Program-made: the position numbers and the translations under genes
Shown here: in pieces, positions 1 through 64,000 of the stretch
Position numbering within the stretch: position 1 is the first letter of the stretch
How the letters are laid out: every line of letters starts with the position of its first letter
The notes under the pieces: model-generated
Database searches by the model: none
Seen by the model: only the letters and a program-made list of their open reading frames with translations
What the model was told of the DNA's origin: nothing
Origin: Leptolyngbya sp. FACHB-321
GTDB taxonomy: Bacteria; Cyanobacteriota; Cyanobacteriia; Leptolyngbyales; Leptolyngbyaceae
Direction: 5' to 3'
Length of the DNA stretch: 64,000 nucleotides
Assembly (NCBI RefSeq): GCF_014695975.1
Contig: NZ_JACJPI010000081.1
Span: 124,001-188,000, forward strand

Positions 1-172
1 AAGTGCACTGCGGTGCCTTTCAACCCAGGCTCTTTCACAGCAACGGGATACATCTTGCTCAGGTTCTCAGCCAAAATTACAGGCATTTTTACTCTTGCTA
101 CGAAACTGCCTCAGTCCAACGTGTAGTTATGCAGGTGCAAATGACTGTTACGCGATCGACACCTCTTCTTTA

Positions 173-210
173 TAGTGCCTGTTTGCGATCTGTAGTGCCT
201 GTTTGCGATC
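173..210. repeat. Tandem direct repeat, about 20 bp x2
   Basis: The 18-base word TAGTGCCTGTTTGCGATC occurs twice, at 173-190 and 193-210, separated by two bases. It lies just upstream of the acetyltransferase gene. No function is evident. The rest of the first 250 bases shows no gene I can support. Confidence 0.8.
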
Positions 211-251
211 ACCCTTAGCCTCTTGCGACTGAAATTAACGGAGTCCCCACC

Positions 252-1241
252 GTGTCTACTTTACTATCTTCAAACATCATCATGCGTCCCTATGCAGGTG
301 AAGCGGATTTGCCCGCGATCGCCCGTTTGATGAATGCCTGCGAAGCGGTCGATCGCGCCGATATTGGCACGTCGGTTGACGAACTACGTCAAGAATTTGC
401 TCACCCTAATTTAGACGCTGCTCGTAACATAAGCCTGTGGCAGAGAAATGACGGAACGCTGATCGGCTTTGGTGCCTTATCAATTCCTCAACCGACCGAA
501 ACCCATAGCGGCTTCCTCAACTTCCACGTTCACCCCATAGCCCGTAACAGCGACATCGAAACCCAGATTTTTGCATGGGGTGAGCAACAGTTACGTGCCG
601 TCGGCGGTAGCGCTCCACTTGAATTGCAGGCAGTCTCCCGCCCTAATCAAGGCGATCGCCCTCGGCTTTTAGAGCGTTACGGCTTTACTGCCAAGCGCTA
701 CTTCTTTCAAATGGCGCGCTCTCTGGCAGAACCAATCCCCACGCCCCAACTTCCCGTTGGGTTTACGCTACGTCACGTCGTCAGTGAGCTGGACGCAGCA
801 GACTGGGTGGCGCTGTTCAATGAATCGTTCATCGATCATTGGAACCATCATCCTATGGCCGTTGAACAGTTCCATTACCACAACCAAGACCCTGATTATG
901 ATCCAGCGTTAGACCTGGTTGCGATCGCGCCTGACGGCACCTTCGCTGCCTTTTGCACTGGCTGCATCTACCCAAACGACAATCAACGCAGCGGACGAAA
1001 CGAGGGCTGGATCGAGGTGCTGGGCACTCGTCGAGGCTTCCGTCGCTTGGGCTTGGGTCGTGCCATGCTGCTCTTGTACCTACAGCAGTTGAGGTCGATC
1101 GGTGCCGAAACTGCCCTCCTGGGTGTAGATTCCGATAATCCCTCTGGCGCACTGCGGTTATATGAATCAGTCGGCTTTCGTCAGCTCCATACAACGATTG
1201 TCTATACGAAAGAGGTGAGGAGCGAAGGGGTAGAAGGGTAA
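252..1241 (+). CDS. GNAT family N-acetyltransferase, tandem double domain
   Basis: 329-residue protein with two GNAT-like halves. The N-terminal half (about residues 10-155) ends in an ERYGFT segment of the kind that closes a GNAT fold. The C-terminal half (about 165-320) has the acetyl-CoA loop RRLGLGRAML near residue 275 and a closing YESVGF motif. Such proteins move an acetyl group from acetyl-CoA to an amine, but the substrate cannot be told. The start is GTG at 252, preceded by ACGGAG. The last codons run into a purine-rich repeat (1215-1260), so the C-terminal tail EVRSEGVEG is probably repeat-derived. Confidence 0.85.
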   Translation: MSTLLSSNIIMRPYAGEADLPAIARLMNACEAVDRADIGTSVDELRQEFAHPNLDAARNISLWQRNDGTLIGFGALSIPQPTETHSGFLNFHVHPIARNSDIETQIFAWGEQQLRAVGGSAPLELQAVSRPNQGDRPRLLERYGFTAKRYFFQMARSLAEPIPTPQLPVGFTLRHVVSELDAADWVALFNESFIDHWNHHPMAVEQFHYHNQDPDYDPALDLVAIAPDGTFAAFCTGCIYPNDNQRSGRNEGWIEVLGTRRGFRRLGLGRAMLLLYLQQLRSIGAETALLGVDSDNPSGALRLYESVGFRQLHTTIVYTKEVRSEGVEG

Positions 1242-1439
1242 AGGGGTAGAAGGGTGAAGAGGTACATCAATTCTGCCTCTGCCTCCCCTGCTTCCCTGCT
1301 CTCGACTTCCCAACTCCCAACTCCCGCCTTCCCCGCAAGTTGCTAAATCTGTAACCAAACATACCTTCCTGTAATTGGGTGTCACAGTGAAGACATCAAA
1401 CAATTTTCACTTCATCGTTCTTTGTGAGGAGAACTTAGC

Positions 1440-2186
1440 ATGATTCATTCAACTTCTTCGATCGACAAATCTGTTTCCTGGCATCGCTTCAAAGCGCTGC
1501 TTATAAGCGCTGGCTTATTGAGTCTTACTTTTGCTAATCCGGTACTGGCACAAGAGAAAATGATGCGAACGCTGACTGTGAGTGGGCGCGGTACAGAAAT
1601 GGTTGCAACAACCATTTCTCAGGTTCGCCTCGGTGTAGAGGCGCAGGGTAAGACAGCAAATGCGGTACAGCAAGAAGTAGCACGGCGATCGAATGCTGTG
1701 ATTAACTTGCTCAAAGCGCGTCAGGTAGACAAACTTGAAACGACAGGCATTAACCTCAACCCCTCCTATCAGTACGACAACGGCAAGCAAACGCTAACGG
1801 GCTACTCTGCCAGCAACATTGTTAGCTTCCGTATTGCAACTGAGAAAGCTGGAACGTTGTTAGATGAGGCAGTTAAAGCGGGTGCATCCCGCATTGACGG
1901 TGTGAGCTTCATTGCTACCGATGAGGCGATCGCGGCAACCCAAAAAACTGCTCTCCGTGAAGCAATACAGGATGCCCAGGCACAGGCAGATGCCGTCTTC
2001 AGCGCCCTTAACTTTACTAAAGGGCAGATCGTCAGCATCCAGGTCAACGGTGCATCTGCACCACCACCACGCCCACTGGAAGACTTTCAAAATATGCGGG
2101 CATCTGCGGCTTCTAAAGCTCCCAGCCCAGTCATTGGTGGCGAACAGGAAGTGCAGGCATCGGTAACATTGCAAATCAGCTACTAG
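1440..2186 (+). CDS. SIMPL domain-containing (DUF541) secreted protein
   Basis: 248 residues. An N-terminal signal peptide (hydrophobic core about residues 18-36, cleavage likely after VLA-QE) shows export to the periplasm. The mature part begins with RTLTVSGRGTEMV, the usual opening of SIMPL/DUF541 proteins, and continues with the family's alternating helix/strand pattern. It ends with a proline patch (APPPRPL) and a beta strand. The family (BP26, YggE) is linked to oxidative-stress tolerance, but its biochemical role is unknown. AGGAG lies 8-12 bases before the ATG. It converges with ssb across a palindromic repeat. Confidence 0.85.
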   Translation: MIHSTSSIDKSVSWHRFKALLISAGLLSLTFANPVLAQEKMMRTLTVSGRGTEMVATTISQVRLGVEAQGKTANAVQQEVARRSNAVINLLKARQVDKLETTGINLNPSYQYDNGKQTLTGYSASNIVSFRIATEKAGTLLDEAVKAGASRIDGVSFIATDEAIAATQKTALREAIQDAQAQADAVFSALNFTKGQIVSIQVNGASAPPPRPLEDFQNMRASAASKAPSPVIGGEQEVQASVTLQISY

Positions 2187-2197
2187 CAAGCGTTTTG

Positions 2198-2272
2198 AGT
2201 GTTTAGTTTTGAGTTTTGAGTTGTCTAAGAGGATCTTCTAACTTAAAACTCAAAACTCATAACTCTTTAAAA
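2198..2272. repeat. Palindromic TTTTGAGTT / AACTCAAAA repeat between convergent genes
   Basis: TTTTGAGTTTTGAGTT near 2207-2222 is mirrored by ACTTAAAACTCAAAACTC near 2240-2257, so the transcript could fold into a long AU-rich hairpin. It lies between the stops of the SIMPL gene and ssb and may end transcription of both. The same 'ctcaaaact' family recurs near 19075, 31400, 43530 and 48061. Confidence 0.55.
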
Positions 2273-2632
2273 CTCGTCATCGTACCCGCCGCTACTTGCG
2301 CCTGCTTCATTGTCGCGCTTGGAACCTAACAAATCGAGCCGCTCCACACGGATGATTGGTTTTGAGCGATCGTCACCTGTACTACGATCCTTCCAGGTAT
2401 CAAACTTGAGTGCGCCTGTCACACCAATAAGACTGCCTTTGCGGACATAGTTAGCGGCAACCTCAGCCGTCTTACCCCACAGCTCTAAATTGAACCAGTC
2501 AGGCTGGTCATTATTGCGCGTTTTGCGATTGACTGCCAGGGTGAGGCTGCACTTAACACTGCCAGACTCAAAATATTTCACATCTGGATCGCCACCAACA
2601 CGACCGACTAGGGTTACAGCATTCAAACTCAT
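2267..2632 (-). CDS. ssb: Single-stranded DNA-binding protein
   Basis: 121 residues. Opens with MSLNAVTLVGRVGGDPDVKY and holds WFNLELWGKTAEVAANYVRKG, the signature of the SSB OB fold (about residues 1-105). A short Gly/Ser linker follows, and an acidic tail ends in DDEF, a shortened form of the protein-interaction tip. SSB coats single-stranded DNA in replication, recombination and repair. The size matches short cyanobacterial SSBs. It is divergent from mreB across a 620-base gap. Confidence 0.93.
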   Translation of the reverse strand: MSLNAVTLVGRVGGDPDVKYFESGSVKCSLTLAVNRKTRNNDQPDWFNLELWGKTAEVAANYVRKGSLIGVTGALKFDTWKDRSTGDDRSKPIIRVERLDLLGSKRDNEAGASSGGYDDEF

Positions 2633-3255
2633 AACTTTTCTGTTAACTCTTTTCTAGGGACTAAGATTGCAATGCACTCCATCATTCCATCTCATCTTAG
2701 GAGCTGAGTCCCAAAATATCGATTGGTACAAATGTATTTTAGCAGCCCTGCTAGCGGTGCGATACGTTTCACTTGTCGATCGATCTTTAGCTTTTGAATC
2801 ATTACTAAAAGATGAACAGCTTTTAATAGCGTGAGGTGGCAGTAGCTGCAAGGCAACGTCTCTTTAGCTAACCTTAGCTATGAGGGCAGAACTCCCCTGC
2901 TTGACCGAAGCTCTAGATCAAGCCCGCGTAGCAGGATTGCTTCTGTAGGTTTATCTATATCTTGCCAGCTACAGAAACTATTTAGTCAGGACTTCAGGCG
3001 TTTTTCAGCCAGCGACCGACTGACCACTAATTGCTGATTATTGCCACAATTGCTACACAAGTCCAAGCTAAAGTCCGGTAACATTACTAAGGTTGGCTGC
3101 TGCATCCTAATGAGCCAATTTTTTATCGTTAAAATCCTGTGCCTGCTGGACTCATAGCGAAAAACATAATAAGATCCAACCTTGATTGCACGTATAGTTG
3201 TGTAGGTGCAAGATCATCCAGCAATTCATTCGTTATTTGAGAGGCATAGAGGCTA
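2633..3255. other. Intergenic region between ssb and mreB
   Basis: About 620 bases without a supportable gene, and the natural place for the divergent promoters of ssb and mreB. I see one 8-bp inverted repeat, TTCTGTAG (2941-2948) with CTACAGAA (2969-2976), which could be part of a leader or small RNA. A CATAATAAG stretch near 3165 resembles a -10 element. Neither is strong evidence. Confidence 0.4.
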
Positions 3256-4293
3256 GTGGGACTTTTTAGTCGCTTTTCCCTATCGCGGGACATGGGCATT
3301 GACCTTGGCACAGCAAATACATTGGTTTATGTGTCAGGCAAAGGTATTGTCCTGCAAGAACCGTCTGTCGTTGCCATGGATCAGGATACGAAGATGCCAT
3401 TGGCAGTGGGAGAAGATGCCAAGCGAATGCTGGGACGGACACCTGGTAACGTGGTAGCACTACGTCCGCTGCGCGATGGTGTTATTGCTGACTTTGACAC
3501 CGCTGAGCTGATGCTGAAGCACTTTATTGCACGAGTGCATGAGGGCAGAACGCTAGTATCGCCTCGAATCGTGATTGGTATCCCTAGCGGCGTAACGGGT
3601 GTTGAGCGCCGTGCGGTGATGGATGCTGCCTCTCAAGCGGGTGCGAGAGATGTTTATTTGATTGATGAACCTGTAGCTGCGGCGATCGGCGCTGGGTTGC
3701 CGGTTGCCGAGCCTACTGGCAACATGATTATTGATATTGGTGGCGGCACTACTGAGGTGGCGGTACTGAGTTTACAAGGAACTGTTTTGAGTGAGTCGGT
3801 GCGTGTCGCAGGCGATGAGCTGAGTGAGTCGATCTCTCAATACATGAAGAAAGTACACAATCTGGTGATTGGTGAACGTACCTCTGAGGAAATTAAAATC
3901 ACGATCGGTTCTGCCTATCCAGTTGATGACGACACCACAATGGAAGTTCGGGGTCTACACTTACTGTCTGGTTTGCCGCGCACGGTAGCTGTGAAAGCTC
4001 CCGAAATTCGTGAAAGTATGTCAGAGCCATTAGCCGTTATTGTGGATGCAGTCAAGCGTACTCTCGAACGCACTCCGCCTGAGCTGGCTGCGGATATTAT
4101 CGATCGCGGCATCATGCTAGCGGGTGGCGGTGCTTTACTTAAGGGCATTGATACCCTGATTAGCCATGAAACAGGCATTGTGGTGCACGTAGCGGCTGAC
4201 CCTCTGAGCTGTGTTGTGCTCGGTACTGGGCGTGTTCTAGAAAACTTCAAGCAATTGGAGCGTGTCTTTAGTGGTCGATCGCGCAACTTTTAG
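3256..4293 (+). CDS. mreB: Rod shape-determining protein MreB
   Basis: 345 residues, full length for MreB. Actin-fold motifs are visible: phosphate-1 [14 protein letters not shown] (about residues 13-26), [10 protein letters not shown] (about 136), phosphate-2 [12 protein letters not shown] (about 158-169) and the adenosine motif [13 protein letters not shown] (about 290). MreB forms membrane-bound filaments that guide lateral cell-wall synthesis. The start is GTG at 3256, behind GAGAGGCATAGAGG. It heads the mreBCD cluster, with mreC 127 bases downstream. Confidence 0.97.
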
Positions 4294-4420
4294 TGGTTGC
4301 TTAACGTCAAACGCCTTGAGGAACTGTGCTACTCAGTTTCTATCCCTCCTGAATCGTTCCTTTGCTTTTTTGCAACTGCTGCATTTGGTCAACCGCTCGT
4401 TTAACGCCTAAAACGCCTGC

Positions 4421-5215
4421 ATGTATACCTTGCGCCGCTGGTGGGATCGACACCAGCTCAGAATTATCTTAACGAGCATGGCTGTTGGCTCTGCTTTGAT
4501 CCTGCGGCAGACGCAGGCAACGCCCTTATTTGAGGGCTATCAACTGCTCACTCGTGTCTTTCAGCCTAACGTTGCCCAGCAAAAGCTACTTGAAAATGCT
4601 CAATTCCAGGAATTGCAGCAGCGGCTTACGGAACTCGAAAGCCAGAATCAGCGGTTGCGTGAACTGGTAGGTTACGTTTCGGAATCTAAAAAAGCTGGCA
4701 TTACTGCTCCCGTTGTTGGACGGAGTGCAGACCACTGGTGGCAGCAGCTTATTTTGGGTCGAGGCAGCAGTGACAACGTGAAGGTGGGCTATATTGTCAT
4801 GGCTCCGGGTGGTGTGGTCGGTCGCGTGACCAGCGTGACACCTAACACTAGCCGCGTTTTGCTGCTGAGTGATCCATCCAGCCGCATTGGAGTGACCATT
4901 AGCCGTAGCCGCTTTATGGGTTATATGCGTGGGCAGTCAACGAGCCATGCAGTCATGGAATTTTTTGATAAAGTGCCTGATGTCCGGCGAGGCGATGTTG
5001 TTTCTACGTCATCCTTGAGCCAACTGTTTCCTGCGGGTATGCCAGTAGGGCGGGTAGAGTCGGTAAACCTTAACAAAAGCCCTGCTCCAGAAGCCACGAT
5101 CGAGCTTTCTGCACCGGTTAGCTTTTTGGAGTGGGCAGTAGTGTATCCCCATGATCAGGACGCTGCTTCCGTCGAGATTCCAGGCAAAAAGCCTGCCCCC
5201 CAGCCTGTGCCATGA
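4421..5215 (+). CDS. mreC: Rod shape-determining protein MreC
   Basis: 264 residues. An N-terminal membrane anchor (about 12-30) precedes a coiled coil (about 55-88, NAQFQELQQRLTELESQNQR) and then the beta-rich MreC domain with GRGSSDNVKVGYIV and GGVVGRVTSV. MreC is the periplasmic scaffold that links MreB and MreD to the PBP2/RodA synthases. The C-terminus is Pro/Lys rich. Its stop overlaps the mreD start in ATGA, which implies translational coupling. Confidence 0.95.
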   Translation: MYTLRRWWDRHQLRIILTSMAVGSALILRQTQATPLFEGYQLLTRVFQPNVAQQKLLENAQFQELQQRLTELESQNQRLRELVGYVSESKKAGITAPVVGRSADHWWQQLILGRGSSDNVKVGYIVMAPGGVVGRVTSVTPNTSRVLLLSDPSSRIGVTISRSRFMGYMRGQSTSHAVMEFFDKVPDVRRGDVVSTSSLSQLFPAGMPVGRVESVNLNKSPAPEATIELSAPVSFLEWAVVYPHDQDAASVEIPGKKPAPQPVP

Positions 5216-5769
5216 AAAGCGATTCTTTAGTAGGTACCTGGCAAAGCCAGCCCCTGCAACGGCTTGTTGTAAATGCGGCAGTGACGATCGGTTCGCTGCT
5301 TTTGTGCTTGCTACTTTTGCCGACCCGCTTACCTGGCATGGAGCTAGCGGGCATTGGACCAAATTGGCTTCTCATCTGGGTAGTTGCCTGGAGCGTGAAT
5401 CGAACGATGTTTCAGGGAGCGCTGGCAGGGCTGGTATTGGGCTTGATTCAGGATGGCATGACGGCTCCTATGCCAACACATACCTTAAGCTTGATGGCAG
5501 TCGGTATCCTGACGGCACGTTTGCGTAAGGGGCGCTACATTCAGGAGGACTTTATTTCGGTGGCGCTGATTGCTTTTGGTACAGCGGTCATTGCCGAAAC
5601 TATCATGGCGATTCAGTATAGCTTCCAAGCCGAGCGCTCTCTCGTAGAAATTTGGAACTATCATCAGCTCATTGCTCTGAGTTCTGCCATCCTCAGCAGC
5701 TTGTGGGCACCTGTCGTTTACTTTCCGCTGAATCGCTGGTGGCAGTGGGTCGAGAACCTGGAGCAATAG
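5212..5769 (+). CDS. mreD: Rod shape-determining protein MreD
   Basis: 185 residues, almost wholly hydrophobic, with about five membrane segments and a conserved-looking LAGLVLGLIQDGM stretch (about residue 75-88) typical of MreD. It completes the mreBCD cluster and overlaps mreC by four bases. MreD is a small membrane protein of the elongasome with no known enzymatic activity. The call rests on position plus topology. Confidence 0.9.
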   Translation: MKSDSLVGTWQSQPLQRLVVNAAVTIGSLLLCLLLLPTRLPGMELAGIGPNWLLIWVVAWSVNRTMFQGALAGLVLGLIQDGMTAPMPTHTLSLMAVGILTARLRKGRYIQEDFISVALIAFGTAVIAETIMAIQYSFQAERSLVEIWNYHQLIALSSAILSSLWAPVVYFPLNRWWQWVENLEQ

Positions 5770-5945
5770 TAGTGGTTAGGATTTAACGTACTCCAGCCGC
5801 CAGCCAGCCAAGCAGAGTCGATGGCTCTCCCTTCTTGCTGTTAAAAGGTAAAATGCTCTGCAAGTTGAGTGCCCCTGCGAGGGACGCTTTCTAGCTGCCT
5901 GCCTAGCACCTTAAAATAAAGAAAGTACGGTAAGGATGGTTGGGG

Positions 5946-6248
5946 ATGAATTTAATCTGGACACGCTTTCTGCGATCGGCGTATCGAAGCGAACCAATTA
6001 CCAGTTTTGTGATTACTGCTGGAGTCGTTGAAGCGACAATCGGCGGGCTAGGAGAACACTGGTCGTTAATGACGTTTGGGCTGGGTACGGTTGGGGCTGC
6101 GATCGCGCTGCGCTGGTGGCAGCATCAGCGTCGTCATCTATCGACTGTCAGTGAGCGATCGCCAGTTTACGCCTTGCCGCCCGATTCTTCTCGTCCAGTG
6201 CTGCCTACCTTACGCCTGTCTCAAAAGCCACCCAGCGGCAAACGCTGA
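5946..6248 (+). CDS. Small conserved-type membrane protein, unknown
   Basis: About 100 residues, not recognised. I chose ATG 5946, with AAGGA at 5933-5937 upstream; a TTG two codons earlier is open but too close to that ribosome site. The protein has one or two hydrophobic stretches (about 20-60, SFVITAGVVEATIGGL and LMTFGLGTVGAAIALRWW), then a basic, Pro/Ser-rich tail. It follows mreD in the same direction, 176 bases on. Confidence 0.6.
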   Translation: MNLIWTRFLRSAYRSEPITSFVITAGVVEATIGGLGEHWSLMTFGLGTVGAAIALRWWQHQRRHLSTVSERSPVYALPPDSSRPVLPTLRLSQKPPSGKR

Positions 6249-6333
6249 GTCCTCATCACTGTCCAGCGGTTGTCAAAACAGTTTGTTTGAGCCGGTGCCC
6301 GTTTGATGTCTTGGCAATGAAGGTAATGAGAAT

Positions 6334-6756
6334 ATGATTACTACTGCGACAAAACAACTCCTTAAAATTGGCGAAGTGGCAACCAGCAGCGGGCTACCAG
6401 TCAAAACTATTCGCTACTACGAGGAGATTGGGTTGCTGACACCAACCGTTGAGCGATCGCAGGCAGGCTATCGGCTCTTTAACACAGAGGTATTGAACCG
6501 ACTGGCGTTTGTGAAACGGGCACAGTCGCTTGGTCTGGCGTTGAACGAAATTAGAACGATCCTGACTGTTCATGATGAGGGCGAGCTGCCTTGTTATGAA
6601 GTGAAGCAACACCTTGAAGATAAAGTGGCGATTGTCAGCCAGCAGATTCAGGCGTTAGAAACCCTCCGCGCTGAGTTAAACGGGATTCTCTCCGGTTGGC
6701 AAGAACATCCACCCGCACATGTGATTGAGCAAACGATTTGCCCGAATCTTCAATGA
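6334..6756 (+). CDS. MerR family transcriptional regulator, metal-responsive type
   Basis: 140 residues. The N-terminus LKIGEVATSSGLPVKTIRYY is the MerR winged helix-turn-helix, followed by the ARYRLF-like wing AGYRLFN. A long dimerisation helix spans about 85-120. Two cysteines (C87 in ELPCYEV and C136 in TICPNL) lie where the ZntR/CueR class places metal ligands, so a heavy-metal sensor is likely but the metal is unknown. No divergently transcribed efflux gene is present, so the target is not obvious. Confidence 0.88.
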   Translation: MITTATKQLLKIGEVATSSGLPVKTIRYYEEIGLLTPTVERSQAGYRLFNTEVLNRLAFVKRAQSLGLALNEIRTILTVHDEGELPCYEVKQHLEDKVAIVSQQIQALETLRAELNGILSGWQEHPPAHVIEQTICPNLQ

Positions 6757-6869
6757 GGAACGAGGAGGCATTAAAACTTCCGTCTTCTGTCTTTTACCTT
6801 CTCTCTCCAGCCAAACGCGCCAATCCGCGTCGTGATTTGATACCCTAACTAAAAGACGTGGGAAGAACG

Positions 6870-8033
6870 GTGGACATTCAAATTGGTAGGGGCAAAACCG
6901 CCCGACGGGCATATGGTATTGATGAGATTGCGCTTGTGCCTGGGCAGCGGACTCTTGATCCAAAGCTGGCAGATACACGCTGGCAGCTTGGTGGCATTGA
7001 GCGCGAGATTCCCATCATTGCGAGCGCGATGGATGGTGTGGTTGATGTTGGCATGGCGGTGCGCTTGTCTCAGTTAGGGGCGCTGGGCGTGCTGAATCTG
7101 GAGGGTATCCAAACTCGGTATGCAGACCCCAATCCAGTGCTTGATCGCATTGCGTCCGTAGGCAAAAGCGAGTTTGTCACGCTGATGCAAGAACTCTATG
7201 CAGAACCAATCAAGCCAGAGCTGATTGAGCAACGGATTCACGAAATCAAGCAGCAGGGTGGGGTTGCAGCCGTCAGTGCAACGCCGATCGGTGCGACGAA
7301 GTATGGTGCAGCAGTTGCCAAAGCTGGCGCTGATTTGTTTTTCATACAGGCAACAGTTGTGTCTACGGCTCACTTAGCTCCAGAGTCGGTCGTGCCGCTC
7401 GATCTGGCTCACTTTTGCCAGGAAATGCCGATTCCGGTGATTTTGGGCAACTGCGTGACCTATGAAGTGGCACTCAATCTCATGAAGGCTGGTGCGGCTG
7501 GTGTTCTTGTTGGCATTGGTCCTGGAGCAGCCTGTACCTCACGGGGTGTGCTGGGTGTAGGGGTGCCGCAAGTAACGGCGATCGCAGACTGTGCTGCGGC
7601 TCGCGATGAGTATTATCAAGAAACGGGCAACTACGTCCCTGTCATTGCCGATGGCGGCTTGATCACAGGCGGTGACATCTGCAAGTGCATTGCTTGCGGT
7701 GCAGATGGTGTGATGATTGGTTCTCCCTTTGCCAAAGCCAAAGAAGCACCGGGACGTGGGTATCACTGGGGCATGGCAACGCCAAGTCCAATCTTGCCCC
7801 GTGGCACTCGGATTCGCGTTGATACCACTGGTACATTAGAGCAAATTCTTCGTGGTCCCGCTCAGCTAGACGATGGTACGCACAACTTGCTGGGCGCACT
7901 GCAAACTAGCATGGGGACTTTGGGGGCAAAGAATATCAAAGAAATGCAGCAAGTTGAAATTGTCATTGCTCCTTCTTTGTTGACAGAAGGAAAGGTCTAC
8001 CAGAAAGCGCAACAGTTGGGAATGGGTAAATAG
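6870..8033 (+). CDS. guaB3: GuaB3 family IMP dehydrogenase-related protein
   Basis: 387 residues from the GTG at 6870, giving MDIQIGRGKTARRAYG, the usual cyanobacterial N-terminus. Another GTG four codons upstream is in frame but less likely. It is a TIM-barrel IMPDH/GMPR enzyme without the CBS pair seen in GuaB. The catalytic loop GIGPGAACTSRG carries the active-site Cys, and VIADGGLITGGDI is the phosphate-binding segment. The family acts at the IMP/XMP/GMP branch of purine metabolism with NAD(P). Which direction it runs cannot be read from sequence. Confidence 0.9.
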   Translation: MDIQIGRGKTARRAYGIDEIALVPGQRTLDPKLADTRWQLGGIEREIPIIASAMDGVVDVGMAVRLSQLGALGVLNLEGIQTRYADPNPVLDRIASVGKSEFVTLMQELYAEPIKPELIEQRIHEIKQQGGVAAVSATPIGATKYGAAVAKAGADLFFIQATVVSTAHLAPESVVPLDLAHFCQEMPIPVILGNCVTYEVALNLMKAGAAGVLVGIGPGAACTSRGVLGVGVPQVTAIADCAAARDEYYQETGNYVPVIADGGLITGGDICKCIACGADGVMIGSPFAKAKEAPGRGYHWGMATPSPILPRGTRIRVDTTGTLEQILRGPAQLDDGTHNLLGALQTSMGTLGAKNIKEMQQVEIVIAPSLLTEGKVYQKAQQLGMGK

Positions 8034-8064
8034 AAGCCAGGTGTGAAGCAGCTTCTGTTGGTAT

Positions 8065-8106
8065 TGCTGCATCAAGGAATGATTGCTCTCATCCTTTGAT
8101 GCAGCA
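8065..8106 (+). terminator. Hairpin after guaB3
   Basis: TGCTGCATCAAGGA (8065-8078) pairs with TCCTTTGATGCAGCA (8092-8106) with one bulged base and a 13-base loop. It lies 30 bases after the guaB3 stop. There is no clear T tract behind it, so it may end or stabilise the mRNA rather than act as a classic intrinsic terminator. Confidence 0.5.
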
Positions 8107-8201
8107 GACCTCCTTTAGGTGCTGAAGGAAGCGTTGCGTCAGCCCAAACCTTACCGTCATAAAGTACTCACTTACACATGAAAGGCTAAAGGAACGGCTC
8201 T

Positions 8202-8582
8202 ATGTCCTCCAAACAAAAGCCCGCTAAAGCGAATGTTGCCAGTGCAAGACCGCTCGATCGCGGGCGGGTTGTGTACTCGGAATTTGGCAATGCGGACAAT
8301 ACGGATGCGCTTAAACGAGCCGTTCCCGACCTACCGCCTAATCAGCAAAGCTTGAGAGTAGAGGCATCGCGCGCTGGGCGAAAAGGTAAAACAGTGACGA
8401 TCATTCGTGGCTTTCAAGCAAGCCAAGAGACGCTAACAAACCTGCTCAAAACGCTCAAAGCACATTGCGGTGCCGGCGGTACGCTGAAAGAGAATGAACT
8501 TGAGCTGCAGGGCGATCACAAGCAAAAAATCGTTGAGTTTCTGTTGAAGCTGGGCTACAAGGCAAAAGGCAGCGGTGGTTAG
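8202..8582 (+). CDS. SUI1/eIF1-like translation initiation factor (YciH type)
   Basis: 126 residues. The C-terminal half (about 60-126) is the SUI1 fold with TIIRGFQ, KTLKAHCGAGGTLKENELELQG and the final KLGYKAKG. The N-terminal part is basic and Arg/Lys rich. Bacterial YciH-like proteins bind the small ribosomal subunit and affect start-codon selection in vitro; their importance in vivo is unclear. The gene stands alone, with a weak AAAGGA upstream. Confidence 0.92.
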   Translation: MSSKQKPAKANVASARPLDRGRVVYSEFGNADNTDALKRAVPDLPPNQQSLRVEASRAGRKGKTVTIIRGFQASQETLTNLLKTLKAHCGAGGTLKENELELQGDHKQKIVEFLLKLGYKAKGSGG

Positions 8583-9002
8583 GCCAGCAGCGCATTCGGA
8601 TTCTCCAGAACCAGGAGCAAGTGCCTGAGAATGAGCGAAGTATATGCGAAACTCTCCCCTGCTATATAGGGTTTTACGCTATTAAACAAGGTGCAGATTA
8701 TTGCTGCAAAAGTTGTCTGTCTTGACCTTGTGAACCGCAGTCGCGTGAGACGTATAGTCTTACCCGCCATGGTGGATCTGTGAATCCCTAGCTTGTGGGT
8801 GCTGAGTAGCAAACATTCGGATAAGCTGTACACAGCAGGGACGTTTTTAGGAATGCTGCTTCAATAGGCTACAGTTCTGTCAGTTAGAACTCGATCGTCC
8901 TCGTCGCAGTGTCTTGATTCAGCACCAGTGCTTGGCGCTGATGCGTTTCTGTCGCTGAAGCCCCACCCTGAGCCTCCCAGACGGGAATTTAGGAAGCCCA
9001 TC
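8583..9002. other. Intergenic region before the PP2C gene
   Basis: About 420 bases without a supportable gene. A minus-strand open frame (8579-8833) has no ribosome site and an unremarkable sequence. I see no clear promoter or RNA structure. The region presumably holds the promoter of the phosphatase-kinase pair. Confidence 0.35.
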
Positions 9003-11117
9003 ATGCTTGTCTGCCCTCAATGCCAGTTTGAAAATCCCAACACCAACAAGTTTTGTCAGGAGTGCGGCACCTCACTCACTCAAAATACTTGCCCTGAATG
9101 CGATAGCCTGGTTCCTTTTGACAGCGTAGAGTGCCAGGAGTGTGGCGCGATCGCGGGCGTAATCTGGTGGGCGCTGGTAGTTGGTGATCATCAACTTTCT
9201 GAGATCTCCCTGTCAGCTAACACGACTGCAACCGTAGAGGAGTCAGTATCAGTCGGTGGCACTTGTACAGCGGTCTACCTTGATCGCCATCAGCGCTATC
9301 AACTGTTGGAGGTTTTACACTCGCCAGAGCCAGAGGCAGCTAACCAGCAAGCCGCAAATGAAAGGCATGTACTGGTTTTAGACTGTCAGCCACTTCAAAT
9401 GTCACTTTTAGAAGCACTTGCAAAGCAAGCATCAGAAGCATCAACAGGTTTATCTAGTAGCGATCCGCTGTTGGCTACGGCAGAGGCGGGTGAAGCAGCG
9501 CCGTCCGAAGCTAATCGTGGGCAGTCGGTGCAGTCAATGGCAGTACCGTCCATCGCCCAGCCTTATCTGGCTTTGGGCAGCAAATTTCATCAAGCGTTGC
9601 CCGTTATTCATGATGCATGGCAGCAAGAGGGGCAGCAAATCCTTGTGTTGGAAGATCGATCGTCGCTACCACGGCTGATTGACTTGTGGCTGGATCTAGA
9701 TCTCGCGCTACCGGCTCTCCAACTGTTGCATTGGCTCTATGAAATGACAGAGTTGTGGAGCGCACTAGAAACATGGCATGCCTGCCAGAGTTTGTTAGAA
9801 ATCAACAATCTGCGGGTCGATGAAGACCAGGCGGTTTGCTTGCAACGTCTGTATGTTGACCCAGTAGAGGCTCCGCTGACCTTGCAAGATCTAGGGCAAC
9901 TGTGGCAAACTTTGTTCGCTCAGTCACAGCGCACTCAAATTGGTGCCATTTATGTACTGCTAGCAGACATAGAGGCTGGCAAATTGACGACGATCGCTGA
10001 CTTGCGATCGCGCATTGAGGAAGTCGCCCACGAACTTCAGGCAAACCAACCCGAGACCGAGATGATGTCCGATTCTGAAAGCTTTGAGTTGACTGATACG
10101 TCTGCTGATAATCCAGCGATCGCAGCCGACTTGTCCTCTGCCTCTCCTCCTGCTGACGTGAGTGCATCTACAGCCTCAACCCGTTTAGAAGTCCCACTGA
10201 CCGAGCCGCCAGCGTCAGATGACGATCGTGATAGCGATGACTTGCCCACGGTTGTCTTGCCAATGCAGCTGTTTAACCTAGAGGATGCAGGACGCACTGA
10301 TATTGGGCGGCAACGGGATCATAATGAGGACTACTTTGGGATCGAAACTCAGGCAACTAAGCTAGAAAGCCCTTCTGGTAAAACGGTTCATGCCCGCAAC
10401 CTCTACATTCTGTGCGATGGCATGGGCGGGCACGCAGGCGGAGAGGTTGCTAGCGCTCTCGCGGTCGATACGCTGCGGCGCTACTTCAAAGAGAAGTGGC
10501 AGAGTGCGCCCTTCTCAGTTGATGGTGCTAATACTTTGCCGGGACCTGATGTGCTGATTGAAGCTGTGCAGCTTGCCAACAAAGCAATCTACGATGTGAA
10601 CCAGCAAAATGCCCGTTCTGGCAGTGGGCGTATGGGCACTACGCTGGTTGTGGTGCTCATTCAAGACACAGAAGCGGCTGTAGCTCATGTGGGCGATAGC
10701 CGTCTCTATCGCTACACTCGCAAGCGAGGACTGGAGCAAATCACGATCGATCATGAAGTGGGTCAACGGGAAATTCAGCGAGGTGTTGATCCCGACATTG
10801 CCTATGCTCGGCCTGATGCCTATCAGTTAACCCAGGCTTTGGGACCTCGCGACGAACACTTTGTTAAGCCCGATATTCAATATGTTGAGCTAAACGAAGA
10901 TACGCTGCTGCTCCTGTGTTCCGACGGGCTGACCGATAACGACTTGCTAGAGACCCACTGGCGTACGCATGTCGAACCCATGCTTAGTTCGCAAGCGAAC
11001 TTGGAGCAGGGTGTCTGTCAATTGGTCGAGCTTGCCAATCAATTAAACGGGCATGACAATATTACGGCGATCGCCATCCGTGCTAAAGTGCGCCCTAACC
11101 TCGATCACCTGCGGTAA
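9003..11117 (+). CDS. PP2C Ser/Thr phosphatase with N-terminal double zinc ribbon
   Basis: 704 residues from ATG 9003, with AGGAAG nine bases upstream; an upstream in-frame GTG (8928) would add 25 residues before the zinc ribbon. Residues 1-50 form a double zinc ribbon (CPQC..CQECG..CPECD..CQECG). The middle (about 55-440) is a long acidic, weakly conserved region. The C-terminal PP2C domain (about 440-700) shows DIGRQRDHNEDYFG, LCDGMGGHAGGEVAS, AHVGDSRLYRY and LLLCSDGLTDN, with the metal-binding Asp residues present. It removes phosphate from Ser/Thr and probably opposes the kinase encoded 69 bases downstream. Confidence 0.93.
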   Translation: MLVCPQCQFENPNTNKFCQECGTSLTQNTCPECDSLVPFDSVECQECGAIAGVIWWALVVGDHQLSEISLSANTTATVEESVSVGGTCTAVYLDRHQRYQLLEVLHSPEPEAANQQAANERHVLVLDCQPLQMSLLEALAKQASEASTGLSSSDPLLATAEAGEAAPSEANRGQSVQSMAVPSIAQPYLALGSKFHQALPVIHDAWQQEGQQILVLEDRSSLPRLIDLWLDLDLALPALQLLHWLYEMTELWSALETWHACQSLLEINNLRVDEDQAVCLQRLYVDPVEAPLTLQDLGQLWQTLFAQSQRTQIGAIYVLLADIEAGKLTTIADLRSRIEEVAHELQANQPETEMMSDSESFELTDTSADNPAIAADLSSASPPADVSASTASTRLEVPLTEPPASDDDRDSDDLPTVVLPMQLFNLEDAGRTDIGRQRDHNEDYFGIETQATKLESPSGKTVHARNLYILCDGMGGHAGGEVASALAVDTLRRYFKEKWQSAPFSVDGANTLPGPDVLIEAVQLANKAIYDVNQQNARSGSGRMGTTLVVVLIQDTEAAVAHVGDSRLYRYTRKRGLEQITIDHEVGQREIQRGVDPDIAYARPDAYQLTQALGPRDEHFVKPDIQYVELNEDTLLLLCSDGLTDNDLLETHWRTHVEPMLSSQANLEQGVCQLVELANQLNGHDNITAIAIRAKVRPNLDHLR

Positions 11118-11186
11118 ACCTTGTGTGTGCTAAGTTTTTGAGTTGTTTCTCGTCACCTATAATTCATCACCGCAACTCAAACGCCA

Positions 11187-12497
11187 ATGGTCATCCTGAC
11201 CCTCCTCCATCCGCAAGACAAAACTCCCTTAAAGCAATGGTGCTTCAAAAGTGAAACGCTGATTCGGATTGGTCGCGCTCCCGACAATCACGTCATACTG
11301 GACGATCTACTGGTTTCCCGTCATCATCTAGACCTACGGCAGGTTGACGATAGTCGACAAGGGAATGCTGCCACACCGATAGAACAGCGCTGCTGGCATT
11401 TAGAAAACCATAGCGCTAACGGCACGTTTGTCAATGGTGCTGTCATGTCTCAAGGACTAATTGCTGAGACTGCGTTGCTGCAACTGGCGCAGGATGGACC
11501 GTTGCTGAAACTACAAATTCTGGCAGCAGGTACTGTATCAGCTCAGCAGCCAGAGAGCACTAAAACGCCCCAACTGCCAATGTTGCCAAGTGTATTGCCA
11601 TTAACCAAAGCATTGCCGCAGCGCCCCTGCACCCATAATGATAATCCGAGCAATACGCTGTTTTGCATTCACTGTGGGTTGCCAGTCAAAGTCGAGAAAA
11701 CGATCCGCCAGTATCAGGTTCTGCGCGTGTTGGGTCGGGGCGGTATGGGTACAACCTACTTGGTGTGGCACCCAAGCCCTTCGGTGCTACCGTCCGGGAG
11801 ACCACAAGAGGCGCTACGAGTGCTCAAAGAAATGAATGCTGACATGGCTCGCATTCCCAAAGCACGAGAGTTGTTTGAGCGGGAGGCGAGCACCCTTCAA
11901 ACACTGGACCATCCAGGTATTCCCAAATTTTACGATTTTTTTGTTGAAGCAGGCAAAAAGTATCTGGTGATGGCGTTGCTGCATGGTCAAGATCTGGAAC
12001 ATCGCATTCGCAAGCAAGGTGCTGTTTCAGCACAACAGGCGATCGATTGGATGATGCAAACCTGTGACGTACTGGACTACCTCCACCACCATCGCACGCC
12101 CATCATTCACCGTGATATTAAGCCCGGCAATCTGCTAGTGCAAACAACGAGCAATCGCATCGCCGTGCTGGACTTTGGAGCCGTCAAAGCAGTCGGGATG
12201 CCTTCTAGCACACGCATTGGTGCTGAAGGCTATGCTGCTCCCGAACAGGCCCAAGGTCGCCCTGTCACCCAGTCTGACCTGTACGCGATCGGACCAAGCC
12301 TGATCTTTCTCATCACAGGCGAAAACCCCAGCCGTCTTTACAAAAAATCTAGCCAGGGCTACCACTTTCTGCTGGACGGCTACCCAGCGATTACGCCGCC
12401 TCTGCGTCATGTAATTGAGCGCGTCACTGCCTTACGTGCTAGCGATCGCTACAGCACTGCAAAAGAGTTAGCGCAGGCGTTGTCACGCTGCCTTTAA
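11187..12497 (+). CDS. Ser/Thr protein kinase with FHA domain and zinc ribbon
   Basis: 436 residues. An FHA domain (about 1-100; IRIGRAPDNHVILDD, SRHHLDL, ENHSANGTFVNG) binds phosphothreonine. A short zinc ribbon follows (about 148-163, CTHNDNPSNTLFCIHCG). The C-terminal kinase domain (about 170-430) has the P-loop GRGGMGTTYL, the lysine in VLKEMN, HRDIKPGNLLV and DFGAVKA, so it looks active. It is cytoplasmic and has no membrane segment. Together with the PP2C gene it forms a kinase/phosphatase module. The sequence order suggests signal input through phosphopeptide binding. Confidence 0.93.
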   Translation: MVILTLLHPQDKTPLKQWCFKSETLIRIGRAPDNHVILDDLLVSRHHLDLRQVDDSRQGNAATPIEQRCWHLENHSANGTFVNGAVMSQGLIAETALLQLAQDGPLLKLQILAAGTVSAQQPESTKTPQLPMLPSVLPLTKALPQRPCTHNDNPSNTLFCIHCGLPVKVEKTIRQYQVLRVLGRGGMGTTYLVWHPSPSVLPSGRPQEALRVLKEMNADMARIPKARELFEREASTLQTLDHPGIPKFYDFFVEAGKKYLVMALLHGQDLEHRIRKQGAVSAQQAIDWMMQTCDVLDYLHHHRTPIIHRDIKPGNLLVQTTSNRIAVLDFGAVKAVGMPSSTRIGAEGYAAPEQAQGRPVTQSDLYAIGPSLIFLITGENPSRLYKKSSQGYHFLLDGYPAITPPLRHVIERVTALRASDRYSTAKELAQALSRCL

Positions 12498-12710
12498 GAA
12501 GGCTGGGGGCTAAAGGCTTATTTCAGCATGATGTATGAGCGTAGAAGTAATTGAGCAGTAACGAAGCAGCAAATATAGCCGTCGAAGAGAACGTTAAGAC
12601 AGACATAAACCTTGAAACGTCCTTCAAGCAAGGGCTTCTATTTATCCTTCATCCTTTTGCTGTAGCTTCTCACATCACCATTTCATCCTTCTACCGTTTG
12701 CTTTCTGCTA

Positions 12711-12947
12711 CTAGTCTTCTTCTTCCCAGCTTTCCACCGCTAGCAAGTCGCTAACAGGATCTTGCATGGTGAATTCAAACGAAAGCAGTTCTTGCTTCCA
12801 ATAAGACCAGTCATCGCCATAGAGCAAGGCAATTTTCCAAATGCTATCTGTTGGTTTTAGCAGCTTGCCTTCGACGAGCGATCGCACTTGACGCTGCAAT
12901 TTAACCATTGGGTGAGCAACCTGCTGGTTCATAACGTTCTGGGTCAT
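12711..12947 (-). CDS. DUF4327 family protein
   Basis: 78 residues. The stretch HPMVKLQRQVRSLVEGKLLK and the ending DPVSDLLAVESWEEED match the small cyanobacterial DUF4327 family as I remember it. Its function is unknown. It has no membrane segment or signal peptide. The tail is strongly acidic and the middle is Trp-rich (SIWKIALLYGDDWSYWK). It is convergent with the FHA kinase gene, whose stop is about 210 bases away. Confidence 0.8.
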   Translation of the reverse strand: MTQNVMNQQVAHPMVKLQRQVRSLVEGKLLKPTDSIWKIALLYGDDWSYWKQELLSFEFTMQDPVSDLLAVESWEEED

Positions 12948-13183
12948 GTCCTTAAATTGTGTAAAGCTTAAGTTGTGTAAATACTGCGTTTGATGCTTCC
13001 CAAAGTGGCTTTCGGCAACGTGTAGATGAATGCTATCAGGGGGAAGCAGCCTTTCCAGCCATTGATACTAGCATACTCCAATACGATGATCAGCGTTTCC
13101 TAAAATAGTCGTTGAAAGAGGTCGTATTACCGAACCTCAACCGTCCTTATAGCACGCCTGCAACTGCTGATTCCTTCACCTAT

Positions 13184-13633
13184 TCAGACTTCAGGCTGGC
13201 TCAACCGCTTTTTCATCTTGATGTGGGGAATGTCCGCTTCAATAAAAATGCTGCCTTCTGGCTCAAAACCAAGCTGTTGGTAGAAGCCCTGTACAGCTGT
13301 CTGCGCGTGGATATGGGCTTCTGCCATTTTTGCCTGGGTAAGCAATGCCAGCGCTTCGACCATTATGCTTTTGCCAATGCCCAACCCTCGTGCTGCTTTC
13401 AACACAGCAACCCGTTCAATTTTGGCAGTTTGGGCATCAAGCGTACGAATTCTTGCTGTGCCGATCGGCTCACCATCCAACAATGCCAGCAGGTGTGCGG
13501 CAGCTTCGTCCTTACCGTCAAATTCTAAATCAACCGTAACTCCCTGCTCACTCTGAAAAACAAGCGATCGAATCTGCTGGATTGCGGGGAAGTCGCTCGA
13601 GAAGTTTGCAACTTTGATCACCAAATTGTTCAT
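13184..13633 (-). CDS. GNAT family N-acetyltransferase
   Basis: 149 residues from the ATG at 13633 (MNNLVIKVANFSSDF). An upstream in-frame start at 13771 would add 46 residues unlike the family. The acetyl-CoA loop is KAARGLGIGKSIMVEAL, preceded by KIERVAVL, and the closing motif is GFYQQLGFEPEG. It resembles the ElaA/YjcF branch of GNAT. The substrate is unknown. It is transcribed away from dprA, with a 237-base shared upstream region. Confidence 0.85.
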   Translation of the reverse strand: MNNLVIKVANFSSDFPAIQQIRSLVFQSEQGVTVDLEFDGKDEAAAHLLALLDGEPIGTARIRTLDAQTAKIERVAVLKAARGLGIGKSIMVEALALLTQAKMAEAHIHAQTAVQGFYQQLGFEPEGSIFIEADIPHIKMKKRLSQPEV

Positions 13634-13870
13634 AATGACTGCTACCAGCGATCGCCGTTGCTCCTTAACGTGAGCAGGCGTGGAAAAGTATTGGAAACGT
13701 ATAGCGCGAGTATAGCGGCTAGGCAATCGTGCCGTCTCTACAGCAGCGGCTAAGCGATCATCATCAATCACTGGGAATACTGGCAGCAGACTTCTATCGC
13801 TTTAGGGGCTAATAGGGTTTAGTAGTTGCAGCCTACACTTCCATCAGGGGCATCACATGAGGAGAGAACA

Positions 13871-15001
13871 TTGGTAGAAGAACGTGCCTTTTGGCTTGCC
13901 TGGTCACAGATGAATGGCGTTGGTCCAGTTCTGCTCAGGCGATTGCAGAAGCACTTTGGTTCCTTAACAACGGCATGGGAAGCAGACGCGACTGCACTGA
14001 TCGAGGTGGAAGGGGTTGGGTTTCAGACCGCAGAGACGATTGTGGCAGAGCGCAAGGAACTCGATCCGGTGGCGCTGCTTAACCAGCATGAACGCGAGAA
14101 CCCCAACTTTTGGACACCTGCTGATGCTAACTATCCCCGCCTGTTACTAGAAGCGCCTGACCCGCCTGCGCTACTGTACTATCGCGGCAAGGTGGAACTG
14201 CTAGAGAATCAGGGCACAACACCGATGGTAGCGATCGTTGGCACCCGTGATCCGTCTGACTACGGTAGACGCTGGACTCGTCGTCTCACTACAACACTGG
14301 CACAAAGCGGCTTCACTGTTGTCTCCGGTCTGGCAGAAGGCATTGATACAGAAGTCCATCGAAGCTGTATTAGCTTGCATGGACGTACTCTAGCGGTGCT
14401 GGGTACTGGGGTTGATGTCGTCTACCCCTGGTCAAACCGTGATTTGCACCAGGAGGTAATGCAGCACGGGTTGCTGTTGAGCGAATATCCGGCAGGGACA
14501 CAGCCCGATCGCACCCACTTTCCGCGCCGCAACCGCATTATTGCAGGACTCAGCCGCGCCACGATTGTTATGGAAGCGCCGTTGCGATCGGGTGCCTTGA
14601 TTACGGCACACGTTGCCAATGATTATGGGCGCGACGTCTATGTGCTGCCTGGTAGCCTGGATAACCCAAAGGCGACCGGTTGTCTTCACCTCCTTAACAA
14701 AGGTGCTCAGGTCATTCTCAGCGAAGCTCACATGCTCGAAATGCTGGGCACTCTACCACCACTCGTACCGCCCACAACAGCCCATCAAACCGCTATTCCC
14801 TTAGATCTGGCACCTGACCTCGAAAAAGTCCTGCAAATCCTCACCAACTTTCCGCAGGACGGCGGCATTGACGCTTTGCCGTTCGATTTGATTGTGCAGC
14901 AGTCAGCGCTCCAGGCTGGTTCTGTCTCTAGTGCGTTGCTTCAGCTTGAACTCATGGGCTTGGTTTCGCAACAACCCGGAATGCGCTATCAGCGCCAGTA
15001 A
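13871..15001 (+). CDS. dprA: DNA-processing protein DprA
   Basis: 376 residues from the TTG at 13871, which has a strong GAGGAG at 13859-13864. An in-frame TTG at 13826 has no such site. An N-terminal helix-hairpin-helix region (about 12-60, MNGVGPVLLRRL and VEGVGFQTAET) precedes the Rossmann-like DprA domain (about 95-305) with AIVGTRDPSDYGRR, VSGLAEGIDTEVH, LGTGVDVVYP and FPRRNRIIAGLS. The C-terminus is a winged-helix tail. DprA loads RecA on incoming single-stranded DNA in transformation. The ComEA-like gene at 24.5 kb would fit the same process. Confidence 0.95.
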   Translation: MVEERAFWLAWSQMNGVGPVLLRRLQKHFGSLTTAWEADATALIEVEGVGFQTAETIVAERKELDPVALLNQHERENPNFWTPADANYPRLLLEAPDPPALLYYRGKVELLENQGTTPMVAIVGTRDPSDYGRRWTRRLTTTLAQSGFTVVSGLAEGIDTEVHRSCISLHGRTLAVLGTGVDVVYPWSNRDLHQEVMQHGLLLSEYPAGTQPDRTHFPRRNRIIAGLSRATIVMEAPLRSGALITAHVANDYGRDVYVLPGSLDNPKATGCLHLLNKGAQVILSEAHMLEMLGTLPPLVPPTTAHQTAIPLDLAPDLEKVLQILTNFPQDGGIDALPFDLIVQQSALQAGSVSSALLQLELMGLVSQQPGMRYQRQ

Positions 15002-15085
15002 TTGATGGCTCATGCCGATCTAAGCTATGAACATTGTAGCGAGCGACATTTTAGCAACTTAAGGAGAGACAACGCTCCAACAGGT

Positions 15086-16171
15086 CTAGGTAGGCGAAAA
15101 CCCTGTGAGAGCTTGTGTGGCGAGATCCCAAAAGACGGCTGATTGGTCTTGGGCTTGAAGTACAAGCTGTGGGCTTGACTGGACTTCGCCGATCGCCTCG
15201 CACACCAAATGACGCTTATGGAACTGAGATCGTACTGCATCGACTTTATCCGGGTGGACGCTCAACAAAAAGCCATAGCTAGGAAAGCACAGCAGCCACT
15301 GTTCCAGCAGCAATTCTGGTGGACAAGGAATAGCATCGAGATCCAACACTGCGCCGCACTTTGAGGTTTCTAGCAGCATCAGCAAGGAGCCTACAATACC
15401 GCCCATGCTGACATCTTTACCTGCCTTACAAACCCCTGTTTCTGCCAAGTGCGGCAAGATGGCTAAATCGTCACGCAATTGGATGGGATCTGCCATTGTT
15501 GCGGCATTCCAAAAGGGATGCTTGGGGTGGGGCGTACCGCGAAAGTCGGTTGCTAATAACAGTCGATCACCTGGTTGTGCGTCAAAGCTGGTGATGAGTT
15601 GGTTTGCTCGTCCTAGAATGGCGACCGAGAGAGCATTGTAAGGACTACGACCGTTCGTATGTCCACCGACGATCGGCACGCTGTATGCTGCTGCTGCTGC
15701 GCGCATACCGTCTAAAAGCGGTTCACTAATAGCTGTTGTCTGGCTCCAAATCGTGTCAACTACCGCAACCGGACGACCACCCATTGCGTAAATGTCGCTG
15801 ACGTTAACCATCACGGCACACCAACCTGCAAACCAAGGTTCTGTGTCTACCAGTAGCGGCAGCATACCCTCTGCGGCTAAGAGCAAATAGCCAGAGCCAT
15901 CAGGGATGGCAGCGCAGTCATCGCCGAGAAGGATAGGGAGTGGGGTATGGGGAGTGGGGAATGGGGAGTGGGCTTCGACGTGAGCGCCTAGCGGAACCGG
16001 AGTGGGGAGAGTTTTGAGTTCTAAGTTCTGAGTTAACTCTAACTCCTGACTCCTGACTTCTGGCCCCTGTCTGCTACTTCTCCCTAACAGCCGCGCCGCA
16101 ATCTGAATATCCTGCTTATGCAAGATGCCCAGTGCTTGCTGTAAGTGTGTAACGAGGTCTGCCAGTATCAA
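15086..16171 (-). CDS. nitF: AIR synthase-like protein of the Nit1C cluster (sll0787 type)
   Basis: 361 residues. Has the PurM/AIR-synthase fold marks GDDCAAIPDG (about 83-92), NVSDIYAMGGRPVAVVDT (about 119-136) and GKDVSMGGIVGSLL (about 245-258), so it likely binds ATP and a phosphorylated intermediate. The true substrate is unknown. It matches the sll0787-type last gene of Nit1C clusters. Residues about 32-80 are Pro/Thr/Glu-rich and encoded by intergenic-type repeats (15932-16078), which looks like an in-frame insertion. The start overlaps the stop of the upstream GNAT gene by four bases. Confidence 0.9.
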   Translation of the reverse strand: MILADLVTHLQQALGILHKQDIQIAARLLGRSSRQGPEVRSQELELTQNLELKTLPTPVPLGAHVEAHSPFPTPHTPLPILLGDDCAAIPDGSGYLLLAAEGMLPLLVDTEPWFAGWCAVMVNVSDIYAMGGRPVAVVDTIWSQTTAISEPLLDGMRAAAAAYSVPIVGGHTNGRSPYNALSVAILGRANQLITSFDAQPGDRLLLATDFRGTPHPKHPFWNAATMADPIQLRDDLAILPHLAETGVCKAGKDVSMGGIVGSLLMLLETSKCGAVLDLDAIPCPPELLLEQWLLCFPSYGFLLSVHPDKVDAVRSQFHKRHLVCEAIGEVQSSPQLVLQAQDQSAVFWDLATQALTGFSPT

Positions 16172-16773
16172 GAGGCTTCCCTGGTAAAACTAGAGAGGGC
16201 TGGACGCTGTTCGGTGCTGGGGGGATAGTAGTTCAAGTCGGCTTCCATTAAATGATGCGGCAGCCCATGAATGGTTAGTTCTTCGAGGGAGTGCCAGTGC
16301 TGTCGCTGAAAGAATCGGACGTTTTGAAGCTGCACTGTGGCAAGAAAGCGATCGCAACCCCACGTATTTGCAGTCGTCACAGCTTTGTAGATTAACCCCT
16401 TACCAATCCGAGCGGCACGACGATGCGCCTCATGGACACCAAGCCTGCCGCCGTACCATAAGCCCGGTTCTGGCTCATAAATTCTTACAACACCCAGCAC
16501 AGGCGTATTCTGTGTGGGGTAAGCATGATGTGTTGAGAGTACAGGATGATGTGTGAGCGGCAAAACAAGCTGACCGACACTTCTGCGCCTCTGCCTCTCT
16601 GCAGTTTCGGCTGCCAGCGCAATAATCGGGTACGCGATCGCATCCATCGCATCCACATCACAGCCTTGAAACAACTGCTGCTCATCCACAAAAATCGAGT
16701 GCCGTAAGGCGAAATAACCGCTTACTTCGGACGGTGCTGTTGCCAGTTTAAAGCAGTAAGAAGGCGTAGACAT
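16168..16773 (-). CDS. nitE: GNAT protein of the Nit1C cluster (MSMEG_0567 N-terminal type)
   Basis: 201 residues. FALRHSIFVDEQQLF (about 21-35), GVVRIYEPEPGLWYGGRLGV (about 94-113) and RIGKGLIYKAVTTA (about 122-135) fit the acetyltransferase of the sll0786/MSMEG_0567 kind, which in some bacteria is fused to the AIR-synthase-like partner encoded next here. Residues about 58-92 look repeat-derived (16498-16602). Gene order and the ATG overlap with nitF support one operon. The acceptor is unknown. Confidence 0.87.
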   Translation of the reverse strand: MSTPSYCFKLATAPSEVSGYFALRHSIFVDEQQLFQGCDVDAMDAIAYPIIALAAETAERQRRRSVGQLVLPLTHHPVLSTHHAYPTQNTPVLGVVRIYEPEPGLWYGGRLGVHEAHRRAARIGKGLIYKAVTTANTWGCDRFLATVQLQNVRFFQRQHWHSLEELTIHGLPHHLMEADLNYYPPSTEQRPALSSFTREAS

Positions 16774-16847
16774 AAGAAGAGGGGGTAGAAGTTTTAAGTT
16801 TTGAGTTTTGAATAGCTTGCGTCTCTACTCCGTACTGCTTACCTTCT

Positions 16848-17945
16848 CTAACAACCAACAACTTCTTCAAATGTTGAAAGAGCAGAACAGGCACCGCACT
16901 TAGCACAGCCTGCTTTAATGTCATTAGAAGACAGACCCGCGCGTGCAAGCATTGCACCCACCTGACGATAGAGGGGCAGCATAAAGGCGCTAGTTGGTGG
17001 CGCATGGTTTGCCAATGGGGTGCCACTGATGGGTACAAACGGCACAACAAAGGGGTAAACCCCGATCGCCACCAAGCGCTCACAGGCTGCCAGTAGCGTT
17101 GGCAAATCGTCACCCAGCCCTGCCAGCAGATAGGTGCTGACTTGTCCCCAACCAAAGACCTTAACGGCAGCAGCAAAGGCTTCGTAGTAATACGCTACGG
17201 GCACCGTTGCTTTTCCAGGCATGATTCGGGCACGCACCTGTGGATCAACAGCTTCTAAATGCATGCCCAGCGTGTCAACGCCAGCAGCCTTCAGTCGTTC
17301 AAACCAGATGAAGTCGTCCGGTGGTTCGCACTGTGCCTGTATTGGCAAATCAACTCGGCGCTTAATCGCTCGGGCGCACTCGGTTAAATAGGCGGCACCC
17401 CGATCGCTCGTGTTTGGCGTGCCGCTTGTCATGACCATGTGTTTTACTCCGTCCAGCCGCACTGCTGCTTCTGCCACTTCTGCTAGCTGGGCAGGCGTTT
17501 TACGGGCGATCGTCCGACCTGCCTCTAAGGACTGTCCAATCGCGCAAAATTGACAGGAGGTTGCTGCATCGCTGTGGCGCATACAGGTTTGCAGCACTGT
17601 GGTTGCTAGGACCTCATGGCTATGCAGCAAGGCAATTTTCCAGTAAGGAACGCCATCCGCTGTCGTCAGGTTGTAAAACTTTGGCGCTTGCGGAAAGGTG
17701 ATTGGTGCCACCGCTTCATCATGACAATGCAGCATGACTGCTTCTGTGGCTGCATCAAGGGTTGCCGTATAAGGCGATCGTGCTGCCGTACCTGTATAGA
17801 TCGGCACCATAACCGTTGTCCCTTCAACTGTAACGGCTTTATGATCCGACGGTCCTGCGCCACCTTTGCGTCCAGCCGCGCCAGTTTCTTCTACTAACCT
17901 CAACCCATTTGTCTGGAGGTCTGTAATTAACTGCTGTTTGTTCAT
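16848..17945 (-). CDS. nitD: Radical SAM protein of the Nit1C cluster (MSMEG_0568 type)
   Basis: 365 residues. The iron-sulfur cysteines appear as C121-x9-C131-x2-C134 (CMRHSDAATSCQFC), a longer spacing than the common Cx3Cx2C. A partial TIM barrel follows (VMTSGTPNT, IQAQCEPP, LGMHLEAVDPQVRARIMPGK, biotin-synthase-like). The C-terminus holds C347-x2-C350-x2-C353 (GCAKCGAC), possibly a second cluster site. It is the sll0785/MSMEG_0568 family member of Nit1C. The reaction is not established by the sequence. It is separated from nitrilase and GNAT genes by repeat-filled gaps of 75-90 bases. Confidence 0.9.
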   Translation of the reverse strand: MNKQQLITDLQTNGLRLVEETGAAGRKGGAGPSDHKAVTVEGTTVMVPIYTGTAARSPYTATLDAATEAVMLHCHDEAVAPITFPQAPKFYNLTTADGVPYWKIALLHSHEVLATTVLQTCMRHSDAATSCQFCAIGQSLEAGRTIARKTPAQLAEVAEAAVRLDGVKHMVMTSGTPNTSDRGAAYLTECARAIKRRVDLPIQAQCEPPDDFIWFERLKAAGVDTLGMHLEAVDPQVRARIMPGKATVPVAYYYEAFAAAVKVFGWGQVSTYLLAGLGDDLPTLLAACERLVAIGVYPFVVPFVPISGTPLANHAPPTSAFMLPLYRQVGAMLARAGLSSNDIKAGCAKCGACSALSTFEEVVGC

Positions 17946-18035
17946 TGGTCAGGGAGTAGGGAGTAAGGGGGAAAGGCTAAAGGCTAAAAAGCTGACCGCT
18001 GACTGCTGATAGCTGATAGCTGACCGCTAAACCAC

Positions 18036-19046
18036 TTATGGTTCCAGCGTAAGAAATTCAGGTTGGGGGATGTTGAGAGGAGGTGTTGCCGCTGACTGTT
18101 GGGTGCTTTCATCCTGCAAGCCACTCACGACTGCCCACTGACTCGGATTCAGCCGCAGTTGCAGTAAGTCAGGGCGTGCGTAATGACCGACGCAATCCAT
18201 CATGCGCTTACGTTTTGTGATGAGCGAAAAGTCTAAATCGGCGATCGCCATCCCCTCGCCCTCGGTAATCGGCGGGCAAAGATGTGTACCTTCTGGACTA
18301 ATAATTGCTGTATGACAGCCACCGCTCAACACTTTTTGTAGCGTCTCATCAGCAGTGATCTGCCCCACTTGCTCCGGTGATAGCCAGCCTGTCGCATTAA
18401 CGACAAAACAGCCTGCCTCCAGTGCATGATGGCGGATCGTCACTTCAATCTGGTCAGCAAAAATTTGACCCACCATTGAGCCGGGGAACTGGGCACAGTG
18501 AATCTGCTCATGCTGAGCCATCAGGGCAAACCGAGCCAACGGGTTGTAGTGTTCCCAACATGCCAAAGCACCCACTTTGCCCACGGCTGTATCCTGAACG
18601 GTTAAACCTGCGCCGTCACCCTGTCCCCAAACCATGCGTTCATGGTACGTGGGGGTGATTTTGCGCCTTTTTAGCAGCAGCGAACCATCGGCATCAAAAA
18701 TGAGTTGCGTGTTGTAGATAGAGCCGCGATCGCGCTCATTGACCCCCAAAACAACGACGATTTCGTAGGAACGGGCTGCACGGCTCACCGCGTCCGTCAC
18801 AGCACCCGGAATTTCGACGGCTTCTTCATACAGCCGCATATGCTCTTTGCCCATTAGCACGGGTGGCTGTACGAAGGAGAAGTAGGGGTAGTACGGCACA
18901 AACGTCTCAGGGAAAACGACTAACTGTGCGCCTTCCTTAGCAGCGCTGGCGATCGCCTGCAACACTTTTTCCGTTGTCCCATCGCGGCTAAACAGCACCG
19001 GACTGATTTGTACTGCCGCCGCTCTCACTATGCGGGAATAATCCAC
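18036..19046 (-). CDS. nitC: Nit6803-type nitrilase of the Nit1C cluster
   Basis: 336 residues from the GTG at 19046, which has AGGAGG four bases upstream. The longer frame to 19112 would add residues encoded by an intergenic repeat. The nitrilase triad is visible: Glu in VFPETFVPY, Lys in [11 protein letters not shown] and Cys in [10 protein letters not shown]. Nearly every segment resembles the characterised Synechocystis nitrilase sll0784, which hydrolyses nitriles to acids plus ammonia. It is the second gene of the cluster, 94 bases after the MSMEG_0572-like gene. Confidence 0.95.
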
Positions 19047-19139
19047 AGCGCCTCCTAACAAGTTAATCGTTCTAAGTTTTGAGTTCTCAGTTGAGCTTTT
19101 TGTCCAACTCAAAACTCAAAACTCATTACTTAAAACTTC
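19047..19139. repeat. TTTTGAGTT / AACTCAAAACT inverted repeat inside the Nit1C operon
   Basis: AGTTTTGAGTT near 19075 faces AACTCAAAACTCAAAACTC near 19106-19124, so the intercistronic RNA can fold into a hairpin between nitB and nitC. It belongs to the same family as the repeats at 2198 and 48061. It may alter the relative expression of the two genes. Confidence 0.6.
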
Positions 19140-19622
19140 CTAAACTGTCCATGTGTCGAGAATAAAGGCATTATCCTTACGGTGCAGCAAGATTATGTCC
19201 AGTACATCCAGGGGACTAATGGGGCGAATGCCGGGAATCAGAGAAGGCTCGCCATGACCATACAGTGCTTGGAGAGCAAAACGGCAAGCATAAACCTTGC
19301 CGCCTTCCGTCATAAATTTGCTGAGTTGATCGTTGAAGTTCTGGTGCCCCGGAAACGCTGCATCACCAATCTTTGGGAAGCCGCGCTGCACGCCCAGCGT
19401 TACACCAGGACCATAGAGCAAAACAGAGGTTTCAAAACCTTTCCGTAACAGGCGTAGGGCTTGCAGGAGGTTGACTAACCCGATCGACCCTTCAAAGGCA
19501 ACTGTGTGAAACGTCACCAGCGCTTTTTCGCCTGGATCGGCTTTGACATCTTCAAAAACTTTCTCTTCGTAATCAACGAAAAAATCGCCAACTTGATGAG
19601 CAGGGGTCGTTACTTCTGGCAT
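19140..19622 (-). CDS. nitB: MSMEG_0572/sll0783-type nitrogen-starvation response protein
   Basis: 160 residues. Carries [19 protein letters not shown] (about 33-51), [20 protein letters not shown] and a C-terminal [18 protein letters not shown]. It resembles the DsrE-like small proteins that head Nit1C clusters. The Synechocystis relative sll0783 is induced by nitrogen starvation and affects polyhydroxybutyrate accumulation. It is the first gene of the minus-strand cluster, so the promoter should lie upstream of 19622. No canonical GTA-N8-TAC NtcA site was found there by eye. Confidence 0.9.
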
Positions 19623-20359
19623 GGTTTTGTCCTCAGTAAAAAGTTAATAGATGGTAGCTCTAAGTGCCAGCTACGCTTGCTAAGGCAATCAAAAAGCCGA
19701 CGCTTTTTCTCGCTTAAAAACCCAAATTGGTTGGATTTATTGCTTCGCAGTCTGATTCATTCAAGCTGAAAGCATTTCAACATCAACAGCAAATGATTCC
19801 TTGCTTCTTTGCGATCGCAGCATGGCTCTCCATCAATTTCACAGCTCTACAGAGTGACAGACTTGGCGGCTGCTTCATCATGCAACTCCATAACTGAAAT
19901 AGGGGAAAGACAGCAGGATGCAAAAAAACAGAAGTCAAAAGCCCGATTATTGAAAGCTCAACAATCATCACTTTTGACTTCTGACTCCTCCTTAAAACCA
20001 GTACTTTTCAACCGACAGGGTTAAGTGCCTGCTGATGTGCAGCTTAGAAGCACGCTCTGATGCTACTTGTGTACTCTGCTACAAAGTTTCTAGGTTTAAC
20101 AGTATTGGCAGGGCTGAACTGACCATCGCTCAACGCTGACAAAAATTTGTTGAAATGACCTGTCGGTTTAAACAGGTGCAAGTAAAGTTGAAAACGCCTA
20201 ATCAGTCCCTTGATCAATAGCTAGGCGTTAATAAACTAAGGATATTTTTGTGAGTGGAAGGGTAAAACCCTCTATCCAAGGGCAAAGCCCCTTTAACCCC
20301 TGCCTACTTGTCAGAAGGGCTATGTGCTGGATATTGATTGTGAGGCGATCGGCTAAAAA
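19623..20359. other. Intergenic region upstream of the Nit1C cluster
   Basis: About 740 bases without a supportable gene. It holds a palindrome GTAGCT-N9-AGCTAC (19654-19674) 32-52 bases before nitB, a short AAAAAGC/GCTTTTT hairpin (19691-19708), and a 13-bp inverted repeat CAGAAGTCAAAAG/CTTTTGACTTCTG (19929-19941 with 19971-19983) of the dispersed-repeat type. The cluster promoter should be here. Confidence 0.45.
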
Positions 20360-20806
20360 TTAAGTCTTCTTCAGTCGTGAGGGGGCTTGAAACACCTCTG
20401 GATGAGCCTGCCAAACTTGCTGAATAAACTCTTTGAATAGCTGGTGCCCGCTTGCCTTTTTTTCAGAGTCGGCTACGTCGCGATCGTCTATGTAAAGGTC
20501 AGCTAGCCACGGTAGCACTTCTACATCCAGTGCTACTCGAAACAAGGTCAGTGGTAAAAGCAGATCAGAGTCATGGCGTAAGTCGTAGCACGCTGCCATT
20601 GTTGCCAGCGCACTATTCTGCCTTTGAGTTGCCTCTGACCAAAATACCAACATCAGAGGACGTACCCAGCAGCTCTGGCGACTCTCAATCACCTGCACCA
20701 CTTCGGCATAAAGGCAACTAGCTTCGTGTTCCAGCCCAACAATCTGAGACGGTTGAAAGCAGGGAACCGCAGGACTGCCACACCCGTGATTCAAAGGAAA
20801 ACCCAT
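20360..20806 (-). CDS. Conserved-type hypothetical protein
   Basis: 148 residues, function unknown. The core IVGLEHEASCLYAEVVQVIE followed by CWVRPLMLVF, then ACYDLRHDSDLLLPLTLFRVALDVEVLPWLADL, looks like an ordered cytoplasmic protein and resembles a cyanobacteria-only family as far as I recall. The N-terminus is Cys- and Pro-rich. It has no membrane segment. It is transcribed away from clpS. Confidence 0.7.
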   Translation of the reverse strand: MGFPLNHGCGSPAVPCFQPSQIVGLEHEASCLYAEVVQVIESRQSCWVRPLMLVFWSEATQRQNSALATMAACYDLRHDSDLLLPLTLFRVALDVEVLPWLADLYIDDRDVADSEKKASGHQLFKEFIQQVWQAHPEVFQAPSRLKKT

Positions 20807-21200
20807 AGGGTAAGCGTTTAGTTTCCCTTGATCTTAGACGGTCGAGTGCCTCTCTCGCCGCCGCCATAATACTGAAAGCAGCACTATCTCTAGAGTTTCT
20901 AAGTGTACAGACTCTATACATTCGGTCAAAGGCTTTCGTATTGGTACAAACCTCTTGTCTTAGAGACGGATGCCGAAAGCCACTATTGAGTGTTATAAGT
21001 GATGTTAAGTAACGTCAGTATGGTCTCTGTGTTTTGACCTAAATTAGCAAAGCACAGCCATCTAAATCTTGGCTTTAAGGTGCGTTAGAGTTTGACTCAT
21101 TGCACCGCTGTCTTTAAATATGAAGTCAAGGTCGCAACTGCCATCAAGTTGCCTGACCGGGTTCAATTTGTTGTTAACTTTTTAATGAGAGGATAGAAAC
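20807..21200. other. Divergent intergenic region before clpS
   Basis: About 390 bases between divergent genes, expected to carry both promoters. GGCTTTCG (about 20931) and CGAAAGCC (about 20973) form an 8-bp inverted repeat with a long loop. I found no riboswitch or recognised small RNA. Confidence 0.35.
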
Positions 21201-21482
21201 GTGTCTGTCGAAACCATTGAACAGCGTTCAACGGTTCGCAAGCTTGCGCCCCGTTACCGCGTATTGCTTCACAATGATGACTACAACTCAATGGAGTACG
21301 TAGTGCAGACCTTGATGACAACAGTGGCTAGTTTGACTCAGCCACAAGCAGTTGACATCATGATGGAAGCGCATACTAATGGGATGGCTTTAGTCATTAC
21401 TTGCGCTCAAGAACACGCAGAGTTTTATAGTGAAACGCTTAACAGCCACGGCTTAAGCAGCACGATCGAGCCAGACGAGTAA
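21201..21482 (+). CDS. clpS: ATP-dependent Clp protease adaptor ClpS
   Basis: 93 residues. YRVLLHNDDYNSMEYVV (about 19-35) is the ClpS signature that grips N-terminal degron residues. The rest of the domain (AVDIMMEAHTNGMALVITC) follows. ClpS delivers N-degron substrates to ClpA/ClpC; the partner ClpC is encoded at 27.2-29.7 kb. The start is GTG 21201 behind GAGAGGATAG. A CPBP protease gene begins 14 bases after the stop, so the two are probably co-transcribed. Confidence 0.94.
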   Translation: MSVETIEQRSTVRKLAPRYRVLLHNDDYNSMEYVVQTLMTTVASLTQPQAVDIMMEAHTNGMALVITCAQEHAEFYSETLNSHGLSSTIEPDE

Positions 21483-21496
21483 GCATTGAGAGCACT

Positions 21497-22384
21497 GTGA
21501 AGCTGACCTTACCTAAGTTAGTACGTGCTCCGGCTCCTATTAGGATTGGGGTGTTTCTGGTCGTCCTGCTGCTACTATGGGTGCCGATCGCGGTCCCACT
21601 GTATCAGGTGATTGAGGATAGCAACACAGTCAGCATCGTGACGCTTGTTATCCTCTACGCCGAGTTCCTTCTTTTAGTAAACTTTTGGGGGCGATGGGTT
21701 TACCGTCAGCCCAACTTGTTGCAGCGCTATGGACTCGAGTTTTCTTACCGGATGGGGCTTGAAGTGCTAGCTGGTCTAGCGCTTGGTATTGCCAGTCTAT
21801 TCGCTTTGTTTGCAGTACAGAGGGTCTTTGGCTGGGTGATCTGGCAGCCTCCATCGATCGCGTTCTGGCGGTTGGTTGTAGAAGGCTTGCTGGTCTCTCT
21901 AGGTATTGGTTTCGCCGAAGAGTTGTTCTTTCGTGGTTGGCTGCTGGATGAACTTCAGCGTGATTATCGCCCGCAGGTTGTCCTCTGGGTCAATGCAACT
22001 ATTTTTGCACTAGTACATGGGCTAAGACCACAGTTTCCGGCACTATTGCTGCTAGGGCTAACGTTGGTGCTGGCAAAGCGAGCCTGTGGTGACGTTGGTG
22101 GTAGATTGCCCTCTAGTTCGCAACCTGCGCCGCAACACAATCTGCCTGCGAACAGTTTTCGAGGACGTTTGGGTTTGCCGATGGGGTTACATGCTGGGTT
22201 GGTCTGGAGCTATTACATTGTTAATGTTGGCAAACTGGTTGAGTATGCTCCACACGTGCCTGAGTGGTTAACGGGCTTCGATCGCAATCCCCTTGCTGGT
22301 GCGATCGGTGTTTTGTTTCTTGGCATTCTTGCGTTCGGTATGATTCTCTATGCTGAACGGCGAGTAAAAACAACGTTACTGTGA
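21497..22384 (+). CDS. CPBP family intramembrane glutamic endopeptidase
   Basis: 295 residues, about seven membrane helices. The Abi/CPBP motif EExxxR is present as AEELFFRG (E141, E142, R146), with a second motif FALVHG (H174) and a later His/Asn-bearing helix. Such proteins cleave substrates within the membrane, but the substrate is unknown. A Ser/Arg/Asn-rich loop (about 190-220) between helices is longer than usual. The GTG start 14 bases after clpS implies a shared mRNA. Confidence 0.88.
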   Translation: MKLTLPKLVRAPAPIRIGVFLVVLLLLWVPIAVPLYQVIEDSNTVSIVTLVILYAEFLLLVNFWGRWVYRQPNLLQRYGLEFSYRMGLEVLAGLALGIASLFALFAVQRVFGWVIWQPPSIAFWRLVVEGLLVSLGIGFAEELFFRGWLLDELQRDYRPQVVLWVNATIFALVHGLRPQFPALLLLGLTLVLAKRACGDVGGRLPSSSQPAPQHNLPANSFRGRLGLPMGLHAGLVWSYYIVNVGKLVEYAPHVPEWLTGFDRNPLAGAIGVLFLGILAFGMILYAERRVKTTLL

Positions 22385-22452
22385 TTCTTTGAACAGCAAT
22401 CTTTAACGGCAATCGCTGGATGCCGCTACTTTTGAAAGCTATATTGCTGGTG

Positions 22453-23388
22453 TCATTTCTTCGCTCGAAATAAACCAAACAGCCCACCATTTCTGTCAGG
22501 TTGTTTTGCTGGCTGACTTTTAGGTGGGTTGTCATTGTGCTGTTTAGACTCCGAAGCCGGAACCTCAATGCCGAGCTTAGAGGCAAACTTAAGCGCCAAC
22601 GGGTCTTCAGCATTTAGCTTCAGCGCTTGACGCATGTAAACCTTCGCCATACTTTGCAGGTTTTGCTGTAGATAGGCAACCCCTAGCAGCGCATGGTATT
22701 CACTTTTGCCTGCCTCAATTTTAATGGCATCCCGCAGCTCTTGCTCTGCCGCCTTCCAGTTGCTCTTCTTCATGTATTCCTGTGCACGACGATAGTGCCG
22801 TTCAGAATAAGTGGGGGGAGCAACTTCTGGTGGCGGCGAAAAGATGGGCACCTTTGGCTGCGTCGGGCTAGGCACAATTCCAGTAGGCTTCTCGCGAATC
22901 AGTGTTTCGCCTACTTTTAGTTGCGAATAAACTAGATTGAGTTCACCAAGCTGCTGTGTCAGCGATTCAAACTGCTCTAATGGTTCATATTGAGACTCGG
23001 CAAGTTGGGTAATTGCCTGCTCATAAAACACATCAACCTCGCTGATGGGCTGTTGGATAAGTTGACGTGCCAGATTGCCCTGAGGGTTGAGGGAGGTATC
23101 GCGGTAGAGTTGCCGTGCTCGTAACCGCAGGAGGGATGCATTTTCCTTGCGCCCTTTTTCTTGTTTCAACTTTTGGTAAGCAGGGTTGACTAACCGAGCA
23201 AAAAGCTGACTAGCAAGTTCTTTGGTTGTATTGTCTTCAAGTGTATAGCGATCAGGATGCAGTAGTTTTGCGATCGCCCGGTAACGCTTAAGGACACGAC
23301 GATCGTCCGCAGCTACTGAAACTCCCAAGACGGCATAGGGATCAGAAAAGTTAGTTAGCCATTTTGAGGGAAGCACATTCTGTGACAT
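22453..23388 (-). CDS. J-domain protein with TPR-like C-terminus
   Basis: 311 residues. Residues about 14-65 form a J domain (DPYAVLGVSVAADDRRVLKR then LLHPDRYTLED, with the HPD motif that stimulates Hsp70). The middle is Pro-rich (IFSPPPEVAPPTYSERHYRR). Residues about 208-275 hold a TPR-like repeat pair (AQEYMKKSNWKAAEQELRDA and YHALLGVAYLQQNLQSMAKV). The tail is basic (LFGLFRAKK). Probably a specialised DnaK co-chaperone. Convergent with the CPBP gene. Confidence 0.87.
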   Translation of the reverse strand: MSQNVLPSKWLTNFSDPYAVLGVSVAADDRRVLKRYRAIAKLLHPDRYTLEDNTTKELASQLFARLVNPAYQKLKQEKGRKENASLLRLRARQLYRDTSLNPQGNLARQLIQQPISEVDVFYEQAITQLAESQYEPLEQFESLTQQLGELNLVYSQLKVGETLIREKPTGIVPSPTQPKVPIFSPPPEVAPPTYSERHYRRAQEYMKKSNWKAAEQELRDAIKIEAGKSEYHALLGVAYLQQNLQSMAKVYMRQALKLNAEDPLALKFASKLGIEVPASESKQHNDNPPKSQPAKQPDRNGGLFGLFRAKK

Positions 23389-24048
23389 GAACCAAGGAAC
23401 TCTTCAAGTGACCTGAGGAAACTTCAATATATTCTGAACGGTAAAAATACGTACAGTACGACTGCAATGAGTAAAAGCGATACGTTAACCTGAACTACCC
23501 GCTGCCCAGCTAATGTAACTTTTATTTTACTTCTGTGAGAAAGTTTTGTGTGAAGTTGCTTTTTTGAAACAACGTTATAGGAGCGAGTCACTTTCTAACA
23601 AACTGCTGAAAATCAATCTAGGATAGGGTTCCTACAGCATTAACTTGTAGCAAGCGACTGCTCATGACCTTGAAGCTGACAAAAACTAAGAGTGGTCAAA
23701 AAGTAGACTCAGCAACTCTGACTAGATATTTTTTCGATCGTAAGGCTCATTACTCTACTGTACTTTGCCCTAAAAGACTGAACCGGATAGATTTGACAGA
23801 CCTTAACGCTTTTCGCTGCCTCATATTTCTGTTACCAAACGATCGCGGTGACGGTAACGACCCCACATCTGTTTCAACAAAGGCATGCGGTTGCAGGCAC
23901 AATTTTGCGGTCATCAACGCTGGAGAGTCAATATGATAGATGTAATGGCACTAGGGTAGATGCTAATCGCTGCGCTGCTATAAACTAACAGTCGTCATAC
24001 CACTGTTCTGCCATTGTAAAGTCTGAGTACGGATATTGTGGGGTTGGG
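23389..24048. other. Intergenic region, no supported gene
   Basis: About 660 bases. A 90-codon plus-strand frame (23664-23936) lacks a ribosome site and recognisable features, so I do not call it. A small palindrome CGTAC-A-GTACG lies at 23450-23460, about 62 bases before the J-domain gene, and could be an operator. Confidence 0.35.
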
Positions 24049-24444
24049 ATGGTAGAGAAACTAAGAGATCGTAAAATTGCGGCTGCATTGGCATTTGCTG
24101 GAGCTGTTTCACCGATCGGTGCAGGGTTGCACAAGTTTTATGTGGGGCAGCCACTTTGGGGCATTTTCTATCTCTTGCTATCTATGACCCCGATTCCCAG
24201 GGTTGCGAGTGCGATCGAAGGCATTTGGTATTTGTCTCAAAACGCCGACGAATTTGATCTGAAATTCAATGATGGCGTTGCGTCTACAGCAACCATTGTG
24301 TCGCGTGCAGAGGTGGTTGACTCTGACCAAATTGGTGCAGTGGCAGATGCCGTTCGCCATCTCGATCAGCTTCGTGCCGATGGGTTGCTTTCTGAATACG
24401 AATTTGAGCAAAAGCGCCGTAAATTGCTCGATCGCATTGCTTAG
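24049..24444 (+). CDS. TM2 domain protein with C-terminal SHOCT-like segment
   Basis: 131 residues. KIAAALAFAGAVSPIGAGLHKFYVGQPLWGIFYLL is a TM2 unit (about 9-60, two membrane helices). The C-terminus (about 103-131, LDQLRADGLLSEYEFEQKRR) is a SHOCT-like short helical motif. Both are small-membrane-protein modules of unknown role. Start ATG 24049 after GGGTTGGG. The comEA-like gene begins 70 bases downstream on the same strand. Confidence 0.85.
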   Translation: MVEKLRDRKIAAALAFAGAVSPIGAGLHKFYVGQPLWGIFYLLLSMTPIPRVASAIEGIWYLSQNADEFDLKFNDGVASTATIVSRAEVVDSDQIGAVADAVRHLDQLRADGLLSEYEFEQKRRKLLDRIA

Positions 24445-24514
24445 TTGTTGGCTGTTAACAAGACCACTAGCTACCTAAACGTTTCTCCTTCATCCCTCAC
24501 ATCCTTCATCCCCA

Positions 24515-25051
24515 ATGCCGCTTCCTCACTGGCTATCAACGGCTGCCCAATCCCGTCAACCGCTGCGATCGCAGCTCTTAAACGATCCCTATTACCGCTT
24601 TCAATCTGTAGCAGAGCTAGTGCTAGCTGCCAGTTTGGGTGTCAAGATTGATGTAAATCAGGCGGGCATTGATGATTGGCTGCGATTGCCAGGAATTTCG
24701 ATTCATCAGGCGCGATCGCTGGTTGAGTTGACCCAATCAGGAGTCCAATTGCACTGTATTGAGGATATAGCTGCTGTGTTGAGTCTGCCTGTACCAAGAC
24801 TCAAACCGCTCGAACCAGTGCTCCAATTTTGCTATTACGATGCTGCTAGTGTCGATACCGTCAAGCCTGTGAATGCAAATACGGCAACGGTCGAAATGCT
24901 GACCAGGATTCCCGTTGTCGATACGTATTTAGCACGAGCGATCGTTGCCAATCGCGCAGTAAGCCCCTACCGCAATTTAATTCATCTCCAACGGCGGCTC
25001 TCGCTGTCTGCCGAAGTCGTCTCAGAACTGATGCATTACCTTCGGTTTTAG
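24515..25051 (+). CDS. ComEA-like helix-hairpin-helix DNA-binding protein
   Basis: 178 residues with two ComEA-type HhH units: IDVNQAGIDDWLRLPGIS (about 44-62) and VNANTATVEMLTRIPVVDTYLARAIV (about 117-142). There is no signal peptide or membrane anchor, so unlike classic ComEA it appears cytoplasmic. HhH units bind DNA without sequence preference. It could serve in DNA uptake or repair together with DprA. The N-terminus PLPHWLSTAAQSRQPLRSQL is a short non-conserved lead. Confidence 0.8.
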   Translation: MPLPHWLSTAAQSRQPLRSQLLNDPYYRFQSVAELVLAASLGVKIDVNQAGIDDWLRLPGISIHQARSLVELTQSGVQLHCIEDIAAVLSLPVPRLKPLEPVLQFCYYDAASVDTVKPVNANTATVEMLTRIPVVDTYLARAIVANRAVSPYRNLIHLQRRLSLSAEVVSELMHYLRF

Positions 25052-25110
25052 CTTGAACCAAAAAATAACGGCTATGGGCAAGTTTCAAACTGCAAAGCTC
25101 CGGCATTGCT

Positions 25111-25722
25111 TCAGTACCCAGCTTCCTGATCCTTCCTTTCTACTAGCCCAAGGCGATCGAATGGGTAAAAGCGAAACCAGGCACGACCAATAATGTTTTG
25201 CTGCGGTAGAAAACCCCAAACGTGAGAATCATTGCTGTTGTTGCGGTTATCGCCCATCACAAAAAACTCATCCTCTGGCACAGTGACCGGCGGCAGGGTG
25301 TAATTGGGAGGGGCGGCTATATACAGTTCCTGAAGGGGCTGCTGGTTAACAAAAACGGTGCCATTATTAACCTGTACGGTTTGTCCAGGCTGACCAATAA
25401 TGCGTTTGATAAATGCCTGGTCTTTGGTATAGCCCTGAGTTTGAAGTTGCTGTGGCGGATCAAACACAACGATTTCGCCAAAGGCTGGGGGACGAAGGCG
25501 ATAGGAAAGCTTTTCGACTATGAGTCGATCGCCAACTTCCAACGTGGGCAGCATGGAATCAGAAGGAATAAAGCGCGGTTCTGCCACAAAAACCCGGATT
25601 AACAGTGCCAGAATCAGAGCAATGATGAGAATTTGAATGTTTTCCCACCAGGCTCGCCAACGCGGTGGGGCAGAGGTTGCCATAACAGGAGCCTGGGGTT
25701 CGGAGGTTTCTTCAGAAGTCAT
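25111..25722 (-). CDS. lepB: Signal peptidase I
   Basis: 203 residues. One membrane anchor (about 29-47) precedes the catalytic domain. The nucleophile Ser56 lies in PSDSMLPTL and the general-base Lys106 in AFIKRIIG. The family box VMGDNRNNSNDSHVWG (about 155-170) is intact. It removes signal peptides from exported proteins, with the active site on the outer face of the inner or thylakoid membrane. The gene is convergent with the comEA-like gene. Confidence 0.95.
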   Translation of the reverse strand: MTSEETSEPQAPVMATSAPPRWRAWWENIQILIIALILALLIRVFVAEPRFIPSDSMLPTLEVGDRLIVEKLSYRLRPPAFGEIVVFDPPQQLQTQGYTKDQAFIKRIIGQPGQTVQVNNGTVFVNQQPLQELYIAAPPNYTLPPVTVPEDEFFVMGDNRNNSNDSHVWGFLPQQNIIGRAWFRFYPFDRLGLVERKDQEAGY

Positions 25723-25856
25723 AAAGATGTGGCTTAGACAGCAGACATTAAACGCTAGACACTTAACAACAGCCCACCCTTGCAGTTAAGGATAGTCTCT
25801 AGCCCAGAATCTTTAGTCTACTGTCCAGATACTCCTTATACTCGCAAGGGCAGTGG

Positions 25857-26564
25857 TTAGAACGCAATAAACTTTTCTGAGCACAGTTGATCCAGTCGTG
25901 CCCCTAGAGCCAGAACAAAGGCTTGAAGCTGGTTAGAGCGATCGCCCACTGCACAGATGACAATATCAAACGCTGCCAAGTCGAGCCGCAGTCCTGACAG
26001 AACGACTTCTGGGCATTGGATGATCGCCTCACGATAGTGAAAGTTTTTCCAGCTTTGTTGCAATTGCTGCCAGTACTGCTGATAGGGCAACTGATCCGTT
26101 GTTTCGGGATTAGCTTGCACTAGCCACACGGGTTGCCGATAGCCACATTCATGCAGCCAGTCAATCTGGCTTTTTAAGGGTGCAATACCTGAGCCTTCAG
26201 TAATGTAGAGGCGAGGGCGTTGAGGAAGTTCGCTAAGGGTCATCAGCCCATAAGGACCACGTAACGGTAGCACTTGCCCGATCGCTAGATCTTGCAGAAA
26301 GGCAGAACTCCAGCCGACGCGCGAGACGCAGAGTTCAACTTCAGGGCAGTGGGAGGGTGAAGAGGCGATCGAGTAAATTTTGCTAAATTTGCGCCCGTCT
26401 CGTTCAAACTTGGGCCACACGGACTGTCCTGGCAAAAACTGAAAATCATTGCGATCTAACTGCAATCGAATCGCTTTAATGGTTGGGGTTAGAGCGACTG
26501 AATGGATAACCGTAGCAAGATAATCCGCCGTGGGCGATCGGCGCAGAACGTCTAAACTTTGCAT
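25857..26564 (-). CDS. FAD/NAD(P)-dependent oxidoreductase (flavin reductase-like) under a B12 riboswitch
   Basis: 235 residues of the ferredoxin-NADP reductase superfamily. The FAD part shows FLPGQSVWPKFE and KIYSIASSP (usual R-x-Y-S, here K-I-Y-S), then LRGPYGLM. The NAD part shows LYITEGSGIAPLKSQIDWL and ends in EKFIAF. No iron-sulfur motif is present, so it resembles Fre/LuxG-type flavin reductases. A cobalamin riboswitch ends 11 bases before the ATG, so its job probably concerns B12, such as reducing cobalt or flavin during cobalamin assimilation. That link is inference. Confidence 0.85.
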   Translation of the reverse strand: MQSLDVLRRSPTADYLATVIHSVALTPTIKAIRLQLDRNDFQFLPGQSVWPKFERDGRKFSKIYSIASSPSHCPEVELCVSRVGWSSAFLQDLAIGQVLPLRGPYGLMTLSELPQRPRLYITEGSGIAPLKSQIDWLHECGYRQPVWLVQANPETTDQLPYQQYWQQLQQSWKNFHYREAIIQCPEVVLSGLRLDLAAFDIVICAVGDRSNQLQAFVLALGARLDQLCSEKFIAF

Positions 26565-26575
26565 GATAAACCTTT

Positions 26576-26805
26576 GCCTGTGAGTCGCAGGCGTAATGTT
26601 GTAATTGGCTTCAGGCGGGCATCCTGGCTTGGAAAAGGATGGAGGATAAGGGATGAAGGATAAAAGTGAGAAATCTGTCTCAATTTTTTAGCCTTCAGCC
26701 TTCAGCCTTTCTTTCACAGTTGCGTCACAGCACCGGCTTCTCACCGGATTTTCCCCAGGTCAATTTTTCTGACCTCATCTGGGCTGATCCCCCAGACAAC
26801 CTGAA
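26576..26805 (-). promoter_or_regulatory. Cobalamin (B12) riboswitch
   Basis: Read on the minus strand, the core is conserved: GGGGAAAATCCGGTGAGAAG, then CCGGTGCTGTGACGCAACTG, and later GCCAGGATGCCCGCCTGAAG. TTCAGG (26800-26805) pairs with CCTGAA (26610-26615) to close the core. The expression platform is the hairpin GCCTG-CGACTCA-CAGGC (26576-26592); its loop CTCA is complementary to TGAG in the core loop, the L5-L13 kissing pair. The hairpin ends 11 bases before the ATG, next to AAAGG, so ligand binding should block ribosome access. The variable arm (about 26626-26709) contains dispersed-repeat sequence. Confidence 0.93.
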
Positions 26806-27187
26806 CTAGCTTGGGTATTGTAGCCTATGGTTATCTAAACTTGATTAAGCAGTTTATTTTGAGCATATCTAAATGATGAGTACACTCAACCCTGCCCTTA
26901 TTTGATTACTGCTCTTTGTCGCAAACGCCTTCCACCCCTGTTGAATAGAAAAGCAAATAAGTAGGAGGGTCAAATTAAGCACTGCTTAGAAACCGGGTTT
27001 TGGCTGCGCTCAACCCGCTTACTTATAGGACTGAGAGCATTGAAACTTTGACGTTGAGCGCAGCCGAAACATCGAACGCGAAGTCGAGATGCATTTATAT
27101 TAAATAACTATGTCCAGCTACTTACCTGGGTTTACAGCGTTATTCCTATGATTGATGCAGTTAACCTCTTATTGTTGCAATTCATAG
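26806..27187. other. Intergenic stretch between B12 riboswitch and clpC terminator
   Basis: About 380 bases without a gene. It should hold the riboswitch promoter. GGCTGCGCTCAAC (27002-27014) and GTTGAGCGCAGCC (27053-27065) form a perfect 13-bp inverted repeat with a 38-base loop, probably a small dispersed repeat element. Confidence 0.5.
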
Positions 27188-27229
27188 CAAAAATAAAAGC
27201 GGTAGAGAATAACTACTCTCTACCGCTTT
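27188..27229 (-). terminator. Intrinsic terminator of clpC
   Basis: AAAGCGGTAGAGA (27196-27208) pairs perfectly with TCTCTACCGCTTT (27217-27229) around an 8-base loop. On the minus strand the stem is followed by a T-rich run (27188-27196). It begins 22 bases after the clpC stop. Confidence 0.9.
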
Positions 27230-27251
27230 CAAACTATGAGGCTAAAGCGCT

Positions 27252-29726
27252 TTACTCAACTGCTTGGGGCAGTAGCTCCCGCTTTTCACCTTGTAACACT
27301 TTGACTTGACCGTCTGTATCCACATCAACGACAGCAGTATCACCATCCTTAATGCGGCTAGAGAGGATTTCCTCTGCTAGCGAATCTTCCAGTAAGCGCA
27401 TAATCGCTCGACGGAGGGGACGGGCACCATAGCTAGGGTTATAACCTTCTTCAACCAGGCGATCTTTAAATCGATCAGTGACTTCTAGGGTAATGCCCTG
27501 TTCGCGCAAGCGACCAAAGACCTCGTTGAGCATGATGACCGCAATCTCTTTCACCTCGTCCTTCGACAGTTGGCGGAAGACAATGATTTCATCCAGACGG
27601 TTAAGGAATTCAGGACGGAAGTACTGTTTCAATTCCTCGTTAACTAGCGAACGAATGCGGTTGTACTGAGACTCAGCCGCATCACCTGCTGCCGAGAACT
27701 CGAAGCCCAAACCGCCGCCGCCCTTTTCAATCACCTTAGAACCGATGTTAGAGGTCATAATCAGCAAGGTGTTCTTAAAGTCCACCGTGCGACCCTTAGC
27801 ATCAGTCAGGCGACCGTCTTCCAGGATTTGCAGCAGCATGTTGAAGACATCAGGATGTGCCTTCTCAATTTCATCGAACAGAACAACGGTATAGGGACGA
27901 CGACGAACAGCTTCGGTAAGCTGACCGCCTTCGTTGTAACCGACGTAGCCTGGAGGCGAACCAATGAGCTTAGAAACGGTATGGCGCTCCATGTACTCCG
28001 ACATATCAAGCCGGATCATAGCTTCTTCCGAACCGAAGAAGTAGGTCGCTAACGCCTTGGTTAATTCCGTCTTACCAACCCCAGTAGGACCGGAGAAGAT
28101 AAAGCTCGCAATCGGTCGGTTGGGGTTTTTCAAGCCCACACGTGCCCGACGAATTGCGCGAGAAACAGCTCGGACGGCTTCTTCCTGACCAATCAAACGC
28201 TGGTGCAGGGTATCTTCCATGTGTAGCAGTTTCTCGGACTCGGATTCCGTCAGCTTATTAACCGGAACACCTGTCCATGAAGCAACGATTTGCGCAATGT
28301 CCTCTTCATCCACAAGAGGAGAAGCATCTTCGCTAGTCGATTCGTTCTTCTTCGTTTGAGCAATCGCTCGGATCTCGGCTTTGATCTCCATTTCGCGATC
28401 GCGCAACTCACCCGCTTTATCAAAGTTCTGAGAACGAACCGCATCGTCTTTGTCTTTAAGGACTTGACGCAGTTCTTTATCCAGTTCTTTCGCGGCTGGC
28501 GGAAGTTGCGAGTTAAGCAGGCGAACCCGCGAACCTGCTTCATCAACCAAATCGATCGCCTTGTCAGGTAAGAAGCGGTCTGAAATATAGCGGTCTGAAA
28601 GCTTTGCTGCGGCTTCCAGCGCTAAATCGGAGATCTTCAGCTTGTGGTGTTGCTCATACCGTTCACGTAGACCACGAAGGATTTCGATCGTTTCGTCAAC
28701 GCTTGGCTCACCAACCATCACAGGCTGGAAGCGACGCTCAAGGGCAGCATCGCGCTCAATGTGCTTGCGGTACTCATCAAGGGTTGTAGCACCAATGCAT
28801 TGAAGTTCGCCTCGTGCCAGCGCTGGCTTAAGGATGTTGGCAGCATCGATTGCACCTTCAGCCGCACCAGCACCAATCAGAGTATGAACTTCGTCAATAA
28901 CCAGGATGACATTTCCGGCAGAGCGGATTTCATCCATGATTTTCTTCAGGCGTTCTTCAAATTCACCCCGATATTTGGTGCCTGCAACCAGGAGACCAAT
29001 ATCAAGTGTGACGACACGCTTGTCTTCTAAAATGTCGGGAATATCATCATTGGCGATGCGTTGAGCCAGACCTTCAGCGATCGCGGTCTTACCAACACCC
29101 GGCTCTCCGATGAGGACGGGATTATTTTTCGTACGGCGACCCAGAATCTGAATCACGCGCTCAATTTCTTTTTGGCGACCCACAACTGGGTCTAACTTGC
29201 CGTCGGCTGCCATTTGGGTCAGGTTTGAGCCAAATTCATCCAGCGTTGGTGTTTTAGTGCGACCCTGGCTACCACCAGACGTAACCTCGGCGGTTTCGCC
29301 TAGCATCCGGATAACCTGAGTGCGAACCTTGGAGAGGTCAACACCGAGATTTTCCAGGACTCTAGCTGCCACCCCTTCGCCTTCGCGGATCAGACCGAGA
29401 AGCAAGTGTTCAGTACCAATATAGTTATGACCGAGCTGACGGGCTTCTTCTAGAGACAGCTCTAGAACCCGTTTTGCCCGTGGCGTAAAGGGAATCTCAA
29501 CGGCAACGAAGCCAGAGCCTCGACCGATGATCTTCTCTACCTCAATCCGAGCGTCTTTAAGATTAACGCCCATGGATTTCAGCACTTTGGCGGCGACGCC
29601 GGTCCCTTCTCCAATCAGACCCAAGAGGATCTGTTCAGTACCCACAAAGTTGTGTCCCAGGCGGCGTGCTTCCTCCTGGGCAAGCATGATCACCTTAATG
29701 GCTTTTTCTGTGAAGCGTTCAAACAT
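27252..29726 (-). CDS. clpC: ATP-dependent Clp protease ATP-binding subunit ClpC
   Basis: 824 residues, full length. Two Clp_N repeats at the N-terminus ([20 protein letters not shown] and a second at about 80-145), AAA domain 1 with Walker [10 protein letters not shown], a UVR-type middle segment (about 420-455), and AAA domain 2 with GPTGVGKTE and the ClpP loop region. ClpC unfolds proteins and feeds them to ClpP/R. The adaptor clpS lies 6 kb away. A strong terminator follows. The gene is divergent from nothing nearby; rimI lies upstream on the same strand. Confidence 0.97.
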
Positions 29727-29957
29727 GGCGTATTCTTGTCACCTGCTGCTTGCCGGTAGAGTTGATTCTATCATAGACGATCTAGCTAGCAGCTTGAATA
29801 ACGCCGCCAGGAGATCAGTGATCACCGTACCTGCAACAGTGATTCGCCACTGTATAAAACTATTCCGAAGGGTGATTGTCAGTGGAAAGGGACTCGTAAG
29901 TCAAGCAGACTTTCTTAATCTCTTCATCATTAATCCATCATGCAACTGGTTCACTAT

Positions 29958-30710
29958 TTACCGATCGCTGTCTATGTCTAATTGCCAGCCTGCCTTGCAT
30001 AGACGGTCATAGACCTGCTGCTGCCAGTCTCTTAGACGCCCAGAAAACTCAGGGGTTTGTATACCACCTCGCCATAGCACCAGTGCATCTTCGCCATTGT
30101 CTGGGTAGTAGCGTCGCCGCCGTCCTGCTTCACGAAAATCAAACTTTTGATAGAGAGCCAGAGCTGACGCATTAGAAACTCTCACCTCTAAAGTCGCTCG
30201 TTCTAGTCCGCGTGCATGGGCAGACGCAATCAGAGCATAGAGCAACGTTTGCCCTAAGCCTTGCCGCTGATAGACGGGATCGATCGCCAACATAGTGATA
30301 TGAGCTTCTTCAAGAATTGCCCAGTAGCAGCCGAGACCGACAAGGGGAGTGGGGAGTAGAGTGTGGGGAGTAGAGCGTGGGGGAGAAAGTTTTGAGTTTT
30401 GTTCGCGAAGCGTCTCCGAAGGAGATATTTCAAGTGTTGAATCTAGATGTTTTTGCTCCTTCGCTCCCTCTGCTTCCCTTGCTCCCTCTGCCTCCTGTCT
30501 CCTGTCTCCTGTCTCCTGCCTCCTGTCAGCTGACGCTTTAGGAAGCCTGCCCTCCGCCTTCTCAACTACAACAAGCAGTTCACTATTAGGACTCTCTAGC
30601 TCCCGTTGGTAACCGTCTAGCGTCCAAAGTCCGCCGAAGCAGCGTTGATCAAGTGCTACGGCAGCGGGTAGTAAGTCTAGCGAGAGCGGCTGAAGTGCAA
30701 GAAAAGTCAC
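29958..30710 (-). CDS. rimI: Ribosomal protein S18-alanine N-acetyltransferase RimI-like, with repeat insertion
   Basis: 250 residues, against about 150-180 for the family. The GNAT core is intact: ITMLAIDPVYQRQGLGQTLL (acetyl-CoA loop), RATLEVRVSNASALALYQKFDFREAGRRRRYY (RimI signature) and NGEDALVL. Residues about 54-122, rich in Arg/Glu/Ser/Pro, are encoded by repeats (30345-30551), including TCTCCTG tandems and a GGAGA...TCTCC palindrome, placed in a loop between strands. The enzyme acetylates the N-terminal alanine of S18. It is divergent from lysA, 96 bases apart. Confidence 0.9.
   Translation of the reverse strand: MTFLALQPLSLDLLPAAVALDQRCFGGLWTLDGYQRELESPNSELLVVVEKAEGRLPKASADRRQETGDRRQEAEGAREAEGAKEQKHLDSTLEISPSETLREQNSKLSPPRSTPHTLLPTPLVGLGCYWAILEEAHITMLAIDPVYQRQGLGQTLLYALIASAHARGLERATLEVRVSNASALALYQKFDFREAGRRRRYYPDNGEDALVLWRGGIQTPEFSGRLRDWQQQVYDRLCKAGWQLDIDSDR
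30345..30551. repeat. Repeat cluster inside rimI
   Basis: A run of intergenic-type repeats: GGGGAGTGGGGAG-like words, AGTTTTGAGTTTT, the palindromic TTCGCGAAGCGTCTCCGAAG, CCCTCTGC/CCCTTGC words and about four TCTCCTG units. The insert keeps the rimI frame open for about 69 codons. Confidence 0.8.
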
Positions 30711-30806
30711 AAAAGTGCGTTATTTTCTGAGGATGCGCGAGAGGCAATTGTAAACTAGAGGTTACGACATAAATTACGTTACGAATCAACACTCAAGGAT
30801 GACGCA

Positions 30807-32282
30807 ATGGGATCGACTCACGCTACTGCCATGCATACTACTGGTCGTCAATATTTGGCTGCTGCGGCAGAGACCTTAGACGCACGATCGACTAGCAAGT
30901 CGCCCAATCAACAGCTTTTACCGCTGACGGCAACGGTAAACCAGCAGGATCATCTAGAGATTGGTGGTTGCGATGTAGTCGATCTGGTGCAAAAGTTTGG
31001 TTCGCCTCTCTATATATTGGACGAAGAAACGCTGCGATTAGCGTGCCGTCAATACCGTGATGCTTTCATCCGCTATTATCCGGGCGAATCGCAGGTGTTG
31101 TATGCCTCTAAAGCCTGGAATTGTTTGGCAGTCTGCGCGATCGTTGCCAGTGAAGGGTTAGGGATTGATATTGTTTCAGGTGGCGAACTCTACACAGCGT
31201 TACAGGCAGGCGTTGATCCGACCAAGCTCTATTTACATGGTAATAATAAAGCGCGTGCAGAGCTGCTGATGGCTGTTGAAGCGGGCTGCACCATTGTTGT
31301 TGACAACTGGCATGAGTTGAAAACCCTGGTAGCGATCGCAGCAGAGCAAGTAAGGAGCGAGGAGCGAGGGGAGAGAAGTCAGGAGTCAGAATTAACTCAA
31401 AACTTACCTTATACCGCACCGCCGACGCGCATCATGCTCCGTCTTACACCAGGTATCGAGTGCCATACTCATGACTACATTCGGACTGGTAGCATTGACA
31501 GCAAATTTGGGTTTGGGCTGGATCAATTAGATGAAGTCTTTCAATTTATCAGTCAGCAACCCAGCCTCATGTGCATTGGTCTGCACGCTCATATTGGCTC
31601 CCAAATTTTTGAGCTAGAGCCTCATCATGATCTAGGGGCTGTGATGGTGCAGTGGCTGAGTAAAGCAATGCACCATGGTCTACCAATTCAGGAGTTGGAC
31701 ATTGGTGGGGGGTTAGGCATTCGCTACACCGAATCGGATGATCCGCCCAGCATTGAAGCATGGGTAAAGGTGGTCAGCGAGTCAATTGCGGCAGCGTGTA
31801 AAGCGCAAAACTTACCCCTACCAAAGCTTTTAAGTGAACCAGGGCGATCGCTCATTGGGTCTGCTTGCGTCACCGCTTATACGATTGGCGGGCAAAAAAC
31901 GATTCCTGACATTCGGACCTATGTCACAGTTGATGGCGGGATGTCTGACAATCCACGTCCCATTACCTATCAATCAGTGTATCGGGCAGTGGTGGCAAAC
32001 CGGATGTCAGCACCGCTTACTGAGGCAGTGGCGATCGCCGGTAAACACTGTGAATCGGGCGATATTGTGATTAAAGAAGCGGCTCTACCAACGACGCAGC
32101 CTAATGACTTACTCGTAGTGATGGCTACCGGAGCTTACAATTACAGCATGGCTTCTAACTACAACCGCATCGCTCGACCCGCTGCTGTGCTGGTTCAGGA
32201 AGGAGAAGCCAGCATCATCCTACAGCGAGAAACCTATCAAGATTTGCTTCGACAAGACCGCTTGCCAGAGCGACTGAAGTAG
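30807..32282 (+). CDS. lysA: Diaminopimelate decarboxylase
   Basis: 491 residues. PLP lysine is K102 in VLYASKAWN. Further family marks are IDIVSGGELYTAL, GLHAHIGSQIFE, LDIGGGLGIRY, LSEPGRSLIG, HCESGDIV and ATGAYNYSMASNYN. It converts meso-diaminopimelate to lysine. An N-terminal extension of about 45 residues precedes the barrel. Residues about 181-203 (VRSEERGERSQESELTQN) are repeat-encoded and sit just before the RLTPGIECHTHDYI segment. cdaA follows 101 bases downstream. Confidence 0.95.
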   Translation: MGSTHATAMHTTGRQYLAAAAETLDARSTSKSPNQQLLPLTATVNQQDHLEIGGCDVVDLVQKFGSPLYILDEETLRLACRQYRDAFIRYYPGESQVLYASKAWNCLAVCAIVASEGLGIDIVSGGELYTALQAGVDPTKLYLHGNNKARAELLMAVEAGCTIVVDNWHELKTLVAIAAEQVRSEERGERSQESELTQNLPYTAPPTRIMLRLTPGIECHTHDYIRTGSIDSKFGFGLDQLDEVFQFISQQPSLMCIGLHAHIGSQIFELEPHHDLGAVMVQWLSKAMHHGLPIQELDIGGGLGIRYTESDDPPSIEAWVKVVSESIAAACKAQNLPLPKLLSEPGRSLIGSACVTAYTIGGQKTIPDIRTYVTVDGGMSDNPRPITYQSVYRAVVANRMSAPLTEAVAIAGKHCESGDIVIKEAALPTTQPNDLLVVMATGAYNYSMASNYNRIARPAAVLVQEGEASIILQRETYQDLLRQDRLPERLK

Positions 32283-32383
32283 TTACAGGCAGTAAGCGAT
32301 TGCATAACGCAACCTCTTGCCTCACTCACGACTTAATACTCAACACTCAACACGTTGTAGAAGCGCAGGGTTAATCCAGATCA

Positions 32384-33319
32384 ATGGGATATCTATGGAG
32401 GCAATGGCTGCTGACGACCCCTAGCTGGATGCAGACCCTACCGCTTCTCTTCGTTCAAAACCTGAGGTTTTTCGTTGATGTTGGGCTAGTGCTTGCCCTC
32501 ACTTATATGATGCTGGTCATTATTGGCGAGCGGCGTACCCTCTGGATGGTGCGTGGTTTCATTGTGCTGATGCTAGCAGCCGCGCTCAGCAGACGATTGG
32601 AATTGACGTTACTCAGTTTTGTACTGGGCAATTTAGTAATTGGTTCTGCCGTCGCTATGGCGTTTATTTTGCAGTCAGAGTTTCGCCGTTTTTTGGAGCA
32701 AATTGGTCGAGGCGAGTTGCTTCAGTTGTTCCAATCTTCACGAAGAACCACATTGAAATCTGGTAGTGTCACTGATGAAATTGTTGATGCAGTCAAAGAG
32801 CTGTCGCAAAACCGCATCGGTGCTCTGCTGATTTTAGAGACAGGTATCCCTATTGATGAGCGTGATTTTTCTGTACCAGGAGTAAGGATCAATGCCGAAG
32901 TTTCAAAGGAACTGATTCAAACTATTTTTCAAACAACAACCCTATTGCACGATGGCGCTGTTTTAATTCGTGATAACCGTTTGATTGCAGCAGGGGTTAT
33001 TCTGCCGTTATCAGAGCGTACTGCTTCTCGCCAGTTAGGTACCCGTCATCGAGCTGCTATGGGTATTACCGAACGGGTAGAAAACTGTATTTGTGTGGTG
33101 GTTTCTGAGGAAACAGGGTCAATTTCGCTAGCAGAACGGGGTACTCTAAATCGCCCATTGACCAGCAGTAAACTTAAGGACTTGCTGGGGGCACGCTTTG
33201 CTCAAACGGCTGAACGCGACACTGTTGCTCCGAATCTCCGTAGCCTTGTACATCAGCTTGGCACTCAAGTTTTAACGCTAACTGCACGGATTCTGGGTCG
33301 GCGGAAGGGTAGAAGTTAG
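32384..33319 (+). CDS. cdaA: Diadenylate cyclase CdaA
   Basis: 311 residues. About three membrane helices (30-97) precede the DAC domain. The catalytic motifs are present: DGA (190-192, LLHDGAVLI) and RHR (221-223, LGTRHRAAMGI). It makes c-di-AMP from two ATP, a second messenger tied to potassium and osmotic balance. The C-terminal tail (about 270-311) is basic. It lies between lysA and uppS, in the same direction. Confidence 0.95.
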   Translation: MGYLWRQWLLTTPSWMQTLPLLFVQNLRFFVDVGLVLALTYMMLVIIGERRTLWMVRGFIVLMLAAALSRRLELTLLSFVLGNLVIGSAVAMAFILQSEFRRFLEQIGRGELLQLFQSSRRTTLKSGSVTDEIVDAVKELSQNRIGALLILETGIPIDERDFSVPGVRINAEVSKELIQTIFQTTTLLHDGAVLIRDNRLIAAGVILPLSERTASRQLGTRHRAAMGITERVENCICVVVSEETGSISLAERGTLNRPLTSSKLKDLLGARFAQTAERDTVAPNLRSLVHQLGTQVLTLTARILGRRKGRS

Positions 33320-33422
33320 GGTAGAAGTGAGAAGCGAACGATCGCAAGCGTACGGCTCCTAAGCATCCATCTTTACCGTCTGATCGAACTATTTACATAA
33401 GCGTTTGCTGCTGGGAGAGACT

Positions 33423-34172
33423 ATGACCGTAAAGCCAACTGTTTTGCAAGAGTTGCCTGTTGACCTTGAGCGCGAACGGCTGCCAAGACACGTTGCTGTC
33501 ATTATGGACGGCAATGGACGCTGGGCAAAGCGTCGTGGTCAGCCGAGAATTATGGGACATCGGCGTGGTGTCGATGTGTTAAAGGATCTCCTCCGCTGCT
33601 GCCGTGATTGGGGCATTCAGGCGCTAACGGCGTACGCATTCTCGACCGAAAACTGGGGGCGACCCTCAGAAGAAGTTGAGTTTTTGATGACGCTGTTTGA
33701 GCGGGTGTTGCGCCGAGAACTGCGGGAGATGGTGCAGGAAAATGTGCAGATCCGCTTTGTCGGCAATCTACAAGCACTGCCCCAGTCGCTTCAGGAAGAA
33801 ATTGCTCGCTCGGTTGAGGCAACGCAGCATAATCAGAGCATCCGGTTTACAGTGGCGACAAATTACGGTGGACGGCAGGAAATTCTTCAGGCGTGTCGTG
33901 CGATCGCTACTCAAGTGCAGCAAGGGCTGCTTCAGCCTGAGCAAATTGATGAAGCCATTTTTGAACGCCATCTTTATACCACTGGCATCTGTGATCCTGA
34001 CCTATTAATTCGCACAAGTGGCGAGATGCGGTTGAGTAATTTCCTGCTTTGGCAGATGGCATACGCAGAGCTGTATGTGACGGATACGCTATGGCCCGAT
34101 TTCGATCGCGCTGCGTTTCACCAAGCCTTGACTGCTTATCAGCAACGCGATCGACGCTTTGGTAAGGTTTAG
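33423..34172 (+). CDS. uppS: Isoprenyl transferase (undecaprenyl diphosphate synthase family)
   Basis: 249 residues from ATG 33423, which has GGGAGAG upstream; a TTG six codons earlier is unlikely. [17 protein letters not shown] carries the catalytic Asp29, followed by [23 protein letters not shown] and the C-terminal [19 protein letters not shown] and [14 protein letters not shown]. It condenses isopentenyl diphosphates into the lipid carrier for peptidoglycan. The pairing with cdaA joins cell-wall and c-di-AMP functions. Confidence 0.96.
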
Positions 34173-34189
34173 CGGCTCTACGACAGCTA

Positions 34190-34603
34190 TTAGTCTACAA
34201 CCTTACCTCGCGCTGCCTTGATTTGACTCCGCTTGCTTTTGCTATCGAGCCGTTTCTGCTGGGAACTGCGCGTTGGTTTGCTAGGTCTACGTCGTTTCGG
34301 CACGATCGCCACGCTTTTAACCAATTCTTGCAAGCGCCTTAGTGCTTCCTCGCGGTTTTGTTCCTGGCTACGATGTTCCTGCGCTTTAATGACAATCACA
34401 CCATCTTTCGTCAGCCGCTGATCGGTCAACTGCAACAGCCGCTCCTTGTAGCGATCGGGCAGAGAAGAAGCTCCAACGTTGAAGCGCAGATGAATGGCGG
34501 TTGCCACTTTATTGACGTTTTGTCCGCCTGCACCTTGAGCGCGAATGGCACTTAGTTCAATCTCATGTGCTGGAATGAACACTGTCTGAGAAATTTGTAG
34601 CAT
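34190..34603 (-). CDS. arfB: Alternative ribosome-rescue factor ArfB (peptidyl-tRNA hydrolase)
   Basis: 137 residues. The RF-like GGQ motif is at 26-28 (RAQGAGGQNVNKVATAIHLRF), and the C-terminal tail is Lys/Arg rich (RRPSKPTRSSQQKRLDSKSKR), which enters the empty mRNA channel of stalled ribosomes. It releases peptides from ribosomes lacking a stop codon. It converges with uppS, 17 bases apart. Confidence 0.95.
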   Translation of the reverse strand: MLQISQTVFIPAHEIELSAIRAQGAGGQNVNKVATAIHLRFNVGASSLPDRYKERLLQLTDQRLTKDGVIVIKAQEHRSQEQNREEALRRLQELVKSVAIVPKRRRPSKPTRSSQQKRLDSKSKRSQIKAARGKVVD

Positions 34604-34845
34604 ACGATCTATAGCGTTTTTGTGGCGCAGTCGGGACGCAAGATGAAGACGCGCCGCTACTCTACTATCCCTTACCTAAGAGGCTAACAGCAACATGCCG
34701 TTGGTTACGCGTAGGTACTGACTACACATAAGCTTTGCTGACATCCTGTTAAGCATTTTTTTGCTTCTTAGACGCAGTGAGCGATCGCCATCACCGATTC
34801 ATTGCTAGGCTAGAAAGCAGTCATAAATATTAACAACTTGCTTTA

Positions 34846-35523
34846 ATGAATCAACTTTCGCTTAACTTAGTAGCGATCGGCATCTTTACAATCACGATGA
34901 CGAGCTTGCTAGGACCTTTAGTCAATTTATCGCCGTTGGTACCGACGATCGCCACTGCTGGGGTGCTAGGGCTAGCAACGCTCGACACCTTAAGCTGGCG
35001 GGGGCAAGGTTCAACACTGCTGCTCGACTGGCTGGCTGGCTTTTCAGCAGGACATCGCGATCGCGTGATTCGTCATGAAGCAGGGCATTTTCTGGTTGCC
35101 CATCAGTTAGGTATCCCTACCACTGGCTACACGCTGAATGCATGGGATGCCCTAAGGCAAGGTTATCCCGGTCAAGGCGGCGTGCGGTTTGACTCCACTG
35201 AGTTAGAAACTGCCATGCAGAAAGGGGAGCTACTTGATCGCTACTGCACGATCTGGATGGCAGGCATCGCGGCTGAAAGATTAATTTATGGCAATGTCGA
35301 AGGTGGCGCAGACGATCGTCAAAAGCTGAGAGGCTTACTCGCGCAACTGGGCTTGCCGCCTACTGAACGAGAACAGAAGGAACGCTGGTCGCTCCTCCGC
35401 GCTAAAACTCTGCTGGAGGCGCAGATCTCTGCTTATGAAGCACTGATGACAGCGATGACACAAGGCGCATCAGTCGAGGTCTGCAATGAGGCGATCGCAC
35501 AGCACTTGCTACAAGCCGCTTAA
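34846..35523 (+). CDS. M41-like zinc metalloprotease family protein lacking an AAA domain
   Basis: 225 residues. Two membrane segments (about 5-25, 30-45) are followed by VIRHEAGHFLVAHQLG with the zinc motif HEAGH (77-81). The rest resembles the FtsH peptidase domain (WMAGIAAERLIYGNVEGGADDRQKLR, which supplies the third ligand region). No Walker motifs are present. Similar stand-alone proteins occur in cyanobacteria and chloroplasts and are usually labelled ATP-dependent Zn protease. Whether it cleaves protein is unknown. Confidence 0.85.
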   Translation: MNQLSLNLVAIGIFTITMTSLLGPLVNLSPLVPTIATAGVLGLATLDTLSWRGQGSTLLLDWLAGFSAGHRDRVIRHEAGHFLVAHQLGIPTTGYTLNAWDALRQGYPGQGGVRFDSTELETAMQKGELLDRYCTIWMAGIAAERLIYGNVEGGADDRQKLRGLLAQLGLPPTEREQKERWSLLRAKTLLEAQISAYEALMTAMTQGASVEVCNEAIAQHLLQAA

Positions 35524-35737
35524 GAAGATGAAGGGAGAGGGCTAGAAGGGCAGAGGGCAGAAGCGGGGATGTGAAAGAGCCAAACAAGAGCCAAACAACC
35601 TTAAGCTTCAACTTGAAACTCAAAACTTTCTACCGCAAAAGCTGTTGGCATTAAAGAAAGCGGAGCATGTCTAAGAGACTCAGCGGCGCAAAGCGCTACT
35701 TAGAACTTATCTGCTTCTGCTACCCCCTGCCCTCTTC

Positions 35738-36634
35738 CTACCCCTCTAGCTCTTGTAGAAACTGACGCAATAGCCCAATGACGATCGCGGGCTGCTCCAG
35801 ATGTGCCAGTACACCTGCATCAGCTAAGCGTAAAAATGCCTTCACCGCAGACGGGTTCAAGTTTGCTAGTCGTTGACCCAAAGCAGCGCTGGTAAACTGC
35901 GTCTGTTCACCCCACAAAATAACGGTCGGCGTAGAAAGCTGGGGCAAGTAGCGGGCAAGGTCAAAGTAGAGGTCGCCCCGCAAAAAAGCCAGTGCTGCGT
36001 ATTGAGCGTTCGGCTGTTGCGCAGATTCTAGATAGGCTTGAACCATTTCTTGAGAGACGCGATCGGCTTGGGCAAACAAAAAACGCTCCAAGAAACTGCG
36101 TACAGAAACATCAGTTGTTGCACCCAGTGTGTAGATGAGCTGGTCAAGTAGTGGTGTGTTGATAACTTGCAGTGGTAACCGTCGACCAGCATCCTGCCCA
36201 AAATCAGCAAAGCCTGATGGTGAAATGAGAAATAAGGCTTTCACTAAGGTCGGTTGCAGAATGGCAAGACGAATGGCGATCGCGCCTGTGAGGGAAGACG
36301 CAACGATCGTCACTGGCGCGGTACAGGTTTTCTGGATAAATTCTGTCAGCGTAGTGAGATAATCTGCCATCTGATAATCTCTTACAGGGTGATCTGACTG
36401 TCCCCACCCCAGCAAATCGGGAGCTAAGACGCGATGTGAATCCAAAAAGGTAGGATATATCTTCGACCATTCATAAGCTGATGCGCCTCCACCAAAGCTA
36501 TGCAGAAAAAGTAGCGGCGGTGCTTCGAGTGATGGGATTGACCACGGCTGACCTACAGGTGTGTAGTAGACCATCGCCCCTAGCGAAGTCTCGACTACTC
36601 GTTGACCGATTCCAGATGGATGAAATTGCAGCAT
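35738..36634 (-). CDS. Alpha/beta hydrolase
   Basis: 298 residues. Oxyanion loop LFLHSFGGGASAYEW (about 42-56), then DLLGWGQSDHP, the nucleophile elbow VASSLTGAIA (Ala in place of the first Gly of GxSxG), a late acidic residue near LWGEQTQF and the histidine in LAHLEQP. It fits the cytoplasmic serine hydrolase or haloalkane-dehalogenase-like branch. The substrate is unknown. Transcribed on the minus strand, with lexA 95 bases upstream. Confidence 0.85.
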   Translation of the reverse strand: MLQFHPSGIGQRVVETSLGAMVYYTPVGQPWSIPSLEAPPLLFLHSFGGGASAYEWSKIYPTFLDSHRVLAPDLLGWGQSDHPVRDYQMADYLTTLTEFIQKTCTAPVTIVASSLTGAIAIRLAILQPTLVKALFLISPSGFADFGQDAGRRLPLQVINTPLLDQLIYTLGATTDVSVRSFLERFLFAQADRVSQEMVQAYLESAQQPNAQYAALAFLRGDLYFDLARYLPQLSTPTVILWGEQTQFTSAALGQRLANLNPSAVKAFLRLADAGVLAHLEQPAIVIGLLRQFLQELEG

Positions 36635-36729
36635 TATTAGTAGCGTTTAGCTTCAGCGGTCAGCCTTCAGTTTATCTAAGCTATAGCCTCAAAAGCCACG
36701 CTGCTTGCTGTTGGTTTAGGAAGCGATCG

Positions 36730-37365
36730 CTAGACCAAACCCCTCAGCAAACCGACATAAACGCCTTGAATGTCTACCTCTTCGGTACTGGTATCAATGA
36801 CGGTTGGCTTATAGTTGGGGTTAGCAGGCTGAAGCGTAATTTGCTGCCCTCGACGATAGAGGTATTTCAGCGTCGTCGCACCATTTTGTCGAGCCGCGAC
36901 GATTGTGCCATTGCGAATCGCACGGGGATTGGACTCGCGCCGCATAACAACCAGATCGCCGTGATCAATTAAGGCACCGATCATGCTGTCACCCTGTACT
37001 AGCAGCGCAAAATGCTGAGAACGCTCATGCTGAGAAAGATGTGCCAACTTCGGCAGGCAGGACAACTCTAGATGCTGCACGTCCTGATCCGCAAAGTTTT
37101 CGACCAGGCTATGAGCCGCGATCGTGCCCACTAGTGGAATCCCATCACTGGGTCGCAGAATTTTGAGAGAGCGAGATTTTCGAGGGGCGTGGCTAATGAG
37201 CCGCTTTGTCGTTAACGTCTCGATGTGAAGCTGCACGGATGCCAGCGATCGATAGCCCAACCCTTTCTGAATTTCACGATAGGTTGGCGACATACCATGT
37301 TGAGCTGTAAAGTCTTCAATCCAGGTGAAAACCCGCTGCTGTGGCTGTGTGAGTAACGATTGCAT
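36730..37365 (-). CDS. lexA: LexA repressor family protein with altered cleavage site
   Basis: 211 residues. N-terminal winged helix (about 1-65, QQRVFTWIEDF, GMSPTYREIQKGLGYRSLAS) and C-terminal S24 peptidase domain. The dyad is present (S127 in QGDSMIG, K167 in TTLKYLYR). The bond normally cut, Ala-Gly, reads Ala84-His85 (GTIAAHSLVENF), so self-cleavage may be impaired. The first 77 bases of the gene, with 12 upstream, are duplicated directly upstream (37378-37466). Some cyanobacterial LexA proteins no longer govern an SOS response. Confidence 0.93.
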   Translation of the reverse strand: MQSLLTQPQQRVFTWIEDFTAQHGMSPTYREIQKGLGYRSLASVQLHIETLTTKRLISHAPRKSRSLKILRPSDGIPLVGTIAAHSLVENFADQDVQHLELSCLPKLAHLSQHERSQHFALLVQGDSMIGALIDHGDLVVMRRESNPRAIRNGTIVAARQNGATTLKYLYRRGQQITLQPANPNYKPTVIDTSTEEVDIQGVYVGLLRGLV

Positions 37366-37466
37366 AAGGCGACAAAGGACATACCATGTTGAGCTGTAAA
37401 GTCTTCAATCCAGGTGAAAACCCGCTGCTGTGGCTGTGTGAGTAACGATTGCATAAGGCGACAAAG
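37289..37466. repeat. Perfect 89-bp tandem duplication over the lexA 5' end
   Basis: The segment 37289-37377 is repeated exactly at 37378-37466. Each copy carries the first 25 full lexA codons and 12 bases before the ATG. Because 89 is not a multiple of 3, the upstream copy opens an 80-codon frame (37454 to 37212) that runs out of frame across the true lexA start. Confidence 0.97.
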
Positions 37467-37478
37467 AGCGTTTGTACT
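37465..37478 (-). promoter_or_regulatory. Possible LexA box
   Basis: On the minus strand AGTACAAACGCTCT matches the cyanobacterial RGTACNNNDGTWCB consensus, as I remember it, with two mismatches. It lies at the outer edge of the duplication, 11 bases before the duplicated ATG and 100 before the true lexA start. Weak evidence. Confidence 0.3.
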
Positions 37479-37614
37479 ACTTTACATCGTTGCGCCCTTG
37501 CTTACATCGGTATGCTAATAATCTTCCTCTGCCAGCCTTGTCAGAAAGTAAGCTGGAGCATATTCCTTGTCTGAGAGGAGCGAGTTGGTGCGGCGGATGC
37601 CTCGGCTTGTTGAC

Positions 37615-40600
37615 TTACTTAAGGGCAAGGGTCGATCGCCAGTCTTTAATAGCTGTCTCAGACCACAGCCAGTTTTTGGCGAGTTCTTCTGGCTGAAAGC
37701 TAACTGGATCATCAGCAAGGACGGTTTGGCGGAGCTTGATCGCCTCGTTTTGCAGGTTAGCTTGTTGGCTAGGTGGCTGATTAGCAGCAGATTTTGCCGC
37801 CACTAGAGCGAGTCCAGCGTAAGCCGTGAGAGTGTGTGATGCTGACGATGAGCTTACCTGTTTTGCGGCAGGTTGATTGCTCTGTTGCTCCCTTGACTTC
37901 AGCGCTTGCATCCATGTGCGACTAGCACGATCGAGCTTGCCTTCGGTGTAGTAGGCAAAGCCCAGAGCATTCTGATATTCCGCAATCGGTTTTTGCTTAA
38001 CGGCAGTCTCCCAATACCGCCGCGCATCATCAAGGCTATAGTCTTTGTTGCCTACATTAACCGACTGCCACGCAAGGCGACCCATCAGAAAGTTAAGAGT
38101 AGGGTTGCCTGCCTCTTGGCTTAGGGCAGGGGTGAGGACGGCCGCTGCCTGGGTCAATGCGCCTCGATCGAGCAGGGTTTCGATCGCTGCCTCAGCATCA
38201 GCAAAATTCCCCTTATTAAGGTGTTCGGTTGCCAGAGCCGTCACGACGCTGGTACTAACGCGCTGCAAATCGCCAGTGCTCTTAACTGTATTAAAGGCAG
38301 CTTCGGGGAGTTGGATTGAGGGTGTTGGCAACCAGCGATCGCGCAAGAACCAGCCGCCCAACGCCAGTGCAGCTAAGATGCCAGCACCGAACCACACCAA
38401 CGTCCGATAAGGCGACACATTACGTTGAGCAATGACGGCACCAGTATGACCTGCTAACAGCTTGCTTCTGGAGTGATCGAAGGCTTTTTGTTCTGTGGTA
38501 TGTTGTTGGTCAAAGAGTGAACCTTCCAGCAGTGGCTTTGCAGGACCAACATTGCCTTGCCGGAGGAGCGCAATTTCGAGGTTGCGTCTGGCAGTAGTCA
38601 AGTTAGGATCAAGCTGAATGGCATGGTCATACGATCGTATGGCTTCGCTGAGATTGCCCTGCTGCGAGAGCGCCAACCCTAACTGATTGTGAATTTCAGC
38701 TAGAGCAGGATTAATACTTAATGCCTGATGATACGCCGCGATCGCCTCTGCGACATACCCTTGCTGGTTGAGCGCCATGCCCAGACGATAGTAAGCATTG
38801 GCATCATGAGGGTTGTCTTGCACGGCTTGATGGCAGGTCGCGATCGCCTCCGTCAGCTTCCCTGTTTCTGCCAGCATCCTTGCCAACTCTGAGTAGACTT
38901 CAACTCCACTAGCATCGGCTGCCGTGGTTGTAAGTGCCCCTCCATTCTGTACTGGTATCTCAGGGCTATCTGCCGTTTCTGAGGCTGCTTCCAACGAGTC
39001 TAGCTCTTTGGGGTAGTCAGGCAGAATGAGATAATCATCTGTGTTGAAAGTGTATTCGGCTTCGGGCAACAGATTTTCTGAAGCAGAGGCTGGCAGGAGG
39101 TGATCATCCTCAACTGCATCGGTTGTCGCACCATACGAAAGCTGATGCACCAGATGAGCCACTGATTCCAGATCGTTGTGGTACTCCGGATCATCAAATT
39201 CTAGTTCTAGATCCTCCAAATCCATCGCGTCATCATCAAATGCCTCATCCGGTAAATCATACCGTTCTCGGTTTGGCACGGTGGCTAGAACAGGGGGTGG
39301 TAGCGCTACCGCTGGTTCTTCCGACGTAGAAAGGGTTAGCTCGGCTTGGGGGACAGTTGGCTGGCTCGATCGATCGCCACGCTCATCGATCGCCAGTTCG
39401 CTAATCGGCTGTGTGCCGTTCACTAGTCCGCCCCGAGCATCCAGTGACTGAAGATTGCCATCAAACTCTGGATGAAGATAGAGAATTGGCAGCGCCCAGT
39501 AAAGCTGCTTGGAACTGTAGGAAGAAATTAGTCCTTGACGAGCGCGATTTAGACTGAGATCAACGGGGTAAACCTGCTTCAGATTGCGATAGAACAAGCG
39601 GCTCAGATTCAGCGCTACATCATCTGGAATGCGTTCTGCCATTGCCAGCACTGCCGGGATGCCGCGTCTGACCAGCGCCTCTGCTAGATTGCCATCGCCA
39701 ACATCACTGATTACCTCAGTCGTTGCCGTGTAGACACCCCGGCAGGAGTTGAAAACCGCCATCCGAATGCCGTTGTTGACTAGCAGCCCTGCCAGATCGT
39801 CGCCGCTTAAGGTTTCAGTCAACCCCGTTTTGCGGCTAACTAGATAGAGCTTGCCGCCAGCGGTGCCTAGATTGCTGTGTCCCGCGTAGTGCAGTACATG
39901 ATAATGGTTGTGTTCCAGAGCTTGTGTTAGCTGTTCGCGATCGGGCTGCTCCAAAATCGTTAGCTGCACGTCTGAGTAACGGCTACTGCCATTCCGATTG
40001 CCGTTTTGACCAGTGGTTTGTAGCTCTTCTTGAAGATGCAGCGCCTCTTGCTTAAGCGCCAGCATTTCTTGATCGGTCGGTGCGGCTAGCACCATAAGAA
40101 TTTTGAGCGGTTGGTGGGCATCGATCGCGGCGGTCGTCTGAAACTGCGCCAGCGATGCCATCGTTGCAAAACTGGAGTGATAGCGGGAGAAGACAACATC
40201 TGTTCCCGTCGCGATCGGGCGATTGCCTGCATATAGCACCTCCCACGGCAAACGCGGCAGGCGTGTGTCTTTTAGCCCCAACCGTAAGCGCAGCACTTCC
40301 TGACGATGCTGGGCAATGCCCTGTGCTGTCATCCAGCTATCACGAATCGTTCCTTGAAACAATGCGCTGTGAAGCTGTTGCCCCAGCGCAACCAAATTGC
40401 CCTGTGCCTCGGTTTGCTCAGACGGTACGGCATCAGGAAATGAGTGGAGTGTATCGCCACGCAGCAGCCCTTGCAGTGGGTCATTCATCAACACACTTGC
40501 CTGAGCCAGCCATTCATCTACAGGCCATGTAACTTGTTCTTCTGCCAATGGCACACCAGGCGCTACCTTTTCTGTCCGTACAAGGTAGTCGTCTTCCCCT

Positions 40601-40635
40601 ATCGGAGTCACAGAAATATGAAATTCCTGGGTCAC
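37615..40635 (-). CDS. CHAT-domain peptidase with TPR repeats and a membrane anchor
   Basis: 1006 residues. A CHAT (caspase-like) domain fills about 80-390; the catalytic pair is H253 in LHYAGHSN and C298 in VFNSCRG. An acidic linker (about 440-570) and three TPRs (about 580-690, e.g. ANAYYRLGMALNQQGYVAEA) follow, then one membrane helix (about 735-755, LVWFGAGILAALALGGWFL) and a C-terminal TPR-like helical region. The layout recalls the cyanobacterial HetF and CHAT-TPR families. The substrate is unknown. It is followed on the same strand by lexA, 250 bases on. Confidence 0.88.
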   Translation of the reverse strand: MTQEFHISVTPIGEDDYLVRTEKVAPGVPLAEEQVTWPVDEWLAQASVLMNDPLQGLLRGDTLHSFPDAVPSEQTEAQGNLVALGQQLHSALFQGTIRDSWMTAQGIAQHRQEVLRLRLGLKDTRLPRLPWEVLYAGNRPIATGTDVVFSRYHSSFATMASLAQFQTTAAIDAHQPLKILMVLAAPTDQEMLALKQEALHLQEELQTTGQNGNRNGSSRYSDVQLTILEQPDREQLTQALEHNHYHVLHYAGHSNLGTAGGKLYLVSRKTGLTETLSGDDLAGLLVNNGIRMAVFNSCRGVYTATTEVISDVGDGNLAEALVRRGIPAVLAMAERIPDDVALNLSRLFYRNLKQVYPVDLSLNRARQGLISSYSSKQLYWALPILYLHPEFDGNLQSLDARGGLVNGTQPISELAIDERGDRSSQPTVPQAELTLSTSEEPAVALPPPVLATVPNRERYDLPDEAFDDDAMDLEDLELEFDDPEYHNDLESVAHLVHQLSYGATTDAVEDDHLLPASASENLLPEAEYTFNTDDYLILPDYPKELDSLEAASETADSPEIPVQNGGALTTTAADASGVEVYSELARMLAETGKLTEAIATCHQAVQDNPHDANAYYRLGMALNQQGYVAEAIAAYHQALSINPALAEIHNQLGLALSQQGNLSEAIRSYDHAIQLDPNLTTARRNLEIALLRQGNVGPAKPLLEGSLFDQQHTTEQKAFDHSRSKLLAGHTGAVIAQRNVSPYRTLVWFGAGILAALALGGWFLRDRWLPTPSIQLPEAAFNTVKSTGDLQRVSTSVVTALATEHLNKGNFADAEAAIETLLDRGALTQAAAVLTPALSQEAGNPTLNFLMGRLAWQSVNVGNKDYSLDDARRYWETAVKQKPIAEYQNALGFAYYTEGKLDRASRTWMQALKSREQQSNQPAAKQVSSSSASHTLTAYAGLALVAAKSAANQPPSQQANLQNEAIKLRQTVLADDPVSFQPEELAKNWLWSETAIKDWRSTLALK

Positions 40636-41331
40636 AATTATTCTCCAAGAAGACTATAGATGCATTTCCCTGGTTATCTCAGACCCGATCGCACAGGTCT
40701 AATCTTTATAATCAACGATCGTACGTAAGAATCAGGGAAAAACGATTGTGATCTTGATCATGCTCACTCACACTTAGATTGCCCTAAAGAGCCAGATATA
40801 ACGCTGTTAACTCACGTCTTATCAAAAAACATGTGTCAAAACTGACTTGATAGCTTTTAGCTCTAGGTAGGAGATCAGAGGTTTCGGTAAATGCACTGAG
40901 TCAGAAGCTTCAGCTTTGTTAATTCTTGTTGATCATGGCACGGGCTACTAATGAAGACGTGCGTCAAGATGAAAAGTTACCGAAACTTCAAATAGCCTTC
41001 AGCATTCTTCAAGTTTCCAACATTCCTCAAGGCGTTGGCACAGACTTGCTTCGATCACGGGCAGGTTTGAATGCGATCGCAATCAGAAGTTTGCTTCATT
41101 CAAGTTAAATAATTCTTCGTAACGTCACCGTTACCTTAAGCCGACAACTTCATTCTAGAGAGTCAGAGCGCCCTTTTAAGCATGTCAATCTATAGACAAA
41201 AATTAATAGTGGACAGCCGTGATCAAGCTGGTCGTAACCCATCCCCGCCAAAAAACGAGCCAGACCGGGACAAGGCTAGATCTTTTGAACCAAGTCCCAA
41301 TCTGACTCATCGCTTGCAACGATTCAGTTAC
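40636..41331. other. Intergenic region, no supported gene
   Basis: About 700 bases between two minus-strand genes. It should hold the CHAT gene promoter near 40640-40760. Two short plus-strand frames (40926-41108 and 41182-41430) have no ribosome site. TGTGATCTTGATCATG (40747-40762) weakly resembles a CRP-type site. Nothing else was recognised. Confidence 0.35.
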
Positions 41332-41562
41332 TTAATCAACAAGCTCAAAGTGTTTGACTTCGAGAACAGGACCAATCATCGCGATCGTCATCACATCTTT
41401 GCGGATTTGACCTTCGATTTTGACGGCTAGCCCTGCTTTTTGTAGCTCTTTCGGCGCTTTATGCAGTTCGTAGGTCTCGCCACTATTGCTGACTAGTGCC
41501 CAGGTGCCAGGACCTAGACCCTTGCGCTCGATTTTCCCTTCTACTTTAATGCTGTCGCTCAT
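41332..41562 (-). CDS. Small conserved-type protein, unknown, coupled to subtilase
   Basis: 76 residues, probably a small beta-barrel (KVEGKIERKGLGPGTWALVS, YELHKAPKELQKAGLAVKIEGQIRKDVMTIAMIGPVLEVKHFELVD). It resembles short OB-like proteins of unknown function. The ATG overlaps the stop of the subtilase gene in ATGA, so the two are translationally coupled. It has no signal peptide, so it stays in the cytoplasm. It may serve the protease or its export, but there is no direct evidence. Confidence 0.75.
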   Translation of the reverse strand: MSDSIKVEGKIERKGLGPGTWALVSNSGETYELHKAPKELQKAGLAVKIEGQIRKDVMTIAMIGPVLEVKHFELVD

Positions 41563-43343
41563 GTTGATTGCACTCCTGGTTTAAGGACAAGACGCGCCAG
41601 TGCTAAACAGAGCAAGGCGTTGACGATCAGAAAGCCACGAGCGATCGTACCATCGCCTAACCACATCATTGATGGAGACATAACAGCACTCACGCCAAGG
41701 CAAGCTGCAACACCGATCGTGGTGCCAATGGCAAACCACTTCCACTGCGCGTGTCCCAAGAGCAGCGCAATCAACGCCAACGGAATCAGCACACTGGCAA
41801 AGATTGGGTTCAGCGCACTGGTTCCCTGCACAGCGCCACCCCACTCTGGAATCGAGCTACCCAGAAGCCGGAATGGAAACTGAGGCGCATCAAAGAGGTA
41901 AAAGCCTTTCAGGAAGAATAGACCAGAACTGCCTGCAACCAATCCCGTGGAGAGCGACCATCCCCAGGCAAAGGGGAAGTAATTCCGCAAGAACCACGCT
42001 AGCAGGTAGGAGCCAAGCACCATTGCCAGTTTGGGCCACAAAGCAATTACGCCACCATCAATCCAGAAGCGTGGATTGAGATAACCGTTATCGCGCAGCC
42101 AGCGGAAGAAATCACGGAAGGTAATTTGCCCACGGGCTGCTAATTTCACTGCCGCCGCCGCATCCAGCTTGCCTGCACCGTAATGGTTCAGCTCGTCATC
42201 TTTGACCTGCAATGCTGATTGCTTCAGCACGTCTTCAATAGCATCTGGCTCTTTAACACCTGCGGCTTTAACCAGCGCTGCCACACCTGCAACATGAGGC
42301 GCTGCCATACTAGTGCCTTGATAAGATTCAAATACCGATTCGCCAGTCTCAGGGTTGATCGTATTTTGTAGGATGCCACCAGTGGGGTCTTCGCCTTCCT
42401 TAGCGCCACCAGGAGCCGACAGGTCAACACCCGCACCAAAGTTGGAGTAAGGCGCTTTTGTACCAGTTGGACCCAGTGCAGAGACGCCAATGACATGAGG
42501 ATACCGAGCAGGGTAAGACGCTGAATTATCGCCAGCATTACCTGCTGCTGCAACGATGACAACTCCTTTCCCATGGGCGTAGTCGATCGCCTCTTGCATT
42601 AACTGGCTCTCGCCACCACCGCCCAGGCTCATATTTATGACATCTGCGCCATTGTCTGCTGCAAAGCGAATTGATTCTGCAATATCTGCTACTGTGCCGC
42701 CACCGCCTGCTGACAGCACTTTGAGCGGCATGAGGTTTGCCTTATAGGCAATGCCCGCTACGCCAAACTCATTATTGGTCGATTGGGCGATTGTGCCTGC
42801 AACGTGGGTGCCATGACCATTGTCATCGTTGGCATCTGCCTGATCATTTACAAAGTCGTAGCCTTTGACAAACTTGGTTTCGTTTAGATCGGGAACTTGG
42901 CTGATGCCCGTGTCGATCACTGCGACTGTCATGCCCTCGCCTTGGGTATCATCCCAGGCAGATTCAACGTTGATACTCCGCATGTTCCATTGCTTGCCGT
43001 AGTCAGGGTCGTTCGGCGGAGTGAACGTGCTGTAAACGTAGTCAGGCTCAATAAATTCTGTATACTTCTTGAGCTCAGATTTTTTCAGCGCCTTTAGTAA
43101 GGCGCGATCGCCCTTCACAATAAAAACGTGATCTTGAAAAGAGAAGGCGCTGTTTAACCGGGGTGTAACGTTATACTTTTGAGCGATTGTCTGTACCTGA
43201 CTCTCGATCTGTGCCGCGCCAATATCTTCACGAAAATCTAGAATTAGCGAGTCGTAAGTGCCTTGCGCCGCCAGTCCGCTAAAGTTAGAAAGCGCCCAGC
43301 CCAGCCCAATCAGGAACAACCCCAGCAGCAAAAGTTTTCTCAT
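41559..43343 (-). CDS. Subtilisin-like S8 serine peptidase with multi-pass C-terminus
   Basis: 594 residues. A signal peptide (1-26) is followed by a propeptide-like domain (about 30-105) and the S8 domain: D144 (VAVIDTGIS), H177 (NGHGTHVAGTIA), the oxyanion Asn269 (AAAGNAG) and S345 (GTSMAAPHVAG). After about residue 410 come roughly five membrane helices (e.g. LAMVLGSYLLAWFL, ASVLIPLALIALLLG). The protease domain should face the periplasm or lumen. Substrate unknown. The ATGA overlap couples the 76-residue protein. Confidence 0.92.
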   Translation of the reverse strand: MRKLLLLGLFLIGLGWALSNFSGLAAQGTYDSLILDFREDIGAAQIESQVQTIAQKYNVTPRLNSAFSFQDHVFIVKGDRALLKALKKSELKKYTEFIEPDYVYSTFTPPNDPDYGKQWNMRSINVESAWDDTQGEGMTVAVIDTGISQVPDLNETKFVKGYDFVNDQADANDDNGHGTHVAGTIAQSTNNEFGVAGIAYKANLMPLKVLSAGGGGTVADIAESIRFAADNGADVINMSLGGGGESQLMQEAIDYAHGKGVVIVAAAGNAGDNSASYPARYPHVIGVSALGPTGTKAPYSNFGAGVDLSAPGGAKEGEDPTGGILQNTINPETGESVFESYQGTSMAAPHVAGVAALVKAAGVKEPDAIEDVLKQSALQVKDDELNHYGAGKLDAAAAVKLAARGQITFRDFFRWLRDNGYLNPRFWIDGGVIALWPKLAMVLGSYLLAWFLRNYFPFAWGWSLSTGLVAGSSGLFFLKGFYLFDAPQFPFRLLGSSIPEWGGAVQGTSALNPIFASVLIPLALIALLLGHAQWKWFAIGTTIGVAACLGVSAVMSPSMMWLGDGTIARGFLIVNALLCLALARLVLKPGVQST

Positions 43344-43644
43344 AACGTCCCGTAACGGTCAAGATTTGACTACCACCATAGCTTAAGCTCAGGTTGAATG
43401 TAGAGTGCTGAATGTTGCAGATGGTTAAGAAAGGCAAAAGGTAAAAGAAGAAGGCAGAAGGTAGAAGAAGGTGAGTATAAAGACAAAATTGACAAGGAGT
43501 TAGTCATCAGTAGTTAGTAGTCAGAACTAATTCAAAACTCTTTAGCACAGCAACGCAAAGTGCTACCCCTGCTGCCCCTGCCTCCTCTGCTTACCCATCT
43601 CCTTATCCCCCACTCCTTGCCCATCTCCTCACTCCTTACCCTTT
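43344..43644. repeat. Repeat-filled gap before the 43.6 kb gene
   Basis: About 300 bases of dispersed-repeat sequence: AAGGCAAAAGGTAAAAGAAG words, GTAGAAGAAGG, AACTAATTCAAAACTC and runs such as CCCCTGCTGCCCCTGCC. No gene. The repeats match those near 1215, 16790, 17950, 35540 and 61060. Confidence 0.7.
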
Positions 43645-44058
43645 ATGGAACGCGGTCTTTTCTGGCTCCCCCTACTTGTACTCTTCTTCTGGCTTGCCTG
43701 GGCAGGTTGGAATGAGTACCAAAAGCTGGAGGCGTACAAAACCTGGGCAGAACCATTTGAGCGAGCAAAGTACGACATTTACGCCGTGTTGGGGCAAAAG
43801 GGACGTGAACTGACCTGGGGCTTGCCGACTCGCAAGGGACCAGTAAATTTGGAAACGGTTTCGCTTGATGGTGTACAGTCGATTCGCTTACTGGTGAACG
43901 AGAAAGCAGTGGCGTTAGATGCTGCACCGACGAAAGGACGAGCGGTTCTAGAACTAGCGTGTGCTGATCGCCCTCAGCCCGTTCGTATTCCCTTCACCGA
44001 ACCACCGCTAGCTGCAAAGTGGGGACATTATTTGCAAGAGAATCTGCAAGCGCAATAG
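43645..44058 (+). CDS. Membrane-anchored hypothetical protein
   Basis: 137 residues. One N-terminal membrane helix (about 5-22, LFWLPLLVLFFWLAWAGW) is followed by a soluble, likely beta-rich domain (WGLPTRKGPVNLETVSL, SIRLLVNEKAVALDAAP, GRAVLELACADRPQPVRIPFTEPPLAAKW). The topology suggests the domain faces the periplasm. No recognised family. The next gene, also uncharacterised, starts 147 bases downstream on the same strand. Confidence 0.75.
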   Translation: MERGLFWLPLLVLFFWLAWAGWNEYQKLEAYKTWAEPFERAKYDIYAVLGQKGRELTWGLPTRKGPVNLETVSLDGVQSIRLLVNEKAVALDAAPTKGRAVLELACADRPQPVRIPFTEPPLAAKWGHYLQENLQAQ

Positions 44059-44177
44059 GAATCTAAACTTTCAGCAGTCAGCGGTCAGCCTTCAACCCTT
44101 CTCCTTCTCTCAAAGATTGCGTGACGCTACTGGTAATCCCGGTTACAGTAATGTACGTCATCTACCAGCATTGTTTC

Positions 44178-44206
44178 AGGCTGTTTTGGCAGAGGCTGTT
44201 TTGGCA
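44178..44206. repeat. 14-bp direct repeat at the start of the 791-residue gene
   Basis: AGGCTGTTTTGGCA occurs at 44178-44191 and again at 44193-44206, where it runs into the first base of the ATG. It may be a recent tandem duplication covering the ribosome-binding region. Confidence 0.85.
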
Positions 44207-46581
44207 TGACCATGAACCCACGCGATCGCGCCCTTAAGCACCCCAAAACAGGCAAAAGCTTTAAGCCAGTGCCTCCTGTAGTGCCGCAGGTTGTGCCACC
44301 CTCGAAACAGAAGCGCTTGAGACGTGCGTTGCCTGGGATGTCTTCTTGGTCAGCGCTCGTTATCATTGTGCTGGCTGCGGGTGGGCTTGCAAGCGCGGGT
44401 TGGCTCGGAGGTCAGCTCATTGTCGATCCGCAGACGCTTTTGTGGGTCAATCGCTTTCTGCCAGATTGGATTCCGATTCCCGTAACGGGGTTAAAGCCGC
44501 CTCAGACGATGGAGGCAATTCAGAAAGAGCTTACCCAGGCAGGACGCATGCTTGGCGAACCGATCCAGTTGGGTAAGAACATTAGCTTTCTTGACCACAA
44601 AACGACTGTTTCTGACGTGCTACTGCCTGTGCTGGCGCGGCGATCGAACTGTCAGAGTAACTGCGAACAAATTGTGCAACTGCGGGTATACCAGACTATA
44701 CCTGGAACGCAGCGTGAGCAAACCTTTCAGTTGTTAGAGCAGCAGGCGATCGTGGGACCGGATGAAACGTTTGTGCTAACACCGCTGATCAATACTGGTG
44801 ATGAGAATCAAGGTTCAACGCGCTCATTGCCGCTGATGACGTTAAATCGGTTTGAGGGTAAGGTGCCAACTCAGGGCATTTGGTTAAATCTGAGCGGGCG
44901 TTGGCTGCGGGGCGATAGCACGATCGCCTATGGACAAGTGCTGCACTACAACCCCAGTCGGTTTCATCTGCATCAAATGCTGGAATGGAGCAGCCCTGTA
45001 GGGCAAGAACCCGTTTGGCAAGAAATGTTTGGTGGCGGTTCGCCGGAGTTGGTTCTCGATCAAACAGTGGGTATGGAGCCTCAGTTTCAAATCTATCAGG
45101 TTAAACCGCGTAACTTTTTACCCAGCCCGCTTCAGCTAGAGTCACTTTCTTTACTAGAGCCAGCGATCGACGATCATGCTTACGAACAGGGCTTAGTGCT
45201 GGCTCGCAGTGGGCTATGGTCAACTGGCTTACAGTGGTTAGAATCGGTACGTAGTAAAAGAGGTCGATGGTCAGACGCTGCACAAGCACAACAAAAGCTA
45301 ATACAACTGCACGCGCAGGCAACGCAGACGCAAGCGAATAAATCCTGGGCAAGCCCTGGTCAGCAGGTGCTAGCGAATCTGGTTGATGGGCGTTGGCGGC
45401 GAGCGCTAACGGTTTTTACTGCCAATGCTGAAAACAGCTTGGAAACTGCCGCCGTGCTCAAAGCCGATTCTGGGCGTTTGCAAAATCGAGTTGATGCGAC
45501 ACTACGCGTCAGCCCAGCGCAAGCCGAGGCAAGAAGTTGGGGCGCGTTGCTCATTGCCGCACAACAGGGGAGTAATGCCGCGATCGCCTGGTTAAAAAAA
45601 CAGCCAAAAATGACCAGCCAGGAGAGAAGCCGCATCACAGCTCTCATCCAGCGCTTGGAGCCATCAGCAGCTGAAGACACGGCAGCAATAACTTTTTCAC
45701 CAGGACAAATTGTGGGTGTGGCAGAAACCTTGACCAAGATCAACGCCGCTACCTGGTTGAAGCCAAAGCAAGCAGAGGCACTCAAGCTAGGTGAACAGCA
45801 AGTATGGTATCGGGTGCAAGTAGCAGGCTTTCAAGATGGTAAGCGCTGGCGTTTGGCTGATGCTGGATTAGAACTGCCAGCCAATACGCCTGTTGATCGC
45901 CTCTGGAAATTGCTGGGTCTTGCGGCTGAGCCGCCCTTATCGATCGTCGTTTGGTTGCCCGATGGTGAGCAGCAAGTAGCGTCTGCCAGCATCAAAGCCG
46001 TTCGAGTGAATGATGGCAAGCTAGAGCTATTAGCGGCTGGAGATCCTGCTCTAGCCATTGCCAAAGCAGGTAATACAACACATCAACCGCTAGCATTTAC
46101 AGATTCAGCGCTGCAATGGCAAACCCCAGAGACAATGCCACTCGCTGACCTGGTGCAGCAACAGCCAGAATGGGCAGTCGACATCATGCCTATTCTGGTA
46201 CGCGAACTAAAGCGCACAGGGCTACTAGCCTCTGCAACCGCATCAACTTGGGATGCGCTGGAGCCGCTAGGTTTTGGCACGCTCCCAGTGCAGCTAGCGA
46301 CACTAACTGGGGGCAAACTGCCTGACATTATACTCACCGTTGAGCCTGAAGCCCTGACTGATTCAACCGAACGTAAAGCGCCTAAGCAACGAGTTAGACC
46401 CCGAACCCTTATTTTCTCAGCTACAGGCAAATTGTTGTATAGCGAAAGCTCTAGCGAAGCAGACCTAACCTATTTGGCGATCGCTAGCCTGGGCAGCAGT
46501 GGCGACAGCGCGATCGTCGCTAGCGGGACCAGCAACTATAGCCTGTTGCGCTGGTCTGCTAAACGTCAACGCTTTGAGTAA
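44206..46581 (+). CDS. Large membrane-anchored protein of unknown function
   Basis: 791 residues. A basic N-terminus and one membrane helix (about 47-70, SALVIIVLAAGGLASAGWLGG) are followed by a large domain with no motif I recognise. It has helical, Ala/Gln-rich portions (about 310-480, e.g. AQAQQKLIQLHAQATQTQAN) and a C-terminal part with repeated beta segments. The tail ends LLRWSAKRQRFE. The anchor places the bulk outside the cytoplasm. It follows the 137-residue membrane protein, and the two may act together. Confidence 0.8.
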   Translation: MTMNPRDRALKHPKTGKSFKPVPPVVPQVVPPSKQKRLRRALPGMSSWSALVIIVLAAGGLASAGWLGGQLIVDPQTLLWVNRFLPDWIPIPVTGLKPPQTMEAIQKELTQAGRMLGEPIQLGKNISFLDHKTTVSDVLLPVLARRSNCQSNCEQIVQLRVYQTIPGTQREQTFQLLEQQAIVGPDETFVLTPLINTGDENQGSTRSLPLMTLNRFEGKVPTQGIWLNLSGRWLRGDSTIAYGQVLHYNPSRFHLHQMLEWSSPVGQEPVWQEMFGGGSPELVLDQTVGMEPQFQIYQVKPRNFLPSPLQLESLSLLEPAIDDHAYEQGLVLARSGLWSTGLQWLESVRSKRGRWSDAAQAQQKLIQLHAQATQTQANKSWASPGQQVLANLVDGRWRRALTVFTANAENSLETAAVLKADSGRLQNRVDATLRVSPAQAEARSWGALLIAAQQGSNAAIAWLKKQPKMTSQERSRITALIQRLEPSAAEDTAAITFSPGQIVGVAETLTKINAATWLKPKQAEALKLGEQQVWYRVQVAGFQDGKRWRLADAGLELPANTPVDRLWKLLGLAAEPPLSIVVWLPDGEQQVASASIKAVRVNDGKLELLAAGDPALAIAKAGNTTHQPLAFTDSALQWQTPETMPLADLVQQQPEWAVDIMPILVRELKRTGLLASATASTWDALEPLGFGTLPVQLATLTGGKLPDIILTVEPEALTDSTERKAPKQRVRPRTLIFSATGKLLYSESSSEADLTYLAIASLGSSGDSAIVASGTSNYSLLRWSAKRQRFE

Positions 46582-46630
46582 AAGGCTTAGGGCTGAAGGC
46601 TAAAAGCTAGAAATAACTTTTGGCTTGCCA

Positions 46631-47227
46631 TCACCGTCTACCCAATGCTTCACGCAACCTGACTTTGTAGGTGATGTAAAAAGGCACCTGATAATGTTCC
46701 GCTAGCAACCAGGCTACAAACGTCAAGTGAGCGGCAAAGGTCAGACCAATCCAAACGGAGGGAAACCATGCCCAGGCGCTACCTTGTAGCGGTGGAAAGG
46801 TGTGAGAAGGTAACCAAATAAGCGCCGGTGGTAACAACACAAGCGCCACACCAACTAACCAGATAACAATGGTGAGATCCGTATCTAGTTGATTCGCCGC
46901 TTTCCAGTTATGCCCGTTCCAGCGCCACGTCATGGGCTGGGAGCTGTCTTCTACATGAATCGACTGCTCTAACAAATTTGCAGTAAAAATATGGCGGCAG
47001 AAATCGCACGCAAAGGCATCCATTAAGGTCAACGCTGTAATTTGCCCATGGCGGCAAACGGGGCAAATGTAGGTTTCCTGATAATTCAGGCTGCGTCGAT
47101 CAAGTGCCCGTTGCAGTTCTCGGTTAGAGAATGCTGCTAATTTACCACCATCGGCTGCATGGCGTTGGTTACTCAGTCCTGGCATCAGAGCGCTCCATGA
47201 TGGGGGCATTAACCTGTTCCCCTTCAC
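46631..47227 (-). CDS. Zinc-ribbon membrane protein, unknown
   Basis: 198 residues (the start may instead be ATG 47209). A Cys4 zinc ribbon lies at about 58-78 (CPVCRHGQ...CDFCRH). Two membrane helices follow (about 122-140, IVIWLVGVALVLLPPALIWL, and 152-175). The tail is basic (YKVRLREALGRR). Its gene is convergent with the 791-residue gene. Function unknown. Confidence 0.78.
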   Translation of the reverse strand: MKGNRLMPPSWSALMPGLSNQRHAADGGKLAAFSNRELQRALDRRSLNYQETYICPVCRHGQITALTLMDAFACDFCRHIFTANLLEQSIHVEDSSQPMTWRWNGHNWKAANQLDTDLTIVIWLVGVALVLLPPALIWLPSHTFPPLQGSAWAWFPSVWIGLTFAAHLTFVAWLLAEHYQVPFYITYKVRLREALGRR

Positions 47228-47249
47228 TTGAGTTTAGATCACCAGCCCA

Positions 47250-47957
47250 TTACTTGCTGGCAAGACGATCGCTACCGCCACCGATCGCTCGCGTAATCTC
47301 CACGCCGTTCTGTTGCAAAACTACGATTGGATCAGAGCCAGCAGTTGCTACAATCCGCTTCACCAAGACCTGTCCGTTTGCTAGATAGCTGCCTGGATGT
47401 ACATAGCGACTGGTTTGAGCCTCTGGCTCTTTAACAATCACACTCCATTTGCTGCCAACTTTAACGACACCGCTGATCTCAATGGTATCTGCAAGCGAAG
47501 TAGGAGAGACGGGTACTGATGGTAACGATGGTAACGATGTCGGCGGTAATGAGGTTCCGTTAAGAGGCACTGTTGCAAGCGGCGGCGTCTTGAACGTTGG
47601 TAGCCTATTTTGAGTCGGTGCAGGTAACGGGCTAGGCAACGCGACCGCTGGCTTGTTGGTAGAGATAAGTTTGATGGGCGCAGTGGCGATCGCAGCAAAC
47701 GGATCAGTCCGTCCTGTAACGATCGTTGGTACACGCATACGGGCATTTGTCGGCGTAATTAAGCCCGGTACCGAAGGCACTGGAATCACCGCCATTGGGC
47801 TGACCACAGGCTTCGGAAAATTTTGCGATTTGTTAGCAGACAGCGACACTACGCCATCAACCGGTGACGGTGGCGTTGCTTGCTCGCTTTTGGGAGCACC
47901 AGAGCAAGCCGCTAACAGCAGCACAGAACCCAAACTGATTAGCGATCGTGCGCGCAT
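47250..47957 (-). CDS. Pro/Thr-rich lipoprotein, unknown
   Basis: 235 residues. Lipoprotein signal LISLGSVLLLAAC-S with lipobox LAAC (Cys18). A long Pro/Thr/Ser-rich linker (about 25-165) leads to a short globular C-terminus (about 166-235, DTIEISGVVKVGSKWSVIVKEP, RYVHPGSYLANGQVLVKRI), which resembles pilus- or septum-related beta modules. It is exported and lipid-anchored. Co-oriented with the 46.6 kb gene, 23 bases apart, so probably one operon. Confidence 0.75.
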   Translation of the reverse strand: MRARSLISLGSVLLLAACSGAPKSEQATPPSPVDGVVSLSANKSQNFPKPVVSPMAVIPVPSVPGLITPTNARMRVPTIVTGRTDPFAAIATAPIKLISTNKPAVALPSPLPAPTQNRLPTFKTPPLATVPLNGTSLPPTSLPSLPSVPVSPTSLADTIEISGVVKVGSKWSVIVKEPEAQTSRYVHPGSYLANGQVLVKRIVATAGSDPIVVLQQNGVEITRAIGGGSDRLASK

Positions 47958-48060
47958 TCCTGATTCTTCCTCTCGCTAAGACTATGAATCAGGATAACGC
48001 CACTCAGCAAGAATGATTCACCTTGTTTGAAAAAAAAATTCTTGGGAAGTCAAAGAAAAG

Positions 48061-48090
48061 GAGTTTTGAGTCAGAATTGACTCAAAACTC
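48061..48090 (-). terminator. Terminator-like palindrome after desA
   Basis: GAGTTTTGAGTCA (48061-48073) and TGACTCAAAACTC (48078-48090) are perfectly complementary around a four-base loop. On the minus strand CTTTTCTTTG follows. It lies 25 bases downstream of the desA stop. It belongs to the dispersed 'ctcaaaact' repeat family. Confidence 0.7.
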
Positions 48091-48115
48091 CTCAAGAACT
48101 CAAAGCTTTTAGCCT

Positions 48116-49165
48116 TTAGCCTTTTAACTGATGGTGTGCCTTAAACGATTGGTAGCACTCCTCAGCATGATACAAGTGACACTGATCAGTAATCGTCTTC
48201 ATCAACGACCAGGAAAACCGAGATTCGTAAAGATGCGCGCCCCAATTTGCTCGCAGGCTTTCGTGTGCCATGCGAAGGTTGTACGACGGAATCGCGGTAG
48301 AAAGATGATGGGGAACATGGACGTTGATTTGATGGCACAACCATTCGACTCCTAAGGGGTAGTCGCAGTGAACGGTTCCAGCAAGCTGTGCTTTCGCTGC
48401 GTGCCACTGTTCAGGTTCCTGAAAATCAATGTCAGGGGCAGTGTGGTGTACCAGCGTAAAGGTGCTCATCCAGAAATGGTAGACAAGCCAGGGCATCAAC
48501 CAAAATTTGACCAGACCGACAAAGCCAAGCGTAGCGATTAACAACGGAAAGGCGATCGCTGCAAACCCAACAACAACGGCAACCGAAAGCTTGATTTTAT
48601 TGCGATCTTTCGCTTCGACTCTGGATGGGTCGAAGTGCATGATAGCCCAGTGAACGATCGAAGCCAGCCACCAAAGCCGTCCGCGCATTCCTTGATAGGC
48701 TTGTTGGATCAGCTTGGGCATCCCGTCATACAGTTCGGGGCGGAACGGCTGCCATGCATTATCCACATCCATCTTGTTTGTGTGGTTGTGGTGTAGGTTA
48801 TGCAAAAGGCGCCAGCTATGAAACGGATAAATCAGCGGCAGCATGAAGATGTGTCCCACCAAGTCGTTCACCCAACGCCGCTTGGCAAATGATCGATGTC
48901 CGCAGTCATGAGCAATCACAAAAAAGCCTGTCAGCGCTGTGCCAGTAAATATCCAGGCAAGCGGCAGCAAAAACCAGGGCGCGATCGCGATACTTGCGTA
49001 ACCTAAACCAACCATCAGCACATTAACAATTACAGCCGTCCAAGCTTTCTTCATGTCTTTCTGAAAGCATTCTTTCGGCAAAGTCTTGAGAATGTCCTTC
49101 AGGCGTAGGGCGGGGCTCAAGGTGGCGGCTGTAAGGCTTTTGGGGCGTACGATCGATACAGTCAT
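48116..49165 (-). CDS. desA: Δ12 fatty acid desaturase (acyl-lipid)
   Basis: 349 residues, the usual DesA length. Three histidine boxes: HDCGH (86-90), HNLHH (122-126) and HVPHH (283-287), plus the family stretch [14 protein letters not shown] near residue 29. Four or so membrane helices. It introduces a Δ12 double bond into lipid-bound C18 chains and helps adaptation to cold. A terminator-like hairpin lies 48 bases before the ATG, so the leader may be regulated. fmt lies upstream on the same strand. Confidence 0.95.
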
Positions 49166-49571
49166 GAATAACTTCTTTTTTCCAGATGTAGGTTGTTGAG
49201 CAAAAAGGCATGAAAAAACCTGCTACAGACCAGCAGTAAGCAGGCAACGCGTCGTTACGAATGTTGTAGCAGACAACACAAAAAATAGAAGGGGACGATC
49301 ACAGTCTGCATCTAGCGACAGTATGATTTAGTAACAAACCTCAACATTTATATCATACCCGCCGCTTAGTATGCCCGCTCCCGCTTTTAGCAAATAACCG
49401 ATGATCTCTCTACTGCTTTCATCATTATTTACATGATTAGTAGCTAGAGCAGCCTTCGTAACTGTAGCTTGCTTCTCATGCGGTAGCTAAAGGCTGACAG
49501 CCCTAATACCAGAAATCAGACCTTCTGACTGTCCTTCCAACCTTTACTAAACATCCCTTATCCTTCATCCT
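49166..49571. other. Intergenic region between fmt and desA
   Basis: About 400 bases, no gene. On the minus strand CCTGCT...AGCAGG (49219-49224 with 49239-49244) forms a 6-bp stem followed by TTTTTT (49213-49218), 48 bases before desA. The far end (about 49530-49571) has CTTATCC/CTTCATCC repeat words. The desA promoter should lie in this gap. Confidence 0.5.
49213..49244 (-). terminator. Terminator-like hairpin in the desA leader
   Basis: Stem CCTGCT/AGCAGG with a 14-base loop containing TGCTG, followed on the minus strand by six T. It could be the end of the fmt transcript or an attenuator of desA. The position, 48 bases from the desA start, makes attenuation possible. Confidence 0.5.
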
Positions 49572-50573
49572 TCATCCTCCTTTCTCGAACACCTCTCCAA
49601 CTGCTAACCGAGTACCGTTGGCAAAGTCCCAGCCAGACTGCGGGCGCTTGCCAGGTAACTGCACGGTTCGCAGCAGCAAGACACCATCACCCGTTTGGAC
49701 GATCGCGCCTTCTCCTTTAAGGATGCCGACCACTTCACCAGGTTGCGCTGCTTCCGAAGGGTTTGACCAGGCTTGGGCGATCGCGCTCAATTGTGAGGGC
49801 AGTTGTGTCTCAAAGGCTTCACTAAGGGGCGCGGTTGCGACGATTTTGATGGCTTCATCGCGAAAGGTGGCGCTACAGGAAGGGAAAAAGCCTCGAATTT
49901 GGTTATGAAGGGCGATCGCACTGCGTGACCAGTCCAGCCAATAGTTATCTTTTTTGATCAGCGGTGCGTAGGTTGCCTGAGACTCATCCTGTGTCATGGG
50001 CTGAATTGCTCGCTGATCAAGCTGAAGCAGGGTTTCTGGAAGCAGATCTGCGCCAATGTGTGCCAACCGTGTTGCCAGATCTTCAAAGTTGTCTAGCAGT
50101 GCGATCGGTGTGCGGGCTTCTAGCAGCATGGGTCCTGTATCCATGCCAGCGTCCATGAGCATGGTTGTGATGCCAGTCTCTGCTTCACCGTGGTACAAAC
50201 TCCATTGAATGGGAGCGGCACCGCGATACCGTGGCAGTATTGAGCCGTGAGCGTTGACGCAGCCAAGACGAGGCAGGTCGAGAATCGCCTGAGAGAGAAT
50301 CTGTCCATAAGCAACGACGACAAACGCATCTGCCTGGGCGTTTTTCAGATAATCTAAGGTCGCCTCATCTTTTTTGACACTTTTAGGCTGATACAGCGGC
50401 AGATTGTGTGATTGGGCGATCGCCTTTACTGGTGATGGGATCAGTTGACTGCCTCGCCCTCGTCGTTTGTCCGGCTGAGTCACGACTGCCAGCACGTTAA
50501 AAGCTGGATGAGACAGCAAGCGTTCCAAGCTGGGAACGGCAAAGTCAGGCGTGCCGAAGAAGATGATGTTCAT
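49572..50573 (-). CDS. fmt: Methionyl-tRNA formyltransferase
   Basis: 333 residues from ATG 50573 ([20 protein letters not shown]). A longer frame to 50606 is unlikely. The formyl-transfer motif is [18 protein letters not shown] (about 107-124), with the following [18 protein letters not shown]. The C-terminal OB-like domain is present. It formylates Met-tRNA for translation start with 10-formyl-THF. It is upstream of desA. Confidence 0.96.
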
Positions 50574-50679
50574 ATCGTTGCGGCTATAAAAGCGAGGAAA
50601 CAGCAAAGCGAAACAGGCATTGCGTCAGGATTCAGTGACACTCTTGCCTGCCACGTGCTTTTACTGCCCGTCCTTTCTG

Positions 50680-52128
50680 CTAATCCCTCTGACCGCGCCA
50701 GGGGCTAACTTCGAGCTTACCATCCGGCTTGAAAACCACTTTGAACAGAGCGAGTGGATCTTGACCCACTCCAGTATCACCGTCTTCAGCAAGTTTTCCT
50801 AAGTTCGGCAAGGGAATTTCCTTAGCGAACTCAGCGGCAACTTCGCTATCGGGCTTATAGTCAGCGATCGTGCCGTCTCCTTTCACCCGTACGCGAAAAA
50901 CAAGATCTTTTTCAAAGCTTGGCTTGTCTTTCCAGTTTTGATCGATCTGGTCGTAGAGCTTTGGTTGCAGCTCTGAAATTTGGTCAGAGTCAGTAATTTC
51001 TGTAATGCCTGTGATGGGGCTTGCCATGGCGTTTTGCCAGGGAGATACGTCAAGCACGCCGTTAGAGGTGAAAACCACTTTATACTGAGCGATCGGTTCT
51101 GACGATGGCTGTGAGCCAGCTGCCGGAATATAGAGCAGGTTCAGTAACGGCGTTTGTTGGGTGCTGGTTTCTGCAGCTGGATTGATAGGCTTGTAGCCAA
51201 CAATGGCACCATCTTTAGCAACGCCAACGCGGTACTCCAGGTCTTGCGTCACAGCTGGACGATCTTTCCATGCCTGGTCAAGCTGCGTAGACAACTTCTC
51301 CTGCAACGCTTTGACTTGAGCTGGGTCAGTGATTTCCGGTGCCGCCGTCAGTGCTGCTTCTAGCTTAGTCAAATCAGGCTGGGCAGCCGTTGTTGAGTTA
51401 GGAGTCGTAGCGGCACCAGGACTGGTAGTAGGGCTAGGCGAACCACTGGCAGTCGGCGAAGGTGGCGGTGCAGCGGGTGCTGGTGAACCTGTTGTGCTGG
51501 AGGTTGTATTGGTCTTAGGCACCAGATCGTCTGGTTGGCGCACCTGAGGTGTAGGAATGAAAAAGAAGGCGATCGCTGCTAGTGCTAAACCAGAAGCGCC
51601 GATCGCAGCCGGTATGGCTTGTTTGGCAACCGGTTCGCTGCGACGGACGTAGCGTTTGGCAAGAGGCGCAACCTGAAAAGTTAAATCCGGTAAGGTCTGG
51701 GTATCTGCAAAGAACTGATCTACCGCTTCCACCAAATCAAACAACTGCACTGTAGTCAGGTCAACCTGCCGGGTGAGATGGGTAGCGATGCCAGAACCTG
51801 GATCGGCATCAGGTGGTAACACGCTCAACCGATGATGGTTATCATCCAGACGCTGTAACTGCACAAGCTGCGACGTGGTCTGAGGTGACTTGAAGGTACG
51901 AATGCCGCTCAACAGCTCTTGAGCATAAAGGCTGACAGCAGCAGTTAAACTTTCAAAAAACTCGCGTCCGCCGGACAACGGTTTTTCTTCCCCTACCAGA
52001 TGGAACTCGGCGCTTGTCAGCTTGGACATAAGGGGACGTGCTTCTGTTTGGTTGGCGACAACCATATCGCCCCATCCTTCCAGTACCAGAGTGCAGTTAG
52101 GCAAACTATATTGACGCTGAATACTCAT
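50680..52128 (-). CDS. DUF4335 domain-containing protein
   Basis: 482 residues. MSIQRQYSLPNCTLVLEGW opens the DUF4335 domain (about 1-185, with EEKPLSGGREFFESLTAAVSLYAQELLSG). A membrane helix (about 196-212, AIPAAIGASGLALAAIAFFF) leads to a Pro/Ser/Thr linker (about 220-260) and two similar repeats (about 260-370 and 370-480, e.g. SPWQNAMASP with SPWRGQRD, DLEYRVGVAKDGAIVGYKP with DLVFRVRVKGDGTIADYKP), so the exported part is duplicated. The gene overlaps its partner by ATGA. Function unknown. Confidence 0.88.
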   Translation of the reverse strand: MSIQRQYSLPNCTLVLEGWGDMVVANQTEARPLMSKLTSAEFHLVGEEKPLSGGREFFESLTAAVSLYAQELLSGIRTFKSPQTTSQLVQLQRLDDNHHRLSVLPPDADPGSGIATHLTRQVDLTTVQLFDLVEAVDQFFADTQTLPDLTFQVAPLAKRYVRRSEPVAKQAIPAAIGASGLALAAIAFFFIPTPQVRQPDDLVPKTNTTSSTTGSPAPAAPPPSPTASGSPSPTTSPGAATTPNSTTAAQPDLTKLEAALTAAPEITDPAQVKALQEKLSTQLDQAWKDRPAVTQDLEYRVGVAKDGAIVGYKPINPAAETSTQQTPLLNLLYIPAAGSQPSSEPIAQYKVVFTSNGVLDVSPWQNAMASPITGITEITDSDQISELQPKLYDQIDQNWKDKPSFEKDLVFRVRVKGDGTIADYKPDSEVAAEFAKEIPLPNLGKLAEDGDTGVGQDPLALFKVVFKPDGKLEVSPWRGQRD

Positions 52129-52793
52129 GCCACTTCTCCATCAAACAGGCTTGCCCAAAAGCGCTGCATCCCATGTGTGCCCGTGCAAAAGAGCAGTTGA
52201 GTCAGCAGATTGAGTGCCAGTTCATCTAATTTTTCGTCGGAGTTATAGGCAGCCACGATCGCCCGTTTGGGGTTCATGCGCGATCGAAAATGGGCGCGAA
52301 ACCGCTCCAGATACTCACTAAGCCGAAAGTGGTGTTCCATAGAGAGCTGCTTATCGCTGAGTTGTTGGTATGCCAGCAAGAGCTGCCGAATGAGCACCGT
52401 CAGCCGCCGTGCCAGATAGCAACCTACCATTACTAAGGCTTTTGCTTCTGTCAGGGTTAGGGGACGACGCTGGCTGTAGCGCCGCAGTGGGTTTGTACTA
52501 CGTAACCGCCATAGCGACACTCGATTTTTGATAATACTTTGAAGCTCCAACTCATTTGCCACAATCAGAATCGCTTCTGACCCGCTCAAGTCTAGCGCTT
52601 CGATCGCCAGCAGCAGCAAATCAATCTCTAGCCTGGCACGTCTGGGGCAGGCTTCATCCGCGAGCGCTGGGGTTGGCAGGCTCTCAAGAATCAAAGGCGT
52701 TGCGGGCGGACTATTTAACTGCATTACACTCACGGAAACATCCATTCCAACTGGCTTAGGTAGTGAATTGAACGCAGCCGCCGACGCTGGCAC
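52125..52793 (-). CDS. DUF3038 domain-containing protein
   Basis: 222 residues (start may be 52745 or 52724). Helical, cytoplasmic: CPRRARLEIDLLLLAIEALDLSGSE, RRYSQRRPLTLTEAKALVMV and DEKLDELALNLLTQLLFCTGT. It matches the cyanobacterial DUF3038 family, which is typically encoded next to DUF4335 as here. The stop overlaps the DUF4335 start, so the two are made together. Function unknown. Confidence 0.85.
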   Translation of the reverse strand: MPASAAAFNSLPKPVGMDVSVSVMQLNSPPATPLILESLPTPALADEACPRRARLEIDLLLLAIEALDLSGSEAILIVANELELQSIIKNRVSLWRLRSTNPLRRYSQRRPLTLTEAKALVMVGCYLARRLTVLIRQLLLAYQQLSDKQLSMEHHFRLSEYLERFRAHFRSRMNPKRAIVAAYNSDEKLDELALNLLTQLLFCTGTHGMQRFWASLFDGEVA

Positions 52794-53280
52794 TGGCTCA
52801 ACGCAGCAACGCTGGTTCTAGCACTCATGCACGTTCTGACTTTTACTTGTCTGGCTTAATATTCAGCCACATCTTAGCGAAATCAGGATCGTCAAAGCGA
52901 ACAACCGAACAACAGACAGGGTTTTGGAGAAGTGCGATCGCGCTCTAAAGCGTTATTACACTATCCAGACCATGCGATCTTATAGTGTACGCTTTCCCTG
53001 CCTTTTGATACATCACGCTTGAGATTTGTCGAAAGTTCCCAAAGCAGAGGCAGGGGACGGAAGCATAAAGGCTAAAGGAGAAAGGCTAAAGGATAAATCG
53101 AAGCCCTTGCTTAAAGGACGTCTCAAGGTTGATGTCTGTCCTAACATTCTCTTCGACTCCTATACCAAAGCGTTCTCCCTTACTTTTCCCCCTTCCCTTT
53201 TTCCCCGCTTCCCTTTTTCCCCGCTTCCCTTTTTCCCCGCTTCACTCTTTTACTCCTTCACTCTTCCACCCCTTCACCCT
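52794..53280. other. Intergenic region with dispersed repeats
   Basis: About 490 bases. The first 200 should hold the promoter of the DUF3038/DUF4335 operon. From about 53060 come AAAGGCTAAAGGAGAAAGG words and, at 53192-53239, three exact tandem copies of the 16-mer CTTCCCTTTTTCCCCG. No gene. Confidence 0.6.
53192..53239. repeat. 16-bp tandem repeat x3
   Basis: CTTCCCTTTTTCCCCG is repeated three times exactly at 53192-53207, 53208-53223 and 53224-53239. It lies just after the stop of the histidine kinase gene (minus strand). Confidence 0.95.
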
Positions 53281-55548
53281 CTAACTACCAATGCCATTCG
53301 TCGGCAGTTCAACAATAAATGTGGTCAGCCCTGCCTTGCTTGTGACCCGGATGCTTCCCCCTAGCGTTTCAACGAGCTTTTTTGTTAAGGCAAGTCCTAG
53401 ACCTGTACCGCCGTGCTTCCAGGGATCATTGTTGGGGATGCGGTAGAACTTCTCAAAGACGCGATCGCGATCACTAGCGGCAATTTCAATGCCCGTATTG
53501 CTGATCTCAAACCGCACGTTCGTTGACTCTACGGCGACAACGATAGCAATCTGTCCATGAGCAGGTGTGTACTTACAGGCATTGCTAAGTAGTTCTGTGA
53601 TAATGCGCTCCAGGTAGGATTGGTCTGTCGTTAGGGGCGCAAGTGTAGTGGGAATAACGACTTCCAGGTGTTGTTGTTGACTGTTAATGCGCTCGCTAAA
53701 GGGTTTGACAATATTGGGTAGCCAGCTTTGGAGGGACAGTGCTGTTAGAAAGAGCGGTTCTGTAGCCATTTCTAAACGGGAGAGGTCAAGCAGGTCATTG
53801 ATGAGCTTAATTTCGCGCTGGCACTCACTATTTAAAATTTGAAAATACCGTGGCAGCGAACCGGCATCAGCATCCAGAAGCTTGTCACGACGCAGCACGA
53901 TTTCTAACATCTGCGCTGCCATTTTGATGTTTGCCATCGGCGTTCGCAGTTCGTGAGAGACGGTGCTGAGAAAGTCGTCTTTGAGGCGATTGAGCTTTTC
54001 TAACGCTTCAACCTGCGCCTGTGATGCTTGATAGAGACGCGCTTGCCGCAGGGCGATCGCGCATTGATTTGCCACCTGCTGCACTAGCCGAATATCTTGC
54101 TCGGCGAAGATGCGCTCATTATTGCTGACTAGCCAGAGATCGCCTAATACACCCTGATCATCCAGAATGGGGCAAGCAAACATTGCTGACCTGCCCCGCT
54201 CTGAGTTTGGCAGAAGCGAACAAAACTGAAAGTACTGTCCCTGCAAGAGCTGACCGTACCCTTCCTTGAAGTTGTCCATCTGCACGATCCGTCCCTGAAT
54301 AGGCGCTACGGACGTAGTGTATTCATAGCGAACAGTAGAGGTGCGCTGCGTCAGATCGTAGAGGGCAGCATTACAGCTTCTGACCTTAATCGCGCCTGCT
54401 AATTCCCGTACTGCTGTTTGCAAAATTTGGTCTTCGTCGAGACTATCGCGGACGCGATCAGCAATGCGTTTTAATGTTGCTTCAAAATTAAATGCCAGTT
54501 GCAGTTGAGCCGTCCGTGTCTGGACCTGTTGCTCTAGTTCAGCATTAAGGCGCTGCACTTCTTGATATAACTCTGATTGCTGGATGGCAATACTGACCTG
54601 GGCAGCTAACTGTTTGAGCAAATCTGTTTCCCAGGTTTGCCAGTGGCGGGGTTCGCTACAGTGGTGAGCAATCAGCAATCCCCAGAGTTCATCGTTCTGC
54701 AAGATTGGCACCACTAACTCAGCATTCACTTGAAAGCTGGCGAGCATTTCGGCGTAGCAGGATGACTGGTGGTACTCGGTACGGATATTGGAGACGGCGC
54801 GCGTGTGCCCATCTCGGTATTTGCAGACGTACGATTCTGCAAAGCAGGGATCTACAATATTTTCGCCTTGAATTGATTTCCAGTCAGTACCGACCGATTC
54901 TACGAGGACGATTCCACTCCAGTCAGATTCAAAGCGAAAAAACAGGACTCGATCGGTTTGCAAGAGTCGTCGCACTTCTGTCACAGTTGTCTTTAACACA
55001 TGAGACAGGTCAAGGTGGCGGCGAATTTCTTGCACGATCGCGGCAACTAAACGTTCTCGTTCTGTCTGTTGCCAAAGCGTTTCTTCTGCCTGTTGTCGCT
55101 GCGTAATATCGGTAGTGGTGCCAACGTAACCGCTAAGTGTGCCATCTGAGTCATAGTTGGCTACCACCTGCACGAAGACCCAAACGGTGCTATTTGATCG
55201 CTGAAAGCGGTAGCGCGACTGAAAGCACTCTAACGGTACACTCTGCGTTGCCTGCTGCCATTCGGTCGTAACCCGTTCGCGATCGTCCGGGTGAATAGTT
55301 TGTAGCCAATCAGAGCCATGGGCTACCGTAACGCCCGTAATTTCACACCAGCGCTGATTAACATACGTTATTTGCCCCTCCCCTGTAGTGCGAAAGATAC
55401 CTACAGGGGAAGCATGATCCAGCAAACTAAGCCACTCCTCATTAGGTTTCAGTGGCGTAGCAGCGTGAGTTACGCGAGGCTCTAAATCAGTTGGGTTAGG
55501 CTCTCTATCATTCAAAATCTGTACATTAAGTTCGATGATGGTAGGCAA
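53281..55548 (-). CDS. PAS-GAF-GAF sensor histidine kinase, candidate cyanobacteriochrome
   Basis: 755 residues, no membrane helix. A PAS domain (about 38-150, ending in GYVGTTTDITQRQQAEE) is followed by GAF1 (about 182-322), a coiled coil, GAF2 (about 355-500), HisKA (H532 in STVSHELRTPMANIK) and HATPase (N656, DRVFEKFYR, GGTGLGLALTKKL). GAF1 has DPCF at 233-236 and C264-Y265 before LVVPI, the two cysteines of DXCF-type cyanobacteriochromes, so bilin binding is plausible but unproven. No receiver domain is present and no partner regulator gene is adjacent. Confidence 0.9.
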   Translation of the reverse strand: MPTIIELNVQILNDREPNPTDLEPRVTHAATPLKPNEEWLSLLDHASPVGIFRTTGEGQITYVNQRWCEITGVTVAHGSDWLQTIHPDDRERVTTEWQQATQSVPLECFQSRYRFQRSNSTVWVFVQVVANYDSDGTLSGYVGTTTDITQRQQAEETLWQQTERERLVAAIVQEIRRHLDLSHVLKTTVTEVRRLLQTDRVLFFRFESDWSGIVLVESVGTDWKSIQGENIVDPCFAESYVCKYRDGHTRAVSNIRTEYHQSSCYAEMLASFQVNAELVVPILQNDELWGLLIAHHCSEPRHWQTWETDLLKQLAAQVSIAIQQSELYQEVQRLNAELEQQVQTRTAQLQLAFNFEATLKRIADRVRDSLDEDQILQTAVRELAGAIKVRSCNAALYDLTQRTSTVRYEYTTSVAPIQGRIVQMDNFKEGYGQLLQGQYFQFCSLLPNSERGRSAMFACPILDDQGVLGDLWLVSNNERIFAEQDIRLVQQVANQCAIALRQARLYQASQAQVEALEKLNRLKDDFLSTVSHELRTPMANIKMAAQMLEIVLRRDKLLDADAGSLPRYFQILNSECQREIKLINDLLDLSRLEMATEPLFLTALSLQSWLPNIVKPFSERINSQQQHLEVVIPTTLAPLTTDQSYLERIITELLSNACKYTPAHGQIAIVVAVESTNVRFEISNTGIEIAASDRDRVFEKFYRIPNNDPWKHGGTGLGLALTKKLVETLGGSIRVTSKAGLTTFIVELPTNGIGS

Positions 55549-55871
55549 TTAATGAGTCTGCTTGTATCGTTAAGCATCTGTTACGTTACCTAATGTGCCC
55601 TAAATTACTTTCTTTAATTCGTTATTTGTTGCGTGCACCTCAGGTATCGATTTCATCACCGCATAAAATTTGAGTGATTCTCTGTCGGCACTCTATTGAT
55701 TGACCCCAGCTAGAGGTAGGTGCCTACTGATTGGTCTAAAGCTCGCCCTAGGTCTAAAGGCAGAGGCTAAGTGCTAGTAAAGCGCCGCAGAAGTGAGAGA
55801 ATAGGTCAAAGTCAGCGCGGGGCGATCGCTGCCCTTGCTGCCTACAAGACGGCTAAGGGGAAATAGAACTG
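55549..55871. other. Intergenic region before the CyanoP gene
   Basis: About 320 bases separating divergent genes (histidine kinase and CyanoP). It must hold both promoters. TCTAAAG words near 55735 and 55753 repeat. No gene or structured RNA was seen. Confidence 0.35.
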
Positions 55872-56411
55872 ATGCTTAAACGAATTCTAGCGATACTTCT
55901 GGTGGTAGTCAGCCTCAGTTTGCAAGGATGTGTGACACCGACTGCTGGCTTAAATATCTATACGGATACTATAGATGGCTACAAGTTTCTCTATCCTAAC
56001 GGTTGGCTACCAGTCAGCGTTACAAGCGGACCTGATGTAGTGTTTCATGACATTGTGGAGCAAACCGAGAATGTGAGCGTTGTCATTAATCCAGTGACTG
56101 ACAAGAAGACGCTAGCTGATTTGGGTAGCCCTGGCGAAGTGGGTTACCAATTGGGCAAAAGCGCGATCGCTCCACCTAATTCTGGGCGCAAAGCCGAACT
56201 GGTGAATGCCGAAGCCCGCACCGTTGGCACTAAGCTCTATTACCTGCTGGAATACGCTGTTAAAGTTGGCGATCGCGAACGCCATAATCTCGCAAGTGTG
56301 GCAATTAGCCGGGGCAAACTCTACACTTTTAATGCCTCTACACCAGAAGCCCGCTGGGCTAAAATGCAACCGTTGTTAGAACGGACGGTCAAGTCATTCT
56401 CAGTGGATTAA
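55872..56411 (+). CDS. CyanoP (PsbP-domain lipoprotein of photosystem II)
   Basis: 179 residues. A lipoprotein signal (ILAILLVVVSLSLQGC, lipobox Cys20) puts it on the lumenal side of the thylakoid. The PsbP fold starts with TDTIDGYKFLYPNGWLPVSV and holds DVVFHDIVEQTENVSVVI and the closing RHNLASVAISRGKLYTFNAS. CyanoP assists photosystem II assembly rather than staying as a stable subunit. AGGGGAAA lies upstream of the ATG. Confidence 0.94.
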   Translation: MLKRILAILLVVVSLSLQGCVTPTAGLNIYTDTIDGYKFLYPNGWLPVSVTSGPDVVFHDIVEQTENVSVVINPVTDKKTLADLGSPGEVGYQLGKSAIAPPNSGRKAELVNAEARTVGTKLYYLLEYAVKVGDRERHNLASVAISRGKLYTFNASTPEARWAKMQPLLERTVKSFSVD

Positions 56412-56502
56412 TAAAACAGGAAATTAATAGAACACGAAGCTCATTCAAGACAAACGAGCACCCAAGTCCACGCTCTCTACCCATGTAAAAGGAGGCTAGC
56501 GG

Positions 56503-57327
56503 ATGAGTACGCTCACAACGCAGGATGGTACACAGATCTACTACAAGGATTGGGGTACAGGGCAGCCTATTGTCTTTAGCCACGGTTGGCCCCTTAATGC
56601 GGATAGTTGGGAAGCTCAAATGTTTTTCCTGGCATCCCACGGTTACCGCTGCATTGCTCATGATCGGCGTGGACACGGGCGATCGAGCCAGCCCTGGAAC
56701 GGCAACGAGATGGACACCTATGCTGATGACCTCGCAACGCTCATTGAAACACTGGATCTAACGGATGCTATCCTGATCGGCTTCTCTACAGGTGGTGGTG
56801 AAGTTACCCGCTATATTGGTCGTCACGGTACAGCACGGGTTGCCAAAGCGGCGCTAATCTCTGCTGTCCCGCCGTTGATGCTTAAAACGGCGGCTAATCC
56901 TGATGGGCTACCAATTGATGTGTTTGATGGTCTTCGGGCTGCCTCGCTCACCGATCGCTCGCAGCTCTACAAAGATCTCGCCAGCGGACCGTTCTTTGGC
57001 TTCAACCGTCCGGGTGCCAACGTTTCGCAGGGCATGATCGACTGGTTCTGGCTTCAAGGGATGCAGTCTGGACATAAGAATGCGCTCGATTCGATCAAAG
57101 CCTTCTCTGAGACAGACTTCACCGAGGATCTCAAAAAATTCGATGTGCCAACGCTGATCCTTCATGGTGACGACGATCAAATTGTGCCGATCGGTGCGGC
57201 GGCTCTTGCCTCAGCGAAACTTGTCAACAACGCAACATTGAAGGTCTATCCAGGTGCGCCTCACGGCTTAACTGATACGCATAAAGAACAACTTAATACC
57301 GACCTGCTGGCATTTCTCCAGACCTGA
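56503..57327 (+). CDS. Alpha/beta hydrolase (non-heme chloroperoxidase/esterase type)
   Basis: 274 residues. Motifs in order: [13 protein letters not shown] (oxyanion loop), [29 protein letters not shown] (nucleophile Ser about 98), [12 protein letters not shown] (acid) and [11 protein letters not shown] (His). This is the usual cofactor-free haloperoxidase or esterase. The natural substrate is unknown. The start has AAAGGAGG before the ATG, a strong ribosome site. Confidence 0.93.
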
Positions 57328-57436
57328 AACGGTTTTGCCAGCTAAGGATTTTTGACAGGTGGAGGGAAGTAAACCCCAACTTGGGGGCAAAGCGTCCTAC
57401 CTCCTTCTTACAAGTAATGAGGGCTATTTATCTTCG

Positions 57437-58078
57437 ATGGGCGTACCACAGTTTATTCTTGCATCTGCGTCTTCGGCACGGTTACGGCTGTTGCGAAGTG
57501 TTGGCATTGAGCCGATCGTCTGCCCTAGTGCGTTTGATGAGTCTCAAGTGCAACTGTCTGACCCCGCAGCACTAGTGCAAGCGTTAGCGCTCAACAAAGC
57601 AACTACTGTCGCGACCCAGCTCGATCGTCATGCCTCTGTCGATCGCCTGGTTCTAGGGTGTGATTCTGTACTGGCAGTGAATGGCGAGATTCACGGTAAA
57701 CCCGCTGGCACCGAAGAGGCGATTGAACGCTGGCAACAAATGCGCGGTCAGGTGGGTCGCCTTTACACGGGACACGCTTTACTCGTGATCCCGCCGACAC
57801 CCCACACTCCAAGCCCTACACCGCTCGTCCGTTGTCAGATTACCCAAGTTTATTTTGCAACTGTGAGCGATCGTCAAATTGCTGCCTATGCTGCAACTGG
57901 TGAACCGCTCCACTGCGCTGGAGCCTTTGCACTGGAGGGTAAAGGCGGTTTGTTTGTCGAAAAAATTGATGGTTGCCACAGCAACGTCATTGGTTTGAGT
58001 CTCCCGCTGCTACGGCAAATGCTGGACGATCGGGGCTATGATGTAACCGCTTTTTGGTCGATCGATCCGCAGAGGTAA
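57437..58078 (+). CDS. maf: Maf family nucleotide pyrophosphatase
   Basis: 213 residues from ATG 57437 ([20 protein letters not shown]), the family's N-terminal signature. A frame reaching back to 57359 would add unrelated residues. Other motifs: [23 protein letters not shown] and [31 protein letters not shown]. Maf proteins hydrolyse non-canonical nucleotides. Residues about 117-129 ([12 protein letters not shown]) look repeat-derived and fall in a loop. Confidence 0.93.
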
Positions 58079-58403
58079 TCGATAAGGGAGACGCATTAAA
58101 AACGTCCTGTTAAGAACCCCGGCGGCATTGCCCAGAGTTTAAAGATTTCGTTCATGCCCCCAGGTTTATTCTTACACTGAGGACAGATTGGTAACTGAAC
58201 CTATCCTTACTTGAACTGGTTTTTAGGCGAAGGCTTGATTGGACGATAGACTCCACGATGATCGCGCTTTCAGTTCCAGTCAGCTACCCCTTACCGCTTC
58301 TACCGACTCTGCTTTTTCTACCAACTCTTGCATCTACCGTTGTCGGCTTACTGGTATAAATGCTACAAGCCGATCGAAATGTACGTAATCATTTGGCTCT
58401 CTG
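58079..58403. other. Intergenic region with a possible decayed small zinc-ribbon frame
   Basis: About 320 bases, no supportable gene. On the minus strand a frame ending at about 58097 reads CPQCKNKPGG then MNEIFKLWAMPPGFLTGRF with a stop, but the only ATG is internal and a TAG closes the frame just upstream. It may be the remains of a small protein. The promoter of the kinase gene should lie at its right end. Confidence 0.3.
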
Positions 58404-59510
58404 ATGAATCGTTCAGTGACTGATCTATCAAACTTTCGTGCTGATGTGCACGAGCAAACGCGCTTGGGGCAGCTGTGCGGGACAGAGCAGCGCTTTTTCG
58501 ATCGCTATGAAATTCTCAAAATTCTTGGTCGGGGTGGTTTTGGCATCACCTTTTTGGCGAAAGATGTCTTTCTGCCCGGTCAACCACTTTGCGTCATCAA
58601 GCAACTTTGCCCAAAAGTGAATGATGCTGCTGCGCTACAACAAGCACGCAAACGCTTTGAGCAAGAAGCTGCCACGTTAGCTAAGCTCGGCAATCACGCC
58701 CAAATTCCTCATCTGCTGAACTACTTTGAAACGGCTGGTGAGTTTTACCTGGTGCAGGAATATATTCGAGGCTATACGCTGACAAAGCTGGTCAAGCGCC
58801 ACGGACCCTTCTCTGAGACTGGGGTAAAGCAGTTTTTGCGCGAATTTTTACCGTTGCTGCAATATGTACATAACAACCGCGTTATCCATCGCGACATCAA
58901 GCCACCGAACTTGATTCGCTGCCGCGATGATGGTCGGCTGGTGCTGATTGATTTTGGCGCTGTGAAGGAACATATTGTGCAGGGCAGCGATGCCAGTGCA
59001 AAGCCAATTACCACGCAGTTTGTGGGCACGGTTGGGTTTGCGCCACCCGAGCAGCTTGCGTCTCGTCCCATTTACTCAAGCGATTTGTATGCAGTAGGCG
59101 TTACCTGCCTCTATCTTTTGTCGGGCAAGCCGCCGCTAGAGTTTGACTATGATTTTTTGACTGGGGATGTACGCTGGAGTGACCATATTTCGGTGAGCGA
59201 TCACTTCGGTACGGTGTTGAGTAAGCTGCTGCGGGTTTCGCCCCAAGAGCGGTTTCAGTCGGTCGGCGAGGTAATTCGATCGCTCGAGTTAGAGCCATAC
59301 TTTGACAACCTTGTGCATTGTATGAATATTAAGCCCAAGCCCTTTTTGACTGCTAGCTCTAGCGAACCGGAGGCGGAGGGCTACATTTCGCCAACGACGC
59401 GCACAGCGATGGCAATTCGAGACTGGCAAGCCAAACTGAAGGCAAGACGGGTGCGCGATCGCCTCTACCAGCCTCAAGTTACTTACAGTGGTTCGGGCTA
59501 CTTCCAGTAA
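58404..59510 (+). CDS. Ser/Thr protein kinase
   Basis: 368 residues. Kinase domain about 35-305: P-loop GRGGFGITFLAKD, lysine in CVIKQL, HRDIKPPNLIR, DFGAVKE and FAPPEQL. It lies in the cyanobacterial GFGITF kinase group. The C-terminus (about 310-368) is short with no sensor domain. It has no membrane helix. Targets unknown. Confidence 0.93.
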   Translation: MNRSVTDLSNFRADVHEQTRLGQLCGTEQRFFDRYEILKILGRGGFGITFLAKDVFLPGQPLCVIKQLCPKVNDAAALQQARKRFEQEAATLAKLGNHAQIPHLLNYFETAGEFYLVQEYIRGYTLTKLVKRHGPFSETGVKQFLREFLPLLQYVHNNRVIHRDIKPPNLIRCRDDGRLVLIDFGAVKEHIVQGSDASAKPITTQFVGTVGFAPPEQLASRPIYSSDLYAVGVTCLYLLSGKPPLEFDYDFLTGDVRWSDHISVSDHFGTVLSKLLRVSPQERFQSVGEVIRSLELEPYFDNLVHCMNIKPKPFLTASSSEPEAEGYISPTTRTAMAIRDWQAKLKARRVRDRLYQPQVTYSGSGYFQ

Positions 59511-59634
59511 GCAAATCGATCAGCAAAACCGGACGCGTTGCCACTTATGGTTAAATGGCATCATGCCTGTTCTTGCGTTTAAACGAAAGACCTTGCCTCA
59601 ACTGCAAGTGAATGTAGAATGTCATGACCTCTGA

Positions 59635-60210
59635 ATGGTGACCGAACCACCCTCACATGAAGCTGCGCTGCTGATTCGAGTTGCTCAGCGCGACCAGGCG
59701 GCACTGTCAGAACTGTACGATCGTTACGCGCGAGTGCTTTACGCCGTTGCTTTCAAAAGTTTGAGATCCGCAGAAGAAAGCGAAGAAGTTGTTTTAGATG
59801 TCTTCGCTCAAGTCTGGCGTACTGCTGATCGGTATGACGTTGGCAAAGCACGCGTCGATACCTGGCTATTTATGATGACCCGCAGCCGTGTCCTCGATCG
59901 CTTACGTACTTTGCAGCGTGTAACTAAAGTTACGGTCGCCTCAGAGAATTTTGCAGAGATCCAAACCCCCACTCCTGGCGTAGATCCCCTTGAAAACGTC
60001 CTGATCTCAGAGCGCCGCGATCGAGTGTTAGCCGCCCTCAGCCAACTTCCCGAAGCGCAACGTCAGGTTATCGAACTCGCTTACTACAAAGGACTCACCC
60101 AATCAGAGATTGCAGCGCAAACGAACCTTTCCCTGGGCACAGTTAAAACTCGCATTCGATTAGGTTTAAGTAAGTTGCGGGTTGTCCTCGGTAACTGGGA
60201 GCCAAGCTAG
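59635..60210 (+). CDS. ECF-type RNA polymerase sigma factor
   Basis: 191 residues. Region 2 at about 25-90 (LYDRYARVLYAVAFKSL, EVVLDVFAQVWRTADRYD, VDTWLFMMTRSRVLDRLR). Region 4 at about 130-185 (ALSQLPEAQRQVIELAYYKGLTQSEIA, LSLGTVKTRIRLGLSKLR). It directs RNA polymerase to stress promoters. The anti-sigma gene follows 29 bases later. The start is ATG 59635. Confidence 0.94.
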   Translation: MVTEPPSHEAALLIRVAQRDQAALSELYDRYARVLYAVAFKSLRSAEESEEVVLDVFAQVWRTADRYDVGKARVDTWLFMMTRSRVLDRLRTLQRVTKVTVASENFAEIQTPTPGVDPLENVLISERRDRVLAALSQLPEAQRQVIELAYYKGLTQSEIAAQTNLSLGTVKTRIRLGLSKLRVVLGNWEPS

Positions 60211-60239
60211 GATAGGAATCTAGACCATTTATTAACGTA

Positions 60240-61058
60240 ATGAACGCTGAAGACCGCTGTTTCTGTGAGCTGGCTCCGCTGTATGCGCTCGATCTGCTTA
60301 ACGACGACGATCGTCACTGGGTGGAGGCGCAGGCGATCGAGTATCCAGAGCTGGCAGCAGAACTGGCAGAGCATCAGTTGACTGTGAATGTGTTACCTTA
60401 TGCTCTTCCGGCGGCATCAATAGCGGCTGACCTTAAGGGGCGGTTGTTTCAACGGTTAGCACAGGAGCCGCCCGCAGCAGTAGAAACACCGTCACCACTG
60501 CCACTGTCGGTATCCGCTCTGCCCGATCGATCGCGCTCCAATGATCGGACTGCCACTGCTGCTCCTGTACCTGTAACGGTTCGCCGCTATCGCCGTACTG
60601 TAATTTGGTTCCAAGCGGCTGGTGCGATCGCCGCTCTAGCTGCGATCGCGCTTTTGGCAGACAACTTTCGTCTTCGCCAAACGCTTCAGGCTGATCAGGC
60701 GATCGTTGCCACACTTCAGCAACCCGATAGCGTAATCTACTCGCTCAAGGGCACTGAAAACGCTGCGCAAGCCTCCGGTAGCCTGGTTGTAAACCCCGGA
60801 GATCAGACTGCTATCGTACTGGTGCAAAATCTGCCCGCCTTGCCAGTTGGTCAAGCCTATCGTCTTTGGGCAGTTGCCAAAGGGGCAACCAAACCTGCCT
60901 ATTGTGGGCAGTTCAACAATCATCGCACTGGTACGGCACGCTGGTCGTTACCAGAAGGCGTTTGTAGTGCCAGTGTGCCGCAAATGCTGATTACAGCTGA
61001 ATCCGCAACCGCTCCTCCAGTGCCACAAGGAACATTGGTAATGAAGAGTAAGGGGTAA
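60240..61058 (+). CDS. Anti-sigma factor (RskA-like)
   Basis: 272 residues. The N-terminal half (about 1-75, CELAPLYALDLLNDDDRHWVEAQ) is the anti-sigma domain, without the HxxxCxxC zinc motif. A membrane helix (about 122-143, VIWFQAAGAIAALAAIALLA) is followed by an exported RskA domain (about 175-270) with QTAIVLVQNLPALPVGQAYRLWAV. It should hold the sigma factor at the membrane until a signal arrives. It is downstream of the sigma gene and ends in a repeat region. Confidence 0.9.
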   Translation: MNAEDRCFCELAPLYALDLLNDDDRHWVEAQAIEYPELAAELAEHQLTVNVLPYALPAASIAADLKGRLFQRLAQEPPAAVETPSPLPLSVSALPDRSRSNDRTATAAPVPVTVRRYRRTVIWFQAAGAIAALAAIALLADNFRLRQTLQADQAIVATLQQPDSVIYSLKGTENAAQASGSLVVNPGDQTAIVLVQNLPALPVGQAYRLWAVAKGATKPAYCGQFNNHRTGTARWSLPEGVCSASVPQMLITAESATAPPVPQGTLVMKSKG

Positions 61059-61173
61059 GGAGTGAGGGGTGAGGGGGGGAAGAGGTGAAGAGTAAGGGGA
61101 TGAAGGGTTTTTTAGTTCATTCTGCCTTCTGCCTTCTGCCTTTTGCCTTTCTCCTTCTCCCTCCTGCCCTTCT
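61059..61173. repeat. Dispersed repeat cluster after the anti-sigma gene
   Basis: AAGGGGTAAGGAGTGAGGGG words and TTCTGCC/TTTTGCC tandem words (near 61120-61145) fill the gap between the convergent anti-sigma and hydrolase genes. The same family as in the 43.5 and 35.6 kb gaps. Confidence 0.75.
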
Positions 61174-62367
61174 TTACCGCAATGTCCAGGCTAGAAAGCG
61201 TTCGGTGTAGTAAAGTGCTAGCTGATTGCTCACGCCATTGAACACTTTGTCAAAAGCGTGTTCTGCCCAGGGAATTTCGAGCCAGACTGCACGGCTACCT
61301 GTTGCCTGTAGACGATCGTAGAGCGATCGCCCAAACTTCGCCTGCACCAAATGATCGCGTCCACCATAGACAAGCAGTGATGTAGGCAAAGGCTTGTTGA
61401 TTAGCTCTGAGGGCGATGCCTGTCGGTATAAGGCTGGAAATTGTTCAGGGCTACCACCGAGCAGAGCCTTCAGTACGGCGCGACTATTGATTGGGTCAGG
61501 GTTGGGTAAATCATAGTAGCCCTTCGTCAGGTCAACGGGTCCGTAGTAATTGACGACAGCTCGAATAGCAATGCTGCTAGGTTGATATGCCGCCAGCATT
61601 GCCAGATGCGCTCCTGCCGATCGCCCCATTAACGCCAACCGTGTCACATCTACTTCTAACGCTTCAGCGTGCTGCTGGATGTATGTGAGCGCCGATCGCA
61701 CATCCTCAAGCTGTGCCGGGAAGGGGTAGCGCGGTGCATGACGGTAATCAATCGCCACCACTGTATAGCCCCGCGCTGCCATATAACGGCTAAACGGCGC
61801 ATCATCATTGGGGCTACCGCGCTGCCATGCACCACCGTAGATGGCTACGATCGTTGGATGTTTGCCAACCTGGGGCGGATGATAGACCGTCAGCGTTAAC
61901 GGCTCTCCATTCGGTGCAGCGAACTGTATGCCTGCTGTTGTGCGTACTGGCTGCTCTGGAATCCCCAGGAATGCGTCACGCAGCACAAACGGCTTGGGAC
62001 GCATCTGAGCTTGGAACGTGGGGGCAATTTGCGCTAGATAATTGGTTCCGAGCGCGGCTTGCATACTGGCTTCTGCTCGCTGATTGGCAGCCGGAAACTG
62101 GCTCAACGGTAAGGTACTGATGACCAGGCTAAAAAGACTACAGGCAAGCACAATCCGTTGCCAGCGCTTACGAACAAACCGTAAGGCGAGTAGAACCGCG
62201 ATCGCATTAGCCCCCATTAACCAGGGGCTTACCTCTGGCGCACCCACGCCCAACGGCAACAGTGCAAACGTGGGCGCAGGCACAACAATCCAGGCAGTGA
62301 GAAAAAAAGCCACTCCACCAATGAGCAGCGTTAACCCTTCCAGCAAGGCGTTAAACAGGTTGGGCAT
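61174..62367 (-). CDS. Membrane-anchored alpha/beta hydrolase (BD-FAE/esterase type)
   Basis: 397 residues. About three N-terminal membrane helices (to about residue 90) precede the hydrolase domain: IVAIYGGAWQRGSPNDD (HGG-like oxyanion loop), YTVVAIDYRHAPRYPFPAQLEDVRSAL, MGRSAGAHLAMLAAY (nucleophile Ser in GRSAG), LVYGGRDHLVQ (acid) and WAEHAFD (His). It is likely active on esters, and the substrate is unknown. Convergent with the anti-sigma gene. Confidence 0.9.
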   Translation of the reverse strand: MPNLFNALLEGLTLLIGGVAFFLTAWIVVPAPTFALLPLGVGAPEVSPWLMGANAIAVLLALRFVRKRWQRIVLACSLFSLVISTLPLSQFPAANQRAEASMQAALGTNYLAQIAPTFQAQMRPKPFVLRDAFLGIPEQPVRTTAGIQFAAPNGEPLTLTVYHPPQVGKHPTIVAIYGGAWQRGSPNDDAPFSRYMAARGYTVVAIDYRHAPRYPFPAQLEDVRSALTYIQQHAEALEVDVTRLALMGRSAGAHLAMLAAYQPSSIAIRAVVNYYGPVDLTKGYYDLPNPDPINSRAVLKALLGGSPEQFPALYRQASPSELINKPLPTSLLVYGGRDHLVQAKFGRSLYDRLQATGSRAVWLEIPWAEHAFDKVFNGVSNQLALYYTERFLAWTLR

Positions 62368-62507
62368 TTAAGACGGCTCAGTAGGGTGCTAATGCGACCA
62401 ATTTTGGCTTAAAACGAGTGGTTGAGTTGATCTTGTGTAGTGGTTTTACAGATACCGCTCTCACTTTGGCGCTAAAATTCTGTCGCTCAGCAGATTGATG
62501 TAGAGTC

Positions 62508-63152
62508 ATGTCCTCTTTCAGGTTGTGGTGGCGCATGGACAAAGCAAGCGATCGCACAAAAGGTCTTTTTAAGAACGTTACAGTAGCTGCTCTTTGGTGG
62601 CTGGCAAGCGGGTCAGCGATCGCGGTTGCTGCCCCAGCAGATGTGTTTATGCCACACCTCGATCGCATCCGTCAGAACCTACCGCCGAACGTTGTTATGC
62701 GCCTGCCCTCACAGATTCGGCTGAGTTATCCCGCTGATGAAGAGTTTATTCAAACCTTAGCAGTGCGAATTAGTACGTCAGATTCGCCACCGCGCATTAC
62801 GGTTGGTCTATTTAGCTGTGAAGATGATTCGCCTTTTTGCCGCATTGGCACTTTTTCGGCAGTCAATACGGCGATTGCTCAAGCGCAGCAAGACTACCAG
62901 AAACACATGGCGGCTGCCGCTCCAATCCAGCTTGCCAGGACAATTCGCGGCTATTTGCTCATGGGTACTGCCAAACAACCACCCTCTGAGTTTTCATCCA
63001 TTATGTGGCAACAAGATGGGATGTTTTATACCGTCAGCCTTGCTAACCCAGAGCGCCAAAATATGCTCTACATGGCAGTCTATATGGCAAATGAGGCTCC
63101 CTTTACCAATAACACCGCTTTGAGAAAAGCACCGCTCAAGTCAGCACCCTGA
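62508..63152 (+). CDS. Secreted hypothetical protein
   Basis: 214 residues (an internal ATG at 62535 gives a better N-terminus, MDKASDRTKGLFKNVTVAAL). A signal peptide covers about 20-42 (VAALWWLASGSAIAVAA). The exported domain (about 45-214) has RLPSQIRLSYPADEEFIQ, LFSCEDDSPFCRIGTFSAV with two cysteines, and GTAKQPPSEFSSIMWQQDGMFYTV. No family recognised. Function unknown. Confidence 0.72.
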   Translation: MSSFRLWWRMDKASDRTKGLFKNVTVAALWWLASGSAIAVAAPADVFMPHLDRIRQNLPPNVVMRLPSQIRLSYPADEEFIQTLAVRISTSDSPPRITVGLFSCEDDSPFCRIGTFSAVNTAIAQAQQDYQKHMAAAAPIQLARTIRGYLLMGTAKQPPSEFSSIMWQQDGMFYTVSLANPERQNMLYMAVYMANEAPFTNNTALRKAPLKSAP

Positions 63153-63207
63153 AAAAGACTGCGAGGCAATCGCTTTGATTGCCAATTAAAAGTATAGGCA
63201 AGGAGCC

Positions 63208-64000
63208 TTAAGGCTCGGATCTAGGCATTGCTAGCGCGATCGCTTCTAGCTTCATCCCACAGTGCTTACAAAAAACGGCATCGGCATCATGGAGCGCTAG
63301 CTGGCAGTTTGTACAAGTTCTCTGTACCTGATTGGCAGTTTTTACCAGCCGCTTCACTAAATCGCCCAACTGCCAGGGAATAAGCGCAATGCCCGTTAAA
63401 ATCATGAGCACGGTTAAGAGGCGACCCGCTTCTGAGATAGGCGTGACATCACCAAAACCCACCGTCGTCATCGTGGCAACCGAAAAATAAACGGCATCAA
63501 GAAATGTCCGAAAGGCTTGAGCATTCGCTGGATGCTCGACCTGATAAATTAGCCCAGAAAAAACGAAAATGATAATAAACAGCGTCAAAAAGATACGAGC
63601 GAAAATGGCGCTGTCTTCTGTCGTGACATAACCAAAGATCGTTCTACCTTCGATAAAGCGAAGGAGCCGTAGAATCCTAAACCAGCGGAAAACACGAATA
63701 AAGCTGAGATTAAAAATGCCAATTAAAAGTGGCAAAATTGCTAGCAGATCAATCAGAGAAAGAAGATTGAAGCAAAAGCGGATCTTGTTTTCAGCACACC
63801 AAAAGCGCAGCAGATATTCGATCGCAAAAATGACCAGAATGCTTTTGTCGATCGCATCTAACGTCAGCCGTAGTAGCTCTGGAATCGGATACGTCTGGGC
63901 AACGAAAATGGCTGACGACAGCAGCACCAAACCTGTAACACTTAAATTAATCGCCTTGCCAATCGGCGTTTCAATGTCGTCCAGGTAAAAGCTGATTTTT
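63208..64000 (-). CDS. Voltage-gated-type potassium channel with C-terminal zinc ribbon (5' end beyond window)
   Basis: At least 264 residues, with the frame still open at the window edge (SFYLDDIETPIGKAINLSVT reads through 64000). Segment S4-like RVFRWFRILRLLRFI, then the pore loop with the selectivity filter TTVGFGD. After the last helix a Cys4 ribbon follows (CTNC...CKHC), uncommon for such channels. It should conduct K+ through the cytoplasmic membrane. The start is not in view. Confidence 0.9.
   Translation of the reverse strand, partial: KISFYLDDIETPIGKAINLSVTGLVLLSSAIFVAQTYPIPELLRLTLDAIDKSILVIFAIEYLLRFWCAENKIRFCFNLLSLIDLLAILPLLIGIFNLSFIRVFRWFRILRLLRFIEGRTIFGYVTTEDSAIFARIFLTLFIIIFVFSGLIYQVEHPANAQAFRTFLDAVYFSVATMTTVGFGDVTPISEAGRLLTVLMILTGIALIPWQLGDLVKRLVKTANQVQRTCTNCQLALHDADAVFCKHCGMKLEAIALAMPRSEP

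Follow-up and report, generated by a model that had tools for sequence, protein, structure and literature searches.

Within the window, by which we mean the whole 64-kb stretch of DNA that was analyzed, cmscan returned a single RNA family at the gathering threshold, the cobalamin riboswitch (Rfam RF00174). The match lies on the minus strand at 26819-26597, spans the full model (positions 1-189), and scores 43.5 bits against a cutoff of 31.5 (E 1.2e-7). It precedes a gene for a small reductase, and the features of this region are as follows.

26597..26819, minus strand, cobalamin riboswitch aptamer RF00174 (cmscan match and covariation in a 19-sequence alignment)
26800..26805, minus strand, 5' arm of the closing stem, UUCAGG (helix 1, 89.8% of alignment cells paired)
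26733..26747, minus strand, P5 stem and loop L5, CCGGUGAGAAGCCGG (helix 5, P5 100% of cells paired)
26610..26630, minus strand, presumed B12 box and 3' arm of the closing stem, AAGCCAGGAUGCCCGCCUGAA (read from the sequence and the leader alignment)
26576..26592, minus strand, expression platform hairpin P13/L13, GCCUGCGACUCACAGGC (helix 8, 98.9% of cells paired)
26571..26575, minus strand, Shine-Dalgarno-like AAAGG (read from the sequence; putative role)
25857..26564, minus strand, 235-aa FAD/NAD(P)H reductase of the FNR superfamily (ORF, Pfam, and structure model)
25111..25722, minus strand, signal peptidase I, lepB (same BLAST cluster, NCBIfam name)

The original prediction had placed a cobalamin riboswitch at 26576-26805, an interval that runs from the closing stem UUCAGG (26805-26800) through the 3' end of P13 (26576), and had proposed a search with the Rfam Cobalamin covariance model; that search gave the match above. 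It had also placed the riboswitch upstream of a short FAD/NAD oxidoreductase gene at 25857-26564, and this arrangement held as described, with the aptamer, P13, and AAAGG followed by the ATG at 26564 of a 235-residue ORF. The closing stem pairs UUCAGG with CCUGAA, and we take the sequence at 26630-26610 to be what is called the B12 box. In the window leader, CUCA of L13 is complementary to UGAG of L5. The AAAGG adjoins P13, and 6 nt lie between it and the start codon. A plain minimum-energy fold failed to recover the aptamer and was only mildly stable (z -1.97).

We scanned 25500-27260 for other control signals. No terminator-like site was found between the aptamer and the start codon, and no sigma-70-like promoter was found on the minus strand; the single sigma-70-like site of this region lies on the plus strand and is below chance. 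Because P13 abuts the Shine-Dalgarno-like sequence and no terminator-like site precedes the start codon, control of the reductase is most likely exerted at translation. An inverted repeat of 17 pairs with a T-rich tail was seen at 27231-27194 on the minus strand, 3' of a clpC-like gene. It is likely a terminator that separates the clpC-like gene from the riboswitch unit.

In the reductase, Pfam recognizes FAD_binding_6 (PF00970, 32 bits against a cutoff of 21.1) and NAD_binding_1 (PF00175, 19 bits, under the cutoff of 22). Nothing beyond these two was returned at E up to 1; there was no ferredoxin domain in the Pfam scan and no membrane or metal-binding domain in either the Pfam scan or the structure model. 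The protein falls far under the cutoff of every one of the 23 NCBIfam families listed. Its nearest relatives by NCBIfam and PDB sequence search include the oxygenase reductases BenC and MmoC as well as ferredoxin-NADP reductases; BenC, MmoC, and T4moF are its best sequence relatives. An identity as a BenC-type oxygenase reductase was rejected, with a score of 53.5 bits against a cutoff of 430 and without the ferredoxin domain; the MmoC score was similarly remote (52.2 bits against 500). An AlphaFold model built from 13 sequences (mean pLDDT of 89.5) aligned with FNR proteins across both domains. The structure matches included GcoB (Z 27.2), NqrF (Z 26.2), T4moF (Z 25.9), and the E. coli NAD(P)H:flavin oxidoreductase Fre (1qfj; Z 24.7, 2.3 Å over 210 residues), a common fold that is by itself no proof of function. 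Across 19 reductase sequences, the invariant residues were K62-I-Y-S65, G84, S87, E123-G-S with I127-A-P, E230, and F232. The protein is predicted to be a stand-alone, NAD(P)H-dependent FAD enzyme of the FNR fold.

The original prediction called the gene flavin-reductase-like. This stands for the fold, since both this protein and Fre are stand-alone FAD/NAD modules of about 230 residues. It does not stand for family membership: the two share 18% identity, oxygenase reductases beat Fre as a sequence match, and the protein scores 29.7 bits against the cutoff of 230 of the NCBIfam Fre family (NF005963), to which we therefore do not assign it. E. coli Fre has cobalamin-reducing activity. We also rejected a CobR-type identity, in that the short-chain flavin-reductase domain, which is the domain kind of CobR, was absent at E up to 1, where only FAD_binding_6 and NAD_binding_1 appeared. 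CobR-like and PduS-like chains were missing from the fold match lists, an absence that is by itself uninformative.

The next gene downstream, after 134 bases, is lepB. Of the 17 loci that were mapped, the window among them, 10 have a gene of its cluster next to the reductase. In the 16 loci other than the window, 9 members are identified by NCBIfam as signal peptidase I; lepB is a conserved neighbor that is probably not functionally linked. We counted as neighbors all ORFs of at least 100 residues within about 4 kb in these 16 loci (n = 124). Among the families listed, IspG and the Ctp protease were the next commonest, and the recurring families were signal peptidase I, IspG, Ctp protease, a helix-hairpin-helix protein, an aminotransferase, DnaJ, and a glycosyltransferase. 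No B12 family recurred among those listed for the 16 loci, a survey in which a single B12 gene could be missed. The neighborhood gives no clue to the function of the reductase.

We then considered what cobalamin riboswitches accompany elsewhere in cyanobacteria. RF00174 matches were present in 78 of 80 sampled genomes. From these we assembled 123 riboswitch regions, made up of 120 chosen among the matches listed and three from the window's own genome; regions before the reductase were left out, as were others by no set criterion (e.g., G069, G074, G109, and G013). A gene of a cobalt/B12-transport, B12-synthesis, CobW, or MetE-type cluster was found in 95 of the 123 regions, and the remaining 28 held unnamed clusters only or none. 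A profile search of the 357 ORFs in these regions found no relative of the reductase. We read the clusters as HupE-like or CbiMNQO cobalt transport, TonB receptor, CobW, CbiX, MetE, CobG, and CbtB. CbiM was named by Pfam and CbtB by a Pfam match just under cutoff, while MetE and CobG were named from profile matches at the same places; the names HupE-like, CbiNQO, TonB receptor, CobW, and CbiX are our presumptive assignments from sequence. The window's genome has four RF00174 matches, which precede cbiM, an unnamed membrane protein, the reductase, and a CobG-like gene (the last a weak match of 24.7 bits, under the 31.5 cutoff). An Anabaena study names three or more riboswitch loci, which it links to taking up or making B12 (PMC10878165).

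Several of these regions held unnamed genes. In the window's genome, near G000:C82 41277, a 48.2-bit riboswitch is followed by a 202-aa membrane-like ORF without a Pfam family (L002 1658-2266) and, after it, by an ORF that resembles a methyltransferase; four other loci also have related ORFs close to a riboswitch. In seven further loci (L066, L069, L079, L093, L099, L108, and L135), a cobalamin riboswitch is followed by an unnamed protein of 150-200 aa and then by a fatty-acid desaturase or a SAM methyltransferase, an odd module for a B12 regulon. The one member of this 150-200-aa protein that was scanned had no Pfam or NCBIfam match. At L117, the desaturase and methyltransferase occur without the 150-200-aa protein.

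Many riboswitch targets in this set are cobalt transporters (CbiM, HupE-like, and CbtB-like). Together with the lack of a recurring B12 gene among the neighbor families listed, this would fit an enzyme that acts not on a corrinoid but on cobalt or another metal, in uptake, storage, or redox balance under cobalt shortage. Against it, the protein has no membrane or metal-binding domain that we could find, and we consider such a metal role unlikely.

We next examined how often the gene and the riboswitch occur together. The gene is patchy: at the level of the order, 42 genomes were sampled and 9 had an orthologue (E up to 1e-20), and at the level of the class, 30 out of 388 did (E up to 1e-25). 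When 79 of these were searched less strictly, 29 orthologues, at 306 bits or more, stood well apart from the next-best match in another gene at 82 bits. One genome (G004), in which the contig ends inside the reductase gene, was dropped from the riboswitch count and the 79-genome tests, and loci taken to come from one genome, by contigs of the same length or, for one, by the same Rfam score and match length, were counted once. A riboswitch lies before the gene in 18 of the 29 testable orthologues. Fifteen of these exceed the Rfam cutoff, namely, the window, nine loci, and five further ones, of which one was matched as RF01482. The other three fall below it (G064 at 31.1 bits, G038 at 27.1, and G039 at 17.0), and in each of them the core is present in the alignment. 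Recurrence of the pairing in other cyanobacteria, one of the checks proposed with the original prediction, was seen in 15 of 29 orthologues over the cutoff and in 18 of 29 with the weak ones included.

A recognizable riboswitch was missing before 11 of the 29. One of them, ES-bin-22 (G037), retains remnants only, with no match even in a lenient search. The other ten comprise a pair from a single genus of family f24, one in f18, one in f20, and all six in f14. Nine of these ten were searched with Rfam at the gathering threshold, L023 alone also leniently, and the tenth (L047, genome G086) was judged by a motif scan and a genome-wide scan, in which the one match in G086 lies elsewhere. In eight of the ten genomes, all genome-wide RF00174 matches lie elsewhere; G147 has no genome-wide match, and G060 has none before the reductase among the matches listed (one of two). 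One genome that lacks the riboswitch has a P13-like hairpin immediately ahead of the start codon (L052, 7975-7994), perhaps a leftover.

On the protein tree, the riboswitch is found in 18 of the 23 members of one well-supported clade and in none of the outgroup f14. The riboswitch label requires 4 changes (3-5 in bootstraps) compared with a shuffled mean of 9.0, and 1 of 500 shuffles was as low. The inner order of the tree is mostly open, so gain and loss of the riboswitch are not distinguishable. Two loci held broken forms of the gene. G026 (L186, family f1), a genome without the gene, has a C-terminal reductase relic of ~110 residues with 45% identity that lacks the FAD half, at about 3100-3441 of reversed L186; this genome has MetE. 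In the incomplete genome G299 (L041), the reductase appears as two overlapping pieces in different frames, which is either a real break or an assembly error.

The leaders were then compared in an alignment of 19 sequences with 30 named pairs. Standard pairs occupied 88.1% of cells, compared with 20.8-46.1% when one arm was slid, a comparison that leans toward the unslid register because the structure was taken from the window sequence. Changes on both sides were found in 18 of the 30 pairs (shuffle mean of 10.3), including three of the four pairs of P5 and two of the five of P13. One of five covariation measures was not above its control (41 further pair types against 39.4, with 135 of 500 shuffles as high). 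The first two L5-L13 kissing pairs (U-A and G-C) were present in all 19 sequences; they never vary and hence are uninformative. The two further kissing pairs were formed in 44.4% of cells, and the longer kiss is not general among relatives. Mean column identity over the 19 sequences was 43%, so the leader is more than a plain copy. Since 18 of 29 testable orthologues carry the riboswitch and 18 of 30 pairs change on both sides, the riboswitch is not a chance match.

By eye, an extra hairpin-like insertion is visible in L5 of five relatives from the window's genus (L014-L018), and a separate one in the G284 leader (L038). Leaders with the insertion keep P5 and the two kissing bases. The insertion probably explains part of the low scores in the five same-genus relatives.

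These data also bear on whether the riboswitch is a decaying or fortuitous leftover before a gene with no B12-linked function. Scores do drop in near relatives of the window (32.7, 27.1, and 17.0 bits), the element is wrecked in ES-bin-22, and it was not found before the ten further orthologues. However, the window riboswitch is intact at 43.5 bits, the stems covary in leaders of proteins 59-90% identical to the window's, the tree needs fewer than half of the label changes of the shuffled mean, and the low scores track the extra L5 hairpin rather than loss of the core (as judged by eye). We regard a leftover as improbable.

To narrow down a function, we compared 29 genomes with the reductase to 50 without it, in counts that ignore kinship. 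A CobG-type match, with the type assigned from model coverage and score, was found in 8 of the 29 and 18 of the 50 (20 with two weaker ones). BluB exceeded its cutoff in none of the 79 genomes and gave weak matches in 47. CobG and BluB were each rejected as a partner, CobG for want of association and BluB on this zero count. An oxygenase partner had seemed worth considering, as the nearest sequence relatives of the protein are the oxygenase reductases BenC and MmoC and as CobG in the window's genome sits behind the weak riboswitch match described above. With these counts, it is very unlikely that the reductase donates electrons to the oxygenase CobG or to BluB, the flavin-using DMB synthase, in B12 synthesis.

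The CobA/CobO adenosyltransferase was over its cutoff in 22 of 29 reductase genomes and 42 of 50 others. An association with the adenosyltransferase is uninformative, with CobO over cutoff in 64 of the 79 genomes. The seven reductase genomes without CobO over cutoff, in a search confined to the CobA/CobO type, comprise three of f14 and four that are <90% complete. Since 42 of 50 genomes without the reductase carry CobO, the reductase is not the general cobalt reductase.

The original prediction also allowed for a B12-replacing pathway, and here the counts went against it for the two substitutes tested. None of the 29 reductase genomes has a full-length MetE, compared with 10 of the 50 others (nine over cutoff and one just below; Fisher p of 0.011, a statistic that ignores relatedness); two more genomes have fragments. 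NrdB, the small subunit of class I ribonucleotide reductase, was found in 0 of 29 and 2 of 50. E. coli Fre serves in the upkeep of class I ribonucleotide reductase. Although the fold is of the FNR flavin reductase type and 10 of the 123 regions do have a MetE cluster behind the cobalamin riboswitch (no reductase genome is among them), a role in MetE-type methionine synthesis or class I ribonucleotide reductase upkeep is largely refuted for MetE and NrdB and is the least likely explanation of those we considered.

Taken together, the reductase probably helps to make or recycle B12, because its pairing with the riboswitch is kept in many relatives, and perhaps does so by reducing the cobalt of B12. 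The part in cobalamin reduction or salvage suggested at the outset is plausible as a prediction. In our preferred reading, the protein is an FNR-fold reductase under translational repression and supplies corrinoid cobalt with electrons when B12 is low. We give this reading, in which the cobalt step is inferred, a tentative probability of about 0.4. Plentiful cobalamin, in cyanobacteria probably pseudocobalamin, would bind the leader RNA; L5 would then kiss L13, P13 would be held shut beside the Shine-Dalgarno sequence, and little reductase would be made. As the B12 pool falls, P13 would open and the reductase would be translated. The enzyme would most likely pass electrons to corrinoid cobalt, directly or via free flavin or ferredoxin/flavodoxin, taking Co(III)/Co(II) to Co(II)/Co(I), and the reduced new or salvaged corrinoid could then be adenosylated by a CobO/BtuR-type transferase. 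Alternatively, the electrons may serve to reactivate an inactive cob(II)alamin enzyme, such as MetH.

The riboswitch, its place, and its conservation with the reductase gene were observed directly, as was the fold family of the protein in the structure matches. Translational OFF control, B12 as the ligand here, the electron donor, and cobalt as the acceptor are inferred from these. These cells presumably depend on B12 enzymes (MetH and NrdJ) and on B12 synthesis. For a reductase that rises when B12 falls, in cells without the B12-free substitutes tested, the best interpretation is a part in corrinoid reduction, in support of adenosylation or reactivation. The chief weakness of this reading is that most of the sampled cyanobacteria that have CobO lack the reductase gene, which would make the enzyme an auxiliary solution or one confined to certain lineages.

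The riboswitch is an ordinary member of RF00174. It shares the whole-model match, the closing stem, P5, the B12 box, and P13/L13 beside the gene start, and it differs in its target, an FNR-fold reductase not being among the targets named in the available portions of PMC10878165 and PMC3766115. The reductase is a newly noticed member of a known regulon and not a new kind of system. We found no earlier report of the pair in the literature searched; supplementary target lists lay outside this search, so an earlier listing is possible. A survey of hundreds of cyanobacterial riboswitch genes is cited in PMC8123684.

A functional parallel is CobR, a flavoenzyme proposed to reduce corrin cobalt before adenosylation; in the same excerpts, CobR is likened to the flavin reductases PheA2 and TftC (PMC4083273), whereas the window protein has FAD_binding_6 and NAD_binding_1 only. 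In the accessible text of PMC7242693, CobR is credited with the reduction of Co(II) in the aerobic route, and for CobA-type adenosylation the reduction is apparently done by free flavin (the text prints "in the aerobic pathway" in a section on the anaerobic one). Excerpts of PMC8123684 state that CobR-like reductases may be nonspecific and that cyanobacteria are major pseudocobalamin makers. In the literature searched, part of it available as excerpts, no enzyme was assigned to corrinoid cobalt reduction in cyanobacteria. The more specific proposal, a lineage-specific FNR-fold corrinoid reductase that is unrelated to CobR and is induced through the riboswitch under B12 shortage, is a doubtful but possible prediction.

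With its place behind a B12 riboswitch conserved in several genera, the reductase is a concrete candidate that would be easy to test. If the prediction is true, it would assign a function to an FNR subfamily that has no name and enlarge the cyanobacterial B12 regulon by one gene. It would also mean that these apparently B12-dependent cyanobacteria have a dedicated enzyme for cobalt reduction, a step otherwise left to free flavin or unassigned.
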